Origin: Streptacidiphilus rugosus AM-16
Lineage (GTDB): Bacteria > Actinomycetota > Actinomycetes > Streptomycetales > Streptomycetaceae
Direction: 5' to 3'
DNA: 64,000 nt
NCBI RefSeq assembly: GCF_000744655.1
Contig: NZ_JQMJ01000003.1
Span: 372,001 to 436,000 of the forward strand
The position numbers were made by a program, and so were the translations under genes. The notes below the pieces were generated by a model, which worked only from the letters and a program-made list of their open reading frames with translations, was not told the origin of the DNA and did no database searches. Of this stretch, positions 1 to 64,000 are shown in pieces (position 1 is the stretch's first letter; each line of letters opens with the position of its first letter).

Positions 1-856
1 CGGGCCGGGTGGCCAGCATCTTGGCGAGGCCCTCGCCGGGCTGCTCGGGCGCGAGCTGCACCAGATCGGCGTCGAACCCGGCCTCGGTGAGCACGTCACG
101 GGCGATCTCGACGGTCAGCGCGAGCGGCAGCACGGCGCGGGGGTGCGGCTTCACGACGACCGGGTTGCCGGTCGCGAGCGAGGCGAAGAAGCCGGGGAAG
201 CCGTTCCAGGTCGGGAAGGTGTTGCAGCCGATCAGCAGGGCGACGCCGCGCGGACGGACCAGGAACTCCTTCTCCATCGTCAGCGGGTCGCGCTTGCCCT
301 GCGGCTTGGTCCACTGCGCCTTGGCGGGCAGCCGGGTCTGCTCGGCGTACGCGCAGGCGACGGCCTCCAGACCGCGGTCCTGCGCGTGCGGGCCACCCGC
401 CTGGAAGGCCATGCCGAAGGCCTGCCCGGTGGTGTGCTGGACGGCGAAACCGAACTCGACCGAACGGGCGTTGATCCGCGCCAGGATCTCCGCGCAGACG
501 GCGGCGCGCAGCAGCGGGCTCGCGGCGGCCCACGCGGGCATGGCGCCCGTGGCTCCTGCGATCAGCGCGTCCGCGCCGCGGTAGCCGTACGCGATGTTCA
601 GCGCCTCCCCGAACGGCGACACCTCGCCCCCGGCCTCGGCGTCCGGCCCCACGAGGGCGTCGCCCTCGGCGGCGAGCCGCGTCGTCCCCTTCAGCGCGGC
701 GAACGCGGCCGCGCCGACGGCGAGGGCGTCCTCGCCGTAGGCCTTGGGGAACTCGGGGTAGGGCGACCAGTAGTCCCGCTCGGCGAGTGCGCTCACCGCG
801 CGCTCCAAGGTCTCCTGATGACGGGCGATCAGCGGGTGGGCCGTGGCTGCGGTCAT
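1..856 (-). CDS. paaN: PaaN-type phenylacetate-degradation aldehyde dehydrogenase, N-terminal 285 residues (runs off the window)
   Basis: The reading frame begins at an ATG at 856 and stays open to the window edge, so only the first ~285 residues are present. The protein starts MTAATAHPLIARHQETLERA and continues RDYWSPYPEFPKAYGEDAL. The stretch NTFPTWNGFPGFFASLATG followed by NPVVVKPHP (about residues 208-240) is the aldehyde-dehydrogenase cofactor-binding region as it appears in the PaaN family. PaaN-type enzymes act on ring-opening intermediates of phenylacetyl-CoA degradation in the cytoplasm. A GGAG lies 9 nt before the ATG, and a promoter carrying a palindromic operator lies just upstream (904-932). 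The family name is fairly secure; the exact substrate is inferred. Confidence 0.85.
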   Translation of the reverse strand, partial: MTAATAHPLIARHQETLERAVSALAERDYWSPYPEFPKAYGEDALAVGAAAFAALKGTTRLAAEGDALVGPDAEAGGEVSPFGEALNIAYGYRGADALIAGATGAMPAWAAASPLLRAAVCAEILARINARSVEFGFAVQHTTGQAFGMAFQAGGPHAQDRGLEAVACAYAEQTRLPAKAQWTKPQGKRDPLTMEKEFLVRPRGVALLIGCNTFPTWNGFPGFFASLATGNPVVVKPHPRAVLPLALTVEIARDVLTEAGFDADLVQLAPEQPGEGLAKMLATRP

Positions 857-903
857 TTCGACGCACTCCTCATGGGTCCTGGCGGCGACTCTGCCAAGCA
901 CCT

Positions 904-932
904 ACGGTAACCGAATGATCGGTCGGGTGAAA
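904..932 (-). promoter_or_regulatory. paaN promoter with ACCG-N6-CGGT operator in its spacer
   Basis: On the minus strand TTTCAC (927-932) and TACCGT (904-909) are separated by 17 bp, a good actinobacterial -35/-10 pair reading into paaN. The palindrome ACCGAATGATCGGT occupies 910-923, inside the spacer, where a bound repressor would block RNA polymerase. The same ACCGAA-NN-ATCGGT sequence recurs at 4761-4774 before the bkd operon. It resembles the ACCG-N6-CGGT core reported for TetR-type PaaR regulators, as far as I recall. Confidence 0.6.
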
Positions 933-967
933 CGGTCACTTTGCGGCATCGGCCAGGTTGCACCCCC

Positions 968-1070
968 AGGGGCGCGAGGAACTGCGCGAGGAACCACCCC
1001 CTGCGGACGGCCCTGCGCATTGAGGACCATCCGCACGCCAGTGGCTTGTCGCGCCGTTCCCCGCGCCCCT
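968..1070. repeat. GGGGCGCGRGGAACTG inverted repeat, copy a
   Basis: The left arm starts with AGGGGCGCGAGGAACTGCGC and ends in GAACCAC. The right arm (1041-1070) starts GTGGCTTGTCGCGC and ends CCCCGCGCCCCT. The arms are near-complementary over 30 bp with a ~43-bp centre. The element abuts the stop codon of the MarR gene. Related copies are at 17758-17859, 46888-46991 and 49154-49183. It matches the long extended palindromes common between Streptomyces genes, with probable terminator-like or structural function. Confidence 0.7.
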
Positions 1071-1474
1071 CAGGCCGTGCCCAGCTTCCCCAGGATGCGG
1101 TCGAGCTCCTCCAGATCCTCCGGCGACAGCCGGGTCAGCTCGGCCGGCGGTGCCGTGAGAATCTCGATCGCCGTCTCCGCGGCCTCACGGCCCGTCTCCG
1201 TCAGCGTCACCACCTTCGCGCGCCGGTCCGAGGGATCCGCCTCCCGGACGACCAGGCCGCGCCGCTCCAGGTCGTCCACCACCACCGTGGTGTACGGCTT
1301 GTCCATCAGCAGGCGGCCGGCCAACTCGCTCATCCGCACCGGCCCGTCCACCAACGCCCTCAGCGCGCGCCCGCGGCTGAAACTCATGCCCAGCGTGTCC
1401 GCGACACGCTGCTTGCGGTCGTCCGACTCCAGGACCAGCCGCCGCATCACCGCGTACACCCGCTCCGCGCTCAC
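1070..1474 (-). CDS. MarR-family transcriptional regulator
   Basis: This 134-residue protein has the winged-helix layout of MarR regulators: RMSELAGRLLMDKPYTTVVV forms the recognition-helix region (about 48-67), followed by DPSDRRAKVVTLTETG (about 80-95), the wing and the conserved MarR signature. The GTG start at 1474 overlaps the stop of the upstream MFS exporter gene by 4 bp (GTGA), so the two are translationally coupled. Such pairs usually make a drug- or phenolic-responsive repressor controlling its partner exporter. A TTGTG-N4-CACAA palindrome upstream of the exporter (2940-2953) is a likely binding site. The inducer cannot be read from sequence. Confidence 0.85.
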   Translation of the reverse strand: MSAERVYAVMRRLVLESDDRKQRVADTLGMSFSRGRALRALVDGPVRMSELAGRLLMDKPYTTVVVDDLERRGLVVREADPSDRRAKVVTLTETGREAAETAIEILTAPPAELTRLSPEDLEELDRILGKLGTA

Positions 1475-2910
1475 GACGCGTTCACCGCCGTCCGCTCCTT
1501 GTCCTCGATCCGGTCGAAAACCCGCTGCGCGGTCTCCCGCGCCCGCACGCTCGTCGTCGCCACACCGAGCACCAGCACCGACATCGCGCAGCCCACCACT
1601 ATCCACCACCCGATGTGGCTCGCCTGGGCGAATCCGGTTCTGAAGGTCCCGACCACCGCGGAGGTCACCACCGAGCCGATCACCGCGACGCCCAGCGTCT
1701 GCCCGATCTGGCGGCTGGTGGAGGTGACCGCCGCCGCCACGCCCGCCTGCGCGCGCGGCATGCCGGAGACGGCCGTGTTGGTCACCGGGGCGTTCAGCAT
1801 CCCGAAGCCCACCCCGAACAACGCGTAGGACAGCAGCAGCAGCCACAGCGGGGTGTGGACGCTCAGTCCGACCAGCAGCAGCGCGCTCGTGCCCATCGCC
1901 AGGCCCGCCGCGACCAGCGGCAGCCGGGGTCCGCGGGCGCCGACCAGGCGGCCGCTGAGCGGTGAGAAGACCACCGTCGCCAGCGCCATCGGCAGCGTGC
2001 ACAGGCCCGCCCTGAGCGCGCTGAAGTCGCGCACCTCCTGGAGGAAGAGGGTGTTCAGGAAGAGGAAGCCGCCCAGTCCGGCGAAGCCGGAGACCGCTAT
2101 CACCGTCGCCCCGGCGAACGGCACACTGCGGAAGAAGCGCAGCTCGATCAGCGGCTCGGAGCGCCGCGACTCCACGATCAGCAGCACCACCAGCGCGCTC
2201 GCCGCCAGCCCGAAGCAGAGCAGCGACTGCGCCGATCCCCAGCCGGCCGTCGGCGCCTCGATGATCCCGAAGGTCAGCGAGCCGAGCAGGACGATCACGG
2301 CGAGCTGTCCGACCGGGTCGGCCCGGCGCGGGCGCGGGGCCCGGGACTCGGGGATGTAGAGACCGGCCAGCACCAGCGCCGCGAGGCCCACCGGGATGTT
2401 GACCCAGAAGATCGCCTGCCACCCTACCGAGCCGACCAGCAGACCGCCCACCACCGGGCCGAGCGCCATGCTGAAGCCGACCGTCGCACCCCAGACGCCG
2501 ATCGCGCGGGCCCGCTCCTTGGGGTCGGTGAACGTGTTCGTGATGATCGACATGGCCACCGGGTTGAGCATCGAGCCACCCACGGCCTGCAGGGTGCGCG
2601 CGCCGATCAGCCAGCTCAGGCTCGGCGCGAGGCCGCAGATCAGCGAGCCGACGGTGAAGAGCACCAGGCCCGCCTGGAAGACCCGGCGGCGGCCCAGCCG
2701 GTCGCCGGTCGAGCCGCCCAGCATCAGCAGACTGGCCAGCACGACGGTGTAGGCGTCCACCACCCACTGGAGCCCGGAGACGCCGGCGCCGAGGTCACGG
2801 CCGATGGACGGGAGGGCGACGTTCACGATCGTGATGTCCAGCCCGACGATGAGCAGGCTCATGCAGCAGATGGCCAGGACCAGGAACCGCCGTCGTGCGG
2901 TGAGCTCCAT
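1471..2910 (-). CDS. MFS multidrug efflux transporter, DHA2 (EmrB/QacA-like) family
   Basis: The protein has 479 residues and many hydrophobic helices, fitting a 14-helix DHA2 proton antiporter. The first helix carries GLDITIVNVALPSIGRDLG, the motif D1 typical of the family, and GDRLGRRRVFQAG (about 70-82) is motif A in the loop between helices 2 and 3. I chose the ATG at 2910 because GGAAGGGGG lies just upstream; the frame stays open 60 nt further without a better start. It is first in an operon with the MarR gene, whose start overlaps its stop. The substrate is unknown. Confidence 0.88.
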   Translation of the reverse strand: MELTARRRFLVLAICCMSLLIVGLDITIVNVALPSIGRDLGAGVSGLQWVVDAYTVVLASLLMLGGSTGDRLGRRRVFQAGLVLFTVGSLICGLAPSLSWLIGARTLQAVGGSMLNPVAMSIITNTFTDPKERARAIGVWGATVGFSMALGPVVGGLLVGSVGWQAIFWVNIPVGLAALVLAGLYIPESRAPRPRRADPVGQLAVIVLLGSLTFGIIEAPTAGWGSAQSLLCFGLAASALVVLLIVESRRSEPLIELRFFRSVPFAGATVIAVSGFAGLGGFLFLNTLFLQEVRDFSALRAGLCTLPMALATVVFSPLSGRLVGARGPRLPLVAAGLAMGTSALLLVGLSVHTPLWLLLLSYALFGVGFGMLNAPVTNTAVSGMPRAQAGVAAAVTSTSRQIGQTLGVAVIGSVVTSAVVGTFRTGFAQASHIGWWIVVGCAMSVLVLGVATTSVRARETAQRVFDRIEDKERTAVNAS

Positions 2911-2939
2911 GGACGTCGCCCCCTTCCGACGAGAGTTGA

Positions 2940-2953
2940 TTGTGTTTGCACAA
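2940..2953. promoter_or_regulatory. Candidate MarR operator
   Basis: The palindrome TTGTGTTTGCACAA (TTGTG-N4-CACAA) lies 29 bp upstream of the MFS start codon. A further GTTGTG half-site is seen on the minus strand nearby at 2966-2971. Its position before a MarR-containing operon suggests autoregulation. The assignment is inferred. Confidence 0.45.
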
Positions 2954-2988
2954 CAGTTATAGCACCACAACTAATTCCCGCCCAGCCC

Positions 2989-2994
2989 TACACT
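2989..2994 (+). promoter_or_regulatory. -10 box of a probable leaderless promoter for the GNAT gene
   Basis: TACACT fits TANNNT and ends 6 nt before the GTG start at 3001, with no Shine-Dalgarno sequence. Transcription would then begin at or next to the start codon. The -35 is weak. Confidence 0.45.
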
Positions 2995-3000
2995 GGCCGG

Positions 3001-3498
3001 GTGACCGTCTCTCTCGCTCCGCTGCGGGCCGAGCACGCGGACGCCGTGCTCGCCATCTACCAGCACGGCATCGACACCGGGAACGCGACGTTCGAGACCC
3101 GGGCCCCCTCCTGGGCGGAGTTCGACCGCGGCAGACTGGCCGACCACAGGCTGGTCGCGATGTCCGCCACGGGAGAGGTCCTCGGCTGGGCGGCGACCAG
3201 CGCGGTCTCCTCCCGGCCGGTCTACGCCGGCGTGCTGGAGCACGGGGTCTACGTGCATCCCGACGCCCGCGGCAAGGGCGTCGGCCGGCTGCTGCTGCGC
3301 GGGCTGGTCGAGTCGACCGAGGCCGCCGGGGTCTGGACGCTGCAGGCGGGAGTCTTCCCCGAGAACACCGCCAGCCTGGCCCTGCACGCCGCCCTCGGCT
3401 TCCGCGTCGTCGGCACCAGGGAGCGCATCGGCCGCATGCGGGACGGGCGCTGGCGGGACGTGACCATGCTGGAGCGACGCAGTCAGCACGTGATGTGA
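3001..3498 (+). CDS. GNAT N-acetyltransferase (phosphinothricin acetyltransferase-like)
   Basis: The protein has 165 residues. YVHPDARGKGVGRLLLRGLV (about 84-103) is the acetyl-CoA pyrophosphate-binding motif A (R/Q-x-x-G-x-G/A) of GNAT enzymes, and ENTASLALHAALGFRVVGT (about 121-139) is the following motif B. The IYQHGIDTGNATFETRAPS segment resembles the substrate loop of Pat/Bar-type acetyltransferases. This family acetylates phosphinothricin or small amines such as methionine sulfoximine; substrate here is unproven. It starts with GTG, apparently leaderless, and its stop overlaps the next gene's earliest start (GTGA). Confidence 0.85.
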   Translation: MTVSLAPLRAEHADAVLAIYQHGIDTGNATFETRAPSWAEFDRGRLADHRLVAMSATGEVLGWAATSAVSSRPVYAGVLEHGVYVHPDARGKGVGRLLLRGLVESTEAAGVWTLQAGVFPENTASLALHAALGFRVVGTRERIGRMRDGRWRDVTMLERRSQHVM

Positions 3499-4109
3499 TA
3501 CTCGACCACATGGTCGAGACCTCCCGCCCCGCGCGCCGCGACAGCTACACGGTGGACACCCTGCTCGCCGTCACCGTGCGGGTCTTCAACGAGCGCGGCT
3601 ACGACGGCACGTCGATGGAGGACCTGTCGCGCGCCGCCGGGATCTCCAAGTCCTCGATCTACCACCACGTCAAGGGCAAGGAGGAGCTGCTCCGCCTCGC
3701 CGTCGGCCGGGCGCTGGACGGTCTGTTCGGCACCCTGGAGGAGCCGGAGGCGCAGGAGGGGCCGGCCCTGGCCCGGCTGGAGCACGTGGTCCGGCGGACC
3801 ACGGCCGTACTGCTCGCCGAGCTCCCCTACGTGACGCTGCTGCTCCGGGTGCGCGGCAACACCGCGACCGAGCAGTGGGCCCTGCAGCAGCGGCGCGAGT
3901 TCGACCACCGGGTCGCCGCGCTGCTGGCCGAGGCCGTCGCCGAGGGCCAGCTGCGCGCGGACGTCGAGCCGAGACTGGCCACCCGACTGCTCTTCGGCAT
4001 GATCAACTCGCTGGTCGAGTGGTACCGCCCGGACGGCGAAGGACGGTCGGCGGCCGTGGTCGTGGACGCCGTGGCCGAACTCGCCTTCCACGGCCTGCGC
4101 GCGCCCTGA
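3495..4109 (+). CDS. TetR/AcrR-family regulator, candidate PaaR-type repressor of paaN and bkd
   Basis: The N-terminal HTH is clear: LLAVTVRVFNERGYDGTSME followed by DLSRAAGISKSSIYHHVKGK. The remaining ~150 residues are the variable ligand-binding helices. The earliest start, GTG at 3495, overlaps the preceding GNAT stop (GTGA); an ATG at 3510 is the alternative, giving 199 residues. Two identical-type palindromes (ACCGAATGATCGGT at 910, ACCGAACAATCGGT at 4761) lie upstream of paaN and of the branched-chain dehydrogenase operon, which flank this gene, so acyl-CoA-responsive control of both is a reasonable inference. Convergent with the Lrp gene, with a perfect 42-bp palindrome between. Confidence 0.85.
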   Translation: MILDHMVETSRPARRDSYTVDTLLAVTVRVFNERGYDGTSMEDLSRAAGISKSSIYHHVKGKEELLRLAVGRALDGLFGTLEEPEAQEGPALARLEHVVRRTTAVLLAELPYVTLLLRVRGNTATEQWALQQRREFDHRVAALLAEAVAEGQLRADVEPRLATRLLFGMINSLVEWYRPDGEGRSAAVVVDAVAELAFHGLRAP

Positions 4110-4130
4110 GCTGCGAGGCGTCCCAGCTTT

Positions 4131-4172
4131 CATGATCGCCAAGTGCTTCACGTGAAGCACTTGGCGATCATG
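4131..4172. repeat. TGCTTCACGTGAAGCA palindrome family, copy E1 (perfect 42 bp)
   Basis: All 42 bases form a perfect palindrome centred on the CACGTG at 4149-4154. The left arm reads CATGATCGCCAAG into the TGCTTCAC core. It lies between convergent genes, ending 1 nt before the stop codon of the Lrp gene, so it could act as a bidirectional terminator. The 16-bp core differs from parS (TGTTTCACGTGAAACA) by one symmetric pair. Confidence 0.9.
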
Positions 4173-4173
4173 C

Positions 4174-4659
4174 TCAGTCCGGCAGGACCGGGATCCGGTC
4201 CGTCTCCTCGAAGACCAGCAGGGTCTGCGTGCCGAGCACCCCGGGGATCGACTGGATGCGGTTGAGCACCAGATCCCGCAGCGCCCGGTTGTCCACCGTG
4301 TGCACCAGCATCAGCACGTCGTACTCGCCGCCCACCAGCGCGATGTGCTCCACACCCGGCAGCTCCAGCAGCGCGTTGCGCACGCTCCGCCAGGAGTTCT
4401 GCACGACCTTCAGCGTGATGTACGCCGACGCGCCCTGACCTGCGCGTTCGTGGTCGACGCGGGCGGTGAAGCCGCGGATCACCCCGTCGTCCACCAGCCG
4501 CGAGATCCGCGCGTAGGCATTGGCGCGGGAGACGTGCACCCGCTCGGCGACCGAGCGGATCGACGCGCGGCCGTCCTGCTGCAGGAGGCGCAGGATGGCC
4601 TTGTCGATCCGGTCCAGCGTGCGCTGCTCCGCCCCTCCGGCCAACTGTTCAGTAGTCAT
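4174..4659 (-). CDS. Lrp/AsnC-family transcriptional regulator (BkdR-like)
   Basis: The protein has 161 residues with an N-terminal HTH (LDRIDKAILRLLQQDGRASI, then SVAERVHVSRANAYARISRL) and a C-terminal RAM/AsnC ligand domain (VEHIALVGGEYDVLMLVHTV). The ATG at 4659 is preceded by GAGGGGG. The gene is divergent from the branched-chain 2-oxoacid dehydrogenase operon 206 bp away, the usual setting of an Lrp-type bkd regulator that senses branched-chain amino acids. TTCGGT and TACTCT, 17 bp apart on the minus strand, could be its promoter; the -35 would overlap the palindrome at 4761-4774. Confidence 0.87.
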   Translation of the reverse strand: MTTEQLAGGAEQRTLDRIDKAILRLLQQDGRASIRSVAERVHVSRANAYARISRLVDDGVIRGFTARVDHERAGQGASAYITLKVVQNSWRSVRNALLELPGVEHIALVGGEYDVLMLVHTVDNRALRDLVLNRIQSIPGVLGTQTLLVFEETDRIPVLPD

Positions 4660-4760
4660 GGCCCCCTCGCTCCTCCCCGTGGACGACCTGCTTCCAGCGA
4701 AGCGCTACTACGGCCGTTTGTCCACCACTGCGCCGCAAGAGTAGTCAATTCGATCAAACA

Positions 4761-4774
4761 ACCGAACAATCGGT
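4761..4774. promoter_or_regulatory. ACCG-N6-CGGT operator in the Lrp/bkd intergenic region
   Basis: The sequence ACCGAACAATCGGT differs from the palindrome in the paaN promoter (910-923) only at the central two bases. It lies 92 bp before bkdA and overlaps the possible Lrp promoter. The shared operator links paaN and bkd to one regulator, probably the TetR protein encoded between them. Confidence 0.55.
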
Positions 4775-4865
4775 AGGGAGAGACACCGCTCTCGGCGGCA
4801 CTTGCTGCCCACGCGCCTCATAGACCTCGGTCTACACCCCCACCCACCCTCACGGAGGTGCCGAG

Positions 4866-6005
4866 ATGACCCTTCTCGACCAGCCTGCGGGCGCTCCCCT
4901 GGGCTCCGTCTGGCCGCCGGACGCCCACGGTCCGCGTCGTGACCCGGCCCCGCTGCTGCCGGACCCCGAGCCGCTGCGCGTGCTGGGCACCTCGGTCGCC
5001 GACAAGCTCGACCCCGAGCTGCTGCGCGAGCTGTACCGGCGCCTGGTGCTCGGCCGCCGCTACAACCAGCAGGCCACCACCCTCACCAAGCAGGGCCGCC
5101 TCGCCGTGTACCCGGCCTCCACCGGGCAGGAGGCCTGCCAGATCGCCGCCGCCATGGTGCTGCGCGACACCGACTGGCTCTTCCCCAGCTACCGCGACAC
5201 CCTGGCCGTGGTTTCCCGAGGCGTCCGCCCCGTCGAGGCGCTGACCCTGCTGCGCGGCGACGCCCACCACGGCTGGGACCCCAAGGCCCACCGCGTCGCC
5301 CCCCTCTCCACCCCGCTCGCCACCCAGGCCCCGCACGCCGTCGGTCTGGCCCACGCCGCCCGGCTGCGCGGCGACGACGTGGTCGCGCTCACCACCGTCG
5401 GCGACGGCGGCACCAGCGAGGGCGACTTCCACGAGGCCCTGAACTTCGCCGGCGTGCTGAACGCCCCGGTGGTGTTCCTGGTGCAGAACAACGGCTACGC
5501 GATCTCGGTCCCGCTGGCCAAGCAGTCCGCCGCGCCGACGCTGGCCCACAAGGCCGTGGGCTACGGCATCAGCGGCCGCCTGGTCGACGGCAACGACGCC
5601 GCGGCCATGCACACCGTGCTGTCCGAGGCCGTCGAGCACGCCCGCTCCGGCCGCGGCCCGGTCCTGGTCGAGGCGGTCACCTACCGGCTGGAGGCGCACA
5701 CCAACGCCGACGACGCCACCCGCTACCGCACCCCCGACGAGGTCACCGCCTGGCAGGCCCGCGACCCGCTCCACCTGCTGGAGACCCACCTGCGCGAGGC
5801 CGGCCTCATCGACGACGCCGCCGTCGCCGCGGCCGCCCAGGCCGCCGAGGAGCTCGCCGCCGAGATGCGCGCCGAGTTCCACGCGGAGCCGGAGCTGGAC
5901 CCGCTCTCGCTCTTCGAGCACGTCTACGCCGAGCCCACCCCCCAACTCCGCGAGCAGGCGGCCATGCTGGCCGCCGAGCTCGCCGCGGAGGCCGACGCAC
6001 GATGA
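4866..6005 (+). CDS. bkdA: Branched-chain 2-oxoacid dehydrogenase E1 component, alpha subunit
   Basis: The 379-residue protein carries the thiamine-diphosphate motif GDGGTSEGDFHEALNFAGVL (about 178-197) ending in VQNN. The phosphorylation-loop region YRLEAHTNADDATRYRTPDE is also typical of branched-chain E1alpha. With the E1beta subunit it decarboxylates 2-oxoacids from Val, Leu and Ile and passes the acyl group to E2 lipoyl, supplying branched starter units for fatty acids and polyketides. GGAGGTG precedes the ATG at 4866. Its stop codon overlaps the ATG of a tiny ORF (ATGA) that begins an unusual coupled leader before bkdB. Confidence 0.93.
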   Translation: MTLLDQPAGAPLGSVWPPDAHGPRRDPAPLLPDPEPLRVLGTSVADKLDPELLRELYRRLVLGRRYNQQATTLTKQGRLAVYPASTGQEACQIAAAMVLRDTDWLFPSYRDTLAVVSRGVRPVEALTLLRGDAHHGWDPKAHRVAPLSTPLATQAPHAVGLAHAARLRGDDVVALTTVGDGGTSEGDFHEALNFAGVLNAPVVFLVQNNGYAISVPLAKQSAAPTLAHKAVGYGISGRLVDGNDAAAMHTVLSEAVEHARSGRGPVLVEAVTYRLEAHTNADDATRYRTPDEVTAWQARDPLHLLETHLREAGLIDDAAVAAAAQAAEELAAEMRAEFHAEPELDPLSLFEHVYAEPTPQLREQAAMLAAELAAEADAR

Positions 6006-6115
6006 GCGGCGAGCTGAGGCGCAGTGCAGGGTCGGGGCCTGCGGAGCGAGGAACGAGCGGGGGAGGCACCGACCCGGAGCGGAGCCGAAGCGAAGCGCGA
6101 GAGGAAGAACGATGA
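6002..6115 (+). CDS. Possible 37-residue coupling peptide between bkdA and bkdB
   Basis: The ATG (6002-6004) overlaps the bkdA stop as ATGA. The 37-codon frame begins MSGELRRSAG, is rich in Gly, Glu and Arg, and ends EAREEER. Its TGA again overlaps the ATG of the next mini-ORF. No ribosome-binding site precedes it, so it would be translated only by ribosomes finishing bkdA. The peptide need not have a function; the reading frame may serve to carry ribosomes across the spacer. The open frame and overlaps are seen directly; expression is inferred. Confidence 0.35.
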   Translation: MSGELRRSAGSGPAERGTSGGGTDPERSRSEAREEER

Positions 6116-6159
6116 GCGGCGAGCTGAGGCGCAGTGCAGCGCGAGAGGAACAACGATGA
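6112..6159 (+). CDS. Possible 15-residue coupling peptide before bkdB
   Basis: This short frame encodes MSGELRRSAAREEQR. It shares its first nine residues with the preceding mini-ORF because of the direct repeat, and ends with an ATGA overlap onto the bkdB start. GAGAGGA lies about 7 nt before its ATG. It looks like a duplicated relay for translational coupling. Confidence 0.35.
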   Translation: MSGELRRSAAREEQR

Positions 6160-7130
6160 GCACCGCCACCCTGGCCCAGGCCCTGAACACCGCCCTGGGC
6201 GACGCGCTGCGCGAGGACCCCGACGTCCACATCCTCGGCGAGGACGTCGGCACCCTCGGCGGCGTCTTCCGGATCACCGACGGCCTCGCCGCCGAGTTCG
6301 GTCCGCAGCGCTGCCTGGACACCCCGCTCGCCGAGGCCGGCATCCTCGGCACCGCCGTCGGCATGGCCATGTACGGGCTGCGCCCCGTCGTGGAGATGCA
6401 GTTCGACGCCTTCGCCTACCCGGCGTTCGAGCAGTTGGTCTCGCACGTCGCCAAGATGCGCAACCGCACCGCGGGCAAGCTGCCGCTGCCGATCACCATC
6501 CGCATCCCCTACGGCGGCGGCATCGGCGGCGTCGAGCACCACAGCGACTCCAGCGAGGCCTACTACGCCCACACGCCGGGCCTGCACGTCGTCACCCCGG
6601 CGACCGTCGCGGACGGCTACGGCCTGCTCCGCGCCGCCATCGCCTCCGACGACCCGGTCGTCTTCCTCGAGCCCAAGCGCCTGTACTGGTCCAAGGACGA
6701 GTTCGCGCCCGCTCCGGTCGAGCCGATCGGCCGGGCGGTGGTGCGCCGCCAGGGCACCTCCGCCACGCTGCTCACCTACGGCCCCTCCCTCCCGGTGTGC
6801 CTGGAGGCGGCCGAGGCCGCCAAGGCCGAGGGCTGGGACCTGTCCGTGGTCGACCTGCGCTCGCTGACGCCCTTCGACGACGAGACCGTGTGTGCCGCGG
6901 TGCGGGCCACCGGCCGTGCCGTGGTCGTGCACGAGGCCTCCGGCTTCGGCGGCGTCGGCGCCGAGATCGCCGCCCGCGTGATGGAGCGCTGCTTCCACCA
7001 CCTGGCCGCTCCCGTGCTCCGCGTCACCGGCTTCGACATCCCCTTCCCGCCGCCGATGCTGGAGCGCCACCACCTCCCCGGCGTCGACCGGATCCTCGAC
7101 GCCGTCGCCCGACTCCAGTGGGAGCAGTGA
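6156..7130 (+). CDS. bkdB: Branched-chain 2-oxoacid dehydrogenase E1 component, beta subunit
   Basis: The 324-residue protein begins MSTATLAQALNTALGDALRE and carries the transketolase pyrimidine-domain hallmarks ILGEDVGTLGGVFRITDGL and EAGILGTAVGMAMYGLRPVVE. The C-terminal transketolase domain contains VVHEASGFGGVGAEIAA. The frame is open further upstream (to 6024), but the ATG at 6156 fits the family N-terminus, has GAGAGGAA upstream, and overlaps the stop of the mini-ORF. It forms the heterotetrameric E1 with bkdA. Confidence 0.93.
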   Translation: MSTATLAQALNTALGDALREDPDVHILGEDVGTLGGVFRITDGLAAEFGPQRCLDTPLAEAGILGTAVGMAMYGLRPVVEMQFDAFAYPAFEQLVSHVAKMRNRTAGKLPLPITIRIPYGGGIGGVEHHSDSSEAYYAHTPGLHVVTPATVADGYGLLRAAIASDDPVVFLEPKRLYWSKDEFAPAPVEPIGRAVVRRQGTSATLLTYGPSLPVCLEAAEAAKAEGWDLSVVDLRSLTPFDDETVCAAVRATGRAVVVHEASGFGGVGAEIAARVMERCFHHLAAPVLRVTGFDIPFPPPMLERHHLPGVDRILDAVARLQWEQ

Positions 7131-7135
7131 CAGCC

Positions 7136-8461
7136 ATGGCCTCGGTCCGCACCTTCACGCTCCCCGATCTCGGCGAGGGCCTCACCTCCGCCGAGATCGT
7201 CCGCTGGCTCGTCGACGTCGGCGACGTCATCACGATCGACCAGAACGTCGCCGAGGTCGAGACGGCCAAGGCCGTCGTCGAGGTCCCCTGCCCCTACGCG
7301 GGCGTGGTCACCACCCTGGCCGGCCCCGTGGGCGCCGAGGTCCTGGTCGGCGCGCCCCTGATCACCGTCGCGGTGAGCGAGCCCGCCTCCGGGTCGGGCG
7401 ACGCCGCAGACTCCGGCTCGGGCAACGTCCTGGTGGGCTACGGCACCAGCCACTCCACCGGACCCCGTCGACGCCGGGTCTCGCATCCGCAGGCGACCGG
7501 ACCGGCGGCCCCCGTCGCGCCCGCCGCACCCGTCGCGGCGCCTCCGGCGCCCGCGCCCGCGGCTGCGCCGCAGGCCCACGGCGCGGTCGCGGTGATCTCG
7601 CCGCTGGTGCGGCGGTTCGCCCGCGAGAGCGGGGTGGATCTGGCCGCCGTGGTCGGCACCGGCAGGGATGGGCTGATCATGCGATCGGACGTCGAGCGCG
7701 CCGCACAGTCCACGTCGTCCGCACAGTCCACGTCGTCCGCGCGGTCCGCTCCGGCGGTCGCGGCCACCGTCGCCGCCGACGGGGAGTTCGTGCCGCTCCG
7801 GGGCGGAGCCAGGATCGCGGCCGAGCGCTTCGCCCGCAGCCGCACCGAGATCCCCGACGCCACCTGCTGGGTCGACGCGGACGCCACCCGGCTGCTGGAG
7901 GCCAAGAACGCGGCCGGAGTCGGCGTGCTGCCGCTCTTCGCGCGGATCTGCGTGGCCGCGCTGGCGAGGTTCCCGGCACTCAACGCGAGCGTCGAGCTGG
8001 GGGCGGACGGCCGTCCGGCCGGCGTGCGGCGGCACCGCGGCGTCCATCTGGGCTTCGCCGCCCAGACCGAGCGCGGGCTCGTGGTCCCCGTGGTCCGCGA
8101 CGCGGACCGGCGGACCACCGAGGGCCTGGCCCAGGAGATCGCCCGCCTCACCGAGGCCGCCCGTGCAGGGACGCTCACCCCGGCCGAGCTGACCGGGGGC
8201 ACCTTCACCCTCAACAACTACGGCGTCTTCGGCGTCGACGGCTCCACGCCGATCATCAACCACCCCGAGGCGGCCATGCTCGGTGTGGGCCGGATCGCCC
8301 GCAAACCGTGGGTCGCGGACGAGGAACTGACGGTGCGCAGCGTCGTCCAGCTCTCCTTCACCTTCGACCACCGGGTCTGCGACGGTGCCACCGCCGGGGG
8401 CTTCCTCCGCTTCGTCGCCGACGCGGTCGAATCCCCGGCAGGGCTGCTGCGCTACCTCTGA
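7136..8461 (+). CDS. bkdC: Branched-chain 2-oxoacid dehydrogenase E2 (dihydrolipoyl acyltransferase)
   Basis: The 441-residue protein has one N-terminal lipoyl domain (LPDLGEGLTSAEIVRWLVDVG; lipoyl lysine in ETAKAVVE near residue 44). An Ala/Pro linker follows, then a peripheral-subunit-binding domain near 154-190 (ISPLVRRFARESGVDLAAVV) and the catalytic acyltransferase core ending in DHRVCDG near 410 (active-site His). It transfers the acyl group from lipoyl to CoA. The ATG at 7136 is 5 nt after the bkdB stop; a GTG at 7127 overlapping that stop is possible but sits too close to the GGAG. No E3 gene is in the window, so it is probably shared with another complex. Confidence 0.93.
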   Translation: MASVRTFTLPDLGEGLTSAEIVRWLVDVGDVITIDQNVAEVETAKAVVEVPCPYAGVVTTLAGPVGAEVLVGAPLITVAVSEPASGSGDAADSGSGNVLVGYGTSHSTGPRRRRVSHPQATGPAAPVAPAAPVAAPPAPAPAAAPQAHGAVAVISPLVRRFARESGVDLAAVVGTGRDGLIMRSDVERAAQSTSSAQSTSSARSAPAVAATVAADGEFVPLRGGARIAAERFARSRTEIPDATCWVDADATRLLEAKNAAGVGVLPLFARICVAALARFPALNASVELGADGRPAGVRRHRGVHLGFAAQTERGLVVPVVRDADRRTTEGLAQEIARLTEAARAGTLTPAELTGGTFTLNNYGVFGVDGSTPIINHPEAAMLGVGRIARKPWVADEELTVRSVVQLSFTFDHRVCDGATAGGFLRFVADAVESPAGLLRYL

Positions 8462-8486
8462 CCGGACCGGACCCGTTCCCGACCGT

Positions 8487-8987
8487 TCAGGACCGCCGGA
8501 CGAAGCGGAACAGGTCGCCGTCCTCGCCGTCGCGGGTGAAGCCCGCGCGGACGAGGACGGACTGGGAGGGGAGGTTGCCGGGCTCGGTGTGGGCGACGAC
8601 CAGGCCGACGCCGGGCTGCGCCAGCGCGTACGCGGTGACCAGACCCGCGGCCTCGGTCGCGAAGCCCTGGCCGCGCGCGGAGTCGGCGAGGTCGTAGCCG
8701 ATCTCGCAGACCCCGCCCAGCGGTGCGCCGTGGAAGCCGCAGCCGCCTATGGCCGCGCCGTCGGCGCGGCGGACGATCGCCCACGCGCCCCAGGCCTCCT
8801 GGTAGACGCCGCCCTCGTACGCCTTGAGCAGCGCGCCGCAGGCGTCCAGGGTGCCCTGGTAGGGCCCGCCGGGGGCCCACGTGAAGCCGCCGCTCCCGCC
8901 CGCCCTGAGCGCGGTGGCTGCAGCCGGGGTGATCGGGCGCAGCTCGATGCGGTCGGTGCTGAGCAGGTCTGCGGTGCCGTGGGTCAT
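8487..8987 (-). CDS. GNAT N-acetyltransferase (RimJ/RimL-like)
   Basis: The 166-residue protein starts MTHGTADLLSTDRIELRPIT. CEIGYDLADSARGQGFATEA is the acetyl-CoA-binding motif, and AHTEPGNLPSQSVLVRAGF is the second half of the fold (N-x-x-S-x-x-V-x-x-x-x-G-F), both typical of RimJ/RimL-type acetyltransferases. I took the ATG at 8987, which has AAGG nearby, over a start at 9014. It is convergent with bkdC. The substrate is unknown. Confidence 0.82.
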   Translation of the reverse strand: MTHGTADLLSTDRIELRPITPAAATALRAGGSGGFTWAPGGPYQGTLDACGALLKAYEGGVYQEAWGAWAIVRRADGAAIGGCGFHGAPLGGVCEIGYDLADSARGQGFATEAAGLVTAYALAQPGVGLVVAHTEPGNLPSQSVLVRAGFTRDGEDGDLFRFVRRS

Positions 8988-9053
8988 AGGAGCCTTCCGT
9001 CGGTGCCGGGCCAAGGTGCGGATCAGCAGTTCGCACTCATCATTGCCGATCGG

Positions 9054-10754
9054 TCAGCCGCCGGGCACCTGGTTTCGTTCGATCAGTTCCGCCCTTCCGT
9101 GCTCGGCGAAGACCGCCGCGAGCTCGGCCGCGTCCGGTGCCTCGAACGGCCGGTAGGCCAGGTCCCCCGCCTCCTCGCGGCCGTAGGGGCGCCAGAGCAG
9201 TGCGTCCGTACCGACCGCGTCCCACCGCTCGCCACGCAGACCGGTCTTGGCCGTCTTGTGCGTCGCGGTCACCGGCATCCGGGCGACGAAGCGGACGAAG
9301 CGCGGCGGCATCTTGGTGCCGAGATCGGGTTGACCGGCCAGGAACTCCCGGAGCGAGGCCGCCAGTTCGCCCGCCCGGCGGGCGGCGTCGGGGCGCAGCT
9401 CCACCGCCGCCATGACCTGGTCGCCGGCCACCGGGTCGGGCACCGCGTAGACGGCGACCGCCGCGGCCGGCTCCCAGCGGGCCAGGATGTTCTCGATGTC
9501 GGCGACCGCCAGGTTCTCGCTGTCGACGCGGAGCCAGTCGGCGCTGCGGCCGGCAAAGCGGAACCAGCCCTCGGCGTCACGGTGGAACAGGTCCCCGGTC
9601 CAGTACCAGCCGTCCCGCAGCCGGGCGGCGCCCGCCGCCTCGTTCCGCCAGTAGCCCTCGAAGCCGACCCGTGCGGTCCGGTTGACCAGTTCGCCGATCG
9701 CCTCGTCCCCGTTGAGCAGGCGGCCCGCCGCGTCGAACCGGGAGCGCGGGCACTCCCGTCCGGTCTCCGGGTCGACGACCGCCAGGTCGTCGTGCGGTCC
9801 CGAGCCCTTCCTGCCGACCGCGCCGGGCGGGGCGGCCGGGTCCTGCTGGAGGTTGCAGCCGCCCTCGGAGGAGCCGTAGCCCTCGACCAGACGGCAGCCG
9901 AAGCGCCGCTCGAAGCGGGCCGCGTCGACCGCGCCCGCCTCGGTGCCGAAGCCGAGCCGCACCGGGTTGTCGCCGTCCTCGGCACGGGGCGGGGTGGCCA
10001 GCACGTAGGAGATCGCCCGGCCCACGTAGGTGAAGTAACCGGCGTCGAACTCCCGCACGTCGTCCAGGAACCGGCTGGCCGAGAAGCGCCGGCGCAGCGC
10101 GATCGTGCCGCCGGCCAGCAGCAGCGGGGCCCAGAGACCCATCAGCGCGTTGCCGTGGAAGAGCGGCATGCAGCCGTAGCCGGTGTCGGCGGCGGTCAGC
10201 CGGAACTGCTCGCGCAGCTTGTCACCGGCCCGCGCGAGCCGGCCCTGGCTGCACATCACCGCCTTGGGCGCGCCCGTCGAGCCGGAGGTGAAGGTGAGCA
10301 GCAGCCTGGTGTCCGGGCCGGGGACCGCGGCGGGCGGCGCGGCGTCGGCGTAGGGCGCGAGGGCGGCGTGGTCGGGGCCGTCGACGACCAGCACGGGGAC
10401 GCCCACGGCGAGCCCGTCCAGCAGCGGCAGCAGCCGGGTCTCGGTGACCAGCAGGGCGCAGTCGGTGTGCCGGATGTCGCGCAGCAGGTCGGGGCCGCGG
10501 CGGGTGGGGTTCACCCCGACCACGGTCGCCCCCGCCAGCACCGCGCCTTCGAGCCAGACCACGTACTCGGGGGTGTTCTCCAGCAGCAGCCCGACGTGCG
10601 GGTACGCGGCCCCGGCCAGCCGCTCGCGCAGCAGGGCGGCCCGCGCGCAGGCCATCCGCAGGGTCGCGTCGCGGGAGAGCCGGAAGCCCTCACCGACCAG
10701 CGCGGGCCCTGCGCCGCCGCGCTGGGCGAGGACGGCGTCGGCGAGTGCGTTCAT
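9054..10754 (-). CDS. AMP-forming acyl-CoA synthetase (FadD/very-long-chain type)
   Basis: The 566-residue protein is an ANL-superfamily adenylating enzyme. LLTFTSGSTGAPKAVMCSQG (about 148-168) is the ATP/AMP signature, VEGYGSSEGGCNLQQDPAA is the core motif, and DGWYWTGDLFHRDAEGWFRF plus RSADWLRVDSENLAVADIE form the hinge and C-terminal domain. MTATHKTAKTGLRGERWDAV contains the catalytic lysine region. It activates fatty or other carboxylic acids as CoA esters. GGAGGG sits 8 nt before the ATG at 10754. It resembles long-chain FadD6/FadD17-like ligases; substrate unproven. Confidence 0.87.
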   Translation of the reverse strand: MNALADAVLAQRGGAGPALVGEGFRLSRDATLRMACARAALLRERLAGAAYPHVGLLLENTPEYVVWLEGAVLAGATVVGVNPTRRGPDLLRDIRHTDCALLVTETRLLPLLDGLAVGVPVLVVDGPDHAALAPYADAAPPAAVPGPDTRLLLTFTSGSTGAPKAVMCSQGRLARAGDKLREQFRLTAADTGYGCMPLFHGNALMGLWAPLLLAGGTIALRRRFSASRFLDDVREFDAGYFTYVGRAISYVLATPPRAEDGDNPVRLGFGTEAGAVDAARFERRFGCRLVEGYGSSEGGCNLQQDPAAPPGAVGRKGSGPHDDLAVVDPETGRECPRSRFDAAGRLLNGDEAIGELVNRTARVGFEGYWRNEAAGAARLRDGWYWTGDLFHRDAEGWFRFAGRSADWLRVDSENLAVADIENILARWEPAAAVAVYAVPDPVAGDQVMAAVELRPDAARRAGELAASLREFLAGQPDLGTKMPPRFVRFVARMPVTATHKTAKTGLRGERWDAVGTDALLWRPYGREEAGDLAYRPFEAPDAAELAAVFAEHGRAELIERNQVPGG

Positions 10755-10863
10755 GCGGCGACCCTCCAGGGTTTCTGACACTACGTCAGTTCCCTGCGTT
10801 GATACCGCGCACGCGCGAGGACTTCAAGGCCGCCTCGGCGGCGGCCGCACGGAGGAGGACGCC

Positions 10864-11193
10864 TCAGAGGACGAAGGCCTCGCCCTGCCCGCCGACCAGC
10901 CCACGGCCGGCCGCCTCCCAGGCGAACATGCCGCCGTCGACGTTCAGCGCCTCCCTGCCCTGCGCCACCAGGTACTGGACGACCTGCGCCGAGCGCCCGC
11001 CGACCCGGCAGACCACGTAGAGCGGCTCCGCCTCCGGCAGCTCGCCGATCCTGGCCACGAACTCGCTCATCGGGATGTGGACCGCGCCGGACGCGTGGCC
11101 GGCGTCCCACTCGTCCTGCTCGCGGACGTCCAGCAGGACGCCGTCGGCGGGAACGGAGGCGACGTCGACGGTGGGGACGGACGAGTGGAACAC
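10864..11193 (-). CDS. Rhodanese-like domain protein
   Basis: This 109-residue single-domain protein has VLLDVREQDEWDAGHASGAV near the start and the active-site loop VVCRVGGRS with the catalytic cysteine at residue 62, followed by DGGMFAWEAAGRGLV. Single-domain rhodaneses carry persulfide sulfur. It lies 8 bp downstream of the J-domain-like gene on the same strand, so the two may be cotranscribed. The physiological sulfur donor and acceptor are not evident. Confidence 0.87.
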   Translation of the reverse strand: MFHSSVPTVDVASVPADGVLLDVREQDEWDAGHASGAVHIPMSEFVARIGELPEAEPLYVVCRVGGRSAQVVQYLVAQGREALNVDGGMFAWEAAGRGLVGGQGEAFVL

Positions 11194-11201
11194 GGGATCT
11201 C

Positions 11202-12035
11202 CTACAGCAGGGTTTCGAGCTCGGTCTGGCGCTCGGCGACGGTTGCCAGCAATTGTTCCGCAAGGACCTCGAGCAGTGCGTCGGGGTCGTCGGGGAGCAG
11301 CATCAGCAGCTGGCCCATCGGACCGCCCTCCAGCTCCTCACGCGCCGCCTGCAGGCCGCGCAGCCTGCTCTCCAGCCACTCCAGCCGCTGGCGCAGCCAG
11401 GCCACCCGCTCCGGGGTGCCCGCGGCCGGGCGGAAGGCCTCCGCGTCGCCCTCGGCCCACTCCCTGGCCAGCGCCTCCAGCGCGAGCACGTCGCCGCGCG
11501 CGTAGGCCTCGTTCACCCGGGCGATGAACTCGCCCCGGCGGCGGACCTCCTCGGGCTCCTGGGCCAGATCCGGGTGCGCCCGGCGGGCGAGCTCGCGGAA
11601 GAGGCGCTGGGCCTCGCGGTCCGGGCGGATCCGCTCCGGGGCCTGCGGCATCGGCACGGCCTCCTCGGCCGCCGCCGCGCCCGCAGGGTCGCCCTCGAAG
11701 AAGGCGGCCAGATCAGGCATGGGCTCCAGCACGCTGCGGGCCTCGTAGGCGCGCCGCAGGTCCTCGGCGCTGCCGCTGCGGGCCGCCCGCGCCTCGGCGA
11801 TCAGGGCGTCCAGCTCGTCCAGCCTGACGTACATCGGGCCCAGCCGCTGGTGGTGCACCAGGGCGAAGTTGTCCAGCTCGATCCTGAGCGTCTCCACCGC
11901 GACCTCGGCGTCGACCCACTCGGCCTCGGCGTGCGTCACCCGCGCGTCGAGCTCGGCCTCCTCGGGGTCGGTCCAGCGGACCGGTGCGGTCGGTCCGTCG
12001 ATCTCGCCGGGGCCGCGGACACGGTCGGTAGTCAT
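11202..12035 (-). CDS. J-domain-like, coiled-coil protein of unknown function
   Basis: The 277-residue protein has a charged, helical N-terminal half (about 25-105) that looks like coiled coil. A short J-domain-like segment contains the HPD tripeptide at about 154-156 (LFRELARRAHPDLAQEPEEV), then RVNEAYARGDVLALEALARE. A second acidic coiled coil reaches the C-terminus. HPD is the residue set by which J proteins stimulate DnaK, but the flanking helices are short, so a chaperone role is only possible. The ATG at 12035 has GAGG 6 nt upstream. It is divergent from the SpoIIE-type phosphatase. Confidence 0.7.
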   Translation of the reverse strand: MTTDRVRGPGEIDGPTAPVRWTDPEEAELDARVTHAEAEWVDAEVAVETLRIELDNFALVHHQRLGPMYVRLDELDALIAEARAARSGSAEDLRRAYEARSVLEPMPDLAAFFEGDPAGAAAAEEAVPMPQAPERIRPDREAQRLFRELARRAHPDLAQEPEEVRRRGEFIARVNEAYARGDVLALEALAREWAEGDAEAFRPAAGTPERVAWLRQRLEWLESRLRGLQAAREELEGGPMGQLLMLLPDDPDALLEVLAEQLLATVAERQTELETLL

Positions 12036-12249
12036 CAGGAACCTCACAACTTGTTCTTTGGCACACGGGCCCGCCCGGTCACCCTACTGTCCCCGGCCTG
12101 GGCACGAAGGGCGCACACTAGGGCGTGCGCACCCACACGCGCTACGGGACACGGCAAATGTTCTCCAATATCGGGTTAGCCCTGCACGATTCGTGCTTGC
12201 CTGGGGTACTCGACTGTAGGGAGTCATGGAGTCGCTGAGAGAGGGTGAG

Positions 12250-15006
12250 ATGACGGAGGAGACCTTCGCAGCGTCCGAGGCAGGGGGAGAGGCAGGCCGG
12301 CGAGCCACATCGAGCCCGGCGTCGCAGCAGGCCGCGAGCGCTTCGACGGGGTTGCCCGGCGTCGTCGCCCTGGCCCGTCTCGCCGCGCTCATGGTCGACT
12401 CCGACGGCCGGCTCACCCACTGGAACCTCGGCGCCGAGGAGCTCTTCGGCCACCGCCGCAACGACGTCCTCGACCGCACCACCACCGGCCTGCTGCCGCT
12501 GGCCGGCAAGCCCGCGGGCGACGCCCTCGACCACCTGGACGACCTGGTCAACTTCGCCCCCTGCTGGTCCGGGGAGCTCGCCGTCACCGATCGTGACGGG
12601 CGACTGGTGGAGATCCACTGCTGGGCCTGGCGCACCGTCGAGCCCAGCGGGCGCGGCATGCTCGTGCTCGCCGCCGACGCCCGCCAACTGCGCGGAGCCG
12701 GGCTGCGGATCGCGATCGGGGACCAGCTGCTCCCCTTCGCCATGGCCGGTCCCGGCGGTCCTTCCGGAACGGCGGCGCTGCGTGCGCAACCGGTGTTCGC
12801 CCCGTGCGGGAGCCGTGCCGAGCGCGAGCGCGCCCTGCGACGGCTCGCCCCCATGCTCCCGCGCGCCGCCGACGAGCGCCGGCGCACACTCCTGGCGCAG
12901 CTGGTCGAGGCGGGCGTCCCCGCCCTGCGGCTGGACGGGCTGACCCTGCCGCTGATGCCGGCCCCCGACCTCCAGCCCGCTGTTCCCGCCACACCGCCGC
13001 GCGGCACCGACCTGCGCCTGGTCCGCAGCGGCGAGCCGGGCGCCGGACGCGGGCACGCGAGCGCCCCCGACGGCGCGGAGGGCGGCCCCTCCCGCCCCGG
13101 CGAGCAGCCCGAGCCCGCGGGACGCCCCCGGCCGGGCTCGGTGCCCGCGCAGACCCGCGCCCGCGCGGCCGCCGGGGCCGCGCCGGCCGAGGAGGCGGGC
13201 TCCGCCGCGGCGCGGCGCGTGCCGGTCGACGACGGCCCGTTCACCGGGCCCCCATCCCGGCCCAGCGTCAGCCTGGGCACGGGTACGGACGCAGGGGCGG
13301 CCGACGAGACGGCCGACACCGAGCCGGTCAATCCGCAGCTGCGCCTGCTCAGCGACATCGGCGCCAGGATCGGCACCACGCTCGACCTGGACCAGACCGT
13401 GCGCGAGGTCTGCGACGTCGTCGTCCCCGGGATCGCCGACTTCGCCTGCGTCGAGCTGCGCGACCGGCTGATCACCGACACCGAGCTGCCGCGCGAACGC
13501 CCCGACGACGCCACCGCGCTGCGCCGGGTCGCCGTCTCCTTCGGCGAGACCACGCTGCCCTGGAAGCACCTGGTCGGCGAGGGCAGCCTGGTCACCCTCT
13601 CCGGCGAGACGCCCTCCGGCTACGCGCTGCAGAACGGCAAGCCGGTGCTGGTCCCGCGCCTGGACGCGGCGACGGCCCAGGCCTGCGCACTGGGACGCGG
13701 CGGGCTGGGCCTGACCGCGCTCTTCGAGGGCCGCTCCATGCTGACCCTGCCGCTGACCGCGCGCGGCACCGTGCTCGGCGTGCTGACCCTGCTGCGCGAC
13801 GCCGGCCGGCCCGCCTTCGACGAGGCCGACGCCTCCTACCTGCGTGAACTGGCCGCCCGCGCCGCACTGTCGATCGACAACGCCAGGCTGCACCGGATGG
13901 AGGCCCGCACGGCGCTGACGCTGCAGCGCAGCATGCTGCCGAGCAGGCCGCCGCGGATCCCCGGCGTCCAGATCGCGCACCGCTACCTGCCCGGCGACCG
14001 CCGGGCCGAGGTCGGCGGCGACTGGTTCGACGCGGTCCAGCTGCCGGGCAGCAGGGTCGCGCTGGTGGTCGGCGACGTGATGGGCCACGGTCTGCACTCC
14101 GCCGTCGCCATGGGCCGCTTCCGCACGGCGATGCAGACGCTGGCCGCACTGGACCTGCCGCCGGGTCAGATCCTGCGTCACCTGGACAACCTCTCCCAGC
14201 GCCTGGGCGACGACCACCTGGCCACCTGCCTGTACGCGGTCTACGACCCGATCGCCCGCACCTGCACGCTGGCCTCGGCGGGCCACGTCCCGCCGGTGCT
14301 GGTGCACCCGGACGGACGCGGCGAGCTGCTGGAGATCCCCTCCGGCGCGCCGATCGGCGTCGGCGGGGTGCCCTTCGCCTCCAAGGAGATCAAGGTCGCC
14401 GACGGCTCGATGCTGGTGCTCTGCACCGACGGCCTGGTGGAGATGCGGGGCGGCGACATAGGGGACGGCCTGGCCGCGCTCTGCGGTGACATCGTGGACC
14501 CGCGCCGCAGTCCGGACGAGGTCTGCGACACCGTGCTGGAGCGGCTGCACACGGAGGACCGCAACGACGACCTGGCGCTGCTGATCGCCCGTTTCGACGG
14601 CGTCGCACCGCAGGACGTGATCTCCTGGTCCCTGCACCTGGACACCAGCGAGGTGCGCCGGGCCCGCCTCCTCGTGCAGGACCAGCTCTCCCGCTGGGGC
14701 CTGGACGACCTGTCCGAGCTGACCCAGCTGCTGGTCAGCGAGCTGGTGACGAACGCCCTGCGGGTCGCCAAGGGCAGCGTGGAGCTGCAGCTGATGCGGG
14801 TCGGCAAGCTGCTGGTCGAGGTCAGCGACGACGACCACAACCTGCCCTCGCTGGAGCCCTCCGAGCCGTTGGACGAGGAGGGCCGCGGGCTGGGCCTGGT
14901 CAGCCAGCTGTCGGCGCGCTGGGGGACCAGCCGCAAGGCGGTCGGCAAGGTCGTCTGGTTCGAGCTGCCGCTGCCGGTCCCGGTGCCGGTCCCGCAGCGG
15001 GGCTGA
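12250..15006 (+). CDS. Multidomain PAS-GAF-SpoIIE phosphatase with C-terminal HATPase
   Basis: The 918-residue protein has, in order: a PAS-like domain (ALMVDSDGRLTHWNLGAEEL); a long Ala/Pro/Arg-rich linker; a GAF domain (about 340-550); a PPM/SpoIIE serine phosphatase domain with metal-binding GGDWFDAVQ and VVGDVMGHG (about 555-770); and a C-terminal histidine-kinase-like ATPase (LLVSELVTNALRVAKGSVEL, GRGLGLVSQL). Such proteins act in partner-switching: the phosphatase dephosphorylates an anti-anti-sigma factor and the HATPase resembles an anti-sigma kinase. The ATG at 12250 has GAGGG upstream; an ATG at 12226 in frame is the alternative. No partner STAS protein is nearby. Confidence 0.88.
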   Translation: MTEETFAASEAGGEAGRRATSSPASQQAASASTGLPGVVALARLAALMVDSDGRLTHWNLGAEELFGHRRNDVLDRTTTGLLPLAGKPAGDALDHLDDLVNFAPCWSGELAVTDRDGRLVEIHCWAWRTVEPSGRGMLVLAADARQLRGAGLRIAIGDQLLPFAMAGPGGPSGTAALRAQPVFAPCGSRAERERALRRLAPMLPRAADERRRTLLAQLVEAGVPALRLDGLTLPLMPAPDLQPAVPATPPRGTDLRLVRSGEPGAGRGHASAPDGAEGGPSRPGEQPEPAGRPRPGSVPAQTRARAAAGAAPAEEAGSAAARRVPVDDGPFTGPPSRPSVSLGTGTDAGAADETADTEPVNPQLRLLSDIGARIGTTLDLDQTVREVCDVVVPGIADFACVELRDRLITDTELPRERPDDATALRRVAVSFGETTLPWKHLVGEGSLVTLSGETPSGYALQNGKPVLVPRLDAATAQACALGRGGLGLTALFEGRSMLTLPLTARGTVLGVLTLLRDAGRPAFDEADASYLRELAARAALSIDNARLHRMEARTALTLQRSMLPSRPPRIPGVQIAHRYLPGDRRAEVGGDWFDAVQLPGSRVALVVGDVMGHGLHSAVAMGRFRTAMQTLAALDLPPGQILRHLDNLSQRLGDDHLATCLYAVYDPIARTCTLASAGHVPPVLVHPDGRGELLEIPSGAPIGVGGVPFASKEIKVADGSMLVLCTDGLVEMRGGDIGDGLAALCGDIVDPRRSPDEVCDTVLERLHTEDRNDDLALLIARFDGVAPQDVISWSLHLDTSEVRRARLLVQDQLSRWGLDDLSELTQLLVSELVTNALRVAKGSVELQLMRVGKLLVEVSDDDHNLPSLEPSEPLDEEGRGLGLVSQLSARWGTSRKAVGKVVWFELPLPVPVPVPQRG

Positions 15007-15037
15007 GCCGGGCTCGCATTCGCACACGGCGGAGAGT

Positions 15038-15054
15038 GGTTGTATAGTACAACC
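15038..15054 (+). promoter_or_regulatory. Palindromic MarR operator overlapping a leaderless -10
   Basis: GGTTGTATAGTACAACC is a perfect 7+3+7 inverted repeat ending directly at the ATG at 15055. The -10 box TATAGT (15043-15048) lies inside it and ends 6 nt before the start codon, so the transcript is probably leaderless. A repressor bound here would occlude the -10, giving tight autoregulation. Confidence 0.65.
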
Positions 15055-15498
15055 ATGACTCCGACGACATCCGCGCGCCCCCGCACGGAGAGCATCGACA
15101 GCATCCAGCGGGAGCTCACCGCCTTCTCCCGCCGGGCCCGCGCCCTCGCCTCGCAGATCCACCCCGGCCTGACCCTGGTCAGCTACGCCATCCTGGACCA
15201 CCTGCGCGAGTGCGGCGGCTGCCGCGGCACCGATCTGGCCACGCACTTCCTGCTCGACAAGTCCACGGTCAGCCGCCAGGTGGCGACGCTGGAGAAGCTC
15301 GGCCTGATCGAGCGCAGCCCGGACCCGGAGGACCAGCGCGGCCAGATCATCCACCCCTCCGACCGGGGCGCGGAACTGCTGCGGGCCGCCGGGGAGCAGC
15401 GCCGCCAGGCCTTCCTCTCCCGCCTGGCCCACTGGTCCGACGAGGACATCGAGCTGTTCGCCTCCCTGCTGGAGCGCTACAACGCGGAACCCCGCTGA
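15055..15498 (+). CDS. MarR-family regulator
   Basis: The 147-residue protein has the MarR winged helix: CRGTDLATHFLLDKSTVSRQ as the HTH and SPDPEDQRGQIIHPSDRG as the wing. The start is the ATG at 15055, immediately after the operator; an upstream TTG in the same frame lies within the palindrome and is unlikely. It precedes an MMPL-family exporter by 121 bp on the same strand, suggesting that it controls the exporter as well as itself. Confidence 0.88.
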   Translation: MTPTTSARPRTESIDSIQRELTAFSRRARALASQIHPGLTLVSYAILDHLRECGGCRGTDLATHFLLDKSTVSRQVATLEKLGLIERSPDPEDQRGQIIHPSDRGAELLRAAGEQRRQAFLSRLAHWSDEDIELFASLLERYNAEPR

Positions 15499-15619
15499 GG
15501 CCCACAGAGGCTCGCAGCCGTACCGCCCTGACCTGCGGTGCTTGACAGCCCCTTTACCCAACGCACATCGTAAGACGAACAGTCGCGATGTATCGCGTTT
15601 AGTTGGGGGATGCATTTAC

Positions 15620-17749
15620 ATGAATTACGCCCGGCGGCTCGCCGCGCTTCCTGCCGGAAGACGAGCCAAATGGATCGTCCTCGCCGTGTGGATCGTGGCG
15701 CTGCTCGCGCTCGGTCCGCTGTCCGGCAAGCTCTCCAGCGCCCTGGACAACCAGACCTCCAGCTGGCTGCCGGGCAATGCCGAATCCACCAAGGTCCTGA
15801 ACCTGCAGGGGCAGTTCGCCTCGACCGAGGCGGTCCCCGCCGTCGTCGTCTACACCCGTGACGGCGGGATCACCCAGGCCGACCTCGCCAAGGCCACGGC
15901 GGACGCCGCCGCCTTCGCCAAGGTCGACCACGTCGTCGGCCCGATCGCGCCGCCGCACGCGTCCGCGGACGGCAAGGCGCTGGCCACCTCGGTGATGATC
16001 GACATGTCGAAGGGCGGCTGGAACAACCTCGGCCCGGCCGTCGACTCGATCCGCGCCACCGCCACCGCGGGCGACCCCGGCCTCACCGCCCACATCGGCG
16101 GCCCCGGCGGCTCCGGCGCGGACCAGAGCAAGGCCTTCGCCGGGATCGACGGAACCCTGCTCTACTCGACCCTCGGCGTCGTCATCATCCTGCTGCTGCT
16201 GACCTACCGCAGCCCGACCCTCTGGCTGCTGCCGCTGATCTCCTCGGGCGTGGCCCTGACGGCCGCCCAGGCGGTCATCTACCTGCTGGCCGCGCACGCC
16301 GGACTGACCGTCAACGGCCAGAGCCAGGGCATCCTCACCGTGCTCGTCATCGGCGCGGGCACGGACTACGCGCTGCTGCTCGTCGCCCGCTACCGCGAGG
16401 AGCTGCGCCGCCACGAGGACCGTCACGAAGCCATGGCCGAGGCGCTGCACCGGGCCGGCCCGGCGATCCTGGCCAGCGCGGCGACGGTGGCCGTCTCCAT
16501 GCTGTGCCTGATGGTCGCCCAGATGAACTCGACCAGCGGCCTCGGCCCGGTCTGCGCGATCGGCGTCGCCGTCGCCCTGCTGGCGATGCTGACGCTGCTG
16601 CCGGCCCTGCTGGTGATCTGCGGGCGCTGGGTGTTCTGGCCGGTCAAGCCGACCTACGGCTCCGTGGAGCCGACGGAGACCGGCATCTGGGCCCGCATCG
16701 GCGGCTCGATCGGGCGCCGTCCGCGGATCGTCTGGATCGGCACCACGCTGGCCCTCGGCGCGCTGGCGCTGGGCATGTTCAGCCTGAAGGCGGACGGCCT
16801 CTCCACCGCGGGCTCCTTCACCGACAAGCCGGACTCCGTCACCGCGCAGACCGTCATCGACGGCCACTTCCCGGCCGGCACCGGCTCGCCGCTGCGCGTC
16901 ATCTCCTCGGCCGCGAGCGCGAACCAGGTCGTCGCCGCACTGAACACGCTCGACGGCCACGGCCTCACCGGGGTCACCCCGCCGGTGGTCCGCGGCGGCT
17001 ACGCGTACACGACCGCCACGCTGACCAGCGCGCCGGACAGCAGCACGGCGGAGAACACGGTCGACGCGGCGCGGACCGCGGTGCACGCCGTCCCCGGCGC
17101 GCAGGCGGTCGTCGGCGGTGACACGGCCGTCCGCCTGGACGTCCAGCGGGCGGCGAACCACGACAACCAGGTGATCATCCCGCTGGTGCTGGTCGTGGTC
17201 CTGCTCATCCTGGGCCTGCTGCTGCGGGCCGTGGTGGCGCCGATCGTGCTGATCCTGACGGTCGTGCTCTCCTTCGCGGCGGCGCTGGGCATCTCCTCGC
17301 TGGCCTTCCAGCACCTCTTCCACTTCGAGGGCGAGGACAACGCGTTCCCGCTGTTCGTCTTCGTCTTCCTGGTGGCCCTGGGCATCGACTACAACATCTT
17401 CCTGATGACCCGGGTCCGCGAGGAGTCGGCCAAGCACGGCACCCGTGCCGGGGCGCTGGCCGGCCTGGCGGCGACGGGCGGCGTGATCACCTCGGCGGGC
17501 CTGATCCTGGCCAGCACGTTCGGCGTGCTGGGCACCCTGCCGATCGTCGGCTTCGCGGAGATCGGCTTCGCGGTCTGCCTGGGCGTCCTGCTGGACACCT
17601 TCATCGTCCGCTCGGTGCTGGTGACCGCACTGGCCATGGACCTGGACCACCGCCTCTGGTGGCCCTCCGCCCTCGGCCGCGGCCTGAACCGCTCCCTGAC
17701 GGCCGCCAAGGGCGTGCCCGCGGCCGCCTCCGAGGCGGCCGACCGCTAG
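15620..17749 (+). CDS. MMPL/RND-family membrane transporter
   Basis: The 709-residue protein has the duplicated RND-like layout: one N-terminal helix (WIVLAVWIVALLALGPLSG), an extracytoplasmic loop, five helices, a second helix-loop-helix set near 380, and a final bundle. VIGAGTDYALLLVARYREEL in the first half and ALGIDYNIFLMTRVREES in the second are the paired MMPL signatures with the proton-relay Asp-Tyr. GGGGGA lies 7-8 nt before the ATG at 15620. Promoter: TTGACA at 15542-15547, with a weak CATCGT -10 18 bp on. MMPL proteins export lipids or drugs; the substrate is unknown. Confidence 0.9.
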   Translation: MNYARRLAALPAGRRAKWIVLAVWIVALLALGPLSGKLSSALDNQTSSWLPGNAESTKVLNLQGQFASTEAVPAVVVYTRDGGITQADLAKATADAAAFAKVDHVVGPIAPPHASADGKALATSVMIDMSKGGWNNLGPAVDSIRATATAGDPGLTAHIGGPGGSGADQSKAFAGIDGTLLYSTLGVVIILLLLTYRSPTLWLLPLISSGVALTAAQAVIYLLAAHAGLTVNGQSQGILTVLVIGAGTDYALLLVARYREELRRHEDRHEAMAEALHRAGPAILASAATVAVSMLCLMVAQMNSTSGLGPVCAIGVAVALLAMLTLLPALLVICGRWVFWPVKPTYGSVEPTETGIWARIGGSIGRRPRIVWIGTTLALGALALGMFSLKADGLSTAGSFTDKPDSVTAQTVIDGHFPAGTGSPLRVISSAASANQVVAALNTLDGHGLTGVTPPVVRGGYAYTTATLTSAPDSSTAENTVDAARTAVHAVPGAQAVVGGDTAVRLDVQRAANHDNQVIIPLVLVVVLLILGLLLRAVVAPIVLILTVVLSFAAALGISSLAFQHLFHFEGEDNAFPLFVFVFLVALGIDYNIFLMTRVREESAKHGTRAGALAGLAATGGVITSAGLILASTFGVLGTLPIVGFAEIGFAVCLGVLLDTFIVRSVLVTALAMDLDHRLWWPSALGRGLNRSLTAAKGVPAAASEAADR

Positions 17750-17757
17750 ACCCCGCC

Positions 17758-17859
17758 AGGGGCGCGGGGAACTGCGCGAGCAACCACCGGCGAAAAGCGG
17801 TCCTGCTCGCTCGGCGACACACCACTTCGGTGGCTTGTCGCGCAGTTCCCCGCGCCCCT
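17758..17859. repeat. GGGGCGCGRGGAACTG inverted repeat, copy b
   Basis: The arms AGGGGCGCGGGGAACTGCGC...AACCAC and GTGGCTTGTCGCGC...CGCGCCCCT are nearly perfectly complementary over ~30 bp. The loop contains a further small hairpin (CACTTCGGTG, 17823-17832). It lies between the MMPL stop and the PPK2 start, and is the best-preserved copy in the window. Confidence 0.75.
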
Positions 17860-17879
17860 GCGTGCTGCATGGTTGGTCA

Positions 17880-18677
17880 ATGACGAACAAGCTCCCGAAG
17901 AAGGCCTACGAAGCCGAGCTCTACCGGCTCCAGTCCGAGCTCGTCACGCTCCAGGAGTGGGTCAGGGCCACCGGCGCCCGACTCGTCGTCATCTTCGAGG
18001 GGCGCGACGCCGCCGGCAAGGGCGGGGCCATCAAGCGGGTCACCCAGTACCTCAACCCCCGCATCGCACGGATCGCCGCACTGCCCGCGCCCACCGAACG
18101 TGAGCGCGGGCAGTGGTACTTCCAGCGCTACATCGAGCACCTGCCCGGCGCGGGCGAGATCGTCCTGTTCGACCGGAGCTGGTACAACCGCGCCGGCGTC
18201 GAGCGCGTCATGGGCTTCTGCACCCAGGACGAGTACCACCGGTTCCTGCACCAGTGCCCGATCTTCGAGCGGATGCTGGTCGAGGACGGGATCATCCTGA
18301 TCAAGTACTGGTTCTCCGTCAGCGACCACGAGCAGGAACGCCGTTTCCGCGGCCGCAGGGACGACCCCATGCGCCGCTGGAAGCTCTCCCCGATGGACCT
18401 GGAGTCCATCACCCGCTGGGAGGACTACTCCCGCGCCAAGGACGAGATGTTCGTCCACACCGACATCCCCGAGGCCCGCTGGAACGTGGTCGAGAGCGAG
18501 AACAAGAAGCGCGCCAGGCTCAACATGATGGCGCACCTGCTCTCCGCCGTCCCCTACGTGGAACAGCCCGCCCGTCCGATCAAGTTCCCCAAGCGGCCGG
18601 ACCCCACCGGCTACGTCCGGCCGCCCCGCGACGAGCAGCACTACGTGCCGGACCACGCGGCGACGCTCACCGACTGA
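17880..18677 (+). CDS. ppk2: Polyphosphate kinase 2
   Basis: The 265-residue protein has the PPK2 P-loop (VIFEGRDAAGKGGAIKRV), the lid/Walker-B segment VLFDRSWYNRAGVERVMGFC and the conserved FSVSDHEQERRFRGRRDDP. PPK2 enzymes phosphorylate nucleoside mono- or diphosphates with polyphosphate. As a single-domain protein of this length it probably acts on nucleoside diphosphates. The ATG at 17880 has no obvious ribosome-binding site; an inverted repeat ends 20 bp before it, so the 5' end is uncertain. Confidence 0.92.
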   Translation: MTNKLPKKAYEAELYRLQSELVTLQEWVRATGARLVVIFEGRDAAGKGGAIKRVTQYLNPRIARIAALPAPTERERGQWYFQRYIEHLPGAGEIVLFDRSWYNRAGVERVMGFCTQDEYHRFLHQCPIFERMLVEDGIILIKYWFSVSDHEQERRFRGRRDDPMRRWKLSPMDLESITRWEDYSRAKDEMFVHTDIPEARWNVVESENKKRARLNMMAHLLSAVPYVEQPARPIKFPKRPDPTGYVRPPRDEQHYVPDHAATLTD

Positions 18678-18705
18678 TCCGGAGGGAAAGCCCCGCGACG
18701 GACCG

Positions 18706-21700
18706 TCAGACGAAGTAGCCGAGCACCTCCATGAAGACCGACGCGGGCGCGGCGCCGAGGTTGCGGATGTCGACCCTGCCGCTCGCGTTCAGCGGCACCA
18801 GGACCAGGTTGTCGCTGCGGTGGCCGGGCACGGTCCAGCCGACGCCGGGCGCCGCGGGCACCGCGCCGCCGTCGGGCCAGGCGGTCAGGGAGCCGCCGAG
18901 CGTGCTGCCGTTGCTGCCCAGTTCGACCAGGACCGCCTTCGCGCCCGAGGGGCCGAGGGGGAGCCCGGCGTAGGAGGTGGGGCGCACCGAGGTGCCGCCG
19001 GACGGCAGCCGCGCGTAACGGAACTGACCGATCCCCGCATCGCTGTCCAGCAGCACCGAAGGCGTCGTCGCGACGAAGGTCGCGCCGGGGCCCGCGTGCG
19101 CCGCGCCGACGGCCCCCGGCGCGCCGTACCAGCCCACGACCACCGCGTTGACCGCGACACCTCCGGTGCCCGCGTTCCGCAGGTCGACCAGGCCGCCCGC
19201 TCCCACCGGCACCGTCAGCAGATCGGACATGGCGTCCGAACCCCGGTTCCAGAACAGGCTGCCGGCGGCGGGGCGGGCGGCTCCGTGCGCCCAGACCGTC
19301 AGCGAGCCGTCGCTCGCGGCCGCGGAGGCGGTGACGTCGAGCACCACCGCGGTCGCGCCCGCGGGAACGCCCGCCCGGCCCGTGACCGCCACACTGACGG
19401 TGCCCTGGCCCGCCAGCGGCGCGGTGCCCGCCCGGCCGATGCCGCGCGCCGTGTCCAGGACATAGGCGGGAGCGACCGGCGTGAGGCCCCTGCCGGTGCC
19501 CGGCTCGTAGTAGCCCAGCAGGTTCACCACGGCGTGGGCGGTGCCGCCGCTGCTGTTGACCAGGTCGACCGCGCCGCCCTGGCCCAGGGGCACGACCGCC
19601 GAGTGCTGGACGCTCTGCCCCGCCTGGTTCCACAGCACGGTGCCGTGGACCGGCCGGGTGCCCCCGTGCGGCCAGACGGTCAGCGCGCCGTTCGCGGCGG
19701 CGGGGCTCTGCACGCGCACCCCGACCAGCACGGCGGTGGCGTCGGCCGGCACGCCGTACGCTCCGGCCAGGGTGAGGCTGTCGGCGCCGCCCGCGGCGAG
19801 CGGCTGGTTGCCGGTCTGGCCGACCCCGGCCGAGGTGGAGAGCACCTGCACCGGCGCGACCGGCGTGTACCCGGCCGCGGGACCGCCGCTGACGACCACC
19901 CCGCGCACGGCGTGCACGTCGTTCAGCGCGCCGGTGCCGCCGGAGAAGCCGACGTACGCGGCGGACGTCAGCCCGGCGGCGGGGCTGTCGAGTTCGGGCA
20001 CGCCGTCGACGCTCACCCGCACCCGGCCGCGGGTCACCAGGACGTCGACCTGGTGGGTGCCCTGCCGCAGCGCGGCCGGCACGGTCGCCGACGCCAGGTA
20101 GGTGGGCGTCGCGGCGCCCGGCGCCGAGGACGTGAGCGCGACGAAGTTCGCGTGCCCGACGGCCGCGCTGTAGGTGGTGCGCAGCACGACGGAGACGGCG
20201 GGCTGCCCGGAGATGCCCACCCCGGAGCCGGTGCCGCCGACCACGCTCGGATCCGCCCTGGCCGGGTCGAGCAGGACGAAGGCGAGCCCGTCTCCCCCGG
20301 TGCCGGGACCGAACTGCGCGGTGAACGTCGCCCGCAGACCCTCGGTGCGCAACGGCCTGGTGAAGAAGGCGCTGCCGGCCTGGTAGCCGGCGGCCCCGGT
20401 CAGCTGGATGCCGCCGTCACCGGGAAGCGTCGCCGAACCGTTGACCTGCCAGGAGGCCGGCTGCACGTCGCTCACGTCGGCGGTGCCCGTGCCGACTCCG
20501 GTGAGCTGCTCGAACATCTCGCCCTGGGCCGTTCCGTCGGCGTTGAGGCCGTCGCCGGTGACCTCGTAGGAGGCGGTCAGCCGACCTGCGCCGCGCGGGG
20601 TGAAGGTCACCTGCTGCACCGCGGACTGGTCGGGGCCGATGACCAGGCCCTCGGAGAGCTGCAGCGCGCTGTTGAAGTCGCCGGTCGGCGCCTTGGCCTT
20701 GGTCACCGTCACCGGGATGTTGCCGGTGTTCGTGAGCGTGAAGGTCTGCGTGGCGGAGCCGCCGACGGGCACGGTTCCGAAGTCCGTGGTGGCGGCGGAG
20801 AGCACCAGGTGGCCCTGTCCGACCACGCCGCTCCCGCTGAGCGGCACCGTCACCGTCCCGCTGGTGCTGGTGACCGAGAATGAGGAGGCGTCGGCCTGAC
20901 CCGCCGTCGGGACGTAGCCGACGGAGACCACGATCGCGTTCCCCGGTGGCACGGTCGTGCCGACCGCGGGCAGCCCGGCCGCGGTGAACGGCCCGGTGGG
21001 GGCGGTGACGGCGCCGACCGTCTCAGAGACGGTTCCGGTGTTGGTGAGCTGGACGTTCATGGTCATGGTGGTGCGGGTCGGCACCTGCCCGAAGTCCAGC
21101 GAGGCCGGTGCGGCCCCCAGACCGGGCGCGGTGCCGACGCCGTGCAGCGCGAAGACCAGCTTCTGTCCACCGGACAGCGTGACGGCGACGGTGCCGTTCA
21201 CGCCGCCTGTGGTGGTCGGCGCGAAGTTCACCGGGATGTCGAGTGTCTGGTTCTGCGCCAGGGCGACCGGTGCGGTCGGCGCGTTCGCCCCGATGCCGAA
21301 GGGCGCGGCGGCGCTCCAGCCGGTGACCGTGACCCCACCCGCGGCCGCCGCCGTCAGGTGCAGCGTCCCGCTCGCGGTGGCGCCGACCCCGACCGGCCCG
21401 AAGTCCACCGGGCTCGCGGTCAGCGCGGTGTTCGCGGGACTGCCGAAGCCGTAGAGGAACCCGTCCCTGGTGCCGACGTACACGCGGCCGCCGGCCGTCA
21501 TCGGGGTGGCGAACTTGGCCGCGGTGCCGATCGGCGCGGACCAGAGCAGCGGAAGGAGTCCGGTGCTGTCGGGCGCGGCCGCGTAGGCGCGCAGCGTGCC
21601 GTTCGCGCCGGAGGCGTCGGTGGCGGAGACCATCCACAGCACGGCGCTGCCGCTGGTCGTGCCGTCCGAGGTGACCAGCGGCGAGCCGCTGGTGTAGCCG

Positions 21701-23001
21701 AAGGTGTCCTGGCTCTGGCCGGCCAGGGTGAGCGCGGGCAGGCCGTTCCCCGCCACCCCGACGTGCAGGGCGCGCAGCGGACCGTTGTTGCCGATCAGAT
21801 AGACGTATCCGCCGTCACCGCCGTAGAAGGCCGGATGCCCCCACAGGCCCTGGTAGGGGCCGGAGACGCCGAGGACCTTGTCCGTGCCTCCGGGGCCCTG
21901 GCCCATCCCGCCCAGGTCGTCGCGGTCGAGCAGGAAGAGCCTGCCGTCCTTGCCCTGCTCGACCATCAGGTGCGGGTGGGCCGCGGTGCCGTACCCGTCG
22001 GGCAGCGCCATCGGGCCGCCGGAGGAGATGTCCTTGTCGGTCCGGTCCAGGGTGGCGTTGTCGGTCGGGCTGAAGAAGTCTGCCGTGCTCAGGCTGCCGT
22101 CCTTGCCGACCGCGAGCCGGACCACGGATTCGGCGAGCGTGCCGGGGTCGATGCCGCCCGCGCCCGCGCTCGGGCTGATGCCGTTGCCGGTGCTGAAGAA
22201 GATCCGGCCGGGGCCGTCGGAGACCAGCCCGCCGCCGGCCTGCCAGATGCCCCCGCCACTCGTGCTCGACCCCGCCTCCGAGGCCCACAGGGAGGTGATG
22301 CTGTGGGTGGCGGTGCTGACGCCGACGATGTAACCGCGGTAGGGCTGCCGGTCGCAGTGGCCGCCGAAGCCCGCGTACACCGTGCCGTCGAGCAGCAGCA
22401 GGCCGGGGCGCTGCTGCTCGTAGAAGGGATCGAAGGTGACCCCCGGCTGGTTGGAGGCGGCGCCCTGGATGGTGACCGGCCAACCCGCCTTCTCGGCACC
22501 GGTGCTGGGGTCGACGCCGTGCATCAGCCAGGTCGGGTGCAGGTGGGTGGCGGTGCCGTCGTCCACCTTGGTGGTGAAGTAGAGCGTGCTGCTCGACGGG
22601 TCGTACACCGGTGTGGCCGTGGCTCCCAGACTGGGCGTCAGGTCCCCGCAGCTGATCGCGCTCGCAGGGAACGGCGTGCCGTAGTGGGCGCTCCAGGAGA
22701 CGGTACCGGTGGCCGCGTCCAGGCTGTACAGCGTGTTGTTCTCGGTGACGGCGACGACCTGACGGCCGATCACCAGCGGTTGTGCGTACACCTGCCCGTC
22801 GAGCTGGGTCCGGAAGAGCTGCCCGAAGGAAGAGGACTGCACGGCTGCCGGGGAGAGCGTCGGCTCGGACCGGTCCCAGCTGGTGCGCAGGTTGTCGACC
22901 CCCGCCGTGGTCTGGTCGGCGCGCGCGGCCGACGCCGTCCCGGCCAGCAGTGTGCCCACCATCGCCACCACGACCGTGGCAGCACCGAGTATCCGCCCCA
23001 C
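18706..23001 (-). CDS. Large secreted protein: propeller, ASH-like domains, lectin-like domain, three C-terminal repeats
   Basis: The 1431-residue protein starts at GTG 23001 with GAGGGGGG upstream and has a signal peptide (GAATVVVAMVGTLLAGTASA, cleavage near AARA). Residues ~45-520 are a PQQ-like beta-propeller (VTENNTLYSLDAATGTVSWS). Then come two or three Ig-like ASH/choice-of-anchor modules (PASLDFGQVPTRTTMTMNVQ, TDFGTVPVGGSATQTFTLTN), an L-type-lectin-like domain (~860-1060, GTGGDGLAFVLLDPARADP), and three ~120-residue repeats ending LLGYY, VVGWY and VLGYF. No catalytic residues are visible; binding or a surface role is inferred. There is no sortase motif or C-terminal membrane helix. 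Confidence 0.8.
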   Translation of the reverse strand: MGRILGAATVVVAMVGTLLAGTASAARADQTTAGVDNLRTSWDRSEPTLSPAAVQSSSFGQLFRTQLDGQVYAQPLVIGRQVVAVTENNTLYSLDAATGTVSWSAHYGTPFPASAISCGDLTPSLGATATPVYDPSSSTLYFTTKVDDGTATHLHPTWLMHGVDPSTGAEKAGWPVTIQGAASNQPGVTFDPFYEQQRPGLLLLDGTVYAGFGGHCDRQPYRGYIVGVSTATHSITSLWASEAGSSTSGGGIWQAGGGLVSDGPGRIFFSTGNGISPSAGAGGIDPGTLAESVVRLAVGKDGSLSTADFFSPTDNATLDRTDKDISSGGPMALPDGYGTAAHPHLMVEQGKDGRLFLLDRDDLGGMGQGPGGTDKVLGVSGPYQGLWGHPAFYGGDGGYVYLIGNNGPLRALHVGVAGNGLPALTLAGQSQDTFGYTSGSPLVTSDGTTSGSAVLWMVSATDASGANGTLRAYAAAPDSTGLLPLLWSAPIGTAAKFATPMTAGGRVYVGTRDGFLYGFGSPANTALTASPVDFGPVGVGATASGTLHLTAAAAGGVTVTGWSAAAPFGIGANAPTAPVALAQNQTLDIPVNFAPTTTGGVNGTVAVTLSGGQKLVFALHGVGTAPGLGAAPASLDFGQVPTRTTMTMNVQLTNTGTVSETVGAVTAPTGPFTAAGLPAVGTTVPPGNAIVVSVGYVPTAGQADASSFSVTSTSGTVTVPLSGSGVVGQGHLVLSAATTDFGTVPVGGSATQTFTLTNTGNIPVTVTKAKAPTGDFNSALQLSEGLVIGPDQSAVQQVTFTPRGAGRLTASYEVTGDGLNADGTAQGEMFEQLTGVGTGTADVSDVQPASWQVNGSATLPGDGGIQLTGAAGYQAGSAFFTRPLRTEGLRATFTAQFGPGTGGDGLAFVLLDPARADPSVVGGTGSGVGISGQPAVSVVLRTTYSAAVGHANFVALTSSAPGAATPTYLASATVPAALRQGTHQVDVLVTRGRVRVSVDGVPELDSPAAGLTSAAYVGFSGGTGALNDVHAVRGVVVSGGPAAGYTPVAPVQVLSTSAGVGQTGNQPLAAGGADSLTLAGAYGVPADATAVLVGVRVQSPAAANGALTVWPHGGTRPVHGTVLWNQAGQSVQHSAVVPLGQGGAVDLVNSSGGTAHAVVNLLGYYEPGTGRGLTPVAPAYVLDTARGIGRAGTAPLAGQGTVSVAVTGRAGVPAGATAVVLDVTASAAASDGSLTVWAHGAARPAAGSLFWNRGSDAMSDLLTVPVGAGGLVDLRNAGTGGVAVNAVVVGWYGAPGAVGAAHAGPGATFVATTPSVLLDSDAGIGQFRYARLPSGGTSVRPTSYAGLPLGPSGAKAVLVELGSNGSTLGGSLTAWPDGGAVPAAPGVGWTVPGHRSDNLVLVPLNASGRVDIRNLGAAPASVFMEVLGYFV

Positions 23002-23186
23002 CGAGGCCCCCCTCGAAAGAACCCGAGAGCGAGAACACAGGCGGCACGGTCACGCCTGGCTTTCGCAGAACGCTCGTGGTTCTAACACCTGTCGCCCGCC
23101 CCCGGCACCCCTCGGGCCCCAGCCGTTCCGTGACCGTTATCCGAGCGCGCGGGCGGGCGGGATGGCGGGCGGTTTCCGGGAATGAC

Positions 23187-23226
23187 AAAGCCCCCGCAGT
23201 GACCAACGTCACTGCGGGGGCTTTTT
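23187..23226. terminator. Strong stem-loop terminator
   Basis: AAAGCCCCCGCAGTGA and TCACTGCGGGGGCTTT form a 16-bp perfect stem with a 6-nt loop, followed by TTTT on the plus strand. It lies directly after the tRNA-Leu gene (minus strand) and isolates it from the secreted-protein gene. Confidence 0.9.
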
Positions 23227-23227
23227 G

Positions 23228-23311
23228 TGCGCGAGGGGGGAGTTGAACCCCCACGCCCTTTCGGGCACTGGAACCTGAATCCAGCGCGTCTGCCTATTCC
23301 GCCACCCGCGC
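23228..23311 (-). tRNA. tRNA-Leu (CAG)
   Basis: Read on the minus strand, the gene begins GCGCGGGTGGCGGAATAGG and has the long variable arm of a class II tRNA (GCCCGAAAGGGC) and a T arm GGGGGTTCAACTCCCCC. The acceptor stem GCGCGGG pairs with CTCGCGC with one G-U. The anticodon loop contains CAG. CCA is not encoded, as usual in Streptomyces. Confidence 0.95.
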
Positions 23312-23329
23312 ATCTGGGTGATGTCTTCG

Positions 23330-23359
23330 ACTCTACCGAAAGTCCCTCGAAGCTTTCAA
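23330..23359 (-). promoter_or_regulatory. tRNA-Leu promoter
   Basis: On the minus strand TTGAAA (23354-23359) and TAGAGT (23330-23335) are 18 bp apart, 19 bp before the tRNA 5' end, a good match to housekeeping promoters. Confidence 0.65.
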
Positions 23360-23691
23360 ACCGGTTGTTCCCGGCCTGTTCAGCCCCGCGTTTCCTGCGG
23401 TGTCGCCTTCCGACGAGAAGAACAGTAGCACGTCGGAGGGGGTCCCCTCACATCGCGCCGGGGCGGCCCCCGGGCCCGGTCGCGCGCAACCGGGCCCGGC
23501 CGAACGAGTGAGACGCGGATGCCCGGTGACTACGCCGGGTACCAGTCCACTGGCATCCTGCTGCGAGCCGGGAGAACCGAGGAACCACACGTCGGTCCCA
23601 GGCGTAGATACGATCAGTAAGGCACACAAGCAGCCGCCGCCCTCGCACCAGCGCCGGGTGGGACGACGACACCCGACGGAAGGGGGTGCCC
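23360..23691. other. Upstream region of fhaA, no gene seen
   Basis: About 330 bp without a convincing reading frame. TACGAT at 23609-23614 could be a -10 for the fhaA operon, but no good -35 is present. The ribosome-binding site GGAAGGGGG is at its right end. Confidence 0.4.
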
Positions 23692-24585
23692 GTGGGAGCC
23701 CTGAAGAAGTTCGAGCAGCGGCTGGAGGGCTTTGTCAACGGCGCCTTCGCCAAGGTGTTCAAGTCCGAGGTGCAACCGGTCGAGATCGCCGGCGCGCTGC
23801 AGCGCGAGTGCGACAACAACGCCAGCATCTGGAACCGCGACCGCACCGTGGTGCCCAACGACTTCATCGTCGAGCTGAGCCCGCACGACCACGAGCGCCT
23901 GAGCCCGTACTCCGGACAGCTGGGCACCGAGCTGGCCGGGATGGTGCGCGAGTACGCCCAGGCGCAGCGGTACTCCTTCATGGGTCCGCTCAAGGTCCAG
24001 CTGGAGCGCGCCGAGGACCTGGACACCGGCCTGTACCGGGTCCGCAGCCGGATCGAGGCCGGCCCCGAGCAGCAGGCCCAGCAGCAGATGCAGGCGCAGC
24101 AGGGCTACCGCCAGCCGCCCGCGCCCCCCGCCGCGCCGCCCTACGGCGGCCAGCAGGCGCAGGCCTGGCAGCCGCAGCCCGGCCAGGCGCCGCCGATGCC
24201 ACCCACCGCGCCCGCCTTCCCCGCCGTGGGCAACGGCGACGGCCACAACGTGCACCCGTTCCCCGGCGGCGGCCAGTCCCCCGCCGCGAGCGGCCAGGGC
24301 CAGGCCGTGCGCCGCTGGCTGGAGATGAACGGCGAACGCCACCCGCTCGACCGTCCGGTCGTCGTCCTGGGCCGCAGCACCGAGGCGGACGTGCGGGTCG
24401 ACGACCCGGGAGTCTCCCGGCGGCATGCGGAGATCCGGACCGGAAACCCCTCGATGGTGCTCGACCTCGGGTCCACCAACGGCATCGTGGTCGACGGACA
24501 GCACACCGGTCGCGCTACGCTCCGCGACGGCTCACGGATCGTCCTGGGCAGTACCACCATCGTCTACCGGCAAGCCGAAGGGTGA
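23692..24585 (+). CDS. fhaA: FhaA: DUF3662 and FHA domain signalling protein
   Basis: The 297-residue protein has an N-terminal DUF3662/FhaA domain (LKKFEQRLEGFVNGAFAKVF, QPVEIAGALQRECDNN), a Gln/Pro-rich linker (~125-205) and a C-terminal FHA domain (VVVLGRSTEADVRVDDPGVS, then RRHAEI and DLGSTNGIVVDG) that binds phosphothreonine. I chose the GTG at 23692, 5-6 nt after GGAAGGGGG; the in-frame GTG at 23686 lies too close. It is the first gene of fhaA-fhaB-pstP-rodA-pbpA-pknB, where FHA proteins read the output of the PknB kinase in cell-envelope growth. Confidence 0.93.
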   Translation: MGALKKFEQRLEGFVNGAFAKVFKSEVQPVEIAGALQRECDNNASIWNRDRTVVPNDFIVELSPHDHERLSPYSGQLGTELAGMVREYAQAQRYSFMGPLKVQLERAEDLDTGLYRVRSRIEAGPEQQAQQQMQAQQGYRQPPAPPAAPPYGGQQAQAWQPQPGQAPPMPPTAPAFPAVGNGDGHNVHPFPGGGQSPAASGQGQAVRRWLEMNGERHPLDRPVVVLGRSTEADVRVDDPGVSRRHAEIRTGNPSMVLDLGSTNGIVVDGQHTGRATLRDGSRIVLGSTTIVYRQAEG

Positions 24586-24595
24586 CGCGGGGCAC

Positions 24596-25141
24596 ATGTC
24601 AGAGCTGACCCTCACGGTCATGCGGCTCGGTTTCCTGGCCGTTCTGTGGCTGTTCGTCATCGTCGCGGTCCAGGTGATCAGGTCCGACCTGTTCGGCACC
24701 AAGGTCACCCAGCGGGCCGCCACCGCCGCCCGGCGCGGCAATGCCGCGGCCGCGCCGAACACCGGGCGCCAGGCGGTGTCGTCCACCGCGGTCACCGCCC
24801 CGCGCCAGCAGCCGCAGCAGCAGGCCGGCCGGCAGCGCCGGGGCGCGCCGACGCACCTGGTGATCACCCAGGGCTCGCTGGCGGGCACCACGGTCGCACT
24901 CCAGGGGCAGACCATCACGCTCGGCCGGGCCCACGACTCGACCATCGTGCTGGACGACGACTACGCCTCCTCGCGGCACGCGCGCATCTACCCGGACAAC
25001 GCCGCGGGCGCCTGGATCGTGGAGGACCTGAACTCCACCAACGGCACGTACCTCGACAGCATGCGGCTGACCAGCCCGACGCCGCTGCAGCCGGGATCCG
25101 CGGTCAGGATCGGCCGCACCGTCATCGAGCTGCGGAAGTGA
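24596..25141 (+). CDS. fhaB: FhaB/FipA-type FHA domain membrane protein
   Basis: The 181-residue protein has one N-terminal membrane helix (LGFLAVLWLFVIVAVQVI), a Gln/Ala-rich linker, and a C-terminal FHA domain (ITLGRAHDSTIVLDDDYASS, RHARI, DLNSTNGTYLDSM). It follows fhaA by 10 bp. The mycobacterial orthologue links phosphothreonine signalling to division and peptidoglycan synthesis. The start is the ATG at 24596. Confidence 0.93.
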   Translation: MSELTLTVMRLGFLAVLWLFVIVAVQVIRSDLFGTKVTQRAATAARRGNAAAAPNTGRQAVSSTAVTAPRQQPQQQAGRQRRGAPTHLVITQGSLAGTTVALQGQTITLGRAHDSTIVLDDDYASSRHARIYPDNAAGAWIVEDLNSTNGTYLDSMRLTSPTPLQPGSAVRIGRTVIELRK

Positions 25142-25306
25142 CGCTGCGATGATCCGACGCGTGCAGACGCCGGCGCCCCGGCCGGGGGCCGGGCACTTCG
25201 GGCCCGACCTGATGCCCGCGCGCGGGGCCGGTGGGTCGTACGATGCAGCAACGCACGCTGCACCGGAGCATCGCGCAGGGGACCGAGGGAAGGGGGCGGA
25301 CGGCGC

Positions 25307-26818
25307 ATGAGCCTGGTGCTGCGATTCGCCGCCGGTTCGCACAAGGGCATGATCCGCGAGGGCAACGAGGACTCCGGCTACGCCGGTCCGCGTCTGCTCG
25401 CCGTCGCGGACGGCATGGGCGGACAGGCCGCCGGCGAGGTCGCCTCCTCCGAGGTCCTCTCCAGCATCGTCGATCTCGACGAGGACGTTCCCGGCACCGA
25501 CCCGATGGCGGCCCTGCACGACGCGGCCGAGCGGGCCAACGAGCGGCTGCGCGTCCTGGTCGAGGCGGACCCGAGCCTGGAGGGCATGGGCACCACGCTC
25601 ACCGCGCTCCTCTGGACCGGGCAGCGCGCCGCGCTGATCCACATCGGCGACTCCCGCGCCTACCTGCTGCGCGACGGCGTGCTCACCCAGATCACCACCG
25701 ACCACACCTGGGTGCAGCGGCTGGTCGACGAGGGCAGGATCACCGAGGAGGAGGCCTCCACCCACCCGCAGCGCTCGCTGATCATGCGCGCGCTGATGGG
25801 CACCGGCGAGGTCGAGTCCGACCTGTCGATCCGCGAGGTCCGGGCCGGCGACCGCTACCTGCTCTGTTCCGACGGCCTCTCCGGCGTGGTCAGCCACCAG
25901 ACGCTGGAGGAGACGCTCGGCAGCTACTACTCGCCCGAGCAGACCATCGCCGAGCTGATCCAGCTCGCGCTGCGCGGCGGCGGCCCCGACAACATCACCT
26001 GCGTGGTCGCCGACGTCCTCGACGTCACCGACCAGGACACCATGGCGGCGCAGTTCACCGACGCCCCCGTCGTCGTCGGCGCGGTCGCCGACGGGCCGCC
26101 CACGCTGGCCCACCCCGTCGTCGCCAACACCCCCGCCTCCCGCGCCGCCTCGCTGGGGCGCCGCAAGCCGGACGCGTCGGCGGGCGAGGAGCAGCCCGAG
26201 GGCGGCTACCAGGAGTACCAGGAGTTCGAGGGCGGCTTCGACGACGACTACGAGCCGGAGGGCCGCCGCAGCCGGCGCCGCGCCAAGGAGCGCAAGCGCC
26301 GCGGCTGGCTGATGCCCACGACGCTGGGCGTCACGGTGCTGGCGCTGCTCGGCGGCGGCTCGTACTTCGGTTACCAGTGGACGCAGTCGCAGTACTTCAT
26401 CGGCGCCAACGGCGACCACGTCGCCATCTACAAGGGCGTCTCGCAGAGCCTGGCCGGCCTCAAGCTCTCCGCGGTCTACCAGGACGAGCCCGGGGTGCCG
26501 CTGAAGTTCCTGCCGGTCTACCAGCAGACCGGCGTCAAGGACACGATGTCGGCGTCGAGCCTGAGCGACGCCCAGCGGCAGATGGACGTCCTGAAGCACC
26601 AGTCCGACGTCTGCCGCACGGTGGCGGCGCAGAAGGCGACGCCCGCGCCGTCGACGCCCGCCCCGAGCCCCAGCCCGTCGGCGAGCGGAAAGACCGTCCC
26701 GCACCCCAGCGGCTCGGCGAGCCCGAGCGCCACGGCGCACCCCTCGCCCACGGCCTCGTCCGGGCCCACGCTGAGCGCGGCGGACCAGAGCCTGGCCCAG
26801 CAGTGCGTGTCCTCCTGA
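25307..26818 (+). CDS. pstP: PP2C-type serine/threonine phosphatase PstP
   Basis: The 503-residue protein begins with a PPM phosphatase domain (about 1-240). Metal-binding motifs are visible: NEDSGYAG, LLAVADGMGGQAAGEVASSE, ALIHIGDSRAYLLRDG, LLCSDGLSGVV and GGPDNITCVV. A basic stretch (RRSRRRAKERKRRG) precedes one membrane helix (~343-362) and an extracytoplasmic tail ending in a Ser/Pro/Ala-rich region. It dephosphorylates PknB and its substrates. There is a 165-bp gap after fhaB, enough for an extra promoter; AAGGGGG precedes the ATG. Confidence 0.94.
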   Translation: MSLVLRFAAGSHKGMIREGNEDSGYAGPRLLAVADGMGGQAAGEVASSEVLSSIVDLDEDVPGTDPMAALHDAAERANERLRVLVEADPSLEGMGTTLTALLWTGQRAALIHIGDSRAYLLRDGVLTQITTDHTWVQRLVDEGRITEEEASTHPQRSLIMRALMGTGEVESDLSIREVRAGDRYLLCSDGLSGVVSHQTLEETLGSYYSPEQTIAELIQLALRGGGPDNITCVVADVLDVTDQDTMAAQFTDAPVVVGAVADGPPTLAHPVVANTPASRAASLGRRKPDASAGEEQPEGGYQEYQEFEGGFDDDYEPEGRRSRRRAKERKRRGWLMPTTLGVTVLALLGGGSYFGYQWTQSQYFIGANGDHVAIYKGVSQSLAGLKLSAVYQDEPGVPLKFLPVYQQTGVKDTMSASSLSDAQRQMDVLKHQSDVCRTVAAQKATPAPSTPAPSPSPSASGKTVPHPSGSASPSATAHPSPTASSGPTLSAADQSLAQQCVSS

Positions 26819-26852
26819 CCCGGCCGCCGGCCCGGTCCTGGCGGCCCCGACG

Positions 26853-28229
26853 GTGACGACCACGGGGAGCCTGACTGCCACGATCACCCCGCAAGGGGCG
26901 CCCAACCGTCGCAACACCGAGCTCTCCCTGCTCGTCTTCGCCGTGCTCGTGCCGGTCCTCGCCTACGCGGAGACCGGCATCGCCATGGACGGCCGGCTTC
27001 CCGCCGGCATGCTGGGCTACGGCCTGGGCATGGGCGCCTTCGCGCTGCTGGCACACCTCTCGGTGCGCCGCTGGGCCCCGCACGCGGACCCGCTGATGCT
27101 GCCGATCGCGGCCCTGCTCAACGGGCTCGGCCTGGTCTTCATCTGGCGGCTGGACAAGGCCGCCCAACTGCACCCGAACTACCCGGCGGCGGAGAACCAG
27201 CTGCTCTGGTCCGGACTCGGCATCGCGCTGTTCATCGCCGTGATGGCCCTGGTCGAGGACCACCGGCTGCTGCAGCGCTACACCTACCTCTCCGGCTTCG
27301 CCGCGCTGGTCCTGCTGGCGCTGCCCGCGTTCTTCCCGGCCCGCGCGAGCGACCACGGCGCGAAGATCTGGCTGCACCTGGGCGGCTTCTCGATCCAGCC
27401 CGGCGAGTTCGTGAAGATCCTGCTGCCGGTCTTCTTCTCCGGCTTCCTCATGGTCAAGCGGGACGCCCTGGCGCTGGCCAGCCGCCGCCTGCTCGGCCTC
27501 TACCTGCCGCGCGGCCGCGATCTGGGCCCGATCGTGGTGGTCTGGGCGCTGAGCCTGCTGATCCTGGTCTTCGAGACGGACCTCGGCACCTCGATCCTCT
27601 TCTTCGGGATCTTCGTGGTGATGCTCTACGTCGCCACCGAGCGCACCAGCTGGGTGGTGTTCGGACTGCTCATGGCGGGCCTCGGCTTCTGGGCCGTCGC
27701 CCTGACCGAGGGACACGTCCAGTCCCGGATCCACGAGTGGCTGCACCCGCTGCCGGCCTCCGGGGGCGGCGTCGGCCAGATCGCTCAGGCGCTGTTCTCC
27801 CTCGGCGCCGGCGGCACCGTCGGGACCGGGCTGGGGGAGGGCCACTCCTGGCTGATCGGCTTCGCGGCCAAGAGCGACTTCATCCTCGGCACCATCGGCG
27901 AGGAGCTGGGCCTGGCCGGGCTGATGGCGGTGCTGCTGCTCTACGCGCTGCTGGCCGAACGCGGGCTGCGCACGGCGCTGGCTGCGCGCGACCCCTTCGG
28001 CAAGCTGCTGGCGGTCGGGCTTGCCGCCGCCTTCACGTTGCAGGTGTTCATCGTCGCCGGCGGAGTGACCGGTACGATCCCGTTGACCGGTATGACCCTG
28101 CCGTTCATCGCCCAGGGCGGCTCGTCCGTGATCACCAACTGGGCGCTGGTCGCCATCCTGCTGAAGATCAGCGATGTCGCCCGCAGGCCGCCGCCGGGGA
28201 CGGCGGTGCAACCGAACGAGGGTCCGTAG
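26853..28229 (+). CDS. rodA: RodA/FtsW/SpoVE-family peptidoglycan glycosyltransferase
   Basis: The 458-residue SEDS protein has about 12 membrane helices. Family motifs are present: GAKIWLHLGGFSIQPGEFVK, ETDLGTSILFFGIFVVMLYV and the C-terminal FIAQGGSSVITNWALVAILL. SEDS proteins polymerise lipid II with a class B penicillin-binding protein, here the adjacent pbpA. The start is the GTG at 26853, 34 bp after pstP. Its place between pstP and pbpA matches actinobacterial growth and sporulation clusters. Confidence 0.94.
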   Translation: MTTTGSLTATITPQGAPNRRNTELSLLVFAVLVPVLAYAETGIAMDGRLPAGMLGYGLGMGAFALLAHLSVRRWAPHADPLMLPIAALLNGLGLVFIWRLDKAAQLHPNYPAAENQLLWSGLGIALFIAVMALVEDHRLLQRYTYLSGFAALVLLALPAFFPARASDHGAKIWLHLGGFSIQPGEFVKILLPVFFSGFLMVKRDALALASRRLLGLYLPRGRDLGPIVVVWALSLLILVFETDLGTSILFFGIFVVMLYVATERTSWVVFGLLMAGLGFWAVALTEGHVQSRIHEWLHPLPASGGGVGQIAQALFSLGAGGTVGTGLGEGHSWLIGFAAKSDFILGTIGEELGLAGLMAVLLLYALLAERGLRTALAARDPFGKLLAVGLAAAFTLQVFIVAGGVTGTIPLTGMTLPFIAQGGSSVITNWALVAILLKISDVARRPPPGTAVQPNEGP

Positions 28230-28304
28230 CCGTCGTTGTATCGTGCCAGGAGTCCGACCAGGTCCTGGTTGTCCCGCCTGTCCGCCGACCGGAGTGAGCG
28301 CCAC

Positions 28305-29762
28305 GTGAACAAGCCGATCCGCAGGGTCTCCGTGTTCTGCCTGCTCCTGGTGCTGGCGCTGATGATCCGCGCCAACTGGGTGCAGGGCGTCGACGCGACC
28401 GCGCTGGACGCGAACGTGCACAACCAGCGCACCGTCATCGAGGCCTACAGCTACCCGCGCGGCGACATCATCGTCGGCGGCCAGCCGGTCACCAAGGACC
28501 TCCTGGTCAACGGCAACAGGTACAAGTACCGCCGGGCCTACGTGAACGGCCCGATGTACGCACCGGTGACCGGCTTCTCCTCGCAGGCCTACGGCAGCAA
28601 CCTGCTGGAGAACGTCGAGAACCCGATCCTGGCCGGCACCGACTCGCGGCTCTTCTTCCGCAACACCCTGGACCTGCTCACGGGCAAGCAGAAGCAGGGC
28701 GGCAACGTCGTCACCACCATCAACCCGAAGGTCCAGCTGGCGGGCTGGAACGGGCTCCAGGGCAAGAAGGGCGCGGCCGTCGCACTCGACCCGAGCACCG
28801 GCCAGATCCTGGGCCTGGTCAGCTTCCCCTCCTACGACCCGACCAGCATCGCCGGCATCACCGACGTGCAGAAGACCTGGGTCGCGCTCAACGACGACAA
28901 GAGCCAGCCGATGCTGAACCGGGCGCTGCGGCAGACCTACCCGCCCGGCTCGACCTTCAAGCTGATCACCGCGGCGGCGGCGCTGGAGACCGGACGCGTC
29001 ACCGACATCGACGCGGGCACCGTCACCCCCGACCCGTACCCGCTGCCGAACACCAAGACCAACCTGAACAACGAGGCGGGCGACACCGGCTGCCTGAACG
29101 CCTCGATCAACGAGGCGCTGCGGATCTCCTGCAACACCGTCTTCGGCAAGCTGGGCGCGGAGATCGGCACGGACCGGATGGTCCAGGAGGCGCAGAAGTT
29201 CGGCTTCAACAGCTCCAGCCTGACCATCCCGGTCGGCGTCACCGCCAGCAACTACGACACCAAGATGGACCTGGCGCAGACCGCGCTCTCCTCCATCGGC
29301 CAGTTCGACACCCGGGCCACCCCGCTGCAGATGGCCATGGTCGCCGGCGCGATCGCCAACGACGGCTCGCTGATGAAGCCGTACCTGGTCGCCCAGGAGC
29401 GCTCCGCCAACAACACGGTGATCTCGCAGACCTCCCCGCAGCAGCTGTCCCAGGCCACCACGCCCGACGTGGCGGCCAAGCTGCAGACGATGATGGTCAA
29501 CGTCGTCCAGAACGGAACCGGAACCACCGCGCAGATCCCCGGCGTCCAGGTGGGTGGCAAGACCGGCACCGCCCAGCACGGTGTGAACAACAGCGACAAC
29601 CCGTACGCGTGGTTCGTCTCCTGGGCCAAGGCCCCGAACGGCAAGCAGATCGCCGTCGCGGTCGTGGTCGAGTCCAGCAACACGCTGCGCAACGACATCT
29701 CCGGCATGATGCTGGCGGCCCCGATCGCGAAGGCGATGATGCAGGCGTACATCGGTCAGTGA
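28305..29762 (+). CDS. pbpA: Class B penicillin-binding protein (transpeptidase)
   Basis: The 485-residue protein has an N-terminal membrane helix (VSVFCLLLVLALMIRANWV) and a transpeptidase domain with the three catalytic motifs: STFK in YPPGSTFKLITAAAA, SCN in RISCNTVFGK, and KTGTAQ near the C-terminus. It cross-links peptidoglycan outside the membrane, paired with the SEDS protein encoded upstream. GTG at 28305 is supported by GGAG upstream; the frame is open to 28236 but without a ribosome-binding site. Confidence 0.94.
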   Translation: MNKPIRRVSVFCLLLVLALMIRANWVQGVDATALDANVHNQRTVIEAYSYPRGDIIVGGQPVTKDLLVNGNRYKYRRAYVNGPMYAPVTGFSSQAYGSNLLENVENPILAGTDSRLFFRNTLDLLTGKQKQGGNVVTTINPKVQLAGWNGLQGKKGAAVALDPSTGQILGLVSFPSYDPTSIAGITDVQKTWVALNDDKSQPMLNRALRQTYPPGSTFKLITAAAALETGRVTDIDAGTVTPDPYPLPNTKTNLNNEAGDTGCLNASINEALRISCNTVFGKLGAEIGTDRMVQEAQKFGFNSSSLTIPVGVTASNYDTKMDLAQTALSSIGQFDTRATPLQMAMVAGAIANDGSLMKPYLVAQERSANNTVISQTSPQQLSQATTPDVAAKLQTMMVNVVQNGTGTTAQIPGVQVGGKTGTAQHGVNNSDNPYAWFVSWAKAPNGKQIAVAVVVESSNTLRNDISGMMLAAPIAKAMMQAYIGQ

Positions 29763-29953
29763 CCTGCTGCGGACCCGGCGTGACCGATCCCACGTTCGGC
29801 GCGTTCGTCCAGCGCAGACGTATTCCAGTCTTGTATCAGGTACGTCGGCGAATCCGCTTTGACTCCCGGGCCCGGTAGCGTATCCGCCAGCAGCGGTCTG
29901 TCCGCCTGCGCCACCGACAGCCGGGCAGAGCGAAGAGGGAGAGGGCTCGAACC

Positions 29954-31936
<1,983 letters not shown>

Positions 31937-31973
31937 CGAATCGCACCGAGGACGCCGTCCTCGGTGCGATTCG
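31937..31973 (+). terminator. Perfect 17-bp stem-loop after pknB
   Basis: The arms CGAATCGCACCGAGGAC and GTCCTCGGTGCGATTCG are perfectly complementary around a 3-nt loop, starting at the base after the pknB stop. There is no T tract, as is common in high-GC terminators. Confidence 0.85.
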
Positions 31974-31990
31974 CTTGTCCGGAGGGGATC

Positions 31991-32428
31991 ATGGACGCCA
32001 TGGCCACCAGGATGAACGAGACCGAATGGCGCGCCTTCCTCAGCGCCGGCACCCGCACAGGCAAGCTCGCCACCGTCCGCAAGGACGGGCGCCCGCACAT
32101 CGCGCCGTTCTGGTTCGTGCTGGACGGCGACGACCTGGTCTTCAACACCGGCAAGGAGACCGTCAAGGGCCGCAACCTCGCCCGGGACGGGCGGGTCGCG
32201 ATCTGCGTCGACGACGACCGTCCGCCGTTCTCCTACGTCATCGTCGAGGGCACCGCCACGATCAGCGAGGACCTGCCGGAGGTTCGCCACTGGGCGGCCA
32301 GGATCGGCGGCCGGTACATGGGCGAGGACCGGGCGGAGGCCTTCGGGGAGCGGAACGGCGTACCGGGGGAGCTGCTGGTGCGGGTCCGCATCGAGAAGGT
32401 CCTCGCCGAGGGCCGCGTCGCCGACTGA
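31991..32428 (+). CDS. PPOX-class (split-barrel) F420- or flavin-dependent enzyme
   Basis: The 145-residue protein is a pyridoxamine-phosphate-oxidase-like split barrel: GKLATVRKDGRPHIAPFWFV, then FNTGKETVKGRNLARDGRVA, then FSYVIVEGTATISEDLPEV. Actinobacterial proteins of this kind bind F420, FMN or haem breakdown products. The ATG at 31991 is 5 nt after GGAGG; the ATG at 32000 lies too far from it. The reaction is not predictable. Confidence 0.8.
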   Translation: MDAMATRMNETEWRAFLSAGTRTGKLATVRKDGRPHIAPFWFVLDGDDLVFNTGKETVKGRNLARDGRVAICVDDDRPPFSYVIVEGTATISEDLPEVRHWAARIGGRYMGEDRAEAFGERNGVPGELLVRVRIEKVLAEGRVAD

Positions 32429-32437
32429 CCGGCCACT

Positions 32438-32466
32438 TGTCGGCGGCGCTGCGGGTTCAGCAGACT
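32438..32466 (+). promoter_or_regulatory. Probable leaderless promoter for the methyltransferase gene
   Basis: TTGTCG (32438-32443) and CAGACT (32461-32466) are 17 bp apart, and the -10 ends 6 nt before the GTG start at 32473. No ribosome-binding site is present. Confidence 0.45.
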
Positions 32467-32472
32467 GGCGCG

Positions 32473-33135
32473 GTGAACGTCAGCACCGCGGCGGACTTCA
32501 TCCGCGCCCGCACCCGGCTCGTCGCCAACCCGTTCGTGCCCGAGGTCCTGCTCCACTGCGCCGACCAGGTCTTCGACCTCTGGTCGGAGACGGAGCGCAG
32601 TACCGGCACGACCGACGCCCCGCCGCCGTTCTGGGCCCAAGCCTGGGCGGGAGGGCTGGCCCTGGCCCGCTACGTTCTGGACCACCCGGAGACCGTCGCC
32701 GGGCTCCGCGTCCTCGACCTGGCCTCGGGCTCAGGGCTGGTCGCCGTCGCGGCGGCGAAGGCGGGCGCGCGGAGCGTCGCGGTCAGCGAGATCGACCCGC
32801 TCGCGCTGGACGCCCTCGCCCTCAACGCGGAGGCCAACGCCGTCAGCCTGGGCCCGAGCCTCGGCGACGTCCTGGACGCCCAACCCCCTTCCGTGGACGT
32901 CGTCCTGGTGGGTGACGCGTTCTACGAGCGCACCATGGCCGCCCGCGTCCTCGCCTTCCTCCACCGCGCCCGCTCGGCGGGCGCCACGGCCCTGGTCGGC
33001 GACCCGGGCCGAACCTACCTCCCCCGCACGGAGTTCGACGCCCTCGCCTCCTACGCCGTGCCCGTGCAGCGGGAGTTGGAGGACGCTGAGGTCAAGCAGA
33101 CCGCGGTGTGGCGCCTGGCCGACGTCGGCGGGTGA
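32473..33135 (+). CDS. Class I SAM-dependent methyltransferase
   Basis: The 220-residue protein has the Rossmann-fold SAM site VLDLASGSGLVAVAAAKAGA (about 76-95) and the acidic end of strand 2 (VSEIDPLALDALALNAEAN). PPPFWAQAWAGGLALARYVL upstream is the signature of the NNT1/ETFBKMT lysine-methyltransferase-like group. VDVVLVGDAFYERTMAARVL carries the post-IV motif. The target is probably a protein lysine or small molecule but is not shown. GTG at 32473 is the first plausible start. Confidence 0.8.
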   Translation: MNVSTAADFIRARTRLVANPFVPEVLLHCADQVFDLWSETERSTGTTDAPPPFWAQAWAGGLALARYVLDHPETVAGLRVLDLASGSGLVAVAAAKAGARSVAVSEIDPLALDALALNAEANAVSLGPSLGDVLDAQPPSVDVVLVGDAFYERTMAARVLAFLHRARSAGATALVGDPGRTYLPRTEFDALASYAVPVQRELEDAEVKQTAVWRLADVGG

Positions 33136-33144
33136 CAGCGGGCG

Positions 33145-34008
33145 TCAGCCGGTCAGCGCGGCGGGCTGCTTGCCCTCGCTCTTGGGGAGGTCCTCGACCA
33201 GGGTGCCCCAGACGGCCATGCGGTAGGTCGAGGTGAACTCGGGGGTGCAGGTCGTCAGGGTGATGTAGCGGCCGGGCTTGGTGAATCCGCTCTGCGGGGG
33301 GACCGGCGCGATGACGCTGACGTTGTTCGGGGAGGTCTGCGCGAGCGATCCGGTGACCTGGTAGGTGTACCAGTCGTAGGCCGTCTCCACGACGATCTTG
33401 TCGCCGGGCACCAGACGGGGGATGTAGCGGAACGGTTCACCGTGGGTGTTGCGGTGGCCGGCCAGTGCGAAGTTGCCCGAGGCGGCCCACGGGAAGGCCG
33501 TCTCCTGGGCGCCGGTGTAGTGGCCGACCAGGCCGTTGTCGAGGACGGACTCCTTGTCCACGCCCTCGGCGATCGGGGTCTTCACGTCCAGCTTGGGGAT
33601 GTAGATGATCGCGAACTTCGTGCCGACGGGCTCGGACGCCGGATACGGCGGGTGCGCGGTCGATCGGGCGTTGCCGCCCCACTGCTGCTCCAGCGTCGCG
33701 GCCTGCCCGTGGGCGTAGTCGTCGGCACGGACGTTGGTCCACCACAGCTGGTAGGCGACGAAGAGGATCATCACCACGCCGAGCGTGATCAGCAGTTCGC
33801 CGAAGGCCCGCACCGCCAGGATGCCGGGGCCGTCCTGACTGCGCCGTGCGGCTCTGCGCCGGGCCGCCCGCCCGCCCGCACGCCCGCCCGTGCGGGACGA
33901 CGGCGCGGGAGTCGGCGGGGGGTCCGGGGGGACGGCCCGCAGCTGGAGGGTCCGGTCGTCCTGCCAGTGGTCGTCCTGCGCCTCGGGTTCCGGGCGCAGC
34001 GCGGTCAC
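33145..34008 (-). CDS. Class E sortase
   Basis: The 287-residue protein has a basic cytoplasmic N-terminus, one membrane helix (LLITLGVVMILFVAYQLWW, about 70-90) and a sortase domain with the catalytic His in FALAGHRNTHG, the Cys in YITLTTCTPEF and the Arg in TYRMAVWG. Class E sortases in Streptomyces anchor LAxTG proteins such as long chaplins to the wall. Its GTG start overlaps the stop of the PabA-like gene (GTGA), placing it last in an operon with a second sortase gene. No substrate gene is in the window. Confidence 0.92.
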   Translation of the reverse strand: MTALRPEPEAQDDHWQDDRTLQLRAVPPDPPPTPAPSSRTGGRAGGRAARRRAARRSQDGPGILAVRAFGELLITLGVVMILFVAYQLWWTNVRADDYAHGQAATLEQQWGGNARSTAHPPYPASEPVGTKFAIIYIPKLDVKTPIAEGVDKESVLDNGLVGHYTGAQETAFPWAASGNFALAGHRNTHGEPFRYIPRLVPGDKIVVETAYDWYTYQVTGSLAQTSPNNVSVIAPVPPQSGFTKPGRYITLTTCTPEFTSTYRMAVWGTLVEDLPKSEGKQPAALTG

Positions 34009-34649
34009 GCGACCGCCGCCCGGCCGATCACCGGAGCCAGCCCGACGGAGCGGGCGACCGCCTCCGGGTCTCCGCAGCGGACGAGCCAGTTGGCCAGCAT
34101 CCGGTGGCCGCCCTCGGTGAGCACCGACTCCGGGTGGAACTGGACGCCCTCGACCGGCAGCTCACGGTGGCGCAGGCCCATGATGACGCCGCTCTCCGTC
34201 CACGCCGTCACATGCAGCTCGTCGGGCACCGTATCCCGCTCGACGGCCAGCGAGTGGTAGCGCGTCGCCGTCAGCGGCGAGTGCAGGCCGGCGAAGACGC
34301 CGCCGTCCTCGTGGCTGACGGGCGAGGTCTTGCCGTGCAGCAGCTCGGGCGCCCGGCCGACCACCGCGCCGTAGGCGACGGCGATGGACTGCAGGCCCAG
34401 GCAGACGCCGAAGACCGGCAGGCCGACCGACGCGCAGTGGTGCACCATCTCCACGCAGACCCCGGCTTCCTCCGGCGTGCCGGGACCGGGGGAGAGCAGC
34501 ACCCCGTCGTAGGCCTCGCGCGTCACCGAGGCGACGTCCACCTCGTCGTTGCGCAGCACCTCGCACTCCGCGCCCAGCTGGTACAGGTACTGGACCAGGT
34601 TGAAGACGAAGCTGTCGTAGTTGTCGACGACGAGGATGCGCGCGGTCAT
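34005..34649 (-). CDS. pabA: Anthranilate/aminodeoxychorismate synthase component II (glutamine amidotransferase)
   Basis: The 214-residue class I amidotransferase has the oxyanion motif LSPGPGTPEEAG, nucleophile Cys in FGVCLGLQSIAVAYG and His-Glu in VQFHPES. It begins MTARILVVDNYDSFVFNLVQ, typical of TrpG/PabA. It releases ammonia from glutamine for chorismate amination, to anthranilate or p-aminobenzoate. No component I gene is nearby. It sits in the middle of a sortase operon: its ATG overlaps the stop of the small membrane-protein gene (TGATG) and its stop overlaps the sortase start. Confidence 0.92.
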   Translation of the reverse strand: MTARILVVDNYDSFVFNLVQYLYQLGAECEVLRNDEVDVASVTREAYDGVLLSPGPGTPEEAGVCVEMVHHCASVGLPVFGVCLGLQSIAVAYGAVVGRAPELLHGKTSPVSHEDGGVFAGLHSPLTATRYHSLAVERDTVPDELHVTAWTESGVIMGLRHRELPVEGVQFHPESVLTEGGHRMLANWLVRCGDPEAVARSVGLAPVIGRAAVA

Positions 34650-34921
34650 CAGGCTGGAACTCCTGGGTTCAGGTTCGCGACCGGGAGGCGGTGCGCGCCG
34701 TTGAGCGTGGACGGGGACGGCCCGGGGGAGGGCGAGGTGGAGGAGGAGCCGGCGCCCCCGCCCGTGCCGTTGACCGTCACGTCGCCGAAGGGGAGCAGCG
34801 GCTCCACCGCGGGGAAGACGAACTGGAACAGCACGAAGACCACGGCCAGGAAGAGCAGCAGGCACTGCAGGGCGCGCACCGGCACGCTGCCGGGCAGCTT
34901 GCGCCACAGAAAGCCGTACAT
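34649..34921 (-). CDS. Small single-pass membrane protein of the sortase operon
   Basis: The 90-residue protein starts MYGFLWRKLPGSVPVRALQC, has one hydrophobic helix (LLLFLAVVFVLFQFVFPAV, about 21-40), and an external Gly/Ser/Pro-rich tail. The ATG at 34921 has GGAGGAGG upstream. Its TGA overlaps the next ATG by one base. I recognise it only as the short membrane protein usually found between the sortase genes of actinomycetes; function unknown. Confidence 0.85.
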   Translation of the reverse strand: MYGFLWRKLPGSVPVRALQCLLLFLAVVFVLFQFVFPAVEPLLPFGDVTVNGTGGGAGSSSTSPSPGPSPSTLNGAHRLPVANLNPGVPA

Positions 34922-34994
34922 CGAGCGAGCCTCCTCCGCTCCTCCTGTTCGCACCAGATTAACGGGCGCGTCCGTGCCTTCGGACCGCATCGCG

Positions 34995-35729
34995 TCAAGC
35001 CCCGGACAAGCCCGTCGGGGTGCCCGCCGAGACGGGCGAAGTCGAAACGAGACGGCCCCATTCGATCAACCGATGACTGTGTCCCCACGCCGGGTCACAG
35101 GTCGTCAGCGTCAGGTAGGAGCCCGGCGACCTGTAGCCGGACTCCGGCGGCACCGGGTCCAGCACCCCGATGTCGGTCGGCAGTGTGCGCAGGGGTGTGC
35201 GGTCCAGGACATAGACGTACCAGAAGTGGCCGTCGTCGATGTAGATCCGGTCCCCCGGACGCAGCAGCGGGAAGTCGTTGAAGGGGTTGCCCCACGTCCG
35301 GCGGTGGCCGGCGAGCGCGAAGTTGCCGGGCTGGCCCGGCTCCGCGGTACCGGTGTAGTGGCCGATGCCCTTCTGCAGGTCGGTCTCGCCGGTGCCCTCC
35401 ACGATCGGCTTCTTCCAGCCCCGGCCCAGGCGCGGGATGTAGAGGACCGCGAAGGCCTCACCCGGCGGGTACGCCACCAGCGAGGGGGCGGCGGAGGGCG
35501 CGGCCGACGGCGCGGCGGCCGGCGCGGACGGGGTCGGCTGCTGCGGCTGGTCCCACTGCTGCTGGAGCCGGTCCATCTCTCCCGCCATCGCGTTGTCGGC
35601 GGAGATGTTCGTCCAGAACAGCAGATAGCAGGTGAGGAGCACGATCAGCGCGCCCGCGGTGATGCACAGCTCGACGAGCGTGCGGCCGATCAGCCGTCCC
35701 ACCCCGGGCCTCCCCCACCAGCGGGTCAC
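34995..35729 (-). CDS. Class E sortase, second copy
   Basis: The 244-residue protein has an N-terminal helix (LCITAGALIVLLTCYLLFW), an Ala/Pro/Ser-rich spacer and a sortase domain with His in FALAGHRRTWG, Cys in YLTLTTCDPAW and Arg in SHRLIEWG. It differs clearly from the other sortase, especially in the spacer, so the two probably recognise different substrates or act at different times. The GTG start at 35729 is inferred from homology of the helix; no good ribosome-binding site is visible. It lies 20 bp after the DUF881 gene. Confidence 0.88.
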   Translation of the reverse strand: MTRWWGRPGVGRLIGRTLVELCITAGALIVLLTCYLLFWTNISADNAMAGEMDRLQQQWDQPQQPTPSAPAAAPSAAPSAAPSLVAYPPGEAFAVLYIPRLGRGWKKPIVEGTGETDLQKGIGHYTGTAEPGQPGNFALAGHRRTWGNPFNDFPLLRPGDRIYIDDGHFWYVYVLDRTPLRTLPTDIGVLDPVPPESGYRSPGSYLTLTTCDPAWGHSHRLIEWGRLVSTSPVSAGTPTGLSGA

Positions 35730-35749
35730 GGTCTGCCGTGACCACCGCG

Positions 35750-36544
35750 CTACTGCGCCTTGGCGTACTGGAGGTCCACTGTGCCGGAGTAACCGGGAAG
35801 AGTCATCGCCTTCGACTGATCCAGTTTCCATCCCAGCCCGTAGGCCGCCACGTACTGCAGGTAGTTCTGGATGTAGCTGTCGCCGTTGAGCGAGGCGACC
35901 AGCGCGCTCGGCGTCCCGACGGCCTTGACCACGTAGGGAGGGGAGTAGACCCGACCCTGGAGGATCAGCTGGTTGCCGACGCAGCGCACCGCGCTGGTGG
36001 AGATCAGCCGCTGGTCCTGCACCTGGATCCCGCGGGCGCCGCCGCGCCAGAGGGCGTTGACCACGGCCTGCAGGTCCTGCTGGTGGATGACCAGGTCGTC
36101 GGGCTGCGGCTGGGGCACGCCGGGGATCTTGGCGGTGGCGTTGGGCGGGGCGTCGTTGAGGGTGACGGTCACGCCGGCCCCGGAGAGCGGGTCCAGGCCG
36201 GCGGCCTTCTCCAGCACCGCGAGCCTGGCGGCGTCGGCGGGGTTGTTGGAGTGCTGCTGGGCGAGCTGGTCGACCTGGGCGCGCAGGGCGGCGACGTCCG
36301 CGTCGGCCGTGGCGTTCTGCTGGCTGCGCTGCTGTATCAGGTCGGAGAGCCGGAGCAGGGTGTCGTCGTTGCGCAGATCGGTGCCCTGGGCTGTGTGGGC
36401 GCTCGTGTAGAAGAGGAAGCCGGCCAGCCCGAAGATCAGGCATGTCAGGACGCGACCGACATATCGCCCCGGTCGACGGACCTCGGGCGTTCCCTCGTTC
36501 GGAGAAGTTTCCGCGACTGGCGGAACTTCTTCGGAATCTGCCAC
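35750..36544 (-). CDS. DUF881 family membrane-anchored protein
   Basis: The 264-residue protein has an N-terminal helix ([20 protein letters not shown]), a heptad-rich coiled coil (about 60-115, [20 protein letters not shown]) and a C-terminal DUF881 domain ([47 protein letters not shown]). DUF881 proteins resemble YlxW-type envelope proteins near division genes, but their role is not defined. The GTG start at 36544 has GGAAGGAG upstream. First gene of the sortase operon and divergent from crgA. Confidence 0.88.
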
Positions 36545-36683
36545 GTACCCTTATCTCCTTCCGACTCCGGGAACCACTACGCTAACGGACGCTGGCGTAG
36601 TGTGCGGTGCCCGGTATCTCGCTCGGGTGCCTCGCGAAGTTGCCGCACCTGCTGTTGGCCCACAGTCCCCGGGAGCCCTTCTC

Positions 36684-36941
36684 GTGCCGAAGTCACGCAT
36701 CCGCAAGAAGTCGGACTACACCCCGCCGACCACGACGACCGCCACGCCTGTGAAGCTGAAGTCCGGCCGCGGTTTCGTCGCGCCGATCATGCTCGGGCTC
36801 TTTCTCGCGGGCCTGGTGTGGATCGTCGTCTACTACGTGACCAGCGCCCAGTGGCCGATCAGCGCCATCGGCAACTGGAACATCGTCATCGGCTTCGGGT
36901 TCATCGCCGCCGGGTTCGGTGTCTCCACACAGTGGAAGTGA
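36684..36941 (+). CDS. crgA: Cell division protein CrgA
   Basis: The 85-residue protein begins [15 protein letters not shown] and has two membrane helices ([20 protein letters not shown] and [19 protein letters not shown]), the exact layout of CrgA, which modulates FtsZ-ring formation and sporulation septation in Streptomyces. GGGAG lies upstream of the GTG at 36684. Three DnaA boxes begin 1 nt after its stop. Confidence 0.94.
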
Positions 36942-36942
36942 C

Positions 36943-36993
36943 TTGTCCACAGGCTTGTCCACACTGGGGAAAACCCCGACTATCTGTGGATAA
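36943..36993. promoter_or_regulatory. Cluster of three perfect DnaA boxes outside oriC
   Basis: TTGTCCACA is at 36943-36951 and 36955-36963 in direct orientation, 12 bp apart, and TGTGGATAA (inverse TTATCCACA) is at 36985-36993. All match the actinomycete DnaA consensus. The site lies between the 3' end of crgA and the rhomboid gene end, 13.5 kb from oriC, and could titrate DnaA. Confidence 0.75.
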
Positions 36994-37070
36994 CTTGAAC
37001 CGGACGATCGCCCGCCCGCTCCAGGGATCGGGCACAATGCGCAGGTGAACGCGCGTAGCGAAGCTCACAT

Positions 37071-37104
37071 CGAAGAGGCCCGCACAGCTGTGCGGGCCTC
37101 TTCG
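37071..37104. terminator. Perfect 34-bp palindromic terminator between crgA and the rhomboid gene
   Basis: CGAAGAGGCCCGCACAG pairs perfectly with CTGTGCGGGCCTCTTCG. It separates convergent genes and can serve both directions. Confidence 0.85.
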
Positions 37105-37144
37105 TCGTACTTGTGGAAAACCTCACCCTGCGATCACGCCGTGC

Positions 37145-37957
37145 TCACGTGATCTGCACCGCCGCGTACAGGCTGACCCCGGCCACCAGAGCCGCCACCA
37201 GCACCACCCCGAGCCCCTGCACCGCGTTCCTGCGGTCGGCCGGCGCGTAGGCGTAGCCCGCGGCGATGAGCATGCCCGCGACCAGGCCGCCGATGTGCGC
37301 CTGCCAGGCGATGAAGCCGAGGGAGAAGGTCGCGACCAGGTTGACGACAAGCACCGCGATGATCGGCCCGAGCTGGTAGCCGCGATGGCGGTGGATGACG
37401 ATCACCGCGCCCAGCAGTCCGAAGATCGCTCCGGAGGCGCCCAGCACCATCTTGGCCGGATCGGTCGCCATCACCAGCGCCGAGCCCGCCAGCCCGGAGA
37501 CCAGGTAGAGGGCGAGGAAGCGCATCCGCCCGAGCACCTTCTCCAGGTACGGGCCCAGCACCCACAGCGACCACATGTTCATCGCGATGTGCAGGATGTT
37601 CTGGTGCAGGAAGACCGAGGTGATCATCCGGTACCACTGGTGCCCCAGCACCACCGCGTCGCCCTGCATGATCCAGCGGGCCACGAAGCCGTCGCCGCCG
37701 GTGAACGCCAGCAGCCACACCACCAGGTTGGCCGCGATCAGCGCCTTGGTGACCAGCGCGCCGTCGCGCACCACCTGGCCGCCGTACTCGGTGCGCGGCG
37801 CGGCGACCCGCGCCGAGGAGCGGCCCTCGTGGAAGCAGTCCAGGCAGTGGAAGCCGACCGCGGCCTCCACCCGGCACTCGGGGCAGACCGGCTTCTCGCA
37901 GCGCGAGCAGCGGACGCCCGTCTCGCGCCCCGGGTGCCGATAGCAGTCCGGCAGCAT
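37145..37957 (-). CDS. Rhomboid-family intramembrane serine protease with N-terminal zinc finger
   Basis: The 270-residue protein has an N-terminal B-box-like zinc finger with paired Cys (CYRHPGRETGVRCSRCEKPV, CPECR, FHCLDCF) and a six-helix rhomboid domain. The catalytic Ser is in GASGAIFGLLGAV and the second His in AHIGGLVAGMLIAAGY; HIAMNMWSLWVLG is the conserved HxxxN. It cleaves transmembrane substrates in the membrane. The ATG at 37957 is used; the substrate is unknown. Confidence 0.92.
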   Translation of the reverse strand: MLPDCYRHPGRETGVRCSRCEKPVCPECRVEAAVGFHCLDCFHEGRSSARVAAPRTEYGGQVVRDGALVTKALIAANLVVWLLAFTGGDGFVARWIMQGDAVVLGHQWYRMITSVFLHQNILHIAMNMWSLWVLGPYLEKVLGRMRFLALYLVSGLAGSALVMATDPAKMVLGASGAIFGLLGAVIVIHRHRGYQLGPIIAVLVVNLVATFSLGFIAWQAHIGGLVAGMLIAAGYAYAPADRRNAVQGLGVVLVAALVAGVSLYAAVQIT

Positions 37958-38016
37958 GTTCGCTGGATCCCCCTTCGATCGTGCAGATCCTCGGATGTCA
38001 CGGACGGCGGATGCCG

Positions 38017-38054
38017 ACAGGGCCCAGTCTCCCTCAGCGGAGGCGGGGCCCTGT
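38017..38054 (-). terminator. Stem-loop after the cyclophilin gene
   Basis: ACAGGGCCC and GGGCCCTGT form a 9-bp stem with a 20-nt loop downstream of the peptidyl-prolyl isomerase gene on the minus strand. Confidence 0.45.
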
Positions 38055-38085
38055 ACGTCGCGGTGATGAGAATCCGCGCAGCGGA

Positions 38086-38610
38086 TCAGCGGCGGGTGAT
38101 CTCCACCGACTCGATCACGACATCCTGCGCCGGGCGGTCGTTGCCTCCGGTGGCGACGCCGGCGATGGCGTCGACGACCTTCCTGGAGGCCTCGTCGGCG
38201 ACCTCGCCGAAGATGGTGTGCTTGCGGTTCAGCCAGGTGGTCGGGGCCACCGTCACGAAGAACTGCGAGCCGTTGGTGCCCGGGCCGGCGTTCGCCATGG
38301 CGAGCAGGTACGGGCGGTCGAAGACCAGCTCGGGGTGGATCTCGTCGTTGAACTCGTAGCCCGGGCCGCCGACGCCGACGCCGAGCGGGTCACCGCCCTG
38401 GATCATGAAGCCGGGAATGACCCGGTGGAAGATCGTGCCGTCGTAGAGCCGGTCGTTCGTCTTCGCGCCCGTGCCCGGGTGGGTCCACTCGCGGGTGCCC
38501 TCCGCCAGCTCCACGAAGTTCGCCACGGTCTTGGGGGCGTGGAAGGGGAGGAGCTTCAGCTCGATGTCCCCGTGGTTGGTGTGGAGAGTGGCGAGCAGTT
38601 CCTGAGCCAC
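38086..38610 (-). CDS. ppiA: Cyclophilin-type peptidyl-prolyl cis-trans isomerase
   Basis: The 174-residue protein has cyclophilin motifs: PKTVANFVELAEG, YDGTIFHRVIPGFMIQGGDP with the catalytic Arg in FHRV, LAMANAGPGTNGSQFFVTVA, and WLNRKHTIFGEV. There is no signal peptide, so it is cytoplasmic and catalyses proline isomerisation during folding. The GTG start at 38610 has AAGG upstream. It is divergent from the DUF5324 gene. Confidence 0.93.
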   Translation of the reverse strand: MAQELLATLHTNHGDIELKLLPFHAPKTVANFVELAEGTREWTHPGTGAKTNDRLYDGTIFHRVIPGFMIQGGDPLGVGVGGPGYEFNDEIHPELVFDRPYLLAMANAGPGTNGSQFFVTVAPTTWLNRKHTIFGEVADEASRKVVDAIAGVATGGNDRPAQDVVIESVEITRR

Positions 38611-38826
38611 GATGCGCCTTCCTTGAGTCCTTCGTGGGAGCGGACGCGCGCGTGGGCGCGCGACAGCCGACAGAAGGATCCTCCCACGCCCTGTGCATCG
38701 GCTCCCAAAGGAGCAGGATGCGAAGTGAAGGATCCGTTTTTCAGCGCGCCTGGGAGCGTTTCAGGCGGCATGATCTTTCATTGGGTGGATAGGTGACAAA
38801 CAGGACGCCCGAGGAGGAGGTTTCCG

Positions 38827-39582
38827 GTGACCCGGATCGACACAGCTCGCGAGGCAGCCAGTCGCACCCGTGAGCAGCTCACGCCCTATGCCGTGAACGC
38901 GAAGGACGCCGCGACACAGTACGGCGAGGAGGCCTGGCAGAAGTGGGCTCCCGTCATCGGCTCGAAGGTGGAGCACGCACGCCTGGCGGCCCAGAGCCGG
39001 GTCCAGGGCCAGGTGGTCCCCCTGTGGGACCAGGCGCGCGGCAACGTCCCGCCCGCCGTCGACGAGGCCGTGGTCAAGGCGGCCCGGCAGGCGAAGGCGG
39101 CCGCACAGCAGGCCAAGGTGGCCGCGGCGGTCGCTGCCGAGCAGGCGCGCAGCGTCGCGCAGGAGAGGGTGCTGCCGGCCACCCAGCTGGCGGCCCACCA
39201 GGTCCACGACCGGTCGGCGGCCGCCCTGCCGGTGCTGCGCGGCCAGGTGTCGCTGGCCGAGATCGAGGCGCTGACGGCGGCTCATGCGCGCGCGGCGGCC
39301 CGCAAGGGGCGCTGGGCACGGCGCGGATTCACTCTGCTGGCCGTAGGCGCACTGGCCACCGGCGGCCTCGCGGCATGGCGGTGGTACCAGCGGCAGAGTA
39401 ACCCCGACTGGCTGGTCGAGCCGCCGACCACGCCGATCCCGCTGCGGGAGACCCAGCCGGGCTCCGGCGGCTCCAGCGCCAGCGCGGCCGTGAACGGCTC
39501 ACTTCCGCTCGACCCCGAGGTCGAGGCCAAGGAGGCGAAGGAAGCCGAGGCCAAGTCGAAGGAGAAGAAGCCGGAGAAGTGA
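38827..39582 (+). CDS. DUF5324-like membrane protein
   Basis: The 251-residue protein has a long Ala-rich amphipathic helical region (VKAARQAKAAAQQAKVAAAV), one membrane helix near 166-182 (GFTLLAVGALATGGLAAWRW) and a charged tail ending in Lys/Glu repeats. I recognise it as the DUF5324 type found beside these genes in Streptomyces; function unknown. GGAGGAGG stands 6 nt before the GTG. Confidence 0.78.
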   Translation: MTRIDTAREAASRTREQLTPYAVNAKDAATQYGEEAWQKWAPVIGSKVEHARLAAQSRVQGQVVPLWDQARGNVPPAVDEAVVKAARQAKAAAQQAKVAAAVAAEQARSVAQERVLPATQLAAHQVHDRSAAALPVLRGQVSLAEIEALTAAHARAAARKGRWARRGFTLLAVGALATGGLAAWRWYQRQSNPDWLVEPPTTPIPLRETQPGSGGSSASAAVNGSLPLDPEVEAKEAKEAEAKSKEKKPEK

Positions 39583-39602
39583 GCGCGATGCGCCCCCGGC
39601 AG

Positions 39603-39642
39603 CACGAAGGGCCCCACCCGCGGACGGGTGGGGCCCTTCGTG
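39603..39642. terminator. Perfect 18-bp stem-loop terminator
   Basis: CACGAAGGGCCCCACCCG and CGGGTGGGGCCCTTCGTG flank a CGGA loop, between the DUF5324 gene and tRNA-Ala, which are convergent. It probably serves both. Confidence 0.88.
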
Positions 39643-39650
39643 TCGATCTG

Positions 39651-39723
39651 TGGAGCCTAGGGGAGTCGAACCCCTGACATCCGCCATGCAAAGACGGCGC
39701 TCTACCAACTGAGCTAAGGCCCC
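39651..39723 (-). tRNA. tRNA-Ala (TGC)
   Basis: On the minus strand the gene starts GGGGCCTTAGCTCAGTTGG and has anticodon TGC in CTTTGCATG and T arm AGGGGTTCGACTCCCCT. The acceptor stem closes with AGGCTCC. CCA is not encoded. Confidence 0.96.
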
Positions 39724-39786
39724 GCGAACTGCCGCGGACAAGCGTACCCGCTCGACACGGCAGCGCAGACCACCTTTACGCACCAA

Positions 39787-39822
39787 GATCGCTAAATGTC
39801 ACACGTGAAGCATTTGGCGATC
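39787..39822. repeat. TGCTTCACGTGAAGCA palindrome family, copy E2 (degenerate)
   Basis: The sequence keeps the outer GATCGC arm and the central CACGTG, but the left core reads TGTCACAC. 32 of the 36 bases pair if G-T is allowed. It lies upstream of tRNA-Ala and downstream of the DLW-39 gene. A decayed copy. Confidence 0.65.
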
Positions 39823-39890
39823 ATGCTCGACGCGATCACGCTCGGCGTGACCGTGCTCCGAGCGATCCTGCTCGGTGCGCGTCGCTCGGC

Positions 39891-40022
39891 TCAGCGCGAG
39901 CCGGCCGGGATCGGGTCGGTGGCCTCGGTCCACAGGTCCTGCTCGGCGCGGTCGGCCTGGACCTGGCGGTAGACGAAGTACCCGCCCAGAACGGCCAGAA
40001 CAACCAGCAGAAGCTTCTTCAC
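39891..40022 (-). CDS. DLW-39 family small membrane protein
   Basis: The 43-residue protein reads VKKLLLVVLAVLGGYFVYRQ then VQADRAEQDLWTEATDPIPA. It has one N-terminal membrane helix followed by the DLW motif that names this actinobacterial family. GAGG lies 7 nt before the GTG at 40022. The family is strongly conserved next to the gyrA/DUF3566/tRNA-Ile block; its function is unknown. Confidence 0.88.
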   Translation of the reverse strand: MKKLLLVVLAVLGGYFVYRQVQADRAEQDLWTEATDPIPAGSR

Positions 40023-40180
40023 CGCGAGACCTCGACTTCCTCGATGACGTCCTTGCCGCGATGCTACACCCCAGCGAGGAGGCCCAAGACCGGCTCAGGC
40101 CAACGTAAGAACGCCGTCGCCCCGCCGAGCCCCCGCCCGGCCGCGACCCGGCGGGGCCCTCCCCCGGAGGGGAAAATGCT

Positions 40181-40212
40181 GATGCCCCGGATGGAGAACC
40201 ATCCGGGGCATC
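40181..40212 (-). terminator. Stem-loop terminator after tRNA-Ile
   Basis: GATGCCCCGGATGG and CCATCCGGGGCATC form a 14-bp perfect stem with an AGAA loop. On the minus strand it is followed by AGCATTTT. Confidence 0.8.
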
Positions 40213-40220
40213 CACGCTGG

Positions 40221-40294
40221 TGGGCCTAACAGGACTTGAACCTGTGGCCTCTTCCTTATCAGGGAAGCGCTCTAACCGTCTGAGCTATAGGCCC
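40221..40294 (-). tRNA. tRNA-Ile (GAT)
   Basis: On the minus strand the gene starts GGGCCTATAGCTCAGACGG, with anticodon GAT in CCTGATAAG and T arm CAGGTTCAAGTCCTG. The acceptor closes with TAGGCCC. CCA is not encoded. Confidence 0.96.
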
Positions 40295-40375
40295 GCGCTG
40301 CGTTGCGTTGAAAGATTAGCGCACCTGCAGCGGTCTGCCCAAATCCGTTCCCTGAGGTCAGCCGATCAGGGCCGG

Positions 40376-41152
40376 TCAGTCCTCTTCGGCGAGGGTCAGT
40401 TCGACGCCTCCGGTCATGCCGGCGGCGGTGTTGTAGATGAACGAACCCAGCGTGCACAGCGCCGTCAGCAGCACCACGTCGATCACCGCGATCAGCAGCG
40501 TGAACATGAAGACGTTGCCGAAGGACAGGTACGACTGGAGGTCGAAGCCGCTGGAGGCGTCCGCACCGGTGGTGGCCTGCTTGAGGGTGCCGCCCAGCGA
40601 GCTGAAGACGCCGGCCGCGTCCAGGACCATCCACAGCAGCGAGACGCCGACGATGGTCACCACGCCCAGCGCGATGGACAGCAGGAAGCTGACCTTCATC
40701 ACCGTCCACGGGTCGGTCCGCACCACGCGCAGGCGCGCGCGGCGGGTCCGGCCGGACGGCGGGGCCGCAGGGCTGGGACGGCCCGCTGCGGGCCTGTTGG
40801 CGCCGCCGGGGGCGCGGTCGGCCGCCGCGCCGGGCACGGGGGTGCCCCGCGGCGGCGTGGGCTGGCCCTTGGCGTACGTCGTGGGCGTGGAGTAGCCGCC
40901 GCCCGAGGTGGCGGGCGCGGTCGCCGGGGCCGCCGGAGTGGCCGCCTCCGCCGCGGCGCGGGCCTGCGCCTGCTCGCCGTTGGGGCCGCCCTGGCGGCGA
41001 CGGGGGGCCTGCGGGCCGCTGTCAGCCCCGACGGCCGGCATCACCGACGTCGAGCCCGCGTCACGCCCGGCACCGCCGGCACCGCCGTTCGCCGCACCGG
41101 CGGCGTTCTGCGCCCGCCCTGCGGCACCAGCCGATCCCGTGGGTCCACTCAC
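40376..41152 (-). CDS. DUF3566 domain membrane protein
   Basis: The 258-residue protein has a disordered Ala/Gly/Pro-rich N-terminal ~150 residues and a C-terminal DUF3566 domain with two membrane helices (FLLSIALGVVTIVGVSLLWM and FMFTLLIAVIDVVLLTALCT). The GTG at 41152 has GGAGG 6-7 nt upstream; the frame stays open to 41242. It follows gyrA, as in other actinobacteria where this protein is encoded right after gyrase. The role is unknown. Confidence 0.9.
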   Translation of the reverse strand: MSGPTGSAGAAGRAQNAAGAANGGAGGAGRDAGSTSVMPAVGADSGPQAPRRRQGGPNGEQAQARAAAEAATPAAPATAPATSGGGYSTPTTYAKGQPTPPRGTPVPGAAADRAPGGANRPAAGRPSPAAPPSGRTRRARLRVVRTDPWTVMKVSFLLSIALGVVTIVGVSLLWMVLDAAGVFSSLGGTLKQATTGADASSGFDLQSYLSFGNVFMFTLLIAVIDVVLLTALCTLGSFIYNTAAGMTGGVELTLAEED

Positions 41153-41267
41153 CCTGGTCCTCCCGCATTCCCCTCCAGGGCCGGGGAGGCCCTGGTGTGT
41201 CGTCACGCCCTCACGCTGCACACGTGATGGTTCAAAGCGCAAGCAGTCAACCTGGACAGAATCCTGA

Positions 41268-41300
41268 CACGGGCCTCGGTGCGATGCACCGGGGCCCGTG
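41268..41300 (-). terminator. gyrA terminator
   Basis: CACGGGCCTCGGTGC pairs with GCACCGGGGCCCGTG (one T-G) around a GAT loop, 29 bp after the gyrA stop. Confidence 0.75.
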
Positions 41301-41329
41301 GCTCAGTCCTCGTCAGCGCTGGTCAGCAC

Positions 41330-43954
<2,625 letters not shown>

Positions 43955-43995
43955 GGGTGGTCAGTTTCCTTTCGCTGGCGGTACTGCCGGACCTC

Positions 43996-46077
<2,082 letters not shown>

Positions 46078-46280
46078 TCAATACCGCAAGCGGCAGTGTT
46101 TGAGTTCCAGTCTACCGGTACGACTGACATAGATGGGGCTTTGCCGCCCTCTGAACGGCCCGTGCCGGACGTCAACCACGCCCCGACATGTCCCCACACC
46201 CGGCCGGGGGGCCTACGCCGCTCTGGAGCCCGTTTCTCGGCTCCGCCGCCTACGGCGCGTCACACCCCCTCCTGTGTGCG

Positions 46281-46799
46281 TCAGCCCCAGGTGTCCCCGG
46301 GCCCCTTGCTGCCCGGCGCCCGCAGCCGCCCCCGGTACCGGGCCGGCCCCGCCGACGGGCCCTGGACCTTGATGAACCGGACCGTGCCGTCCCCCAGACC
46401 GGTGTTCAGTGTCTTGAGCAACTGCGGTGCCATCAGGCGGAGTTGGGTGGCCCAGGCAGTGGAGGAACAGCGCACGGTGAGCACCCGCTCGTCCTCGTCG
46501 AAGGTCTCCGGCTCGCAGTGCGCGGCGATGTCCTTCCCCACGATCTCCGGCCACCGACCCATCACCCCGCCGACGGCCGCAGGCGCCTCCCACCCCCGCT
46601 CGGCCAGCAGGCGGCTGATCGCCGACCCCAACGGCTGCGGATCCCGCCCGTCCGCCCGCGCGCCCGACCTCAGCCCGGTCCGGCGGGCCTGCTTCTTCTG
46701 ACTGGCGGCCTCACCGCGGGCACGGGCCTGCTCCTTGGCCGCACGAAGCGCGACGCGGGCGAGGTCCACACCGCTGAGCTCGGGAGTCTCCTCCGCCAT
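46281..46799 (-). CDS. dciA: DciA-like (DUF721) helicase-loader-associated protein
   Basis: The 172-residue protein has a basic N-terminal half (RVALRAAKEQARARGEAASQ, KKQARRTGLRSG) and the KH-like DUF721 domain (WPEIVGKDIAAHCEPETFDE, VLTVRCSSTAWATQLRLMAP). DciA proteins work with the replicative helicase DnaB in bacteria lacking DnaC/DnaI. ATG at 46799 is chosen; the frame continues to a TTG at 46859 that lies in a DnaA box. It sits between recF and gyrB as in other Streptomyces. Confidence 0.9.
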   Translation of the reverse strand: MAEETPELSGVDLARVALRAAKEQARARGEAASQKKQARRTGLRSGARADGRDPQPLGSAISRLLAERGWEAPAAVGGVMGRWPEIVGKDIAAHCEPETFDEDERVLTVRCSSTAWATQLRLMAPQLLKTLNTGLGDGTVRFIKVQGPSAGPARYRGRLRAPGSKGPGDTWG

Positions 46800-46850
46800 G
46801 TCGCGTCTCGCCTTCCCCGGGGGGCACCTCCCGGCCGAAGGCTGGGGGAC

Positions 46851-46859
46851 TGTGGACAA
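46851..46859 (-). promoter_or_regulatory. DnaA box upstream of dciA
   Basis: A perfect TTGTCCACA on the minus strand, 51 bp before the dciA start. It may couple dciA-gyrBA expression to DnaA. Confidence 0.55.
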
Positions 46860-46887
46860 AGAAACAAGAGTACGCGGCAGCCCCCTC

Positions 46888-46991
46888 AGGGGCGCGAGGA
46901 ACTGTGCGACGAGCCACCCACGCAGGTCGAGCCCGGAACGCGCAGGGCCATCCGCTCGTCAGTGGTTGCTCGCGCAGTTCCTCGTGCCCCT
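46888..46991. repeat. GGGGCGCGRGGAACTG inverted repeat, copy c
   Basis: The left arm AGGGGCGCGAGGAACTGTGC...GAGCCAC and the right arm GTGGTTGCTCGCGC...CTCGTGCCCCT pair over ~30 bp with a few differences. It fills most of the recF-dciA gap and ends 11 bp from the recF stop. Confidence 0.7.
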
Positions 46992-47002
46992 GGACAGTGC
47001 AA

Positions 47003-48130
47003 CTACAGCTTGGTGACTTCGCCGTTCAGGACGGAGAAGCGGGTGCCGCTCAGCGCATCAGGGACGTCCTCAGGGACCGCCGCCGTGACCAGGACCTGCT
47101 CGCCGGTGACCACCCGCTCGGCAAGCCGCTCGCGCCGCCGCGCGTCCAGCTCCGCGAAGACGTCGTCCAGGATCAGCACCGGCTCGCCGCCGTCCTCCCG
47201 CAACAGGTCGTAGGAGGCCAGCCGCAGCGCCAGCGCGTACGACCAGCACTCGCCGTGCGAGGCGTACCCCTTCGCCGGCAGCTCGCCCAGCCGGAGGCCG
47301 AGCTCGTCCCGGTGCGGGCCCACCAGCGTCAGCCCCCGCTCCAGCTCCTGCTTCCGCGCGGCCCCCAACGCCGCCAGCATGGCCGCGTGCAGCGCCTCAC
47401 GGCCGCCGCCCAGCGGAACGCCCTCGCCCATCGACGAGCGGTACTCCAGCAGCGTCGGCCCGCCGCCGGGCGCCAGCTCCTCGTACGCCCGCGCCACCAG
47501 CGGCTGCAGGGCCGCCACCAGATCCAGCCGCTGCGCCAGCAGCTCCGCGCCGGCCCGCGCCAGGTGGTCGTCCCACACGTCCAGCGTCGACAGCTCCACC
47601 CGGCCGGACGAGCGCCGCGCCATCGCCGCCGTCTTGAGCAGCGCGTTCCGCTGCTTCAGCACCCGCTCGTAGTCCTGCCGCACCCCGGCCAGCCGCGGCG
47701 CCCGCAGCGTCAGCAGCTCGTCAAGGAAGCGGCGGCGCTCGCCGGGATCGCCCTTGACCAGGGCCAGGTCCTCCGGGGCGAACAACACCGTGCGCAGCAG
47801 GCCCAGCACGTCGCGCGGCCGGACGTTGTCGCTGCGGTTGATCCGGGCGCGGTTGGCCCGGCCGGGGTTCAGCTCCAGCTCGATCAGCGTCTGCCGCTCG
47901 TCGCGGACCACCATGCCGCGCACGATCGCCCGCTGCGCGCCCGCGCGCACCAGCGGGGCGTCGCCCGCGACGCGGTGGCTGCCGAGGGTCGCCAGATAGC
48001 CGACCGCCTCGACCAGGTTCGTCTTGCCCTGGCCGTTGGGACCGGTGAACGCGGTGACGCCCGGGTCGAGCGGAACCTCGACCCGGGCGTAACAGCGGAA
48101 GTCGGCCAGCGAGAGATGCGCGACGTGCAC
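47003..48130 (-). CDS. recF: DNA replication and repair protein RecF
   Basis: The 375-residue SMC-like ATPase has Walker [18 protein letters not shown] (about 30-46), the ABC signature region and Walker [19 protein letters not shown]. The N-terminus [19 protein letters not shown] fits RecF exactly. It loads RecA at gapped DNA. It starts with GTG at 48130, 60 bp after gnd, with a DnaA box between. Confidence 0.96.
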
Positions 48131-48146
48131 AGCTTCCTTCGCAGGT

Positions 48147-48155
48147 TGTGGATAA
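48147..48155 (-). promoter_or_regulatory. DnaA box upstream of recF
   Basis: TGTGGATAA is the inverse of TTATCCACA, the E. coli-type consensus, 16 bp before the recF start. Confidence 0.55.
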
Positions 48156-48190
48156 CTCTGTTGGAACAGTAACGACTTGAGCTGCGTGGG

Positions 48191-49066
48191 CTACTTGCTC
48201 TCGACCGCGTGGCCGCCGAACTCGTTGCGGAGCGCGGCGATCATCTTCATCTGCGGGGAGTCGTCCTGACGCGAGGCGAACCGCGCGAAGAGCGAGGCGG
48301 TGATCGCGGGCAGCGGCACCGCGTGGTCGATCGCGGCCTCCACCGTCCAGCGGCCCTCGCCCGAGTCCGCGGCGTAGCCCTTCAGCTTGCCCAGGTGCTC
48401 GTCCTTGTCGAGGGCGTCCACGGCCAGGTCCAGCAGCCAGGAGCGGATGACCGTGCCCTCCTTCCAGGAGCGGAAGATCTCGCGGACGTCGGTGACGCTG
48501 TCCACGGCCTCCAGCAGCTCCCAGCCCTCGGCGTAGGCCTGCATCATGGCGTACTCGATGCCGTTGTGGACCATCTTCGCGAAGTGGCCGGCGCCGACCT
48601 TGCCCGCGTGGACCGAGCCGAAGTCGCCCTCGGGCTTGAGCGCGTCGAAGATCGGCTTGACCTTCGCGACGTCCTCGACGGAGCCGCCGTACATCAGGGC
48701 GTAGCCGTTCTGCAGGCCCCAGACGCCGCCGGAGACGCCGCAGTCGACGAAGCCGATGCCCTTCTGCGCGAGGTCGGCCGCGTGCTTCTCGTCGTCGGTC
48801 CAACGCGAGTTGCCGCCGTCGACGACGATGTCGCCCGGCTCCAGCAGCTCGGCCAGCTCGTCCACGGTGGACTGGGTCGGACCGCCGGCGGGGACCATGA
48901 CCCACACCACGCGCGGCGCGGCCAGCGAGCCGACCAGCTCCTTCAGGCTCGTGACGTCGGACAGGGCGGGGTCGCGGTCGTAGCCGACAACGGTGTGGCC
49001 CGCGCGGCGGATGCGCTCGCGCATGTTGCCGCCCATCTTGCCGAGACCGATGAGTCCGAGCTGCAT
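48191..49066 (-). CDS. gnd: 6-phosphogluconate dehydrogenase, decarboxylating (short, YqeC-like form)
   Basis: The 291-residue protein has the NAD(P) Rossmann motif GLIGLGKMGGNM near the start, IVVDGGNSRWTDDEKHAADL for substrate binding, GFVDCGVSGGVWG, and the catalytic KMVHNGIEYAMMQAYAEG. At this length it is the shorter, often NAD-preferring type. It converts 6-phosphogluconate to ribulose 5-phosphate. Its place between dnaN and recF is typical of Streptomyces. AAAGGA precedes the ATG. Confidence 0.94.
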   Translation of the reverse strand: MQLGLIGLGKMGGNMRERIRRAGHTVVGYDRDPALSDVTSLKELVGSLAAPRVVWVMVPAGGPTQSTVDELAELLEPGDIVVDGGNSRWTDDEKHAADLAQKGIGFVDCGVSGGVWGLQNGYALMYGGSVEDVAKVKPIFDALKPEGDFGSVHAGKVGAGHFAKMVHNGIEYAMMQAYAEGWELLEAVDSVTDVREIFRSWKEGTVIRSWLLDLAVDALDKDEHLGKLKGYAADSGEGRWTVEAAIDHAVPLPAITASLFARFASRQDDSPQMKMIAALRNEFGGHAVESK

Positions 49067-49153
49067 GACTAGTCCTTTGTTCCGTGGTGACTGTCCGCGG
49101 CCCCGTTGCCGCCAAAGATTGAGCCTAGCTCCGAGAGCCGTTCGCACCACCTC

Positions 49154-49183
49154 AGGGGCGCGAGGAACTGCGCGACAAGCCAC
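49154..49183. repeat. GGGGCGCGRGGAACTG repeat, copy d (half element)
   Basis: Only the left arm is intact (AGGGGCGCGAGGAACTGCGC then GACAAGCCAC). No full right arm follows, so the element is truncated. It lies between gnd and dnaN. Confidence 0.6.
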
Positions 49184-49233
49184 CCGAGTGGCCAGTCCCC
49201 GAACAGGCAGTCCTCGCGCCTCCGACGGTGCTG

Positions 49234-50376
49234 TCAGCCCGAGAGGCGGACCGGCATGATCAGGTACTTGTACGCCTCGTCCGCCTCGGACTCCTGCGAG
49301 GCCTTGCCGCTGAGCAGCGCGGGCTTCGTCGCCGTGGTGAAGCTGAGCTGCGCCACCGGGGAGTCGATGGCCGAGAGGCCGTCCAGCAGGTAGGCCGGGT
49401 TGAAGGCGATCGAGATGTCGTCGCCCTCCAGGTCGGCGTCCAGCCGCTCGGACGCCTGCGCGTCGTCGCCGGAGCCGGCCTCCAGGGTCAGCACGCCCTG
49501 CTCGAAGCTGAGCCGCACCGGGGTGTTCCGCTCGGCGACCAGGGAGACGCGCTTGACGGCGTCCACAAAGCTCTGGGTGCCCACTGTGCCGACCGCGGAG
49601 AACTCCGTCGGGAAGAGCGCCCGGAACTTCGGGAACTCGCCCTCCAGGAGGCGCGTGGTCGTCCGGCGCCCGGCGCCCTCGAAGCCGATCAGGCCCTCGC
49701 CCTTGCCGCTGCCGGCGAGCGCGATGGAGACGTTGTCGCCCGCGCTCAGCGACTTCGCCGTGTCCAGGAGGGTCTTCGCGGGCACCAGGGCCACGGCCGA
49801 CAGGCCGGGCTGCTCCGGCTTCCACAGCAGGTCGCGGACGGCGAAGCGGTAGCGGTCGGTGGCGGCCAGGGTAACCCGGTCGTCCTCGATCTCGACCCGG
49901 ACGCCGGTGAGCACCGGGAGCGTGTCGTCGCGACCGGCGGCGACGGCGACCTGGGCGACCGCGGCGGCGAAGGCGTCGCCGGGGATCGTGCCCGAGACCG
50001 TCGGCATCACCGGCAGCGCGGGGTACTCGTCCACAGGAAGCGTGGGGAGTGTGAATCGCGAGCTGCCGCAGACGACGAGCACCCGCACGCCGTCGGTGGA
50101 GATCTCCACAGGCCTGTTGGGAAGCGAGCGCGAGATGTCGGCCAGCAGGCGACCGGAGACCAGGACGGTGCCCGCCTCCTCCACGTCCGCCTCCGCCTCG
50201 ACCCGCGCGGAGACCTCGTAGTCGAATCCGGACAGGCTCAGCTTGCCGGTGTCGTCCTGGCTCTCGGCCGTCAGCAGCAGCCCGGCGAGGACCGGCACCG
50301 GGGGCCTGGCAGGGAGACTGCGCGCGGCCCAGGCCACGGCCTCCGCGAGGACGTCACGCTCGACCCGGAACTTCAC
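49234..50376 (-). CDS. dnaN: DNA polymerase III beta subunit (sliding clamp)
   Basis: The 380-residue protein begins MKFRVERDVLAEAVAWAARS and has the three repeated clamp domains, including ATDRYRFAVRDLLW and the C-terminal YKYLIMPVRLSG that forms the partner-binding pocket. It starts with GTG at 50376 and is separated from dnaA by the origin. Confidence 0.97.
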   Translation of the reverse strand: MKFRVERDVLAEAVAWAARSLPARPPVPVLAGLLLTAESQDDTGKLSLSGFDYEVSARVEAEADVEEAGTVLVSGRLLADISRSLPNRPVEISTDGVRVLVVCGSSRFTLPTLPVDEYPALPVMPTVSGTIPGDAFAAAVAQVAVAAGRDDTLPVLTGVRVEIEDDRVTLAATDRYRFAVRDLLWKPEQPGLSAVALVPAKTLLDTAKSLSAGDNVSIALAGSGKGEGLIGFEGAGRRTTTRLLEGEFPKFRALFPTEFSAVGTVGTQSFVDAVKRVSLVAERNTPVRLSFEQGVLTLEAGSGDDAQASERLDADLEGDDISIAFNPAYLLDGLSAIDSPVAQLSFTTATKPALLSGKASQESEADEAYKYLIMPVRLSG

Positions 50377-51113
50377 CGGTAACCGCCTCCTGATGTGGGT
50401 AGGACGCTTCTGCGCCCTGGTTGCCGAGGAACAGTCTGACGCATACCACGGACACCTGAGGCAGATGGGCCGAAGTGGGATCGAACGCGTGTCGGGTCAG
50501 GCGTTCTCCACAGATCTGGCCCCCACCTCCTTTTGGATCAAGACCGAGCTATCTATGGTGGGTAGTAGTAGTAGGCCTTGTGGAAACCGTGGATAACCCC
50601 ATTCCGCCCTGGTCGGAGCCGCTTTTCTGTCCACACCGGCTGGGGACGGCCGCGGTGGAAAAACTACGCGCTCTGTGGATTCAGCACCCCCTGTGCACAG
50701 GGAAGTTGGGTTGTCCCCAGGTTGTCCACCGCTCCGTCCCCAGCTTTTCCCCCGGTTACCCACAGCCCCTGTGGCAACATCACGGAACCCATTTCCCTCG
50801 TCCCGGTGAAATGCCTCGTGATGTTGCCGTTCTGTGGACGTCCGTGTGGAGAACCCGGCCATTCCTGGGGATAACCGCCCCGACCCTGGGGACAGCGCGT
50901 GGATAACTCGGGCGGGCGGTTGACGCGGCTTCAGTTCTCCACAGCCTGTGGACGACCGCTTCCCACAAGTCCACAGGGGGTTGAGCTGGGACGATCCTCC
51001 CAGAGCCGGCCGTCCTGTGGACCGATTCTGGATAACTCCCTTCTCCCCAGGGTGTGGACGGAGCAAAGTCCCCATGGCTGTGGGCGACGCCGTCCGCGGG
51101 ACCGGGGAAACGA
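50377..51113. other. oriC: Chromosomal replication origin oriC
   Basis: The dnaN-dnaA gap of about 800 bp has many DnaA boxes on both strands. Full matches to YYVTCCACA are TTCTCCACA 50504, CTGTCCACA 50627, TTCTCCACA 50845 (minus), TTCTCCACA 50935, TCGTCCACA 50947 (minus) and CCGTCCACA 51053 (minus). One-mismatch boxes include 50588, 50722, 50756, 50833, 50866, 50898 and 51016. Boxes run in loose clusters, as in Streptomyces origins, where unwinding occurs in local AT-richer stretches. No gene is seen inside. Confidence 0.93.
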
Positions 51114-51143
51114 CGATGGGGCGCCCCGGAGGGCGCCCCATCG
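51114..51143 (-). terminator. dnaA terminator
   Basis: CGATGGGGCGCCC and GGGCGCCCCATCG form a 13-bp perfect stem with a CGGA loop, 32 bp after the dnaA stop, at the edge of oriC. Confidence 0.85.
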
Positions 51144-51175
51144 CACGGCAGCGGTCCGCTCGCGGACCCGCCGCG

Positions 51176-53062
51176 TCAGCTCTTGATGCGGTTGGTGAGC
51201 TCGGTCACCTGGTTGTAGATGGCCCGGCGCTCGGCCATCATCGTGCGGATCTTCCGGTCCGCGTGCATGACCGTGGTGTGGTCGCGGCCGCCGAAGGCCG
51301 CGCCGATCTTCGGCAGCGAGAGGTCGGTGAGCTCGCGGCACAGGTACATGGCGATCTGCCGCGCCGTCACCAGCACCCGGCTGCGCGACGAGCCGCAGAG
51401 GTCGTCCACGCCGAGCCCGAAGTACGCCGCGGTCTGCTGCATGATGACGCCGACCGTGATCTCCGGACCGTCCTCCTCGCCGCCCGGGATCAGGTCCTTG
51501 AGCACGACCTCGGCCAACTGCAGGTCCACCGGCGCCCGGTTGAGGCTGGCGAAGGCGGTGACCCGGATCAGCGCGCCCTCCAACTCACGGATGTTCCGCG
51601 AGATCCGGGAGGCGATGAACTCCAGCACCTCGGCGGGGGCGTTCAGTTGCTCCTGGATCGCCTTCTTGCGAAGGATCGCGATGCGGGTCTCCAGCTCGGG
51701 CGGCTGGACGTCGGTGGTCAGCCCCCACTCGAAGCGGTTGCGGAGCCGGTCCTCCAGGGTGACCAGCTGGCGGGGCGGCCGGTCGGAGGAGATCACGATC
51801 TGCTTGTTGGCGTTGTGCAGGGTGTTGAAGGTGTGGAAGAACTCCTCCTGCGTCGACTCCTTGTTCTGGAGGAACTGGATGTCGTCGACGAGCAGGATGT
51901 CCATGTCGCGGTAGCGCTGCCGGAAGCCGTCGCCCTTGTCGTCGCGGATCGAGTTGATGAACTCGTTGGTGAACTCCTCGGAGCTCACGTAGCGGACGCG
52001 GGTCCCCGGGTAGAGGCTGCGGGCGTAGTGGCCGATGGCGTGCAGCAGGTGCGTCTTGCCGAGGCCCGACTCCCCGTAGATGAACAGGGGGTTGTAGGCC
52101 TTGGCGGGGCTCTCGGCGACGGCGACCGCGGCCGCGTGGGCGAAGCGGTTGCTGGAGCCGATGACGAAGGTGTCGAAGAGGTACTTCGGGTTCAGCCGCG
52201 CGGCCGGCTCGTCCTTGCCCGGCAGCGCCGGGGAGCTGCCGCTGGAGCCGGTCCCCGGGCGCGGCAGCGGCGGGGAAGCCGGCTGGGCCGTGGGGACGGC
52301 CGGGAGCATGCCGCGCTCCGGCTCGCGCTCGTCACGTTCGGCCTGGCCGCGGTCGGCCGGGTAGCCGGACTGGGGCGGCTGGGTCTGCGACGGCGAGGAG
52401 GAGAGGTCGGGCGGCGCCGGCAGGTGCCGCTGCGGCGGCTCGTGCTGCTGGGTGGGCGGCTGCGGCGGGAGCTGGACCGGCAGCTGCGGCACGGCCCACT
52501 CGTCCTGGTACGCCGCCTGCTGCTCCTGGTACTTGGGCTCCGGGTACGTCGCCTCTTGGTAGTTCTGCTCCTGGTACGGCTGCTGCTCGGCGTACGGGGC
52601 CGGCTGCTGCTCCTGGTACGGGGAGGGGTCGCCGTAGTGGCGCTCCGCCTGGTAGTGCGGCTGCTGGGGGCCGAACGGCGGGGTCTGCTGCGGGTAGCCG
52701 TAGGAGTGCGGCGGCGGGGTCGGCTGCTGCGGGGCCTGCGGCTGGTAGACGGCGGGCGGCTGCGGCACGGGGCCGGGCTCGGGGGCCATCAGGCCGGCGT
52801 TGGCGTCGACGACGACCGCGATCAGGATCGAGCGCCGGAACTCCTGGCCGAGCAGCTCGGTGATCTGCTGCACCAGGCGGCCCTCGAGCACGCTCTTGCC
52901 GTACTCGTTGGGCGTGGCCAGCAGGGCGGTGTTGTGCATCATCCCCATGGGATGCGTCTGCTGCAGCCAGTGCTTGTCCTTGGCCCCGACCTCCGGATCG
53001 CTTGCCAGTCGCTCGACGACTCGCGCCCAGGCGGAAGCGAGATCGTTGGTTGTGTCAGCCAC
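51176..53062 (-). CDS. dnaA: Chromosomal replication initiator DnaA
   Basis: The 628-residue protein has domain I (about 1-90), a very long Gln/Pro/Tyr-rich domain II (~95-285), the AAA+ domain III with Walker [10 protein letters not shown] near 330 and Walker B LLVDDIQF, and DNA-binding domain IV with the DnaA signature [17 protein letters not shown] near 585. The long domain II is normal for Streptomyces. It starts with GTG at 53062. Its promoter has an adjoining DnaA box, so it is likely autoregulated. Confidence 0.97.
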
Positions 53063-53117
53063 TGGTGCACGCCTTCGCTGGCTTGGTCGGGGCAGGAGAT
53101 CCTTGGAGAGTCTGTCA

Positions 53118-53160
53118 ACGGTAGGCGGCAGGCGTGCCCCGGTTCAAGTTGTTGTCCACA
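53118..53160 (-). promoter_or_regulatory. dnaA promoter with DnaA box
   Basis: On the minus strand TTGAAC (53142-53147) and TACCGT (53118-53123) are 18 bp apart. A perfect TTGTCCACA box is at 53152-53160, 4 bp upstream of the -35, placed for autoregulation. Confidence 0.65.
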
Positions 53161-53222
53161 GGCTGTGGGCGACGTGTCGCGGCTGGTCCGTGGGCGGAAG
53201 GTCCGGGCAGGTCCGGGCCGGT

Positions 53223-53252
53223 TTGACCCGTGGACCCCGTTCCGCGTACCGT
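53223..53252 (+). promoter_or_regulatory. rpmH promoter
   Basis: TTGACC (53223-53228) and TACCGT (53247-53252) with an 18-bp spacer read toward rpmH, about 176 bp before its start. The same -10 hexamer is used by the divergent dnaA promoter. Confidence 0.6.
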
Positions 53253-53428
53253 AACGAGGTCGAGTTGTCGATGGCCGCTGCCGCATGCCCGCGGAGTCTC
53301 CGCAGCCGAGGCGCGCAGCTACGGGCGTCGTGGATCACCGTACAGAACGGGTTATGGGGATCGCGCGGACGCACGGTGACGGCCAACCGATGTATCGCCG
53401 CCCCTTCGATTGACCCTGGAGTTACCCC

Positions 53429-53566
53429 GTGAGCAAGCGCACTTTCCAGCCGAACAACCGCCGTCGCGCGAAGACCCACGGCTTCCGCCTGCGGATGCGT
53501 ACGCGTGCCGGTCGTGCGATCCTCGCGGCTCGCCGCGAAAAGGGCCGCGCCCGTCTTTCCGCCTGA
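53429..53566 (+). CDS. rpmH: Ribosomal protein bL34
   Basis: The 45-residue basic protein begins [20 protein letters not shown] and ends [12 protein letters not shown], the universal L34 sequence. It starts with GTG. It is divergent from dnaA and first in the rpmH-rnpA-yidD-yidC-jag-rsmG block. Confidence 0.98.
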
Positions 53567-53596
53567 TAACCGCCTGATCACCAAGGTCGTGCTGTC

Positions 53597-54016
53597 GTGC
53601 TGCCCTCCGAGTATCGGCTGAGGCGGCGCGAGGACTTCGCGACCGCGGTACGGCGGGGCCGCAGAGCCGGCCGCCCGCTGCTCGTCGTGCATCTCTCTCC
53701 GGCCGGTTCCACCGGTCCGGAGGGGGGCGCGGCGACGGAGCCTGCAAACCCGCATGGCGCCGGGGGGAACTTTCTCCCGGCGCGTGCGGGTTTTGTTGTC
53801 AGCAAGGCTGTGGGGGTGGCCGTGGTCCGCAATCGCGTCAAGCGACGACTTCGTCACCTCATGGCCGAGCGTATGGGCGACCTGCCCGCAGGTAGCCTGA
53901 TAGTGGTACGCGCGCTTCCCTCGGCCGCCGAGGCGGAGTACGCGGACCTGGCACGCGATCTGGACTCCGCGTTGCGCAAACTCAAGCCCTCATCGCCGAC
54001 GGGAGCAGGGCCGTGA
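53597..54016 (+). CDS. rnpA: Ribonuclease P protein component
   Basis: The 139-residue basic protein begins [20 protein letters not shown] and carries the RNR signature [17 protein letters not shown] Gly/Pro insert (about 35-58) before GFVVSKAVG is longer than in E. coli. It supports the RNase P RNA in tRNA 5' processing. The GTG at 53597 is used; yidD overlaps its stop (GTGA). Confidence 0.95.
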
Positions 54017-54339
54017 CGTACCTGCCGTGGCTGGTGGTCGGGCTGGTCGCCCTCTTCGCAGGGAAATACCTGTTGCTGGGGCTGATCAAGCTCTACCAGT
54101 GGACCATCAGTCCGCTGCTGGGCCCGGTGTGCCGCTACCACCCGTCCTGTTCCCGTTACGGGTTCGAGGCGATCAAGGTGCACGGCGCGCTGAAAGGCAC
54201 CGCCCTGACCGCCTGGCGCATCCTCCGGTGCAATCCGTGGAGCGCCGGCGGCTTCGACTACGTCCCGGAACGAAAGCACCCGGTCTGGTACCGGCGGCTT
54301 CGGAAGCCGGTTCCCCCGACCACTGCCCAAGGAGTCTGA
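54013..54339 (+). CDS. yidD: Membrane protein insertion efficiency factor YidD
   Basis: The 108-residue protein has a short hydrophobic N-terminus and the YidD core: [20 protein letters not shown], then [15 protein letters not shown] and [17 protein letters not shown], with three conserved Cys. It assists YidC-dependent insertion. Start GTG overlaps the rnpA stop. Confidence 0.96.
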
Positions 54340-54342
54340 CCC

Positions 54343-55437
54343 GTGGGGTTCCTCGATACCATTCTCAAACCCCTGTACTACGGCGTCTCCTGGGTCGTGG
54401 TGCAGTTCCACACCGTGTTCGGGGCGATCTTCGGCAAGGACTCCGGCGCGGCCTGGGGCCTGTCCATCGTCATGCTGACGGTGCTGGTGCGAGCGGCGAT
54501 GATTCCGCTGTTCGTCAAGCAGATCAAGTCCATGCGGACCATGCAGGCGCTCCAGCCGAAGATGAAGCTGATCCAGGAGCGCTACAAGAACGACCGCCAG
54601 AAGCAGTCCGAAGAGATGATGAAGCTCTACAAGGAGGCGGGTACCAACCCGGCTGCGAGCTGTCTTCCTCTTCTGGTGCAGTCCCCGTTCTTCATGTCGC
54701 TGTACGGCGTGCTGAAGAACGTCTCTCAGGACAAGGCCGTCGGTGTGATCACCGGCACGCTGTTGACCAGCGCCAACGCCGCCGTGATCTTCGGTGCGCC
54801 GATCTCCGCGACGTTCGTCGGGTCCAGTGAGACCAGTGTGAAGGTCGTCACGGCGATCTTCATCCTGACGATGTGCTTCACGCAGTTCCTCACCACGCGC
54901 CAGCTCATGACGAAGAACGTCGACCTCACGGTCAAGACGCCGTACATGCAGCAGCAGAAGATGATGATGTACGTCCTCCCCGTCATCTACATCTTCTTCG
55001 GTATCAACATGCCGGTCGGTGTCCTGATCTACATGGTCACCTCCAACGCGTGGACGCTCGGTCAGCAGCTGGTCATCATCCGTCGCAACCCGACCCCGGG
55101 CTCCGTCGCCTGGAAGGAGCGCCAGGCGCGTCTGAAGGCCGCTGGCAAGCTGAACGCGGACGGGACCGAGATCAAGACCTCGGTGGCCTCCCTGGTCAAG
55201 GGCGGCACCGCCGCTCCCGAGGACGCCGAGCCCGAGCAGGTCGCGGTGCGGGTCCAGCCGAAGCGGCAGACCAAGGCCAAGCGCGCCTCCGGTGGCGGTG
55301 GCGGCGGTGGCGGCGGTCAGCAGTCCGGTGGCGGTGGGGGCGGTACCAAGACCGCGCCGGCCCGCGGCCGGGCCACCGGGGGTGCCACTCGCACCCAGGG
55401 CACCGGCGGCCAGTCCTCGAACAAGAAGAAGTCCTGA
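54343..55437 (+). CDS. yidC: Membrane protein insertase YidC
   Basis: The 364-residue protein has the five-helix insertase core: [20 protein letters not shown] with its conserved Arg, a long cytoplasmic hairpin ([20 protein letters not shown]), [19 protein letters not shown] and later helices. A Gly-rich basic tail (about 310-364) may bind ribosomes. It lacks the large periplasmic domain of proteobacteria, as usual for Gram-positives. AAGGAG precedes the GTG start. Confidence 0.96.
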
Positions 55438-55480
55438 ACCTCATCTCCCACCCCCTACTGATCATCGAAGGAGTCGATCC

Positions 55481-56008
55481 GTGACGGACGGCACCGTGGC
55501 CCCCGCCGAGGGCGCCTCGTCCAAGAGCGAGCTGCTGGCCAATCTGGAGCAGGAGGGGGAGATCGCCGCCGACTACCTGGAGGCTCTCCTCGACATCGCC
55601 GACCTGGACGGCGACATCGACATGGACGTCGAGGGCGATCGTGCCTCCGTCTCGATCGTCGGTGAGGGGCCGGGCGCCGCGCGTACGCTTCAGCGCCTGG
55701 TCGGCCAGGACGGCGAGGTGCTGGAGGCCCTGCAGGAGCTGACCCGTCTGGCGGTGCACCGGGAGACCGGAGAGCGCAGCCGGTTGATGCTGGACATTGC
55801 GGGGTTCCGGGCGGCCAAGCGTGCGGAGCTGACCGCGCTGGGCGAGCAGGCGGCCAAGGACGTGAAGGAGAACGGCGAGCCGGTCCGGCTGCGGCCGATG
55901 ACCCCGTTCGAGCGGAAGGTCGTCCACGACGCCGTGGCCGCGGCGGGTCTGCGCAGCGAGTCGGAGGGCGAGGAGCCCCAGCGTCGCGTGGTCGTGCTCC
56001 CGGCCTGA
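55481..56008 (+). CDS. jag: Jag/KhpB-type RNA-binding protein (KH and R3H domains)
   Basis: The 175-residue protein has an acidic N-terminus, a KH-like domain (about 45-100, with LQRLVGQDGEVLEALQELTR) and a C-terminal R3H domain (LRPMTPFERKVVHDAVAAAG). The N-terminal Jag domain of firmicutes is absent. It is a small-RNA chaperone candidate and follows yidC as usual. GAAGGAG precedes the GTG at 55481. Confidence 0.94.
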   Translation: MTDGTVAPAEGASSKSELLANLEQEGEIAADYLEALLDIADLDGDIDMDVEGDRASVSIVGEGPGAARTLQRLVGQDGEVLEALQELTRLAVHRETGERSRLMLDIAGFRAAKRAELTALGEQAAKDVKENGEPVRLRPMTPFERKVVHDAVAAAGLRSESEGEEPQRRVVVLPA

Positions 56009-56117
56009 TCGGTCCTCCGGCCGATCGGTACGTCTGAAGAGTGGTAGCGGGATTCGTCCGGCCCCGTTCGCAGTTCTGCTGCGGGCGGGGCCGTCGTGAG
56101 TAGAGGAGTGGTGCGGC

Positions 56118-56861
56118 GTGGTGGAGGCCCAGCCCGAGGAGTTCGACACCGACCTCGGGGAGACCCCGGCGGTCGCTGCGGAGATCTTCGGCGAGCGACT
56201 GGAGCTGGCCGAGCGTTACGCCGCCCTGCTCGCGGACGCGGGTGTCCGGCGCGGCCTGATCGGTCCACGTGAGGTGCCGCGGCTGTGGGAGCGGCACATC
56301 CTCAACTGCGCGGTGCTGGGTGAGGCGCTGCCGGACAAGCGGTCACTCTCGCTCTGCGACGTCGGCTCGGGGGCGGGCCTTCCCGGCATCCCGGTGGCGC
56401 TGGCCCGGCCCGACGTGGAGATCACCCTGCTGGAGCCGCTGCTGCGCCGCACGACTTTCCTGGAGGAGGTCGTCCGGGAGCTGAGCCTGGCCAACGTCAC
56501 CGTGGTGCGCGGTCGTGCGGAGGAGATGGTCGGCAAGGTCCAGGTCGACGTGGTGACCGCGCGTGCGGTGGCGCCGCTGGACCGGCTGGCCGGCTGGGGG
56601 CTGCCGCTGCTGCGCCCGTACGGGCAGATGCTCGCGCTCAAGGGCGAGTCGGCCGAGCAGGAGGTGGCCGAGCACAAGGCCGCCCTGCAGAAGCTGGGCG
56701 CGGAGACGTGGTCGGTCGAGGTGATCGGCGCGGAGGTGGTCTCCACGCCGACGCACGTGGTGCGGGTCCAGGTGGGCGAGAGCCCCGGCGGTGTGCGGGC
56801 GGCCGCGCGCCGTGCGAAGGCGGCGAAGGCCGCCCGTGGCGGGGCTCGGCGCCGGCGGTAG
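56118..56861 (+). CDS. rsmG: 16S rRNA (guanine-N7) methyltransferase RsmG
   Basis: The 247-residue protein has the GidB fold: LWERHILNCAVLGEALPDKR, the SAM site CDVGSGAGLPGIPVALARPD, and VTARAVAPLDRLAGWGLPLL. It methylates G527 of 16S rRNA; loss gives low-level streptomycin resistance. The C-terminus is basic. It starts with GTG at 56118. Confidence 0.96.
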   Translation: MVEAQPEEFDTDLGETPAVAAEIFGERLELAERYAALLADAGVRRGLIGPREVPRLWERHILNCAVLGEALPDKRSLSLCDVGSGAGLPGIPVALARPDVEITLLEPLLRRTTFLEEVVRELSLANVTVVRGRAEEMVGKVQVDVVTARAVAPLDRLAGWGLPLLRPYGQMLALKGESAEQEVAEHKAALQKLGAETWSVEVIGAEVVSTPTHVVRVQVGESPGGVRAAARRAKAAKAARGGARRRR

Positions 56862-56875
56862 CGGCGGAAGGATTT

Positions 56876-56917
56876 CATGATCGGCAAATGCTTCACGTGA
56901 AGCACTTTGCGATCATG
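56876..56917. repeat. TGCTTCACGTGAAGCA palindrome family, copy E3
   Basis: An imperfect 42-bp palindrome centred at 56896.5. The left arm CATGATCGGCAAA and right arm CTTTGCGATCATG pair with three mismatched positions. First of a pair; the second centre is exactly 51 bp downstream. It lies between rsmG and parA. Confidence 0.88.
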
Positions 56918-56926
56918 GAGCCCGAT

Positions 56927-56968
56927 CAAGATCCATAACTGTTTCACGTGAAGCATTTAGTGATCTTG
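56927..56968. repeat. TGCTTCACGTGAAGCA palindrome family, copy E4 (half parS)
   Basis: Centred at 56947.5. The core is TGTTTCACGTGAAGCA: the left half equals canonical parS, the right half the variant. The outer arms CAAGATC and GATCTTG pair perfectly. Confidence 0.85.
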
Positions 56969-57232
56969 GTCGCGCTCCAATGGGTTGGGAGTGACGGAGT
57001 GTCGAACCGTCAGATTTGACGTAAAACGGGCATCGTGTTGCTCGTGAAACGTCGCTCCCTGCTCTCCGGCATCCTCAGCCGAAGCCGCGAGGCCGCCAAC
57101 CGCACCCGTCCTGCCCGTCCTTCGAGTGAAGATCTCGCACCCAGGGGGCCGGAACGTCCCCAACTTCCCCCCAGGCCCCGTGAGCTGCGCGATGATTCTC
57201 ACGACAGCCCGGAGCGCGAGGGGGGCGGACCC

Positions 57233-58369
57233 ATGTCTGCACAGCACCTGTCAGCACAGCAGCACCTGTCGACGCAGCATCCTGCCGCCGTGGAACCAGT
57301 GCCGGGCCCCAGGACGCAATCTCCGTTCGACGACCCTGATCGCAGTGTCCATCCGGCACCGTCGCATGAAACACTGACGGACATGCAGGACTCCGACACT
57401 CCGCCGCTCGCGGACGACACTCCCATCGCGCGCGCCGCGCAGGCCGCTGTCTCCGCGATGACGCGGGTCGGCGAGCCGCTGCCGCGCCCCGCCCAGACCA
57501 GGGTGATGGTGGTCGCCAACCAGAAGGGCGGGGTGGGCAAGACCACGACCACGGTCAATCTGGCCGCGTCGCTGGCTCTGCACGGCGCGCGGGTCCTGGT
57601 CATCGACCTCGACCCGCAGGGCAACGCCTCCACCGCGTTGGGCATCGACCACCACGCCGAGGTGCCCTCGATCTACGACGTCCTGGTGGAGGGAAAGCCG
57701 CTCGCGGACGTCGTCCAGCCGGTCGTGGACGTCGAGGGGCTCTTCTGCTGCCCGGCGACCATCGATCTGGCCGGCGCGGAAATCGAGCTGGTCTCGCTGG
57801 TGGCCCGGGAGAGCAGGCTGCAGCGGGCCATCGCCGCATACGAGCAGCCGCTCGACTACATCCTGATCGACTGCCCGCCCTCGCTGGGTCTGCTGACGGT
57901 CAACGCGATGGTGGCCGGCCGCGAGGTGCTGATCCCGATCCAGTGCGAGTACTACGCGCTGGAGGGCCTCGGCCAGCTGCTGCGGAACGTGGACCTGGTC
58001 CGAGCCCACCTCAACCCGGATCTGCACGTCTCCACCATCCTGCTCACCATGTACGATGCGCGCACCCGGCTTGCCTCCCAGGTGGCCGACGAGGTGCGTG
58101 GTCACTTCAGCTCCGAGGTGCTGCGGACCAGCATTCCCCGGTCGGTGCGTGTCTCCGAGGCCCCCAGCTACGGGCAGACGGTGCTCACGTACGACCCGGG
58201 TTCCAGCGGTGCGCTCTCCTACCTGGAGGCCGCCAAGGAGATCGCGCTTCGCGGCGCGGAGGCGGATGCCGCAGCCGCCGAGGTGGCCTATGCGGCAGGG
58301 GCGTCCGGGGTCTATCCCCAGCAGCCCCGCATGATCGACCAGCACAGCACGATGGAGGGGAACCGGTGA
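57233..58369 (+). CDS. parA: Chromosome partitioning ATPase ParA
   Basis: With the ATG at 57233, the protein has 378 residues: a low-complexity N-terminal ~90 residues, then the deviant Walker A VVANQKGGVGKTTTTVNLAA, DLDPQGNASTALGI, and IDCPPSLGLLTVNAMVAGRE. GGGGGGCGGACCC precedes the chosen ATG; the frame is open to 57035 with a weaker start. ParA moves and positions ParB-origin complexes during sporulation septation. The upstream region from rsmG holds two palindromes of the parS-like family and no other gene. Confidence 0.95.
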   Translation: MSAQHLSAQQHLSTQHPAAVEPVPGPRTQSPFDDPDRSVHPAPSHETLTDMQDSDTPPLADDTPIARAAQAAVSAMTRVGEPLPRPAQTRVMVVANQKGGVGKTTTTVNLAASLALHGARVLVIDLDPQGNASTALGIDHHAEVPSIYDVLVEGKPLADVVQPVVDVEGLFCCPATIDLAGAEIELVSLVARESRLQRAIAAYEQPLDYILIDCPPSLGLLTVNAMVAGREVLIPIQCEYYALEGLGQLLRNVDLVRAHLNPDLHVSTILLTMYDARTRLASQVADEVRGHFSSEVLRTSIPRSVRVSEAPSYGQTVLTYDPGSSGALSYLEAAKEIALRGAEADAAAAEVAYAAGASGVYPQQPRMIDQHSTMEGNR

Positions 58370-59517
58370 GTGAGCGTCGTAGGGGTCTTGGCCGTGGCCT
58401 GGGAGCACTGATCCCGGCCGCAGCTTCACCGGTCGGTGCCCCGACCGCCCCCGGGACCCCTTCTCCCGCGGCCGCGCCGGTGCTCGGGTCCGAGCGCGGG
58501 ATCGCCGCGGTGAAGATCGCCGGACTGAACGGCGCGGGCTCGTCGGCGTCGGTTCCGGTCAGCACCATGGAGCGCGAGCCGGAGTCGGTCGACACCGTGC
58601 GGCCGGAGGAGGACCCGAGCGGGCTGCGGCCGGTCGAGGGCGCCTGGTTCGCCGAGCTTCCGCTGGAATCGATCACACCCAACCCGCGCCAGCCGCGTGA
58701 GGTGTTCGACCCGGAGGCGCTCAACGAGCTCGTCATCTCCATCAAGGAGGTGGGCCTGCTCCAGCCGATCGTGGTGCGCCAGGTCGGCTCCGAGCGCTAC
58801 GAGCTGATCATGGGCGAGCGCCGTTGGCGCGCGAGCCGTGAGGCCGGCCTGGACGTCATCCCGGCCATCGTCCGCTCCACGGACGACGAGAAGCTGCTCC
58901 TGGACGCGCTGCTGGAGAACCTGCACCGCGCCCAGCTCAACCCGCTGGAAGAGGCGGCCGCCTACGAGCAGCTGATGTTCGACTTCTCCTGCTCGCAGGG
59001 TGAGCTCGCGGACCGCATCGGCCGCTCCCGCGCCCACGTGAACAACACGCTTCGGCTGCTGAAGCTGTCGCCGTTCATCCAGCGCCGGGTCGCGGCCGGG
59101 GAGTTCGCCGGGGGTCACGCCCGCGTGCTGCTGACGGTCGAGGACGAGGAGCTGCGGGAGAAGCTCGCGGCGCGCATCTCGCCGGAGGGCCTCTCGGTCC
59201 GTGGCCTGGAGGAGATCGTCGCGGTCATCGGCTTCGACGAGAACCCCGCCTCCCGCAAGCCTCCGGCGGCCCCGCGGGCCGGGCGTCGGATCTCCCCGGC
59301 CTTCGCCAGCCTGGCCAACCGGCTCTCGGACCGCTTCGACACCCGGGTGAAGGTCGAGCTCGGCAAGAACCGAGGCAAGATCGTGGTGGAGTTCGCCTCG
59401 GTCGACGACCTCGACCGCATCCTCGGCTCCTTCGCCCCGGGCGAGGGAGCGATGCTCCGCCAGGGGCTGGAGGGCGATGGCGGCCACGCCGAGGCCATCG
59501 AGGAAGACCAGGACTGA
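58366..59517 (+). CDS. parB: Chromosome partitioning protein ParB (CTPase, parS-binding)
   Basis: The 383-residue protein begins VSERRRGLGRGLGALIPAAA, the ParA-interacting motif. The CTP-binding region contains NPRQPREVFDPEALNEL and MGERRWRASREAGL. LADRIGRSRAHVNNTLRLLK is the HTH that reads parS, and the C-terminal dimer domain ends the protein. Its GTG overlaps the parA stop (GTGA). The window has one canonical parS core and seven variants it might bind. Confidence 0.96.
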   Translation: MSERRRGLGRGLGALIPAAASPVGAPTAPGTPSPAAAPVLGSERGIAAVKIAGLNGAGSSASVPVSTMEREPESVDTVRPEEDPSGLRPVEGAWFAELPLESITPNPRQPREVFDPEALNELVISIKEVGLLQPIVVRQVGSERYELIMGERRWRASREAGLDVIPAIVRSTDDEKLLLDALLENLHRAQLNPLEEAAAYEQLMFDFSCSQGELADRIGRSRAHVNNTLRLLKLSPFIQRRVAAGEFAGGHARVLLTVEDEELREKLAARISPEGLSVRGLEEIVAVIGFDENPASRKPPAAPRAGRRISPAFASLANRLSDRFDTRVKVELGKNRGKIVVEFASVDDLDRILGSFAPGEGAMLRQGLEGDGGHAEAIEEDQD

Positions 59518-59539
59518 CCTGCACTCAGCTCCCCCGAGG

Positions 59540-59587
59540 GACCAAGATCACGAAATGCTTCACGTGAAGCACTTTGAGATCTTGGTC
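59540..59587. repeat. TGCTTCACGTGAAGCA palindrome family, copy E5
   Basis: An imperfect 48-bp palindrome centred at 59563.5, just after parB. The outer arms GACCAAGATC and GATCTTGGTC are perfect. Its left arm from CCAAGATCACGAAATGCTTC is the same as that of copy E7. Confidence 0.88.
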
Positions 59588-59668
59588 CCTTCGTCTTGAG
59601 CGGGCTTGGAGCGTGAGGGCTTCTGCATGCGAGCGGGCGTGGCTAGGCTGCGCCCCGAGGAGGCAGCC

Positions 59669-59917
59669 ATGGAGAGGCAGCACCGGAGTACGGAACGCAC
59701 GTCACAGGTCGCGCTGATCGCCCTGGGGTTGGGCGTCGGCGGTGCGGCCGGATTCCTCGGCGGACTGGTGCGTGATCGCGCTGCCGTCTCGGGCCGGGTG
59801 CGCCTATCGTGGATGCATGGGACGCAGGCTGGTACCGCTCACTCTCGACTCGCTCGCCGATCTCCCACTGCCCTGTCGGTCCTGTGTCTTCTGGGAGCTG
59901 GATCCGGTCAGTGGTGA
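59669..59917 (+). CDS. Possible small membrane protein overlapping the GNAT gene
   Basis: The 82-residue frame starts MERQHRSTERTSQVALIALG, and residues 14-34 (ALIALGLGVGGAAGFLGGLV) look like one membrane helix. GAGGAGG lies 5 nt before the ATG, and TAGGCT at 59644-59649 could be a -10. Its last ~100 nt overlap the GNAT coding region in another frame, so the C-terminal half is probably not under selection. It could be a real short gene or an extension of a shorter ancestor. Confidence 0.35.
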   Translation: MERQHRSTERTSQVALIALGLGVGGAAGFLGGLVRDRAAVSGRVRLSWMHGTQAGTAHSRLARRSPTALSVLCLLGAGSGQW

Positions 59918-60434
59918 GGCTGCCGTCAAGGACGGCCAGGCCGAGCTGGAGAAGGAATCCTGGATCTCCGCCGTGCTGCTGGAGTGGGGTTCCTGCGGAC
60001 GGATCGCCTATGTCGACGACGTCCCGGCGGGCTTCGTGCTCTATGCACCCCCCGCCTATGTGCCGCGATCGCTCGCCTTTCCGACGAGCCCGATCGCGCC
60101 GGACGCCGTGCAGCTGATGACGGCTCGGGTACTGCCGGGCTATCAGGGGCAGGGCATCGGGCGGACCTTGGTGCAGACAGTCGCCAAGGATCTGGTGCGG
60201 CGCGGCTTCAAGGCGATCGAGGCCTTCGGTGACTCCCGCTGGGAGGAACCCAGCTGTGTACTGCCGACGGATCACCTGCTGGCGGTCGGCTTCAAGACGG
60301 TGCGACCGCATCCCCGCCATCCGCGCCTGCGGTTGGAGGTGCGCTCGGCGATCTCCTGGAAGGGCGAGATGGAGGTGGCCCTGGAGCGGCTCCTCGGGGC
60401 GGTCCAGAAGGAGCCCTCGCTCCGGCCGCTCTGA
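59817..60434 (+). CDS. GNAT N-acetyltransferase beside parB
   Basis: The 205-residue protein starts MGRRLVPLTLDSLADLPLPC, followed by CVFWELDPVSGEA and a GNAT domain with ARVLPGYQGQGIGRTLVQTV (acetyl-CoA site). TATCGT ends 6 nt before the ATG at 59817 with no ribosome-binding site, so it is probably leaderless. A GNAT-like gene lies next to parB in other actinobacteria too. The substrate is unknown. Confidence 0.85.
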   Translation: MGRRLVPLTLDSLADLPLPCRSCVFWELDPVSGEAAVKDGQAELEKESWISAVLLEWGSCGRIAYVDDVPAGFVLYAPPAYVPRSLAFPTSPIAPDAVQLMTARVLPGYQGQGIGRTLVQTVAKDLVRRGFKAIEAFGDSRWEEPSCVLPTDHLLAVGFKTVRPHPRHPRLRLEVRSAISWKGEMEVALERLLGAVQKEPSLRPL

Positions 60435-60477
60435 GCCGTCCCGTGCTCGTCCACGGATGCCGGTGCCCTCTGCCGCT

Positions 60478-60519
60478 CAAGATCTTCAACTGCTTCACGT
60501 GAAGCACTTTGCGATCATG
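60478..60519. repeat. TGCTTCACGTGAAGCA palindrome family, copy E6 (hybrid arms)
   Basis: Centred at 60498.5. The left arm CAAGATCTTCAAC is of one type and the right arm CTTTGCGATCATG of the other, so the arms pair poorly within the copy. The left arm instead pairs perfectly with the right arm of copy E7 (29 bp, 60478-60506 with 60542-60570). Confidence 0.85.
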
Positions 60520-60527
60520 AAAGCAGT

Positions 60528-60571
60528 CCAAGATCACGAAATGCTTCACGTGAAGCAGTTGAAGATCTTGG
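60528..60571. repeat. TGCTTCACGTGAAGCA palindrome family, copy E7
   Basis: Centred at 60549.5, exactly 51 bp from E6. The outer arms CCAAGATC and GATCTTGG are perfect and the inner arms mismatched. It ends at the base before the CwlM-like stop codon, between convergent genes. Confidence 0.88.
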
Positions 60572-61744
60572 TCAGGCGAAGGCCGCCGGAAGGTGCAGCA
60601 CGCCGGTGGGTGCGTCGTCCTCCGGGGGAAGGTAGACCCGCTGGACGGCCACGGCGATCGCCTCGACCGCCTGGGCACGCACCTCGGCCGAGCGCAGCCG
60701 CTCCGCGTCCGAGGCATTGGTGAGGTAGCCGAGCTCCAGGCGGACGCAGGGCATCTTCGTGGAGCGCAGCAGCGTCCAGGTGCGGGCATGGCTGCGGAGG
60801 TCGCCGAGGCCGCAGCGGGCCACCAGCTCCCGCTGGGCCAGCCCGGCGAACTGCTTGCCGGTGTGGGACCAGCGCCCGCGGCTCTCGTCGCCGTAGTAGT
60901 AGCTGGCGACCCCGCCGATGCCGGGGTTGGTGTGGCCCTCCAGATGGAGCGAGATCATGAGGTCCGCACCGGTCTGGTTGGCGAAGCGGGCACGCTCGGT
61001 CTCGTCGGGGGCGGTGTCCGCGGTGCGGGTCAGATAGGTGCGCACGCCCAGCGCGGTCAGGCGTCCCTCCAGCCGGCTGGTGATGTCCCAGACGATGGCC
61101 GCCTCGTCGGCCTCGTGCGCCTGGATGCCCGGATCGGTGCCGCCGTGGCCCGGGTCGATCACGATGACTTTGCCGTTCAGCGCGGGCCCGGAGTGGCGCA
61201 GCATCTCGGTCTCCCGCATCACGTGCGGCGCGCCGCCGACGACGGTCCGGGAGAGACGTTCGAGGACCACGTAGGTGGTCGGCCCGAGTGTGCCGTCCGG
61301 GTGCAGACCCATGTTGCGTTGGAACTCGCCGACCGCCTGGGCGGTGGCCGGGCCGTAGATCCCGTCGACGCGGCCGGGGGTGAAGCCCATGTCGAGCAGC
61401 CGCTGCTGGAGATGGGCGACGTCGTCGCCGACCTGCATGCTGCTGGGGGTGTAGCTGAGCACGCGATCGCCGAGCCGCCAGCGGGCCTCGTTGAGGTGAC
61501 GGTAGGTCTCGGGGCCGACGATGCCGTCGGTGGTGAGCCCACGCTGCTGCTGGAAGTGGCGGACCGCCGCGTCCACGGCCGTGTCGAAGAGGGCCTCGGC
61601 CGAGGGGATGTGACGGCCCTGGCGGACCGGCGGCGCCTCCGGCAGCAGGCCGAGCAGGCCGAGCTTGAACCGGATCTCGGCAACGGCGGGACCGCTGTCC
61701 CCGAGCTTCCAGTGGTACGCGTGAGAAAGGCGCTGCTGGGACAT
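60572..61744 (-). CDS. CwlM-like N-acetylmuramoyl-L-alanine amidase with two peptidoglycan-binding domains
   Basis: The 390-residue protein has two PG_binding_1 domains (FQQQRGLTTDGIVGPETYRH; DGIYGPATAQAVGEFQRNMG) and an Amidase_3 domain with zinc/catalytic residues in VIDPGHGGTDPG, EADEAAIVWDI, SLHLEGH and LELGYLTNASD. No signal peptide is visible. Domain order and position between the parB side and trxA match mycobacterial CwlM, a cytoplasmic PknB substrate that activates MurA, so a regulatory role is possible although the catalytic residues look intact. The ATG at 61744 appears leaderless. Confidence 0.88.
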   Translation of the reverse strand: MSQQRLSHAYHWKLGDSGPAVAEIRFKLGLLGLLPEAPPVRQGRHIPSAEALFDTAVDAAVRHFQQQRGLTTDGIVGPETYRHLNEARWRLGDRVLSYTPSSMQVGDDVAHLQQRLLDMGFTPGRVDGIYGPATAQAVGEFQRNMGLHPDGTLGPTTYVVLERLSRTVVGGAPHVMRETEMLRHSGPALNGKVIVIDPGHGGTDPGIQAHEADEAAIVWDITSRLEGRLTALGVRTYLTRTADTAPDETERARFANQTGADLMISLHLEGHTNPGIGGVASYYYGDESRGRWSHTGKQFAGLAQRELVARCGLGDLRSHARTWTLLRSTKMPCVRLELGYLTNASDAERLRSAEVRAQAVEAIAVAVQRVYLPPEDDAPTGVLHLPAAFA

Positions 61745-61751
61745 AGCCAAG

Positions 61752-61757
61752 ATCGTA
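61752..61757 (-). promoter_or_regulatory. -10 box of the CwlM-like gene
   Basis: TACGAT on the minus strand ends 7 nt before the ATG, and no ribosome-binding site is present, so the promoter is probably leaderless. Its -35 zone (about 61775-61780) lies within the parS core. Confidence 0.5.
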
Positions 61758-61759
61758 CG

Positions 61760-61799
61760 CCGCAGCCCCCATGTTTCACGTGAAACATGGGGGCTGCGG
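61760..61799. repeat. parS: Canonical parS core in a 40-bp perfect palindrome
   Basis: ATGTTTCACGTGAAACAT (61771-61788) contains the consensus parS TGTTTCACGTGAAACA. The flanks CCGCAGCCCCC and GGGGGCTGCGG extend the palindrome to a perfect 40 bp. It can also form a terminator-like stem after trxA. Confidence 0.93.
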
Positions 61800-61837
61800 T
61801 GGTGAAGATCCTTTGCGAGTGGGTACCCGCGCAGGCC

Positions 61838-62170
61838 CTACTGTCCCAGGAACTCGGCCAGGTCACGCAGAAGGGCGCTCTTCGGCTTGGCGCCGACGAT
61901 GGTCTTCACGACCTCGCCGTTCTGGTAGACGTTCATCGTCGGGATCGACAGGACGCCGTACTTCGCCGGGGTCTCCGGGTTCTGGTCGATGTCGATCTTG
62001 GCGATGGTGAGCTGGTCCGCGTACTCGGTCGCGAGCTCCTCCAGGATCGGGGCGACCTGGCGGCACGGGCCGCACCAGGTGGCCCAGAAGTCGACCAGGA
62101 CGGGCTTCTCGCTCTTGAGGACCTCGGCGTCGAAGGTCGCGTCGGTGACGGTGATGGTGGCGCCGGCCAC
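61838..62170 (-). CDS. trxA: Thioredoxin
   Basis: The 110-residue protein has the WCGPC active site in VDFWATWCGPCRQVAPILEE, the cis-Pro in SIPTMNVYQNG, and the thioredoxin fold. It reduces protein disulfides and is regenerated by TrxB encoded 86 bp upstream. It starts with GTG at 62170. Confidence 0.97.
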   Translation of the reverse strand: MAGATITVTDATFDAEVLKSEKPVLVDFWATWCGPCRQVAPILEELATEYADQLTIAKIDIDQNPETPAKYGVLSIPTMNVYQNGEVVKTIVGAKPKSALLRDLAEFLGQ

Positions 62171-62256
62171 GGGGGTCTCCTCGGGTTTGCAGGTGCAGGT
62201 CGTGTGGTGGTGCGGGGCCCGCTGTCGGGCAGGCGGGCGGCCGTTGGGCCGGTGGG

Positions 62257-63225
62257 TCAGACCGCGGCGGGCTGCTGCTCGGCCTCGGCATGGGCCAGGG
62301 CGGCGAGGTAGCGCTCGGCGTCCAGGGCCGCGGCACAGCCGGTGCCGGCCGCGGTGATCGCCTGACGGTAGGTGTGGTCGACGACGTCGCCCGCGCCGAA
62401 GACGCCGGAGACGTTGGTGCGGGTGGACGGCGCGTCCACGCGCAGGTAGCCCTCGTCGTCCAGCTCCAGCTGGCCCTTGAAGAGCTCCGTGCGCGGGTCG
62501 TGGCCGACCGCGATGAACAGACCGGTGACGGCCAGCTCACGGGTCTCGCCGGTCTCGGTGTCGTTCAGGGTCACCGAGCTGAGCTTGCCGCCCTCGCTGT
62601 GGAGCTCCGCGACCTCGCTGTTCCAGGCGAAGGAGATCTTCGGGTCGTTGAAGGCCCGCTCCTGCATGGTCTTGCTGGCGCGCAGCTCGCCGCGGCGGTG
62701 CACAACGGTGACGGACTTGGCGAAGCGCGACAGGAAGGTCGCCTCCTCCATGGCCGTGTCGCCGCCGCCGACGACGGCGATGTCCTGGTCGCGGAAGAAG
62801 AAGCCGTCACAGGTAGCGCACCAGGAGACGCCGCGTCCGGAGAGCTCGTCCTCGTGCTCCAGACCGAGCTTGCGGTGCTGCGAGCCGGTGGTGACGATGA
62901 CGGCCTTGGCGCGGTGGACCGTTCCCTCGGAGTCGGTGACCGTCTTGATGTCGCCGCTGAGGTCGACCGCGATCACGTCGTCCGGGATCAGCTCGGCGCC
63001 GAAGCGCTCGGCCTGGCTCCGCATGTTGTCCATGAGCTCCGGGCCCATGACGCCGTCGCGGAAGCCGGGGAAGTTCTCGACCTCGGTGGTGTTCATCAGG
63101 GCGCCGCCGGAGGAGACGGAGCCCTCGAAGACCAGGGGCTTCAGCGAGGCACGTGCGGTGTAGAGAGCGGCCGTGTAGCCGGCCGGGCCTGAACCGATGA
63201 TGATCACGTTACGGACGTCGCTCAC
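62257..63225 (-). CDS. trxB: Thioredoxin reductase
   Basis: The 322-residue flavoprotein has the FAD motif [20 protein letters not shown], redox-active CATC in [11 protein letters not shown], the NADPH motif [19 protein letters not shown] and the second FAD motif [21 protein letters not shown] lies 5-6 nt before the GTG at 63225; the frame continues open upstream but without family similarity. It transfers electrons from NADPH to thioredoxin. Confidence 0.97.
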
Positions 63226-63328
63226 TGAATCTCCTGAATGCTTCGCACCGGGGCTGAACACTTCAACCTTTGGGCTGCCGGGTTCCACCCCCGTCAACGG
63301 TTCCCAAGTGTCTCGCATTCCCGGCGCT

Positions 63329-64000
63329 TCACGCGCGCGGCACCGACTGCTGGAGCAGAACGACCGGAGAAGTGCAGGAGTCCTGGACGAGATACACGTC
63401 CCAGCGGTGCGCCGGATCGTCCTTGTCGGGGTAGAGCAGAGCGAAGACCTCGACACCGAGATAGCGCCCGACCCCCTGGAGCTCGGGGGGCGTGGACTGC
63501 TTCGTGGCGTTCAGGACGCAGGCGGGGGCCGTCGGTTCCGGCGCGGAGGACAGCCTGCCCGCGTCAGGATGCGTCGTCCGGCCCGAGGCCGACGGCGCCG
63601 AGGAGGCGAAGGGCGCTGCGGAACCGTTGGCAGCGGTGGCGCCGGGCCCCCCGGCCGAGTTCATCCGCAGGGTGTGGTCGCGCGCCAGCTGCTGGATCTG
63701 ACCGCTCAGGCCGGCCTGGGTGAACTCGTAGCCGGGCGCCGGGGAGGCGGCGGGGTGAACCGGCCCGGAGACGCTGCCCGCGGCGCTGCTGCTGGCGCCG
63801 CCGTCGATGTCGCCGCCACTGGAGACGGCGAGGCCGATGCCCCCGGCGGCCGCGAAGATCGCCAGTGTGGTCAGGGCCCGGCGCAGCCGTGTCCGGCCGC
63901 GCGAGCGGCCCGCCGGACGGTTGTCCGCCGGACGGCGACTGGACTTCTGCAGGCCTGCCGCGCTGCCGACCGCGTCGTCGTCCGCTGCCACGTCCGTCGC
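63329..64000 (-). CDS. Membrane protein, C-terminal part; possible anti-sigma-M-like factor (runs off the window)
   Basis: The frame is open to the window edge, so the N-terminus may be missing; a GTG at 63991 is the only internal candidate start. One membrane helix ([20 protein letters not shown]) is followed by an external Ala/Ser/Pro-rich region and a small C-terminal domain ([35 protein letters not shown]). Position next to trxB matches that of the SigM anti-sigma factor in mycobacteria and Streptomyces. No zinc-finger anti-sigma domain is visible in this part, so the assignment rests on synteny only. Confidence 0.5.

Follow-up and report, generated by a model that had tools for sequence, protein, structure and literature searches.

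The parAB locus and its palindromic elements

The window analyzed here, a 64,000-nucleotide stretch of the Streptacidiphilus rugosus AM-16 chromosome, contains the parAB region and a series of palindromic elements around it. The parA gene (57287..58369, + strand) encodes a protein with Pfam AAA_31/CbiA/ParA matches (57287-58366), in a frame that is open already from 57035. It is followed by parB (58366..59517, + strand), whose product carries the Pfam domains ParB_N, HTH_ParB and ParB_C and is the presumed reader of the inner core of the elements. Two short frames were flagged near oriC, one of 77 aa (C3:404731-404965, on the oriC contig C3) and one of 83 aa (429126-429378), the latter falling in the parA region in another frame.

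Five 42-bp elements flank these genes. E3 (56876..56917) and E4 (56927..56968) form a first pair in the rsmG-parA gap, and E5 (59543..59584) lies directly downstream of parB. E5 is present in S. fuscans; no element was found at this place in the searched S. melanogenes and S. anmyonensis regions. A second pair, E6 (60478..60519) and E7 (60529..60570), lies between convergent GNAT and amidase genes, where six other genomes with the element (carriers) have a single one. Further away are a perfect palindrome with ATGATC arms (4131..4172) and an element with the hybrid core TGTCACAC|GTGAAGCA (39784..39825). Two sites lack the outer arms: E8 (61761..61798), a canonical parS that has no CAWGATC arms and occupies the middle of a GC-rich hairpin between the amidase gene and trxA, and a parS remnant at the start of parA (57037..57050, + strand; GTTGCTCGTGAAAC), which is canonical in non-carriers.

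Motif and geometry of the 42-bp element

Each element reads CAWGATC-N6-TG-NNN-CAC followed by its mirror image, a 42-bp palindrome with a parS-like site inside, and the outer box CAWGATC is accompanied by AA at -11/-10. Scanning with 24 fixed positions, at least 18 of them matched, returned 18 elements in 416 kb of the window genome versus none in the reversed sequence, and the palindromes are far beyond chance. All 18 are on the oriC contig at 291.9-629.5 kb, with parB at 430.4-431.5 kb. Their cores are GYTTCACGTGAARC in 13 cases and altered in five, and arms are carried by 13 of the 14 canonical-core sites of the genome. An exact whole-genome search for the arms at N28 found them only around parS-like cores (18/18). 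A search for isolated half-elements returned 22 exact matches, none of them outside the 18 elements, and 20 matches with one mismatch, 11 in elements and nine elsewhere. For the full element, few further sites appeared on allowing 2-3 mismatches. A looser search for the arms (GATC-N24..34-GATC) was rejected as far too unspecific, with 3828 matches.

The sequences show a bipartite motif of rigid geometry. In 88 half-cores inside elements, CAWGATC starts 21 bp from the centre; 25 further half-core matches are the same elements in shifted register, and the remaining 16 are scattered over 32-45 bp from the centre. From the inner half-sites to the outer GATC centres it is about one helical turn outwards, and both could therefore be read from one face. 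Among the carriers the outer box and its distance hardly vary, a conservation partly built in because the search patterns fix the outer boxes, and the inner core drifts.

Many similar copies with near-identical arms in one genome could suggest that the outer arms are a mobile palindromic repeat (REP- or MITE-like), copied along with parS. Such a repeat would have to account for copies confined to the origin region, each with a parS-like core, for pairs that share no flanks beyond the element, for places common with canonical parS of a non-carrier, and for the lack of any match in the viral contigs searched (0 matches). We give this explanation hardly any credence.

Several elements lie between convergent genes, which fits bidirectional transcription terminators, or RNA hairpins, with a parS inside by coincidence; the spacer arms, which agree above shuffled sequence with all species pooled (241/354 vs 203, z 5.7), and E8, a genuine GC-rich hairpin, fit as well. 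However, that spacer signal is weak in the window genome alone (z 2.2) and weaker in S. fuscans (z 1.3), the inner triplet is without arm-to-arm agreement (z 0.1), and the CAWGATC sequence itself is conserved beyond pairing. Nor are the elements restricted to noncoding 3' ends: they also occur inside reading frames with Pfam domains, namely in a BTAD regulator gene, where they lie between two Pfam domains (three species), and in an ECF sigma-factor frame. Terminators or RNA hairpins are a very unlikely explanation of the elements.

Distribution and relation to canonical parS sites

Of 394 family genomes, seven contain the 42-bp element, and these form one Streptacidiphilus clade. In the class sample it occurs in one of 394 genomes, the window genome itself. 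Elements of related species are not independent observations, and the assemblies are drafts, that of S. fuscans being listed at 10% contamination. As a control, 327 canonical parS sites in 74 Streptomyces/Actinacidiphila loci had GATC at -18..-15 in none of 654 half-sites. The single CAWGATC-N28-GATCWTG match in the non-carrier G062 has no parS-like core and is taken as chance.

The usual parS measures 16 bp, and its core, which corresponds to the inner core here, is the hallmark of chromosomal parS. Seven non-carriers have 7-13 exact canonical cores per genome; the window genome has 14, four other carriers have one each, and S. fuscans and S. jiangxiensis have none, no exact GYTTCACGTGAARC being found in either. 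The S. fuscans core is instead TGTCACRCGYGTGACA, present in 11 copies, all 11 inside elements. Hybrid cores such as that at 39784..39825 are still found in several species.

Element places were compared with those of canonical parS in the non-carrier G030. Most G030 parS sites could not be aligned directly, all or nearly all carriers lacking an alignment across five of the eight sites examined, and places were therefore projected from flanking matches. At five element places of the window genome, that of E4 included, a canonical parS lies 7-128 bp from the projected place; of the 18 elements, seven have a projected place with no nearby canonical parS and four were not projectable. By this projection, elements stand at places where a relative has canonical parS.

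The same clade shows a loss of arm-less sites. At the start of parA, 65 of 74 Streptomyces/Actinacidiphila loci and all seven genus non-carriers keep an intact arm-less parS, which is broken in all seven carriers. The window genome retains one canonical arm-less parS, E8; in the matching amidase-trxA gap of the six other carriers the GC-rich hairpin is kept and there is no canonical core.

Spacing of the paired elements

The original prediction was that two palindrome pairs share an exact centre-to-centre spacing, and coordinates recomputed from the window agree, with centres at 56896.5 and 56947.5 (E3/E4) and at 60498.5 and 60549.5 (E6/E7), 51 bp apart in both. The accompanying details were also confirmed: the right arm of the first member is identical in E3 and E6 (GTGAAGCACTTTGCGATCATG), the second members E4 and E7 both open with CAAGATC, and the paired palindromes are separated by 9 nt of differing sequence (GAGCCCGAT vs AAAGCAGTC). 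These are the only two close element pairs in the window genome. The equal spacing of both pairs is much weaker evidence than the palindromes themselves.

As units, the two pairs agree at 74 of 93 positions, and their flanks at 30-32%. E3, E4, E6 and E7 agree at 71 of 84 positions, against a mean of 68.0 for random four-element sets of the window genome (1035 of 5000 draws reach 71 agreeing positions), and E4 and E7 agree at 33 of 42 against a mean of 34.1. In these draws the pairs do not resemble the products of a single recent duplication and, judged by sequence agreement, E6/E7 is no copy of E3/E4.

It had been proposed from the spacing that each pair is a two-dyad unit on which two protein dimers, here taken as ParB, could sit on one DNA face. 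This is partly supported, as the pairs are not one duplication and the parA-upstream pair recurs in S. fuscans at 52 bp with a different 10-nt spacer; because S. fuscans is the first-branching carrier, this pair is old. However, elements are mostly single. In the other five carriers both pair places hold a single element each, as does the second place in S. fuscans, so a two-dyad unit is not needed.

Spacings across the family vary widely. Of 297 family genomes, 160 contain exact-core pairs with spacings of 35-65 bp, and the 75 pairs listed, covering 46 of the 160, have at least 24 different spacings, 45 bp being the commonest (12 pairs). Outside the window genome, 51 bp occurs once among the pairs listed, in a pair spanning a third site. 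A helical phase is weakly expressed among the pairs listed (R 0.26 at 10.5 bp, mean phase 3.6 bp), for which the p of 0.006 is unreliable because the pairs are related, and 51 bp, at phase 9.0 bp, is about half a turn off their mean. A general same-face rule of 51 bp is therefore not supported, and a preference for about 51-52 bp within the carrier clade rests on three pairs, of which two are orthologous. A functional two-dyad unit seems unlikely to us; the 51-bp pairs are two 42-bp sites side by side, and their equal spacing is a minor detail.

ParB, ParA and possible readers of the outer boxes

Comparison of 88 loci, with L047 and L072 left out (no ParB extracted), identified 18 of 222 conserved ParB positions as changed in all carriers, versus 5 of 233 in ParA. 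The carrier-fixed changes are in excess in the ParB DNA-binding domain, which holds 14 of the 18 (14/65, Fisher 1.2e-5, with domain limits set after seeing the list). The changed positions include that of the Caulobacter contact residue Q162 (contacts from PMC7383237).

Carrier ParB has no obvious new domain, and no insertion in its C-terminal domain (ParB_C) was seen in a 15-sequence alignment (4 carriers, 4 genus non-carriers, 7 outgroups), leaving a reading of the outer box by ParB alone without visible cause. Comparison of 65 kb around oriC with G030 yielded no convincing carrier-only gene, and hence no partner protein is in sight. As reader of the outer box, a partner protein is slightly favoured over ParB itself acting via its C-terminal domain or further dimers.

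A probable re-specified chromosomal parS

We conclude that the palindromes are very probably parS nucleation sites for ParB, re-specified as a 42-bp bipartite chromosomal parS in one Streptacidiphilus clade. A second box, CAWGATC with its AA, would have been gained on either side of the ParB core, always at the same distance. The inner bases would have lost constraint, to be replaced in some species, and the ParB DNA-binding domain would have changed on the same branch. As in other bacteria, ParB dimers would sit on the inner 16 bp and be loaded as sliding clamps, and a protein at the outer boxes may add affinity or specificity.

The elements resemble chromosomal parS (TGTTTCACGTGAAACA, e.g., in Streptomyces) in being CACGTG-centred palindromes that cluster around oriC and parAB, at places that include five common with canonical sites of a relative by the G030 projection. 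They accompany a chromosomal ParB of the ParB_N, HTH_ParB and ParB_C type and a ParA of the usual domains. They differ in length (42 bp vs 16), in the near-invariant outer CAWGATC, and in an inner triplet that is variable or replaced. In the accessible parts of the literature searched, neither a chromosomal parS of extended length nor the parS of Streptacidiphilus was found described.

The P1 plasmid parS is likewise a bipartite centromere with two kinds of box, an A-box and a B-box acting with IHF, and the C-terminal domain of P1 ParB reads the B-box (PMC5016525, PMC4333373). Its asymmetric boxes surround an IHF site, whereas the elements described here are chromosomal, symmetric and rigid, with a box on each side of a palindromic core, and, relative to non-carriers, carrier ParB_C has no insertion corresponding to a B-box-binding loop in the alignment above. 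The divergence of ParB and Noc, from parS to NBS, offers a parallel in which a specificity shift is linked to the ParB-family DNA-binding domain (PMC7383237). Unlike Noc, a paralogue with its own sites, the ParB here is the sole close homologue and seems to have changed jointly with most of its sites, mainly outside the 16-bp core. Core variants are also known from the parS of Burkholderiales secondary replicons (Bsr), where variants of the 16-bp palindrome have a matched ParB (PMC5450999); those sites lack outer boxes and belong to different replicons, while here the main chromosome is concerned.

More tentatively, and with somewhat less than even confidence, we suggest a two-component centromere on the main chromosome, in which parS would consist of the ParB core plus two flanking sites for a second reader. 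That reader would have relaxed the near-universal core, replaced throughout in S. fuscans. If so, a ligand would flank the core where ParB clamps must slide out, and it could act as a gate on their loading or release.

Among the regulatory DNA motifs of bacteria, chromosomal parS is one of the most conserved. In the Streptacidiphilus clade an entire set of centromere sites seems to have changed naturally, along with its reader, inside a single genus, and the intermediates with hybrid cores in several species make the rewriting of an essential, many-site DNA-protein specificity directly testable. Generic parS matrices may miss or misjudge such centromeres. A second protein reading the arms, if there is one, would add a new component to the segregation machinery.

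Structure and distribution of the 42-bp element

The 9.0-Mb genome of S. rugosus AM-16 contains 14 exact GYTTCACGTGAARC cores, every one on contig C3. CAWGATC arms flank 13 of these, forming a 42-bp palindrome; the fourteenth core is the arm-less site E8. Counting altered cores brings the genome to 18 elements, and an exact search of the whole genome with the arms alone returned these 18 and no further match. Across seven species, 59 elements give the half-site consensus CAWGATC-R-Y-Y-A-A-N-TG-(variable triplet)-CAC, the T form of CAWGATC being the rarer (15/118 half-sites). The outer box starts 21 bp from the centre within elements and at scattered distances outside them. Canonical parS of Streptomyces and Actinacidiphila (327 sites, 74 loci) carry little information beyond position -8, and GATC at -18 to -15 occurs in 0 of their 654 half-sites. 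One element of S. rugosus (C3:473110-473151) has intact arms and a broken centre (TGTCAGCT/GTGAAGCA), and is perhaps decaying.

Searches allowing up to two mismatches detected the element in 7/394 family genomes, all Streptacidiphilus and equal to 7 of the 14 genus genomes examined. A class sample yielded 1/394, S. rugosus itself, and none was found in viral contigs. The six other carriers are S. fuscans, S. anmyonensis, S. jiangxiensis, S. melanogenes, S. neutrinimicus and S. pinicola. The ParA and ParB trees both group the carriers (support 0.93 and 1.0) and place S. fuscans as their first branch.

The elements do not form a terminator family: a simple ORF heuristic places them in gaps of all three orientations (convergent, tandem and divergent), and within reading frames as well. 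In S. rugosus, an element (L154:14168-14209; C3:550168) lies in a BTAD-type regulator gene, between the BTAD and AAA domains; similar genes of S. jiangxiensis and S. anmyonensis have one in that linker too. Another element sits in an ECF sigma-factor frame, near its 3' end. In a third, MoeA-like frame, the element precedes the first domain, so translation may in fact start downstream of the element. In four Streptomyces loci (L025, 7831; L040, 7247; L062, 7154; L092, 7111), a long GC-rich palindrome, perfect or nearly so, lies downstream of parB with a parS at its centre, and may also act as a bidirectional terminator.

Locus organization and element pairs

This is an actinomycete oriC island, in which rsmG (GidB), parA, parB, the GNAT gene and the amidase gene were checked with Pfam, and dnaN and dnaA were recognised from reading frames. 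The closest named ParB relatives are from Streptacidiphilus species (S. fuscans, 81%). The original prediction of two pairs with 51-bp spacing was borne out, with centres at 56896.5/56947.5 (E3/E4, rsmG-parA gap) and 60498.5/60549.5 (E6/E7, GNAT-amidase gap), an identical right arm in both first members and differing 9-nt spacers. E6/E7 was not copied from E3/E4. The pair upstream of parA is spaced 51 bp in S. rugosus and 52 bp in S. fuscans, and a single element occupies this place in the other five carriers. All six other carriers have a single element in the GNAT-amidase gap, so the E6/E7 pair was probably gained locally in S. rugosus. In all three pairs, GATCATG of the first member faces its partner (56917, 60519; S. 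fuscans G074:C23:390161) and the second member starts CAAGATC.

Core pairs across the family, searched between 35 and 65 bp, showed at least 24 spacings from 35 to 63 bp among the matches listed (75 rows; 46 of 160 genomes with a match). Among these the commonest spacing was 45 bp, and 5/75 rows spanned a third site. Three canonical parS within ~70 bp were seen in at least five other family genomes among the matches listed (G016, G017, G028, G005 and G140).

Core drift and replacement in place

The inner triplet (-6 to -4) is CTT or TTT in most S. rugosus half-sites, TCA in 22/22 of S. fuscans, and mixed in the remaining carriers, where hybrid elements are present. Exact canonical cores number 14 in S. 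rugosus versus 7–13 in the seven non-carriers of the genus; S. fuscans and S. jiangxiensis have none, and the other four carriers one each. In S. fuscans, TGTCACRCGYGTGACA occurs 11 times, always within an element.

Element places were projected onto the non-carrier G030 through flanking sequence. Seven elements at five places project 7–128 bp from a canonical parS, seven project to places without one, and four more were not projectable. At the parA start, an arm-less parS aligns cleanly: it is canonical in G030, and all seven carriers have GTTGCTCGTGAAAC or GGTGCTCGTGAAAC instead. It is canonical in 7/7 genus non-carriers and 65/74 outgroup loci, the remainder having GTTCCAC (2) or no site found (7). 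The parS within G030 parB is missing from the six carriers alignable there. At E8 of S. rugosus (61761-61798, amidase-trxA gap), a perfect GC-rich hairpin has a canonical core at its centre; the matching gap in the six other carriers keeps a GC-rich hairpin without the canonical core. From these three comparisons we conclude that carriers mostly do not keep arm-less cores, E8 being the exception.

Changes in ParB and a bipartite parS

Among 79 non-carrier ParBs, 222 positions are at least 90% conserved; 18 of these are changed in all seven carriers, and 14 of the 18 fall in the DNA-binding domain, residues 201-283 (14/65, Fisher 1.2e-5). ParA is changed at 5/233 conserved positions. Measured against 72 outgroup ParBs alone, 26/242 positions are changed in carriers and 11/242 in genus non-carriers, with 15 and 2, respectively, in the DNA-binding domain. 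With Caulobacter numbering transferred via the GxSR motif, one of the carrier changes, at position 211, matches Q162, which contacts DNA in Caulobacter (PMC7383237); R173, N178, G201 and R204 are unchanged in S. rugosus ParB.

ParB would load at the inner core; the outer boxes, one turn further out, would be contacted on the same face by a second protein or by another part of ParB. Carrier ParB has no new domain, its alignment shows no insertion in the ParB_C region, and the search around oriC turned up no partner gene; a second, partner protein is slightly favoured.

A 2016 review describes chromosomal parS as exclusively A-box palindromes (PMC5016525), and a 2017 paper describes one 16-bp parS as common to chromosomal systems (PMC5450999). 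In the open-licence literature searched, nothing resembling the 42-bp element was found described. The sequence comparisons show that parS in the Streptacidiphilus carriers is bipartite, rigid and clade-specific, with concerted drift of its core, and that ParB changed in its DNA-binding domain along this branch.
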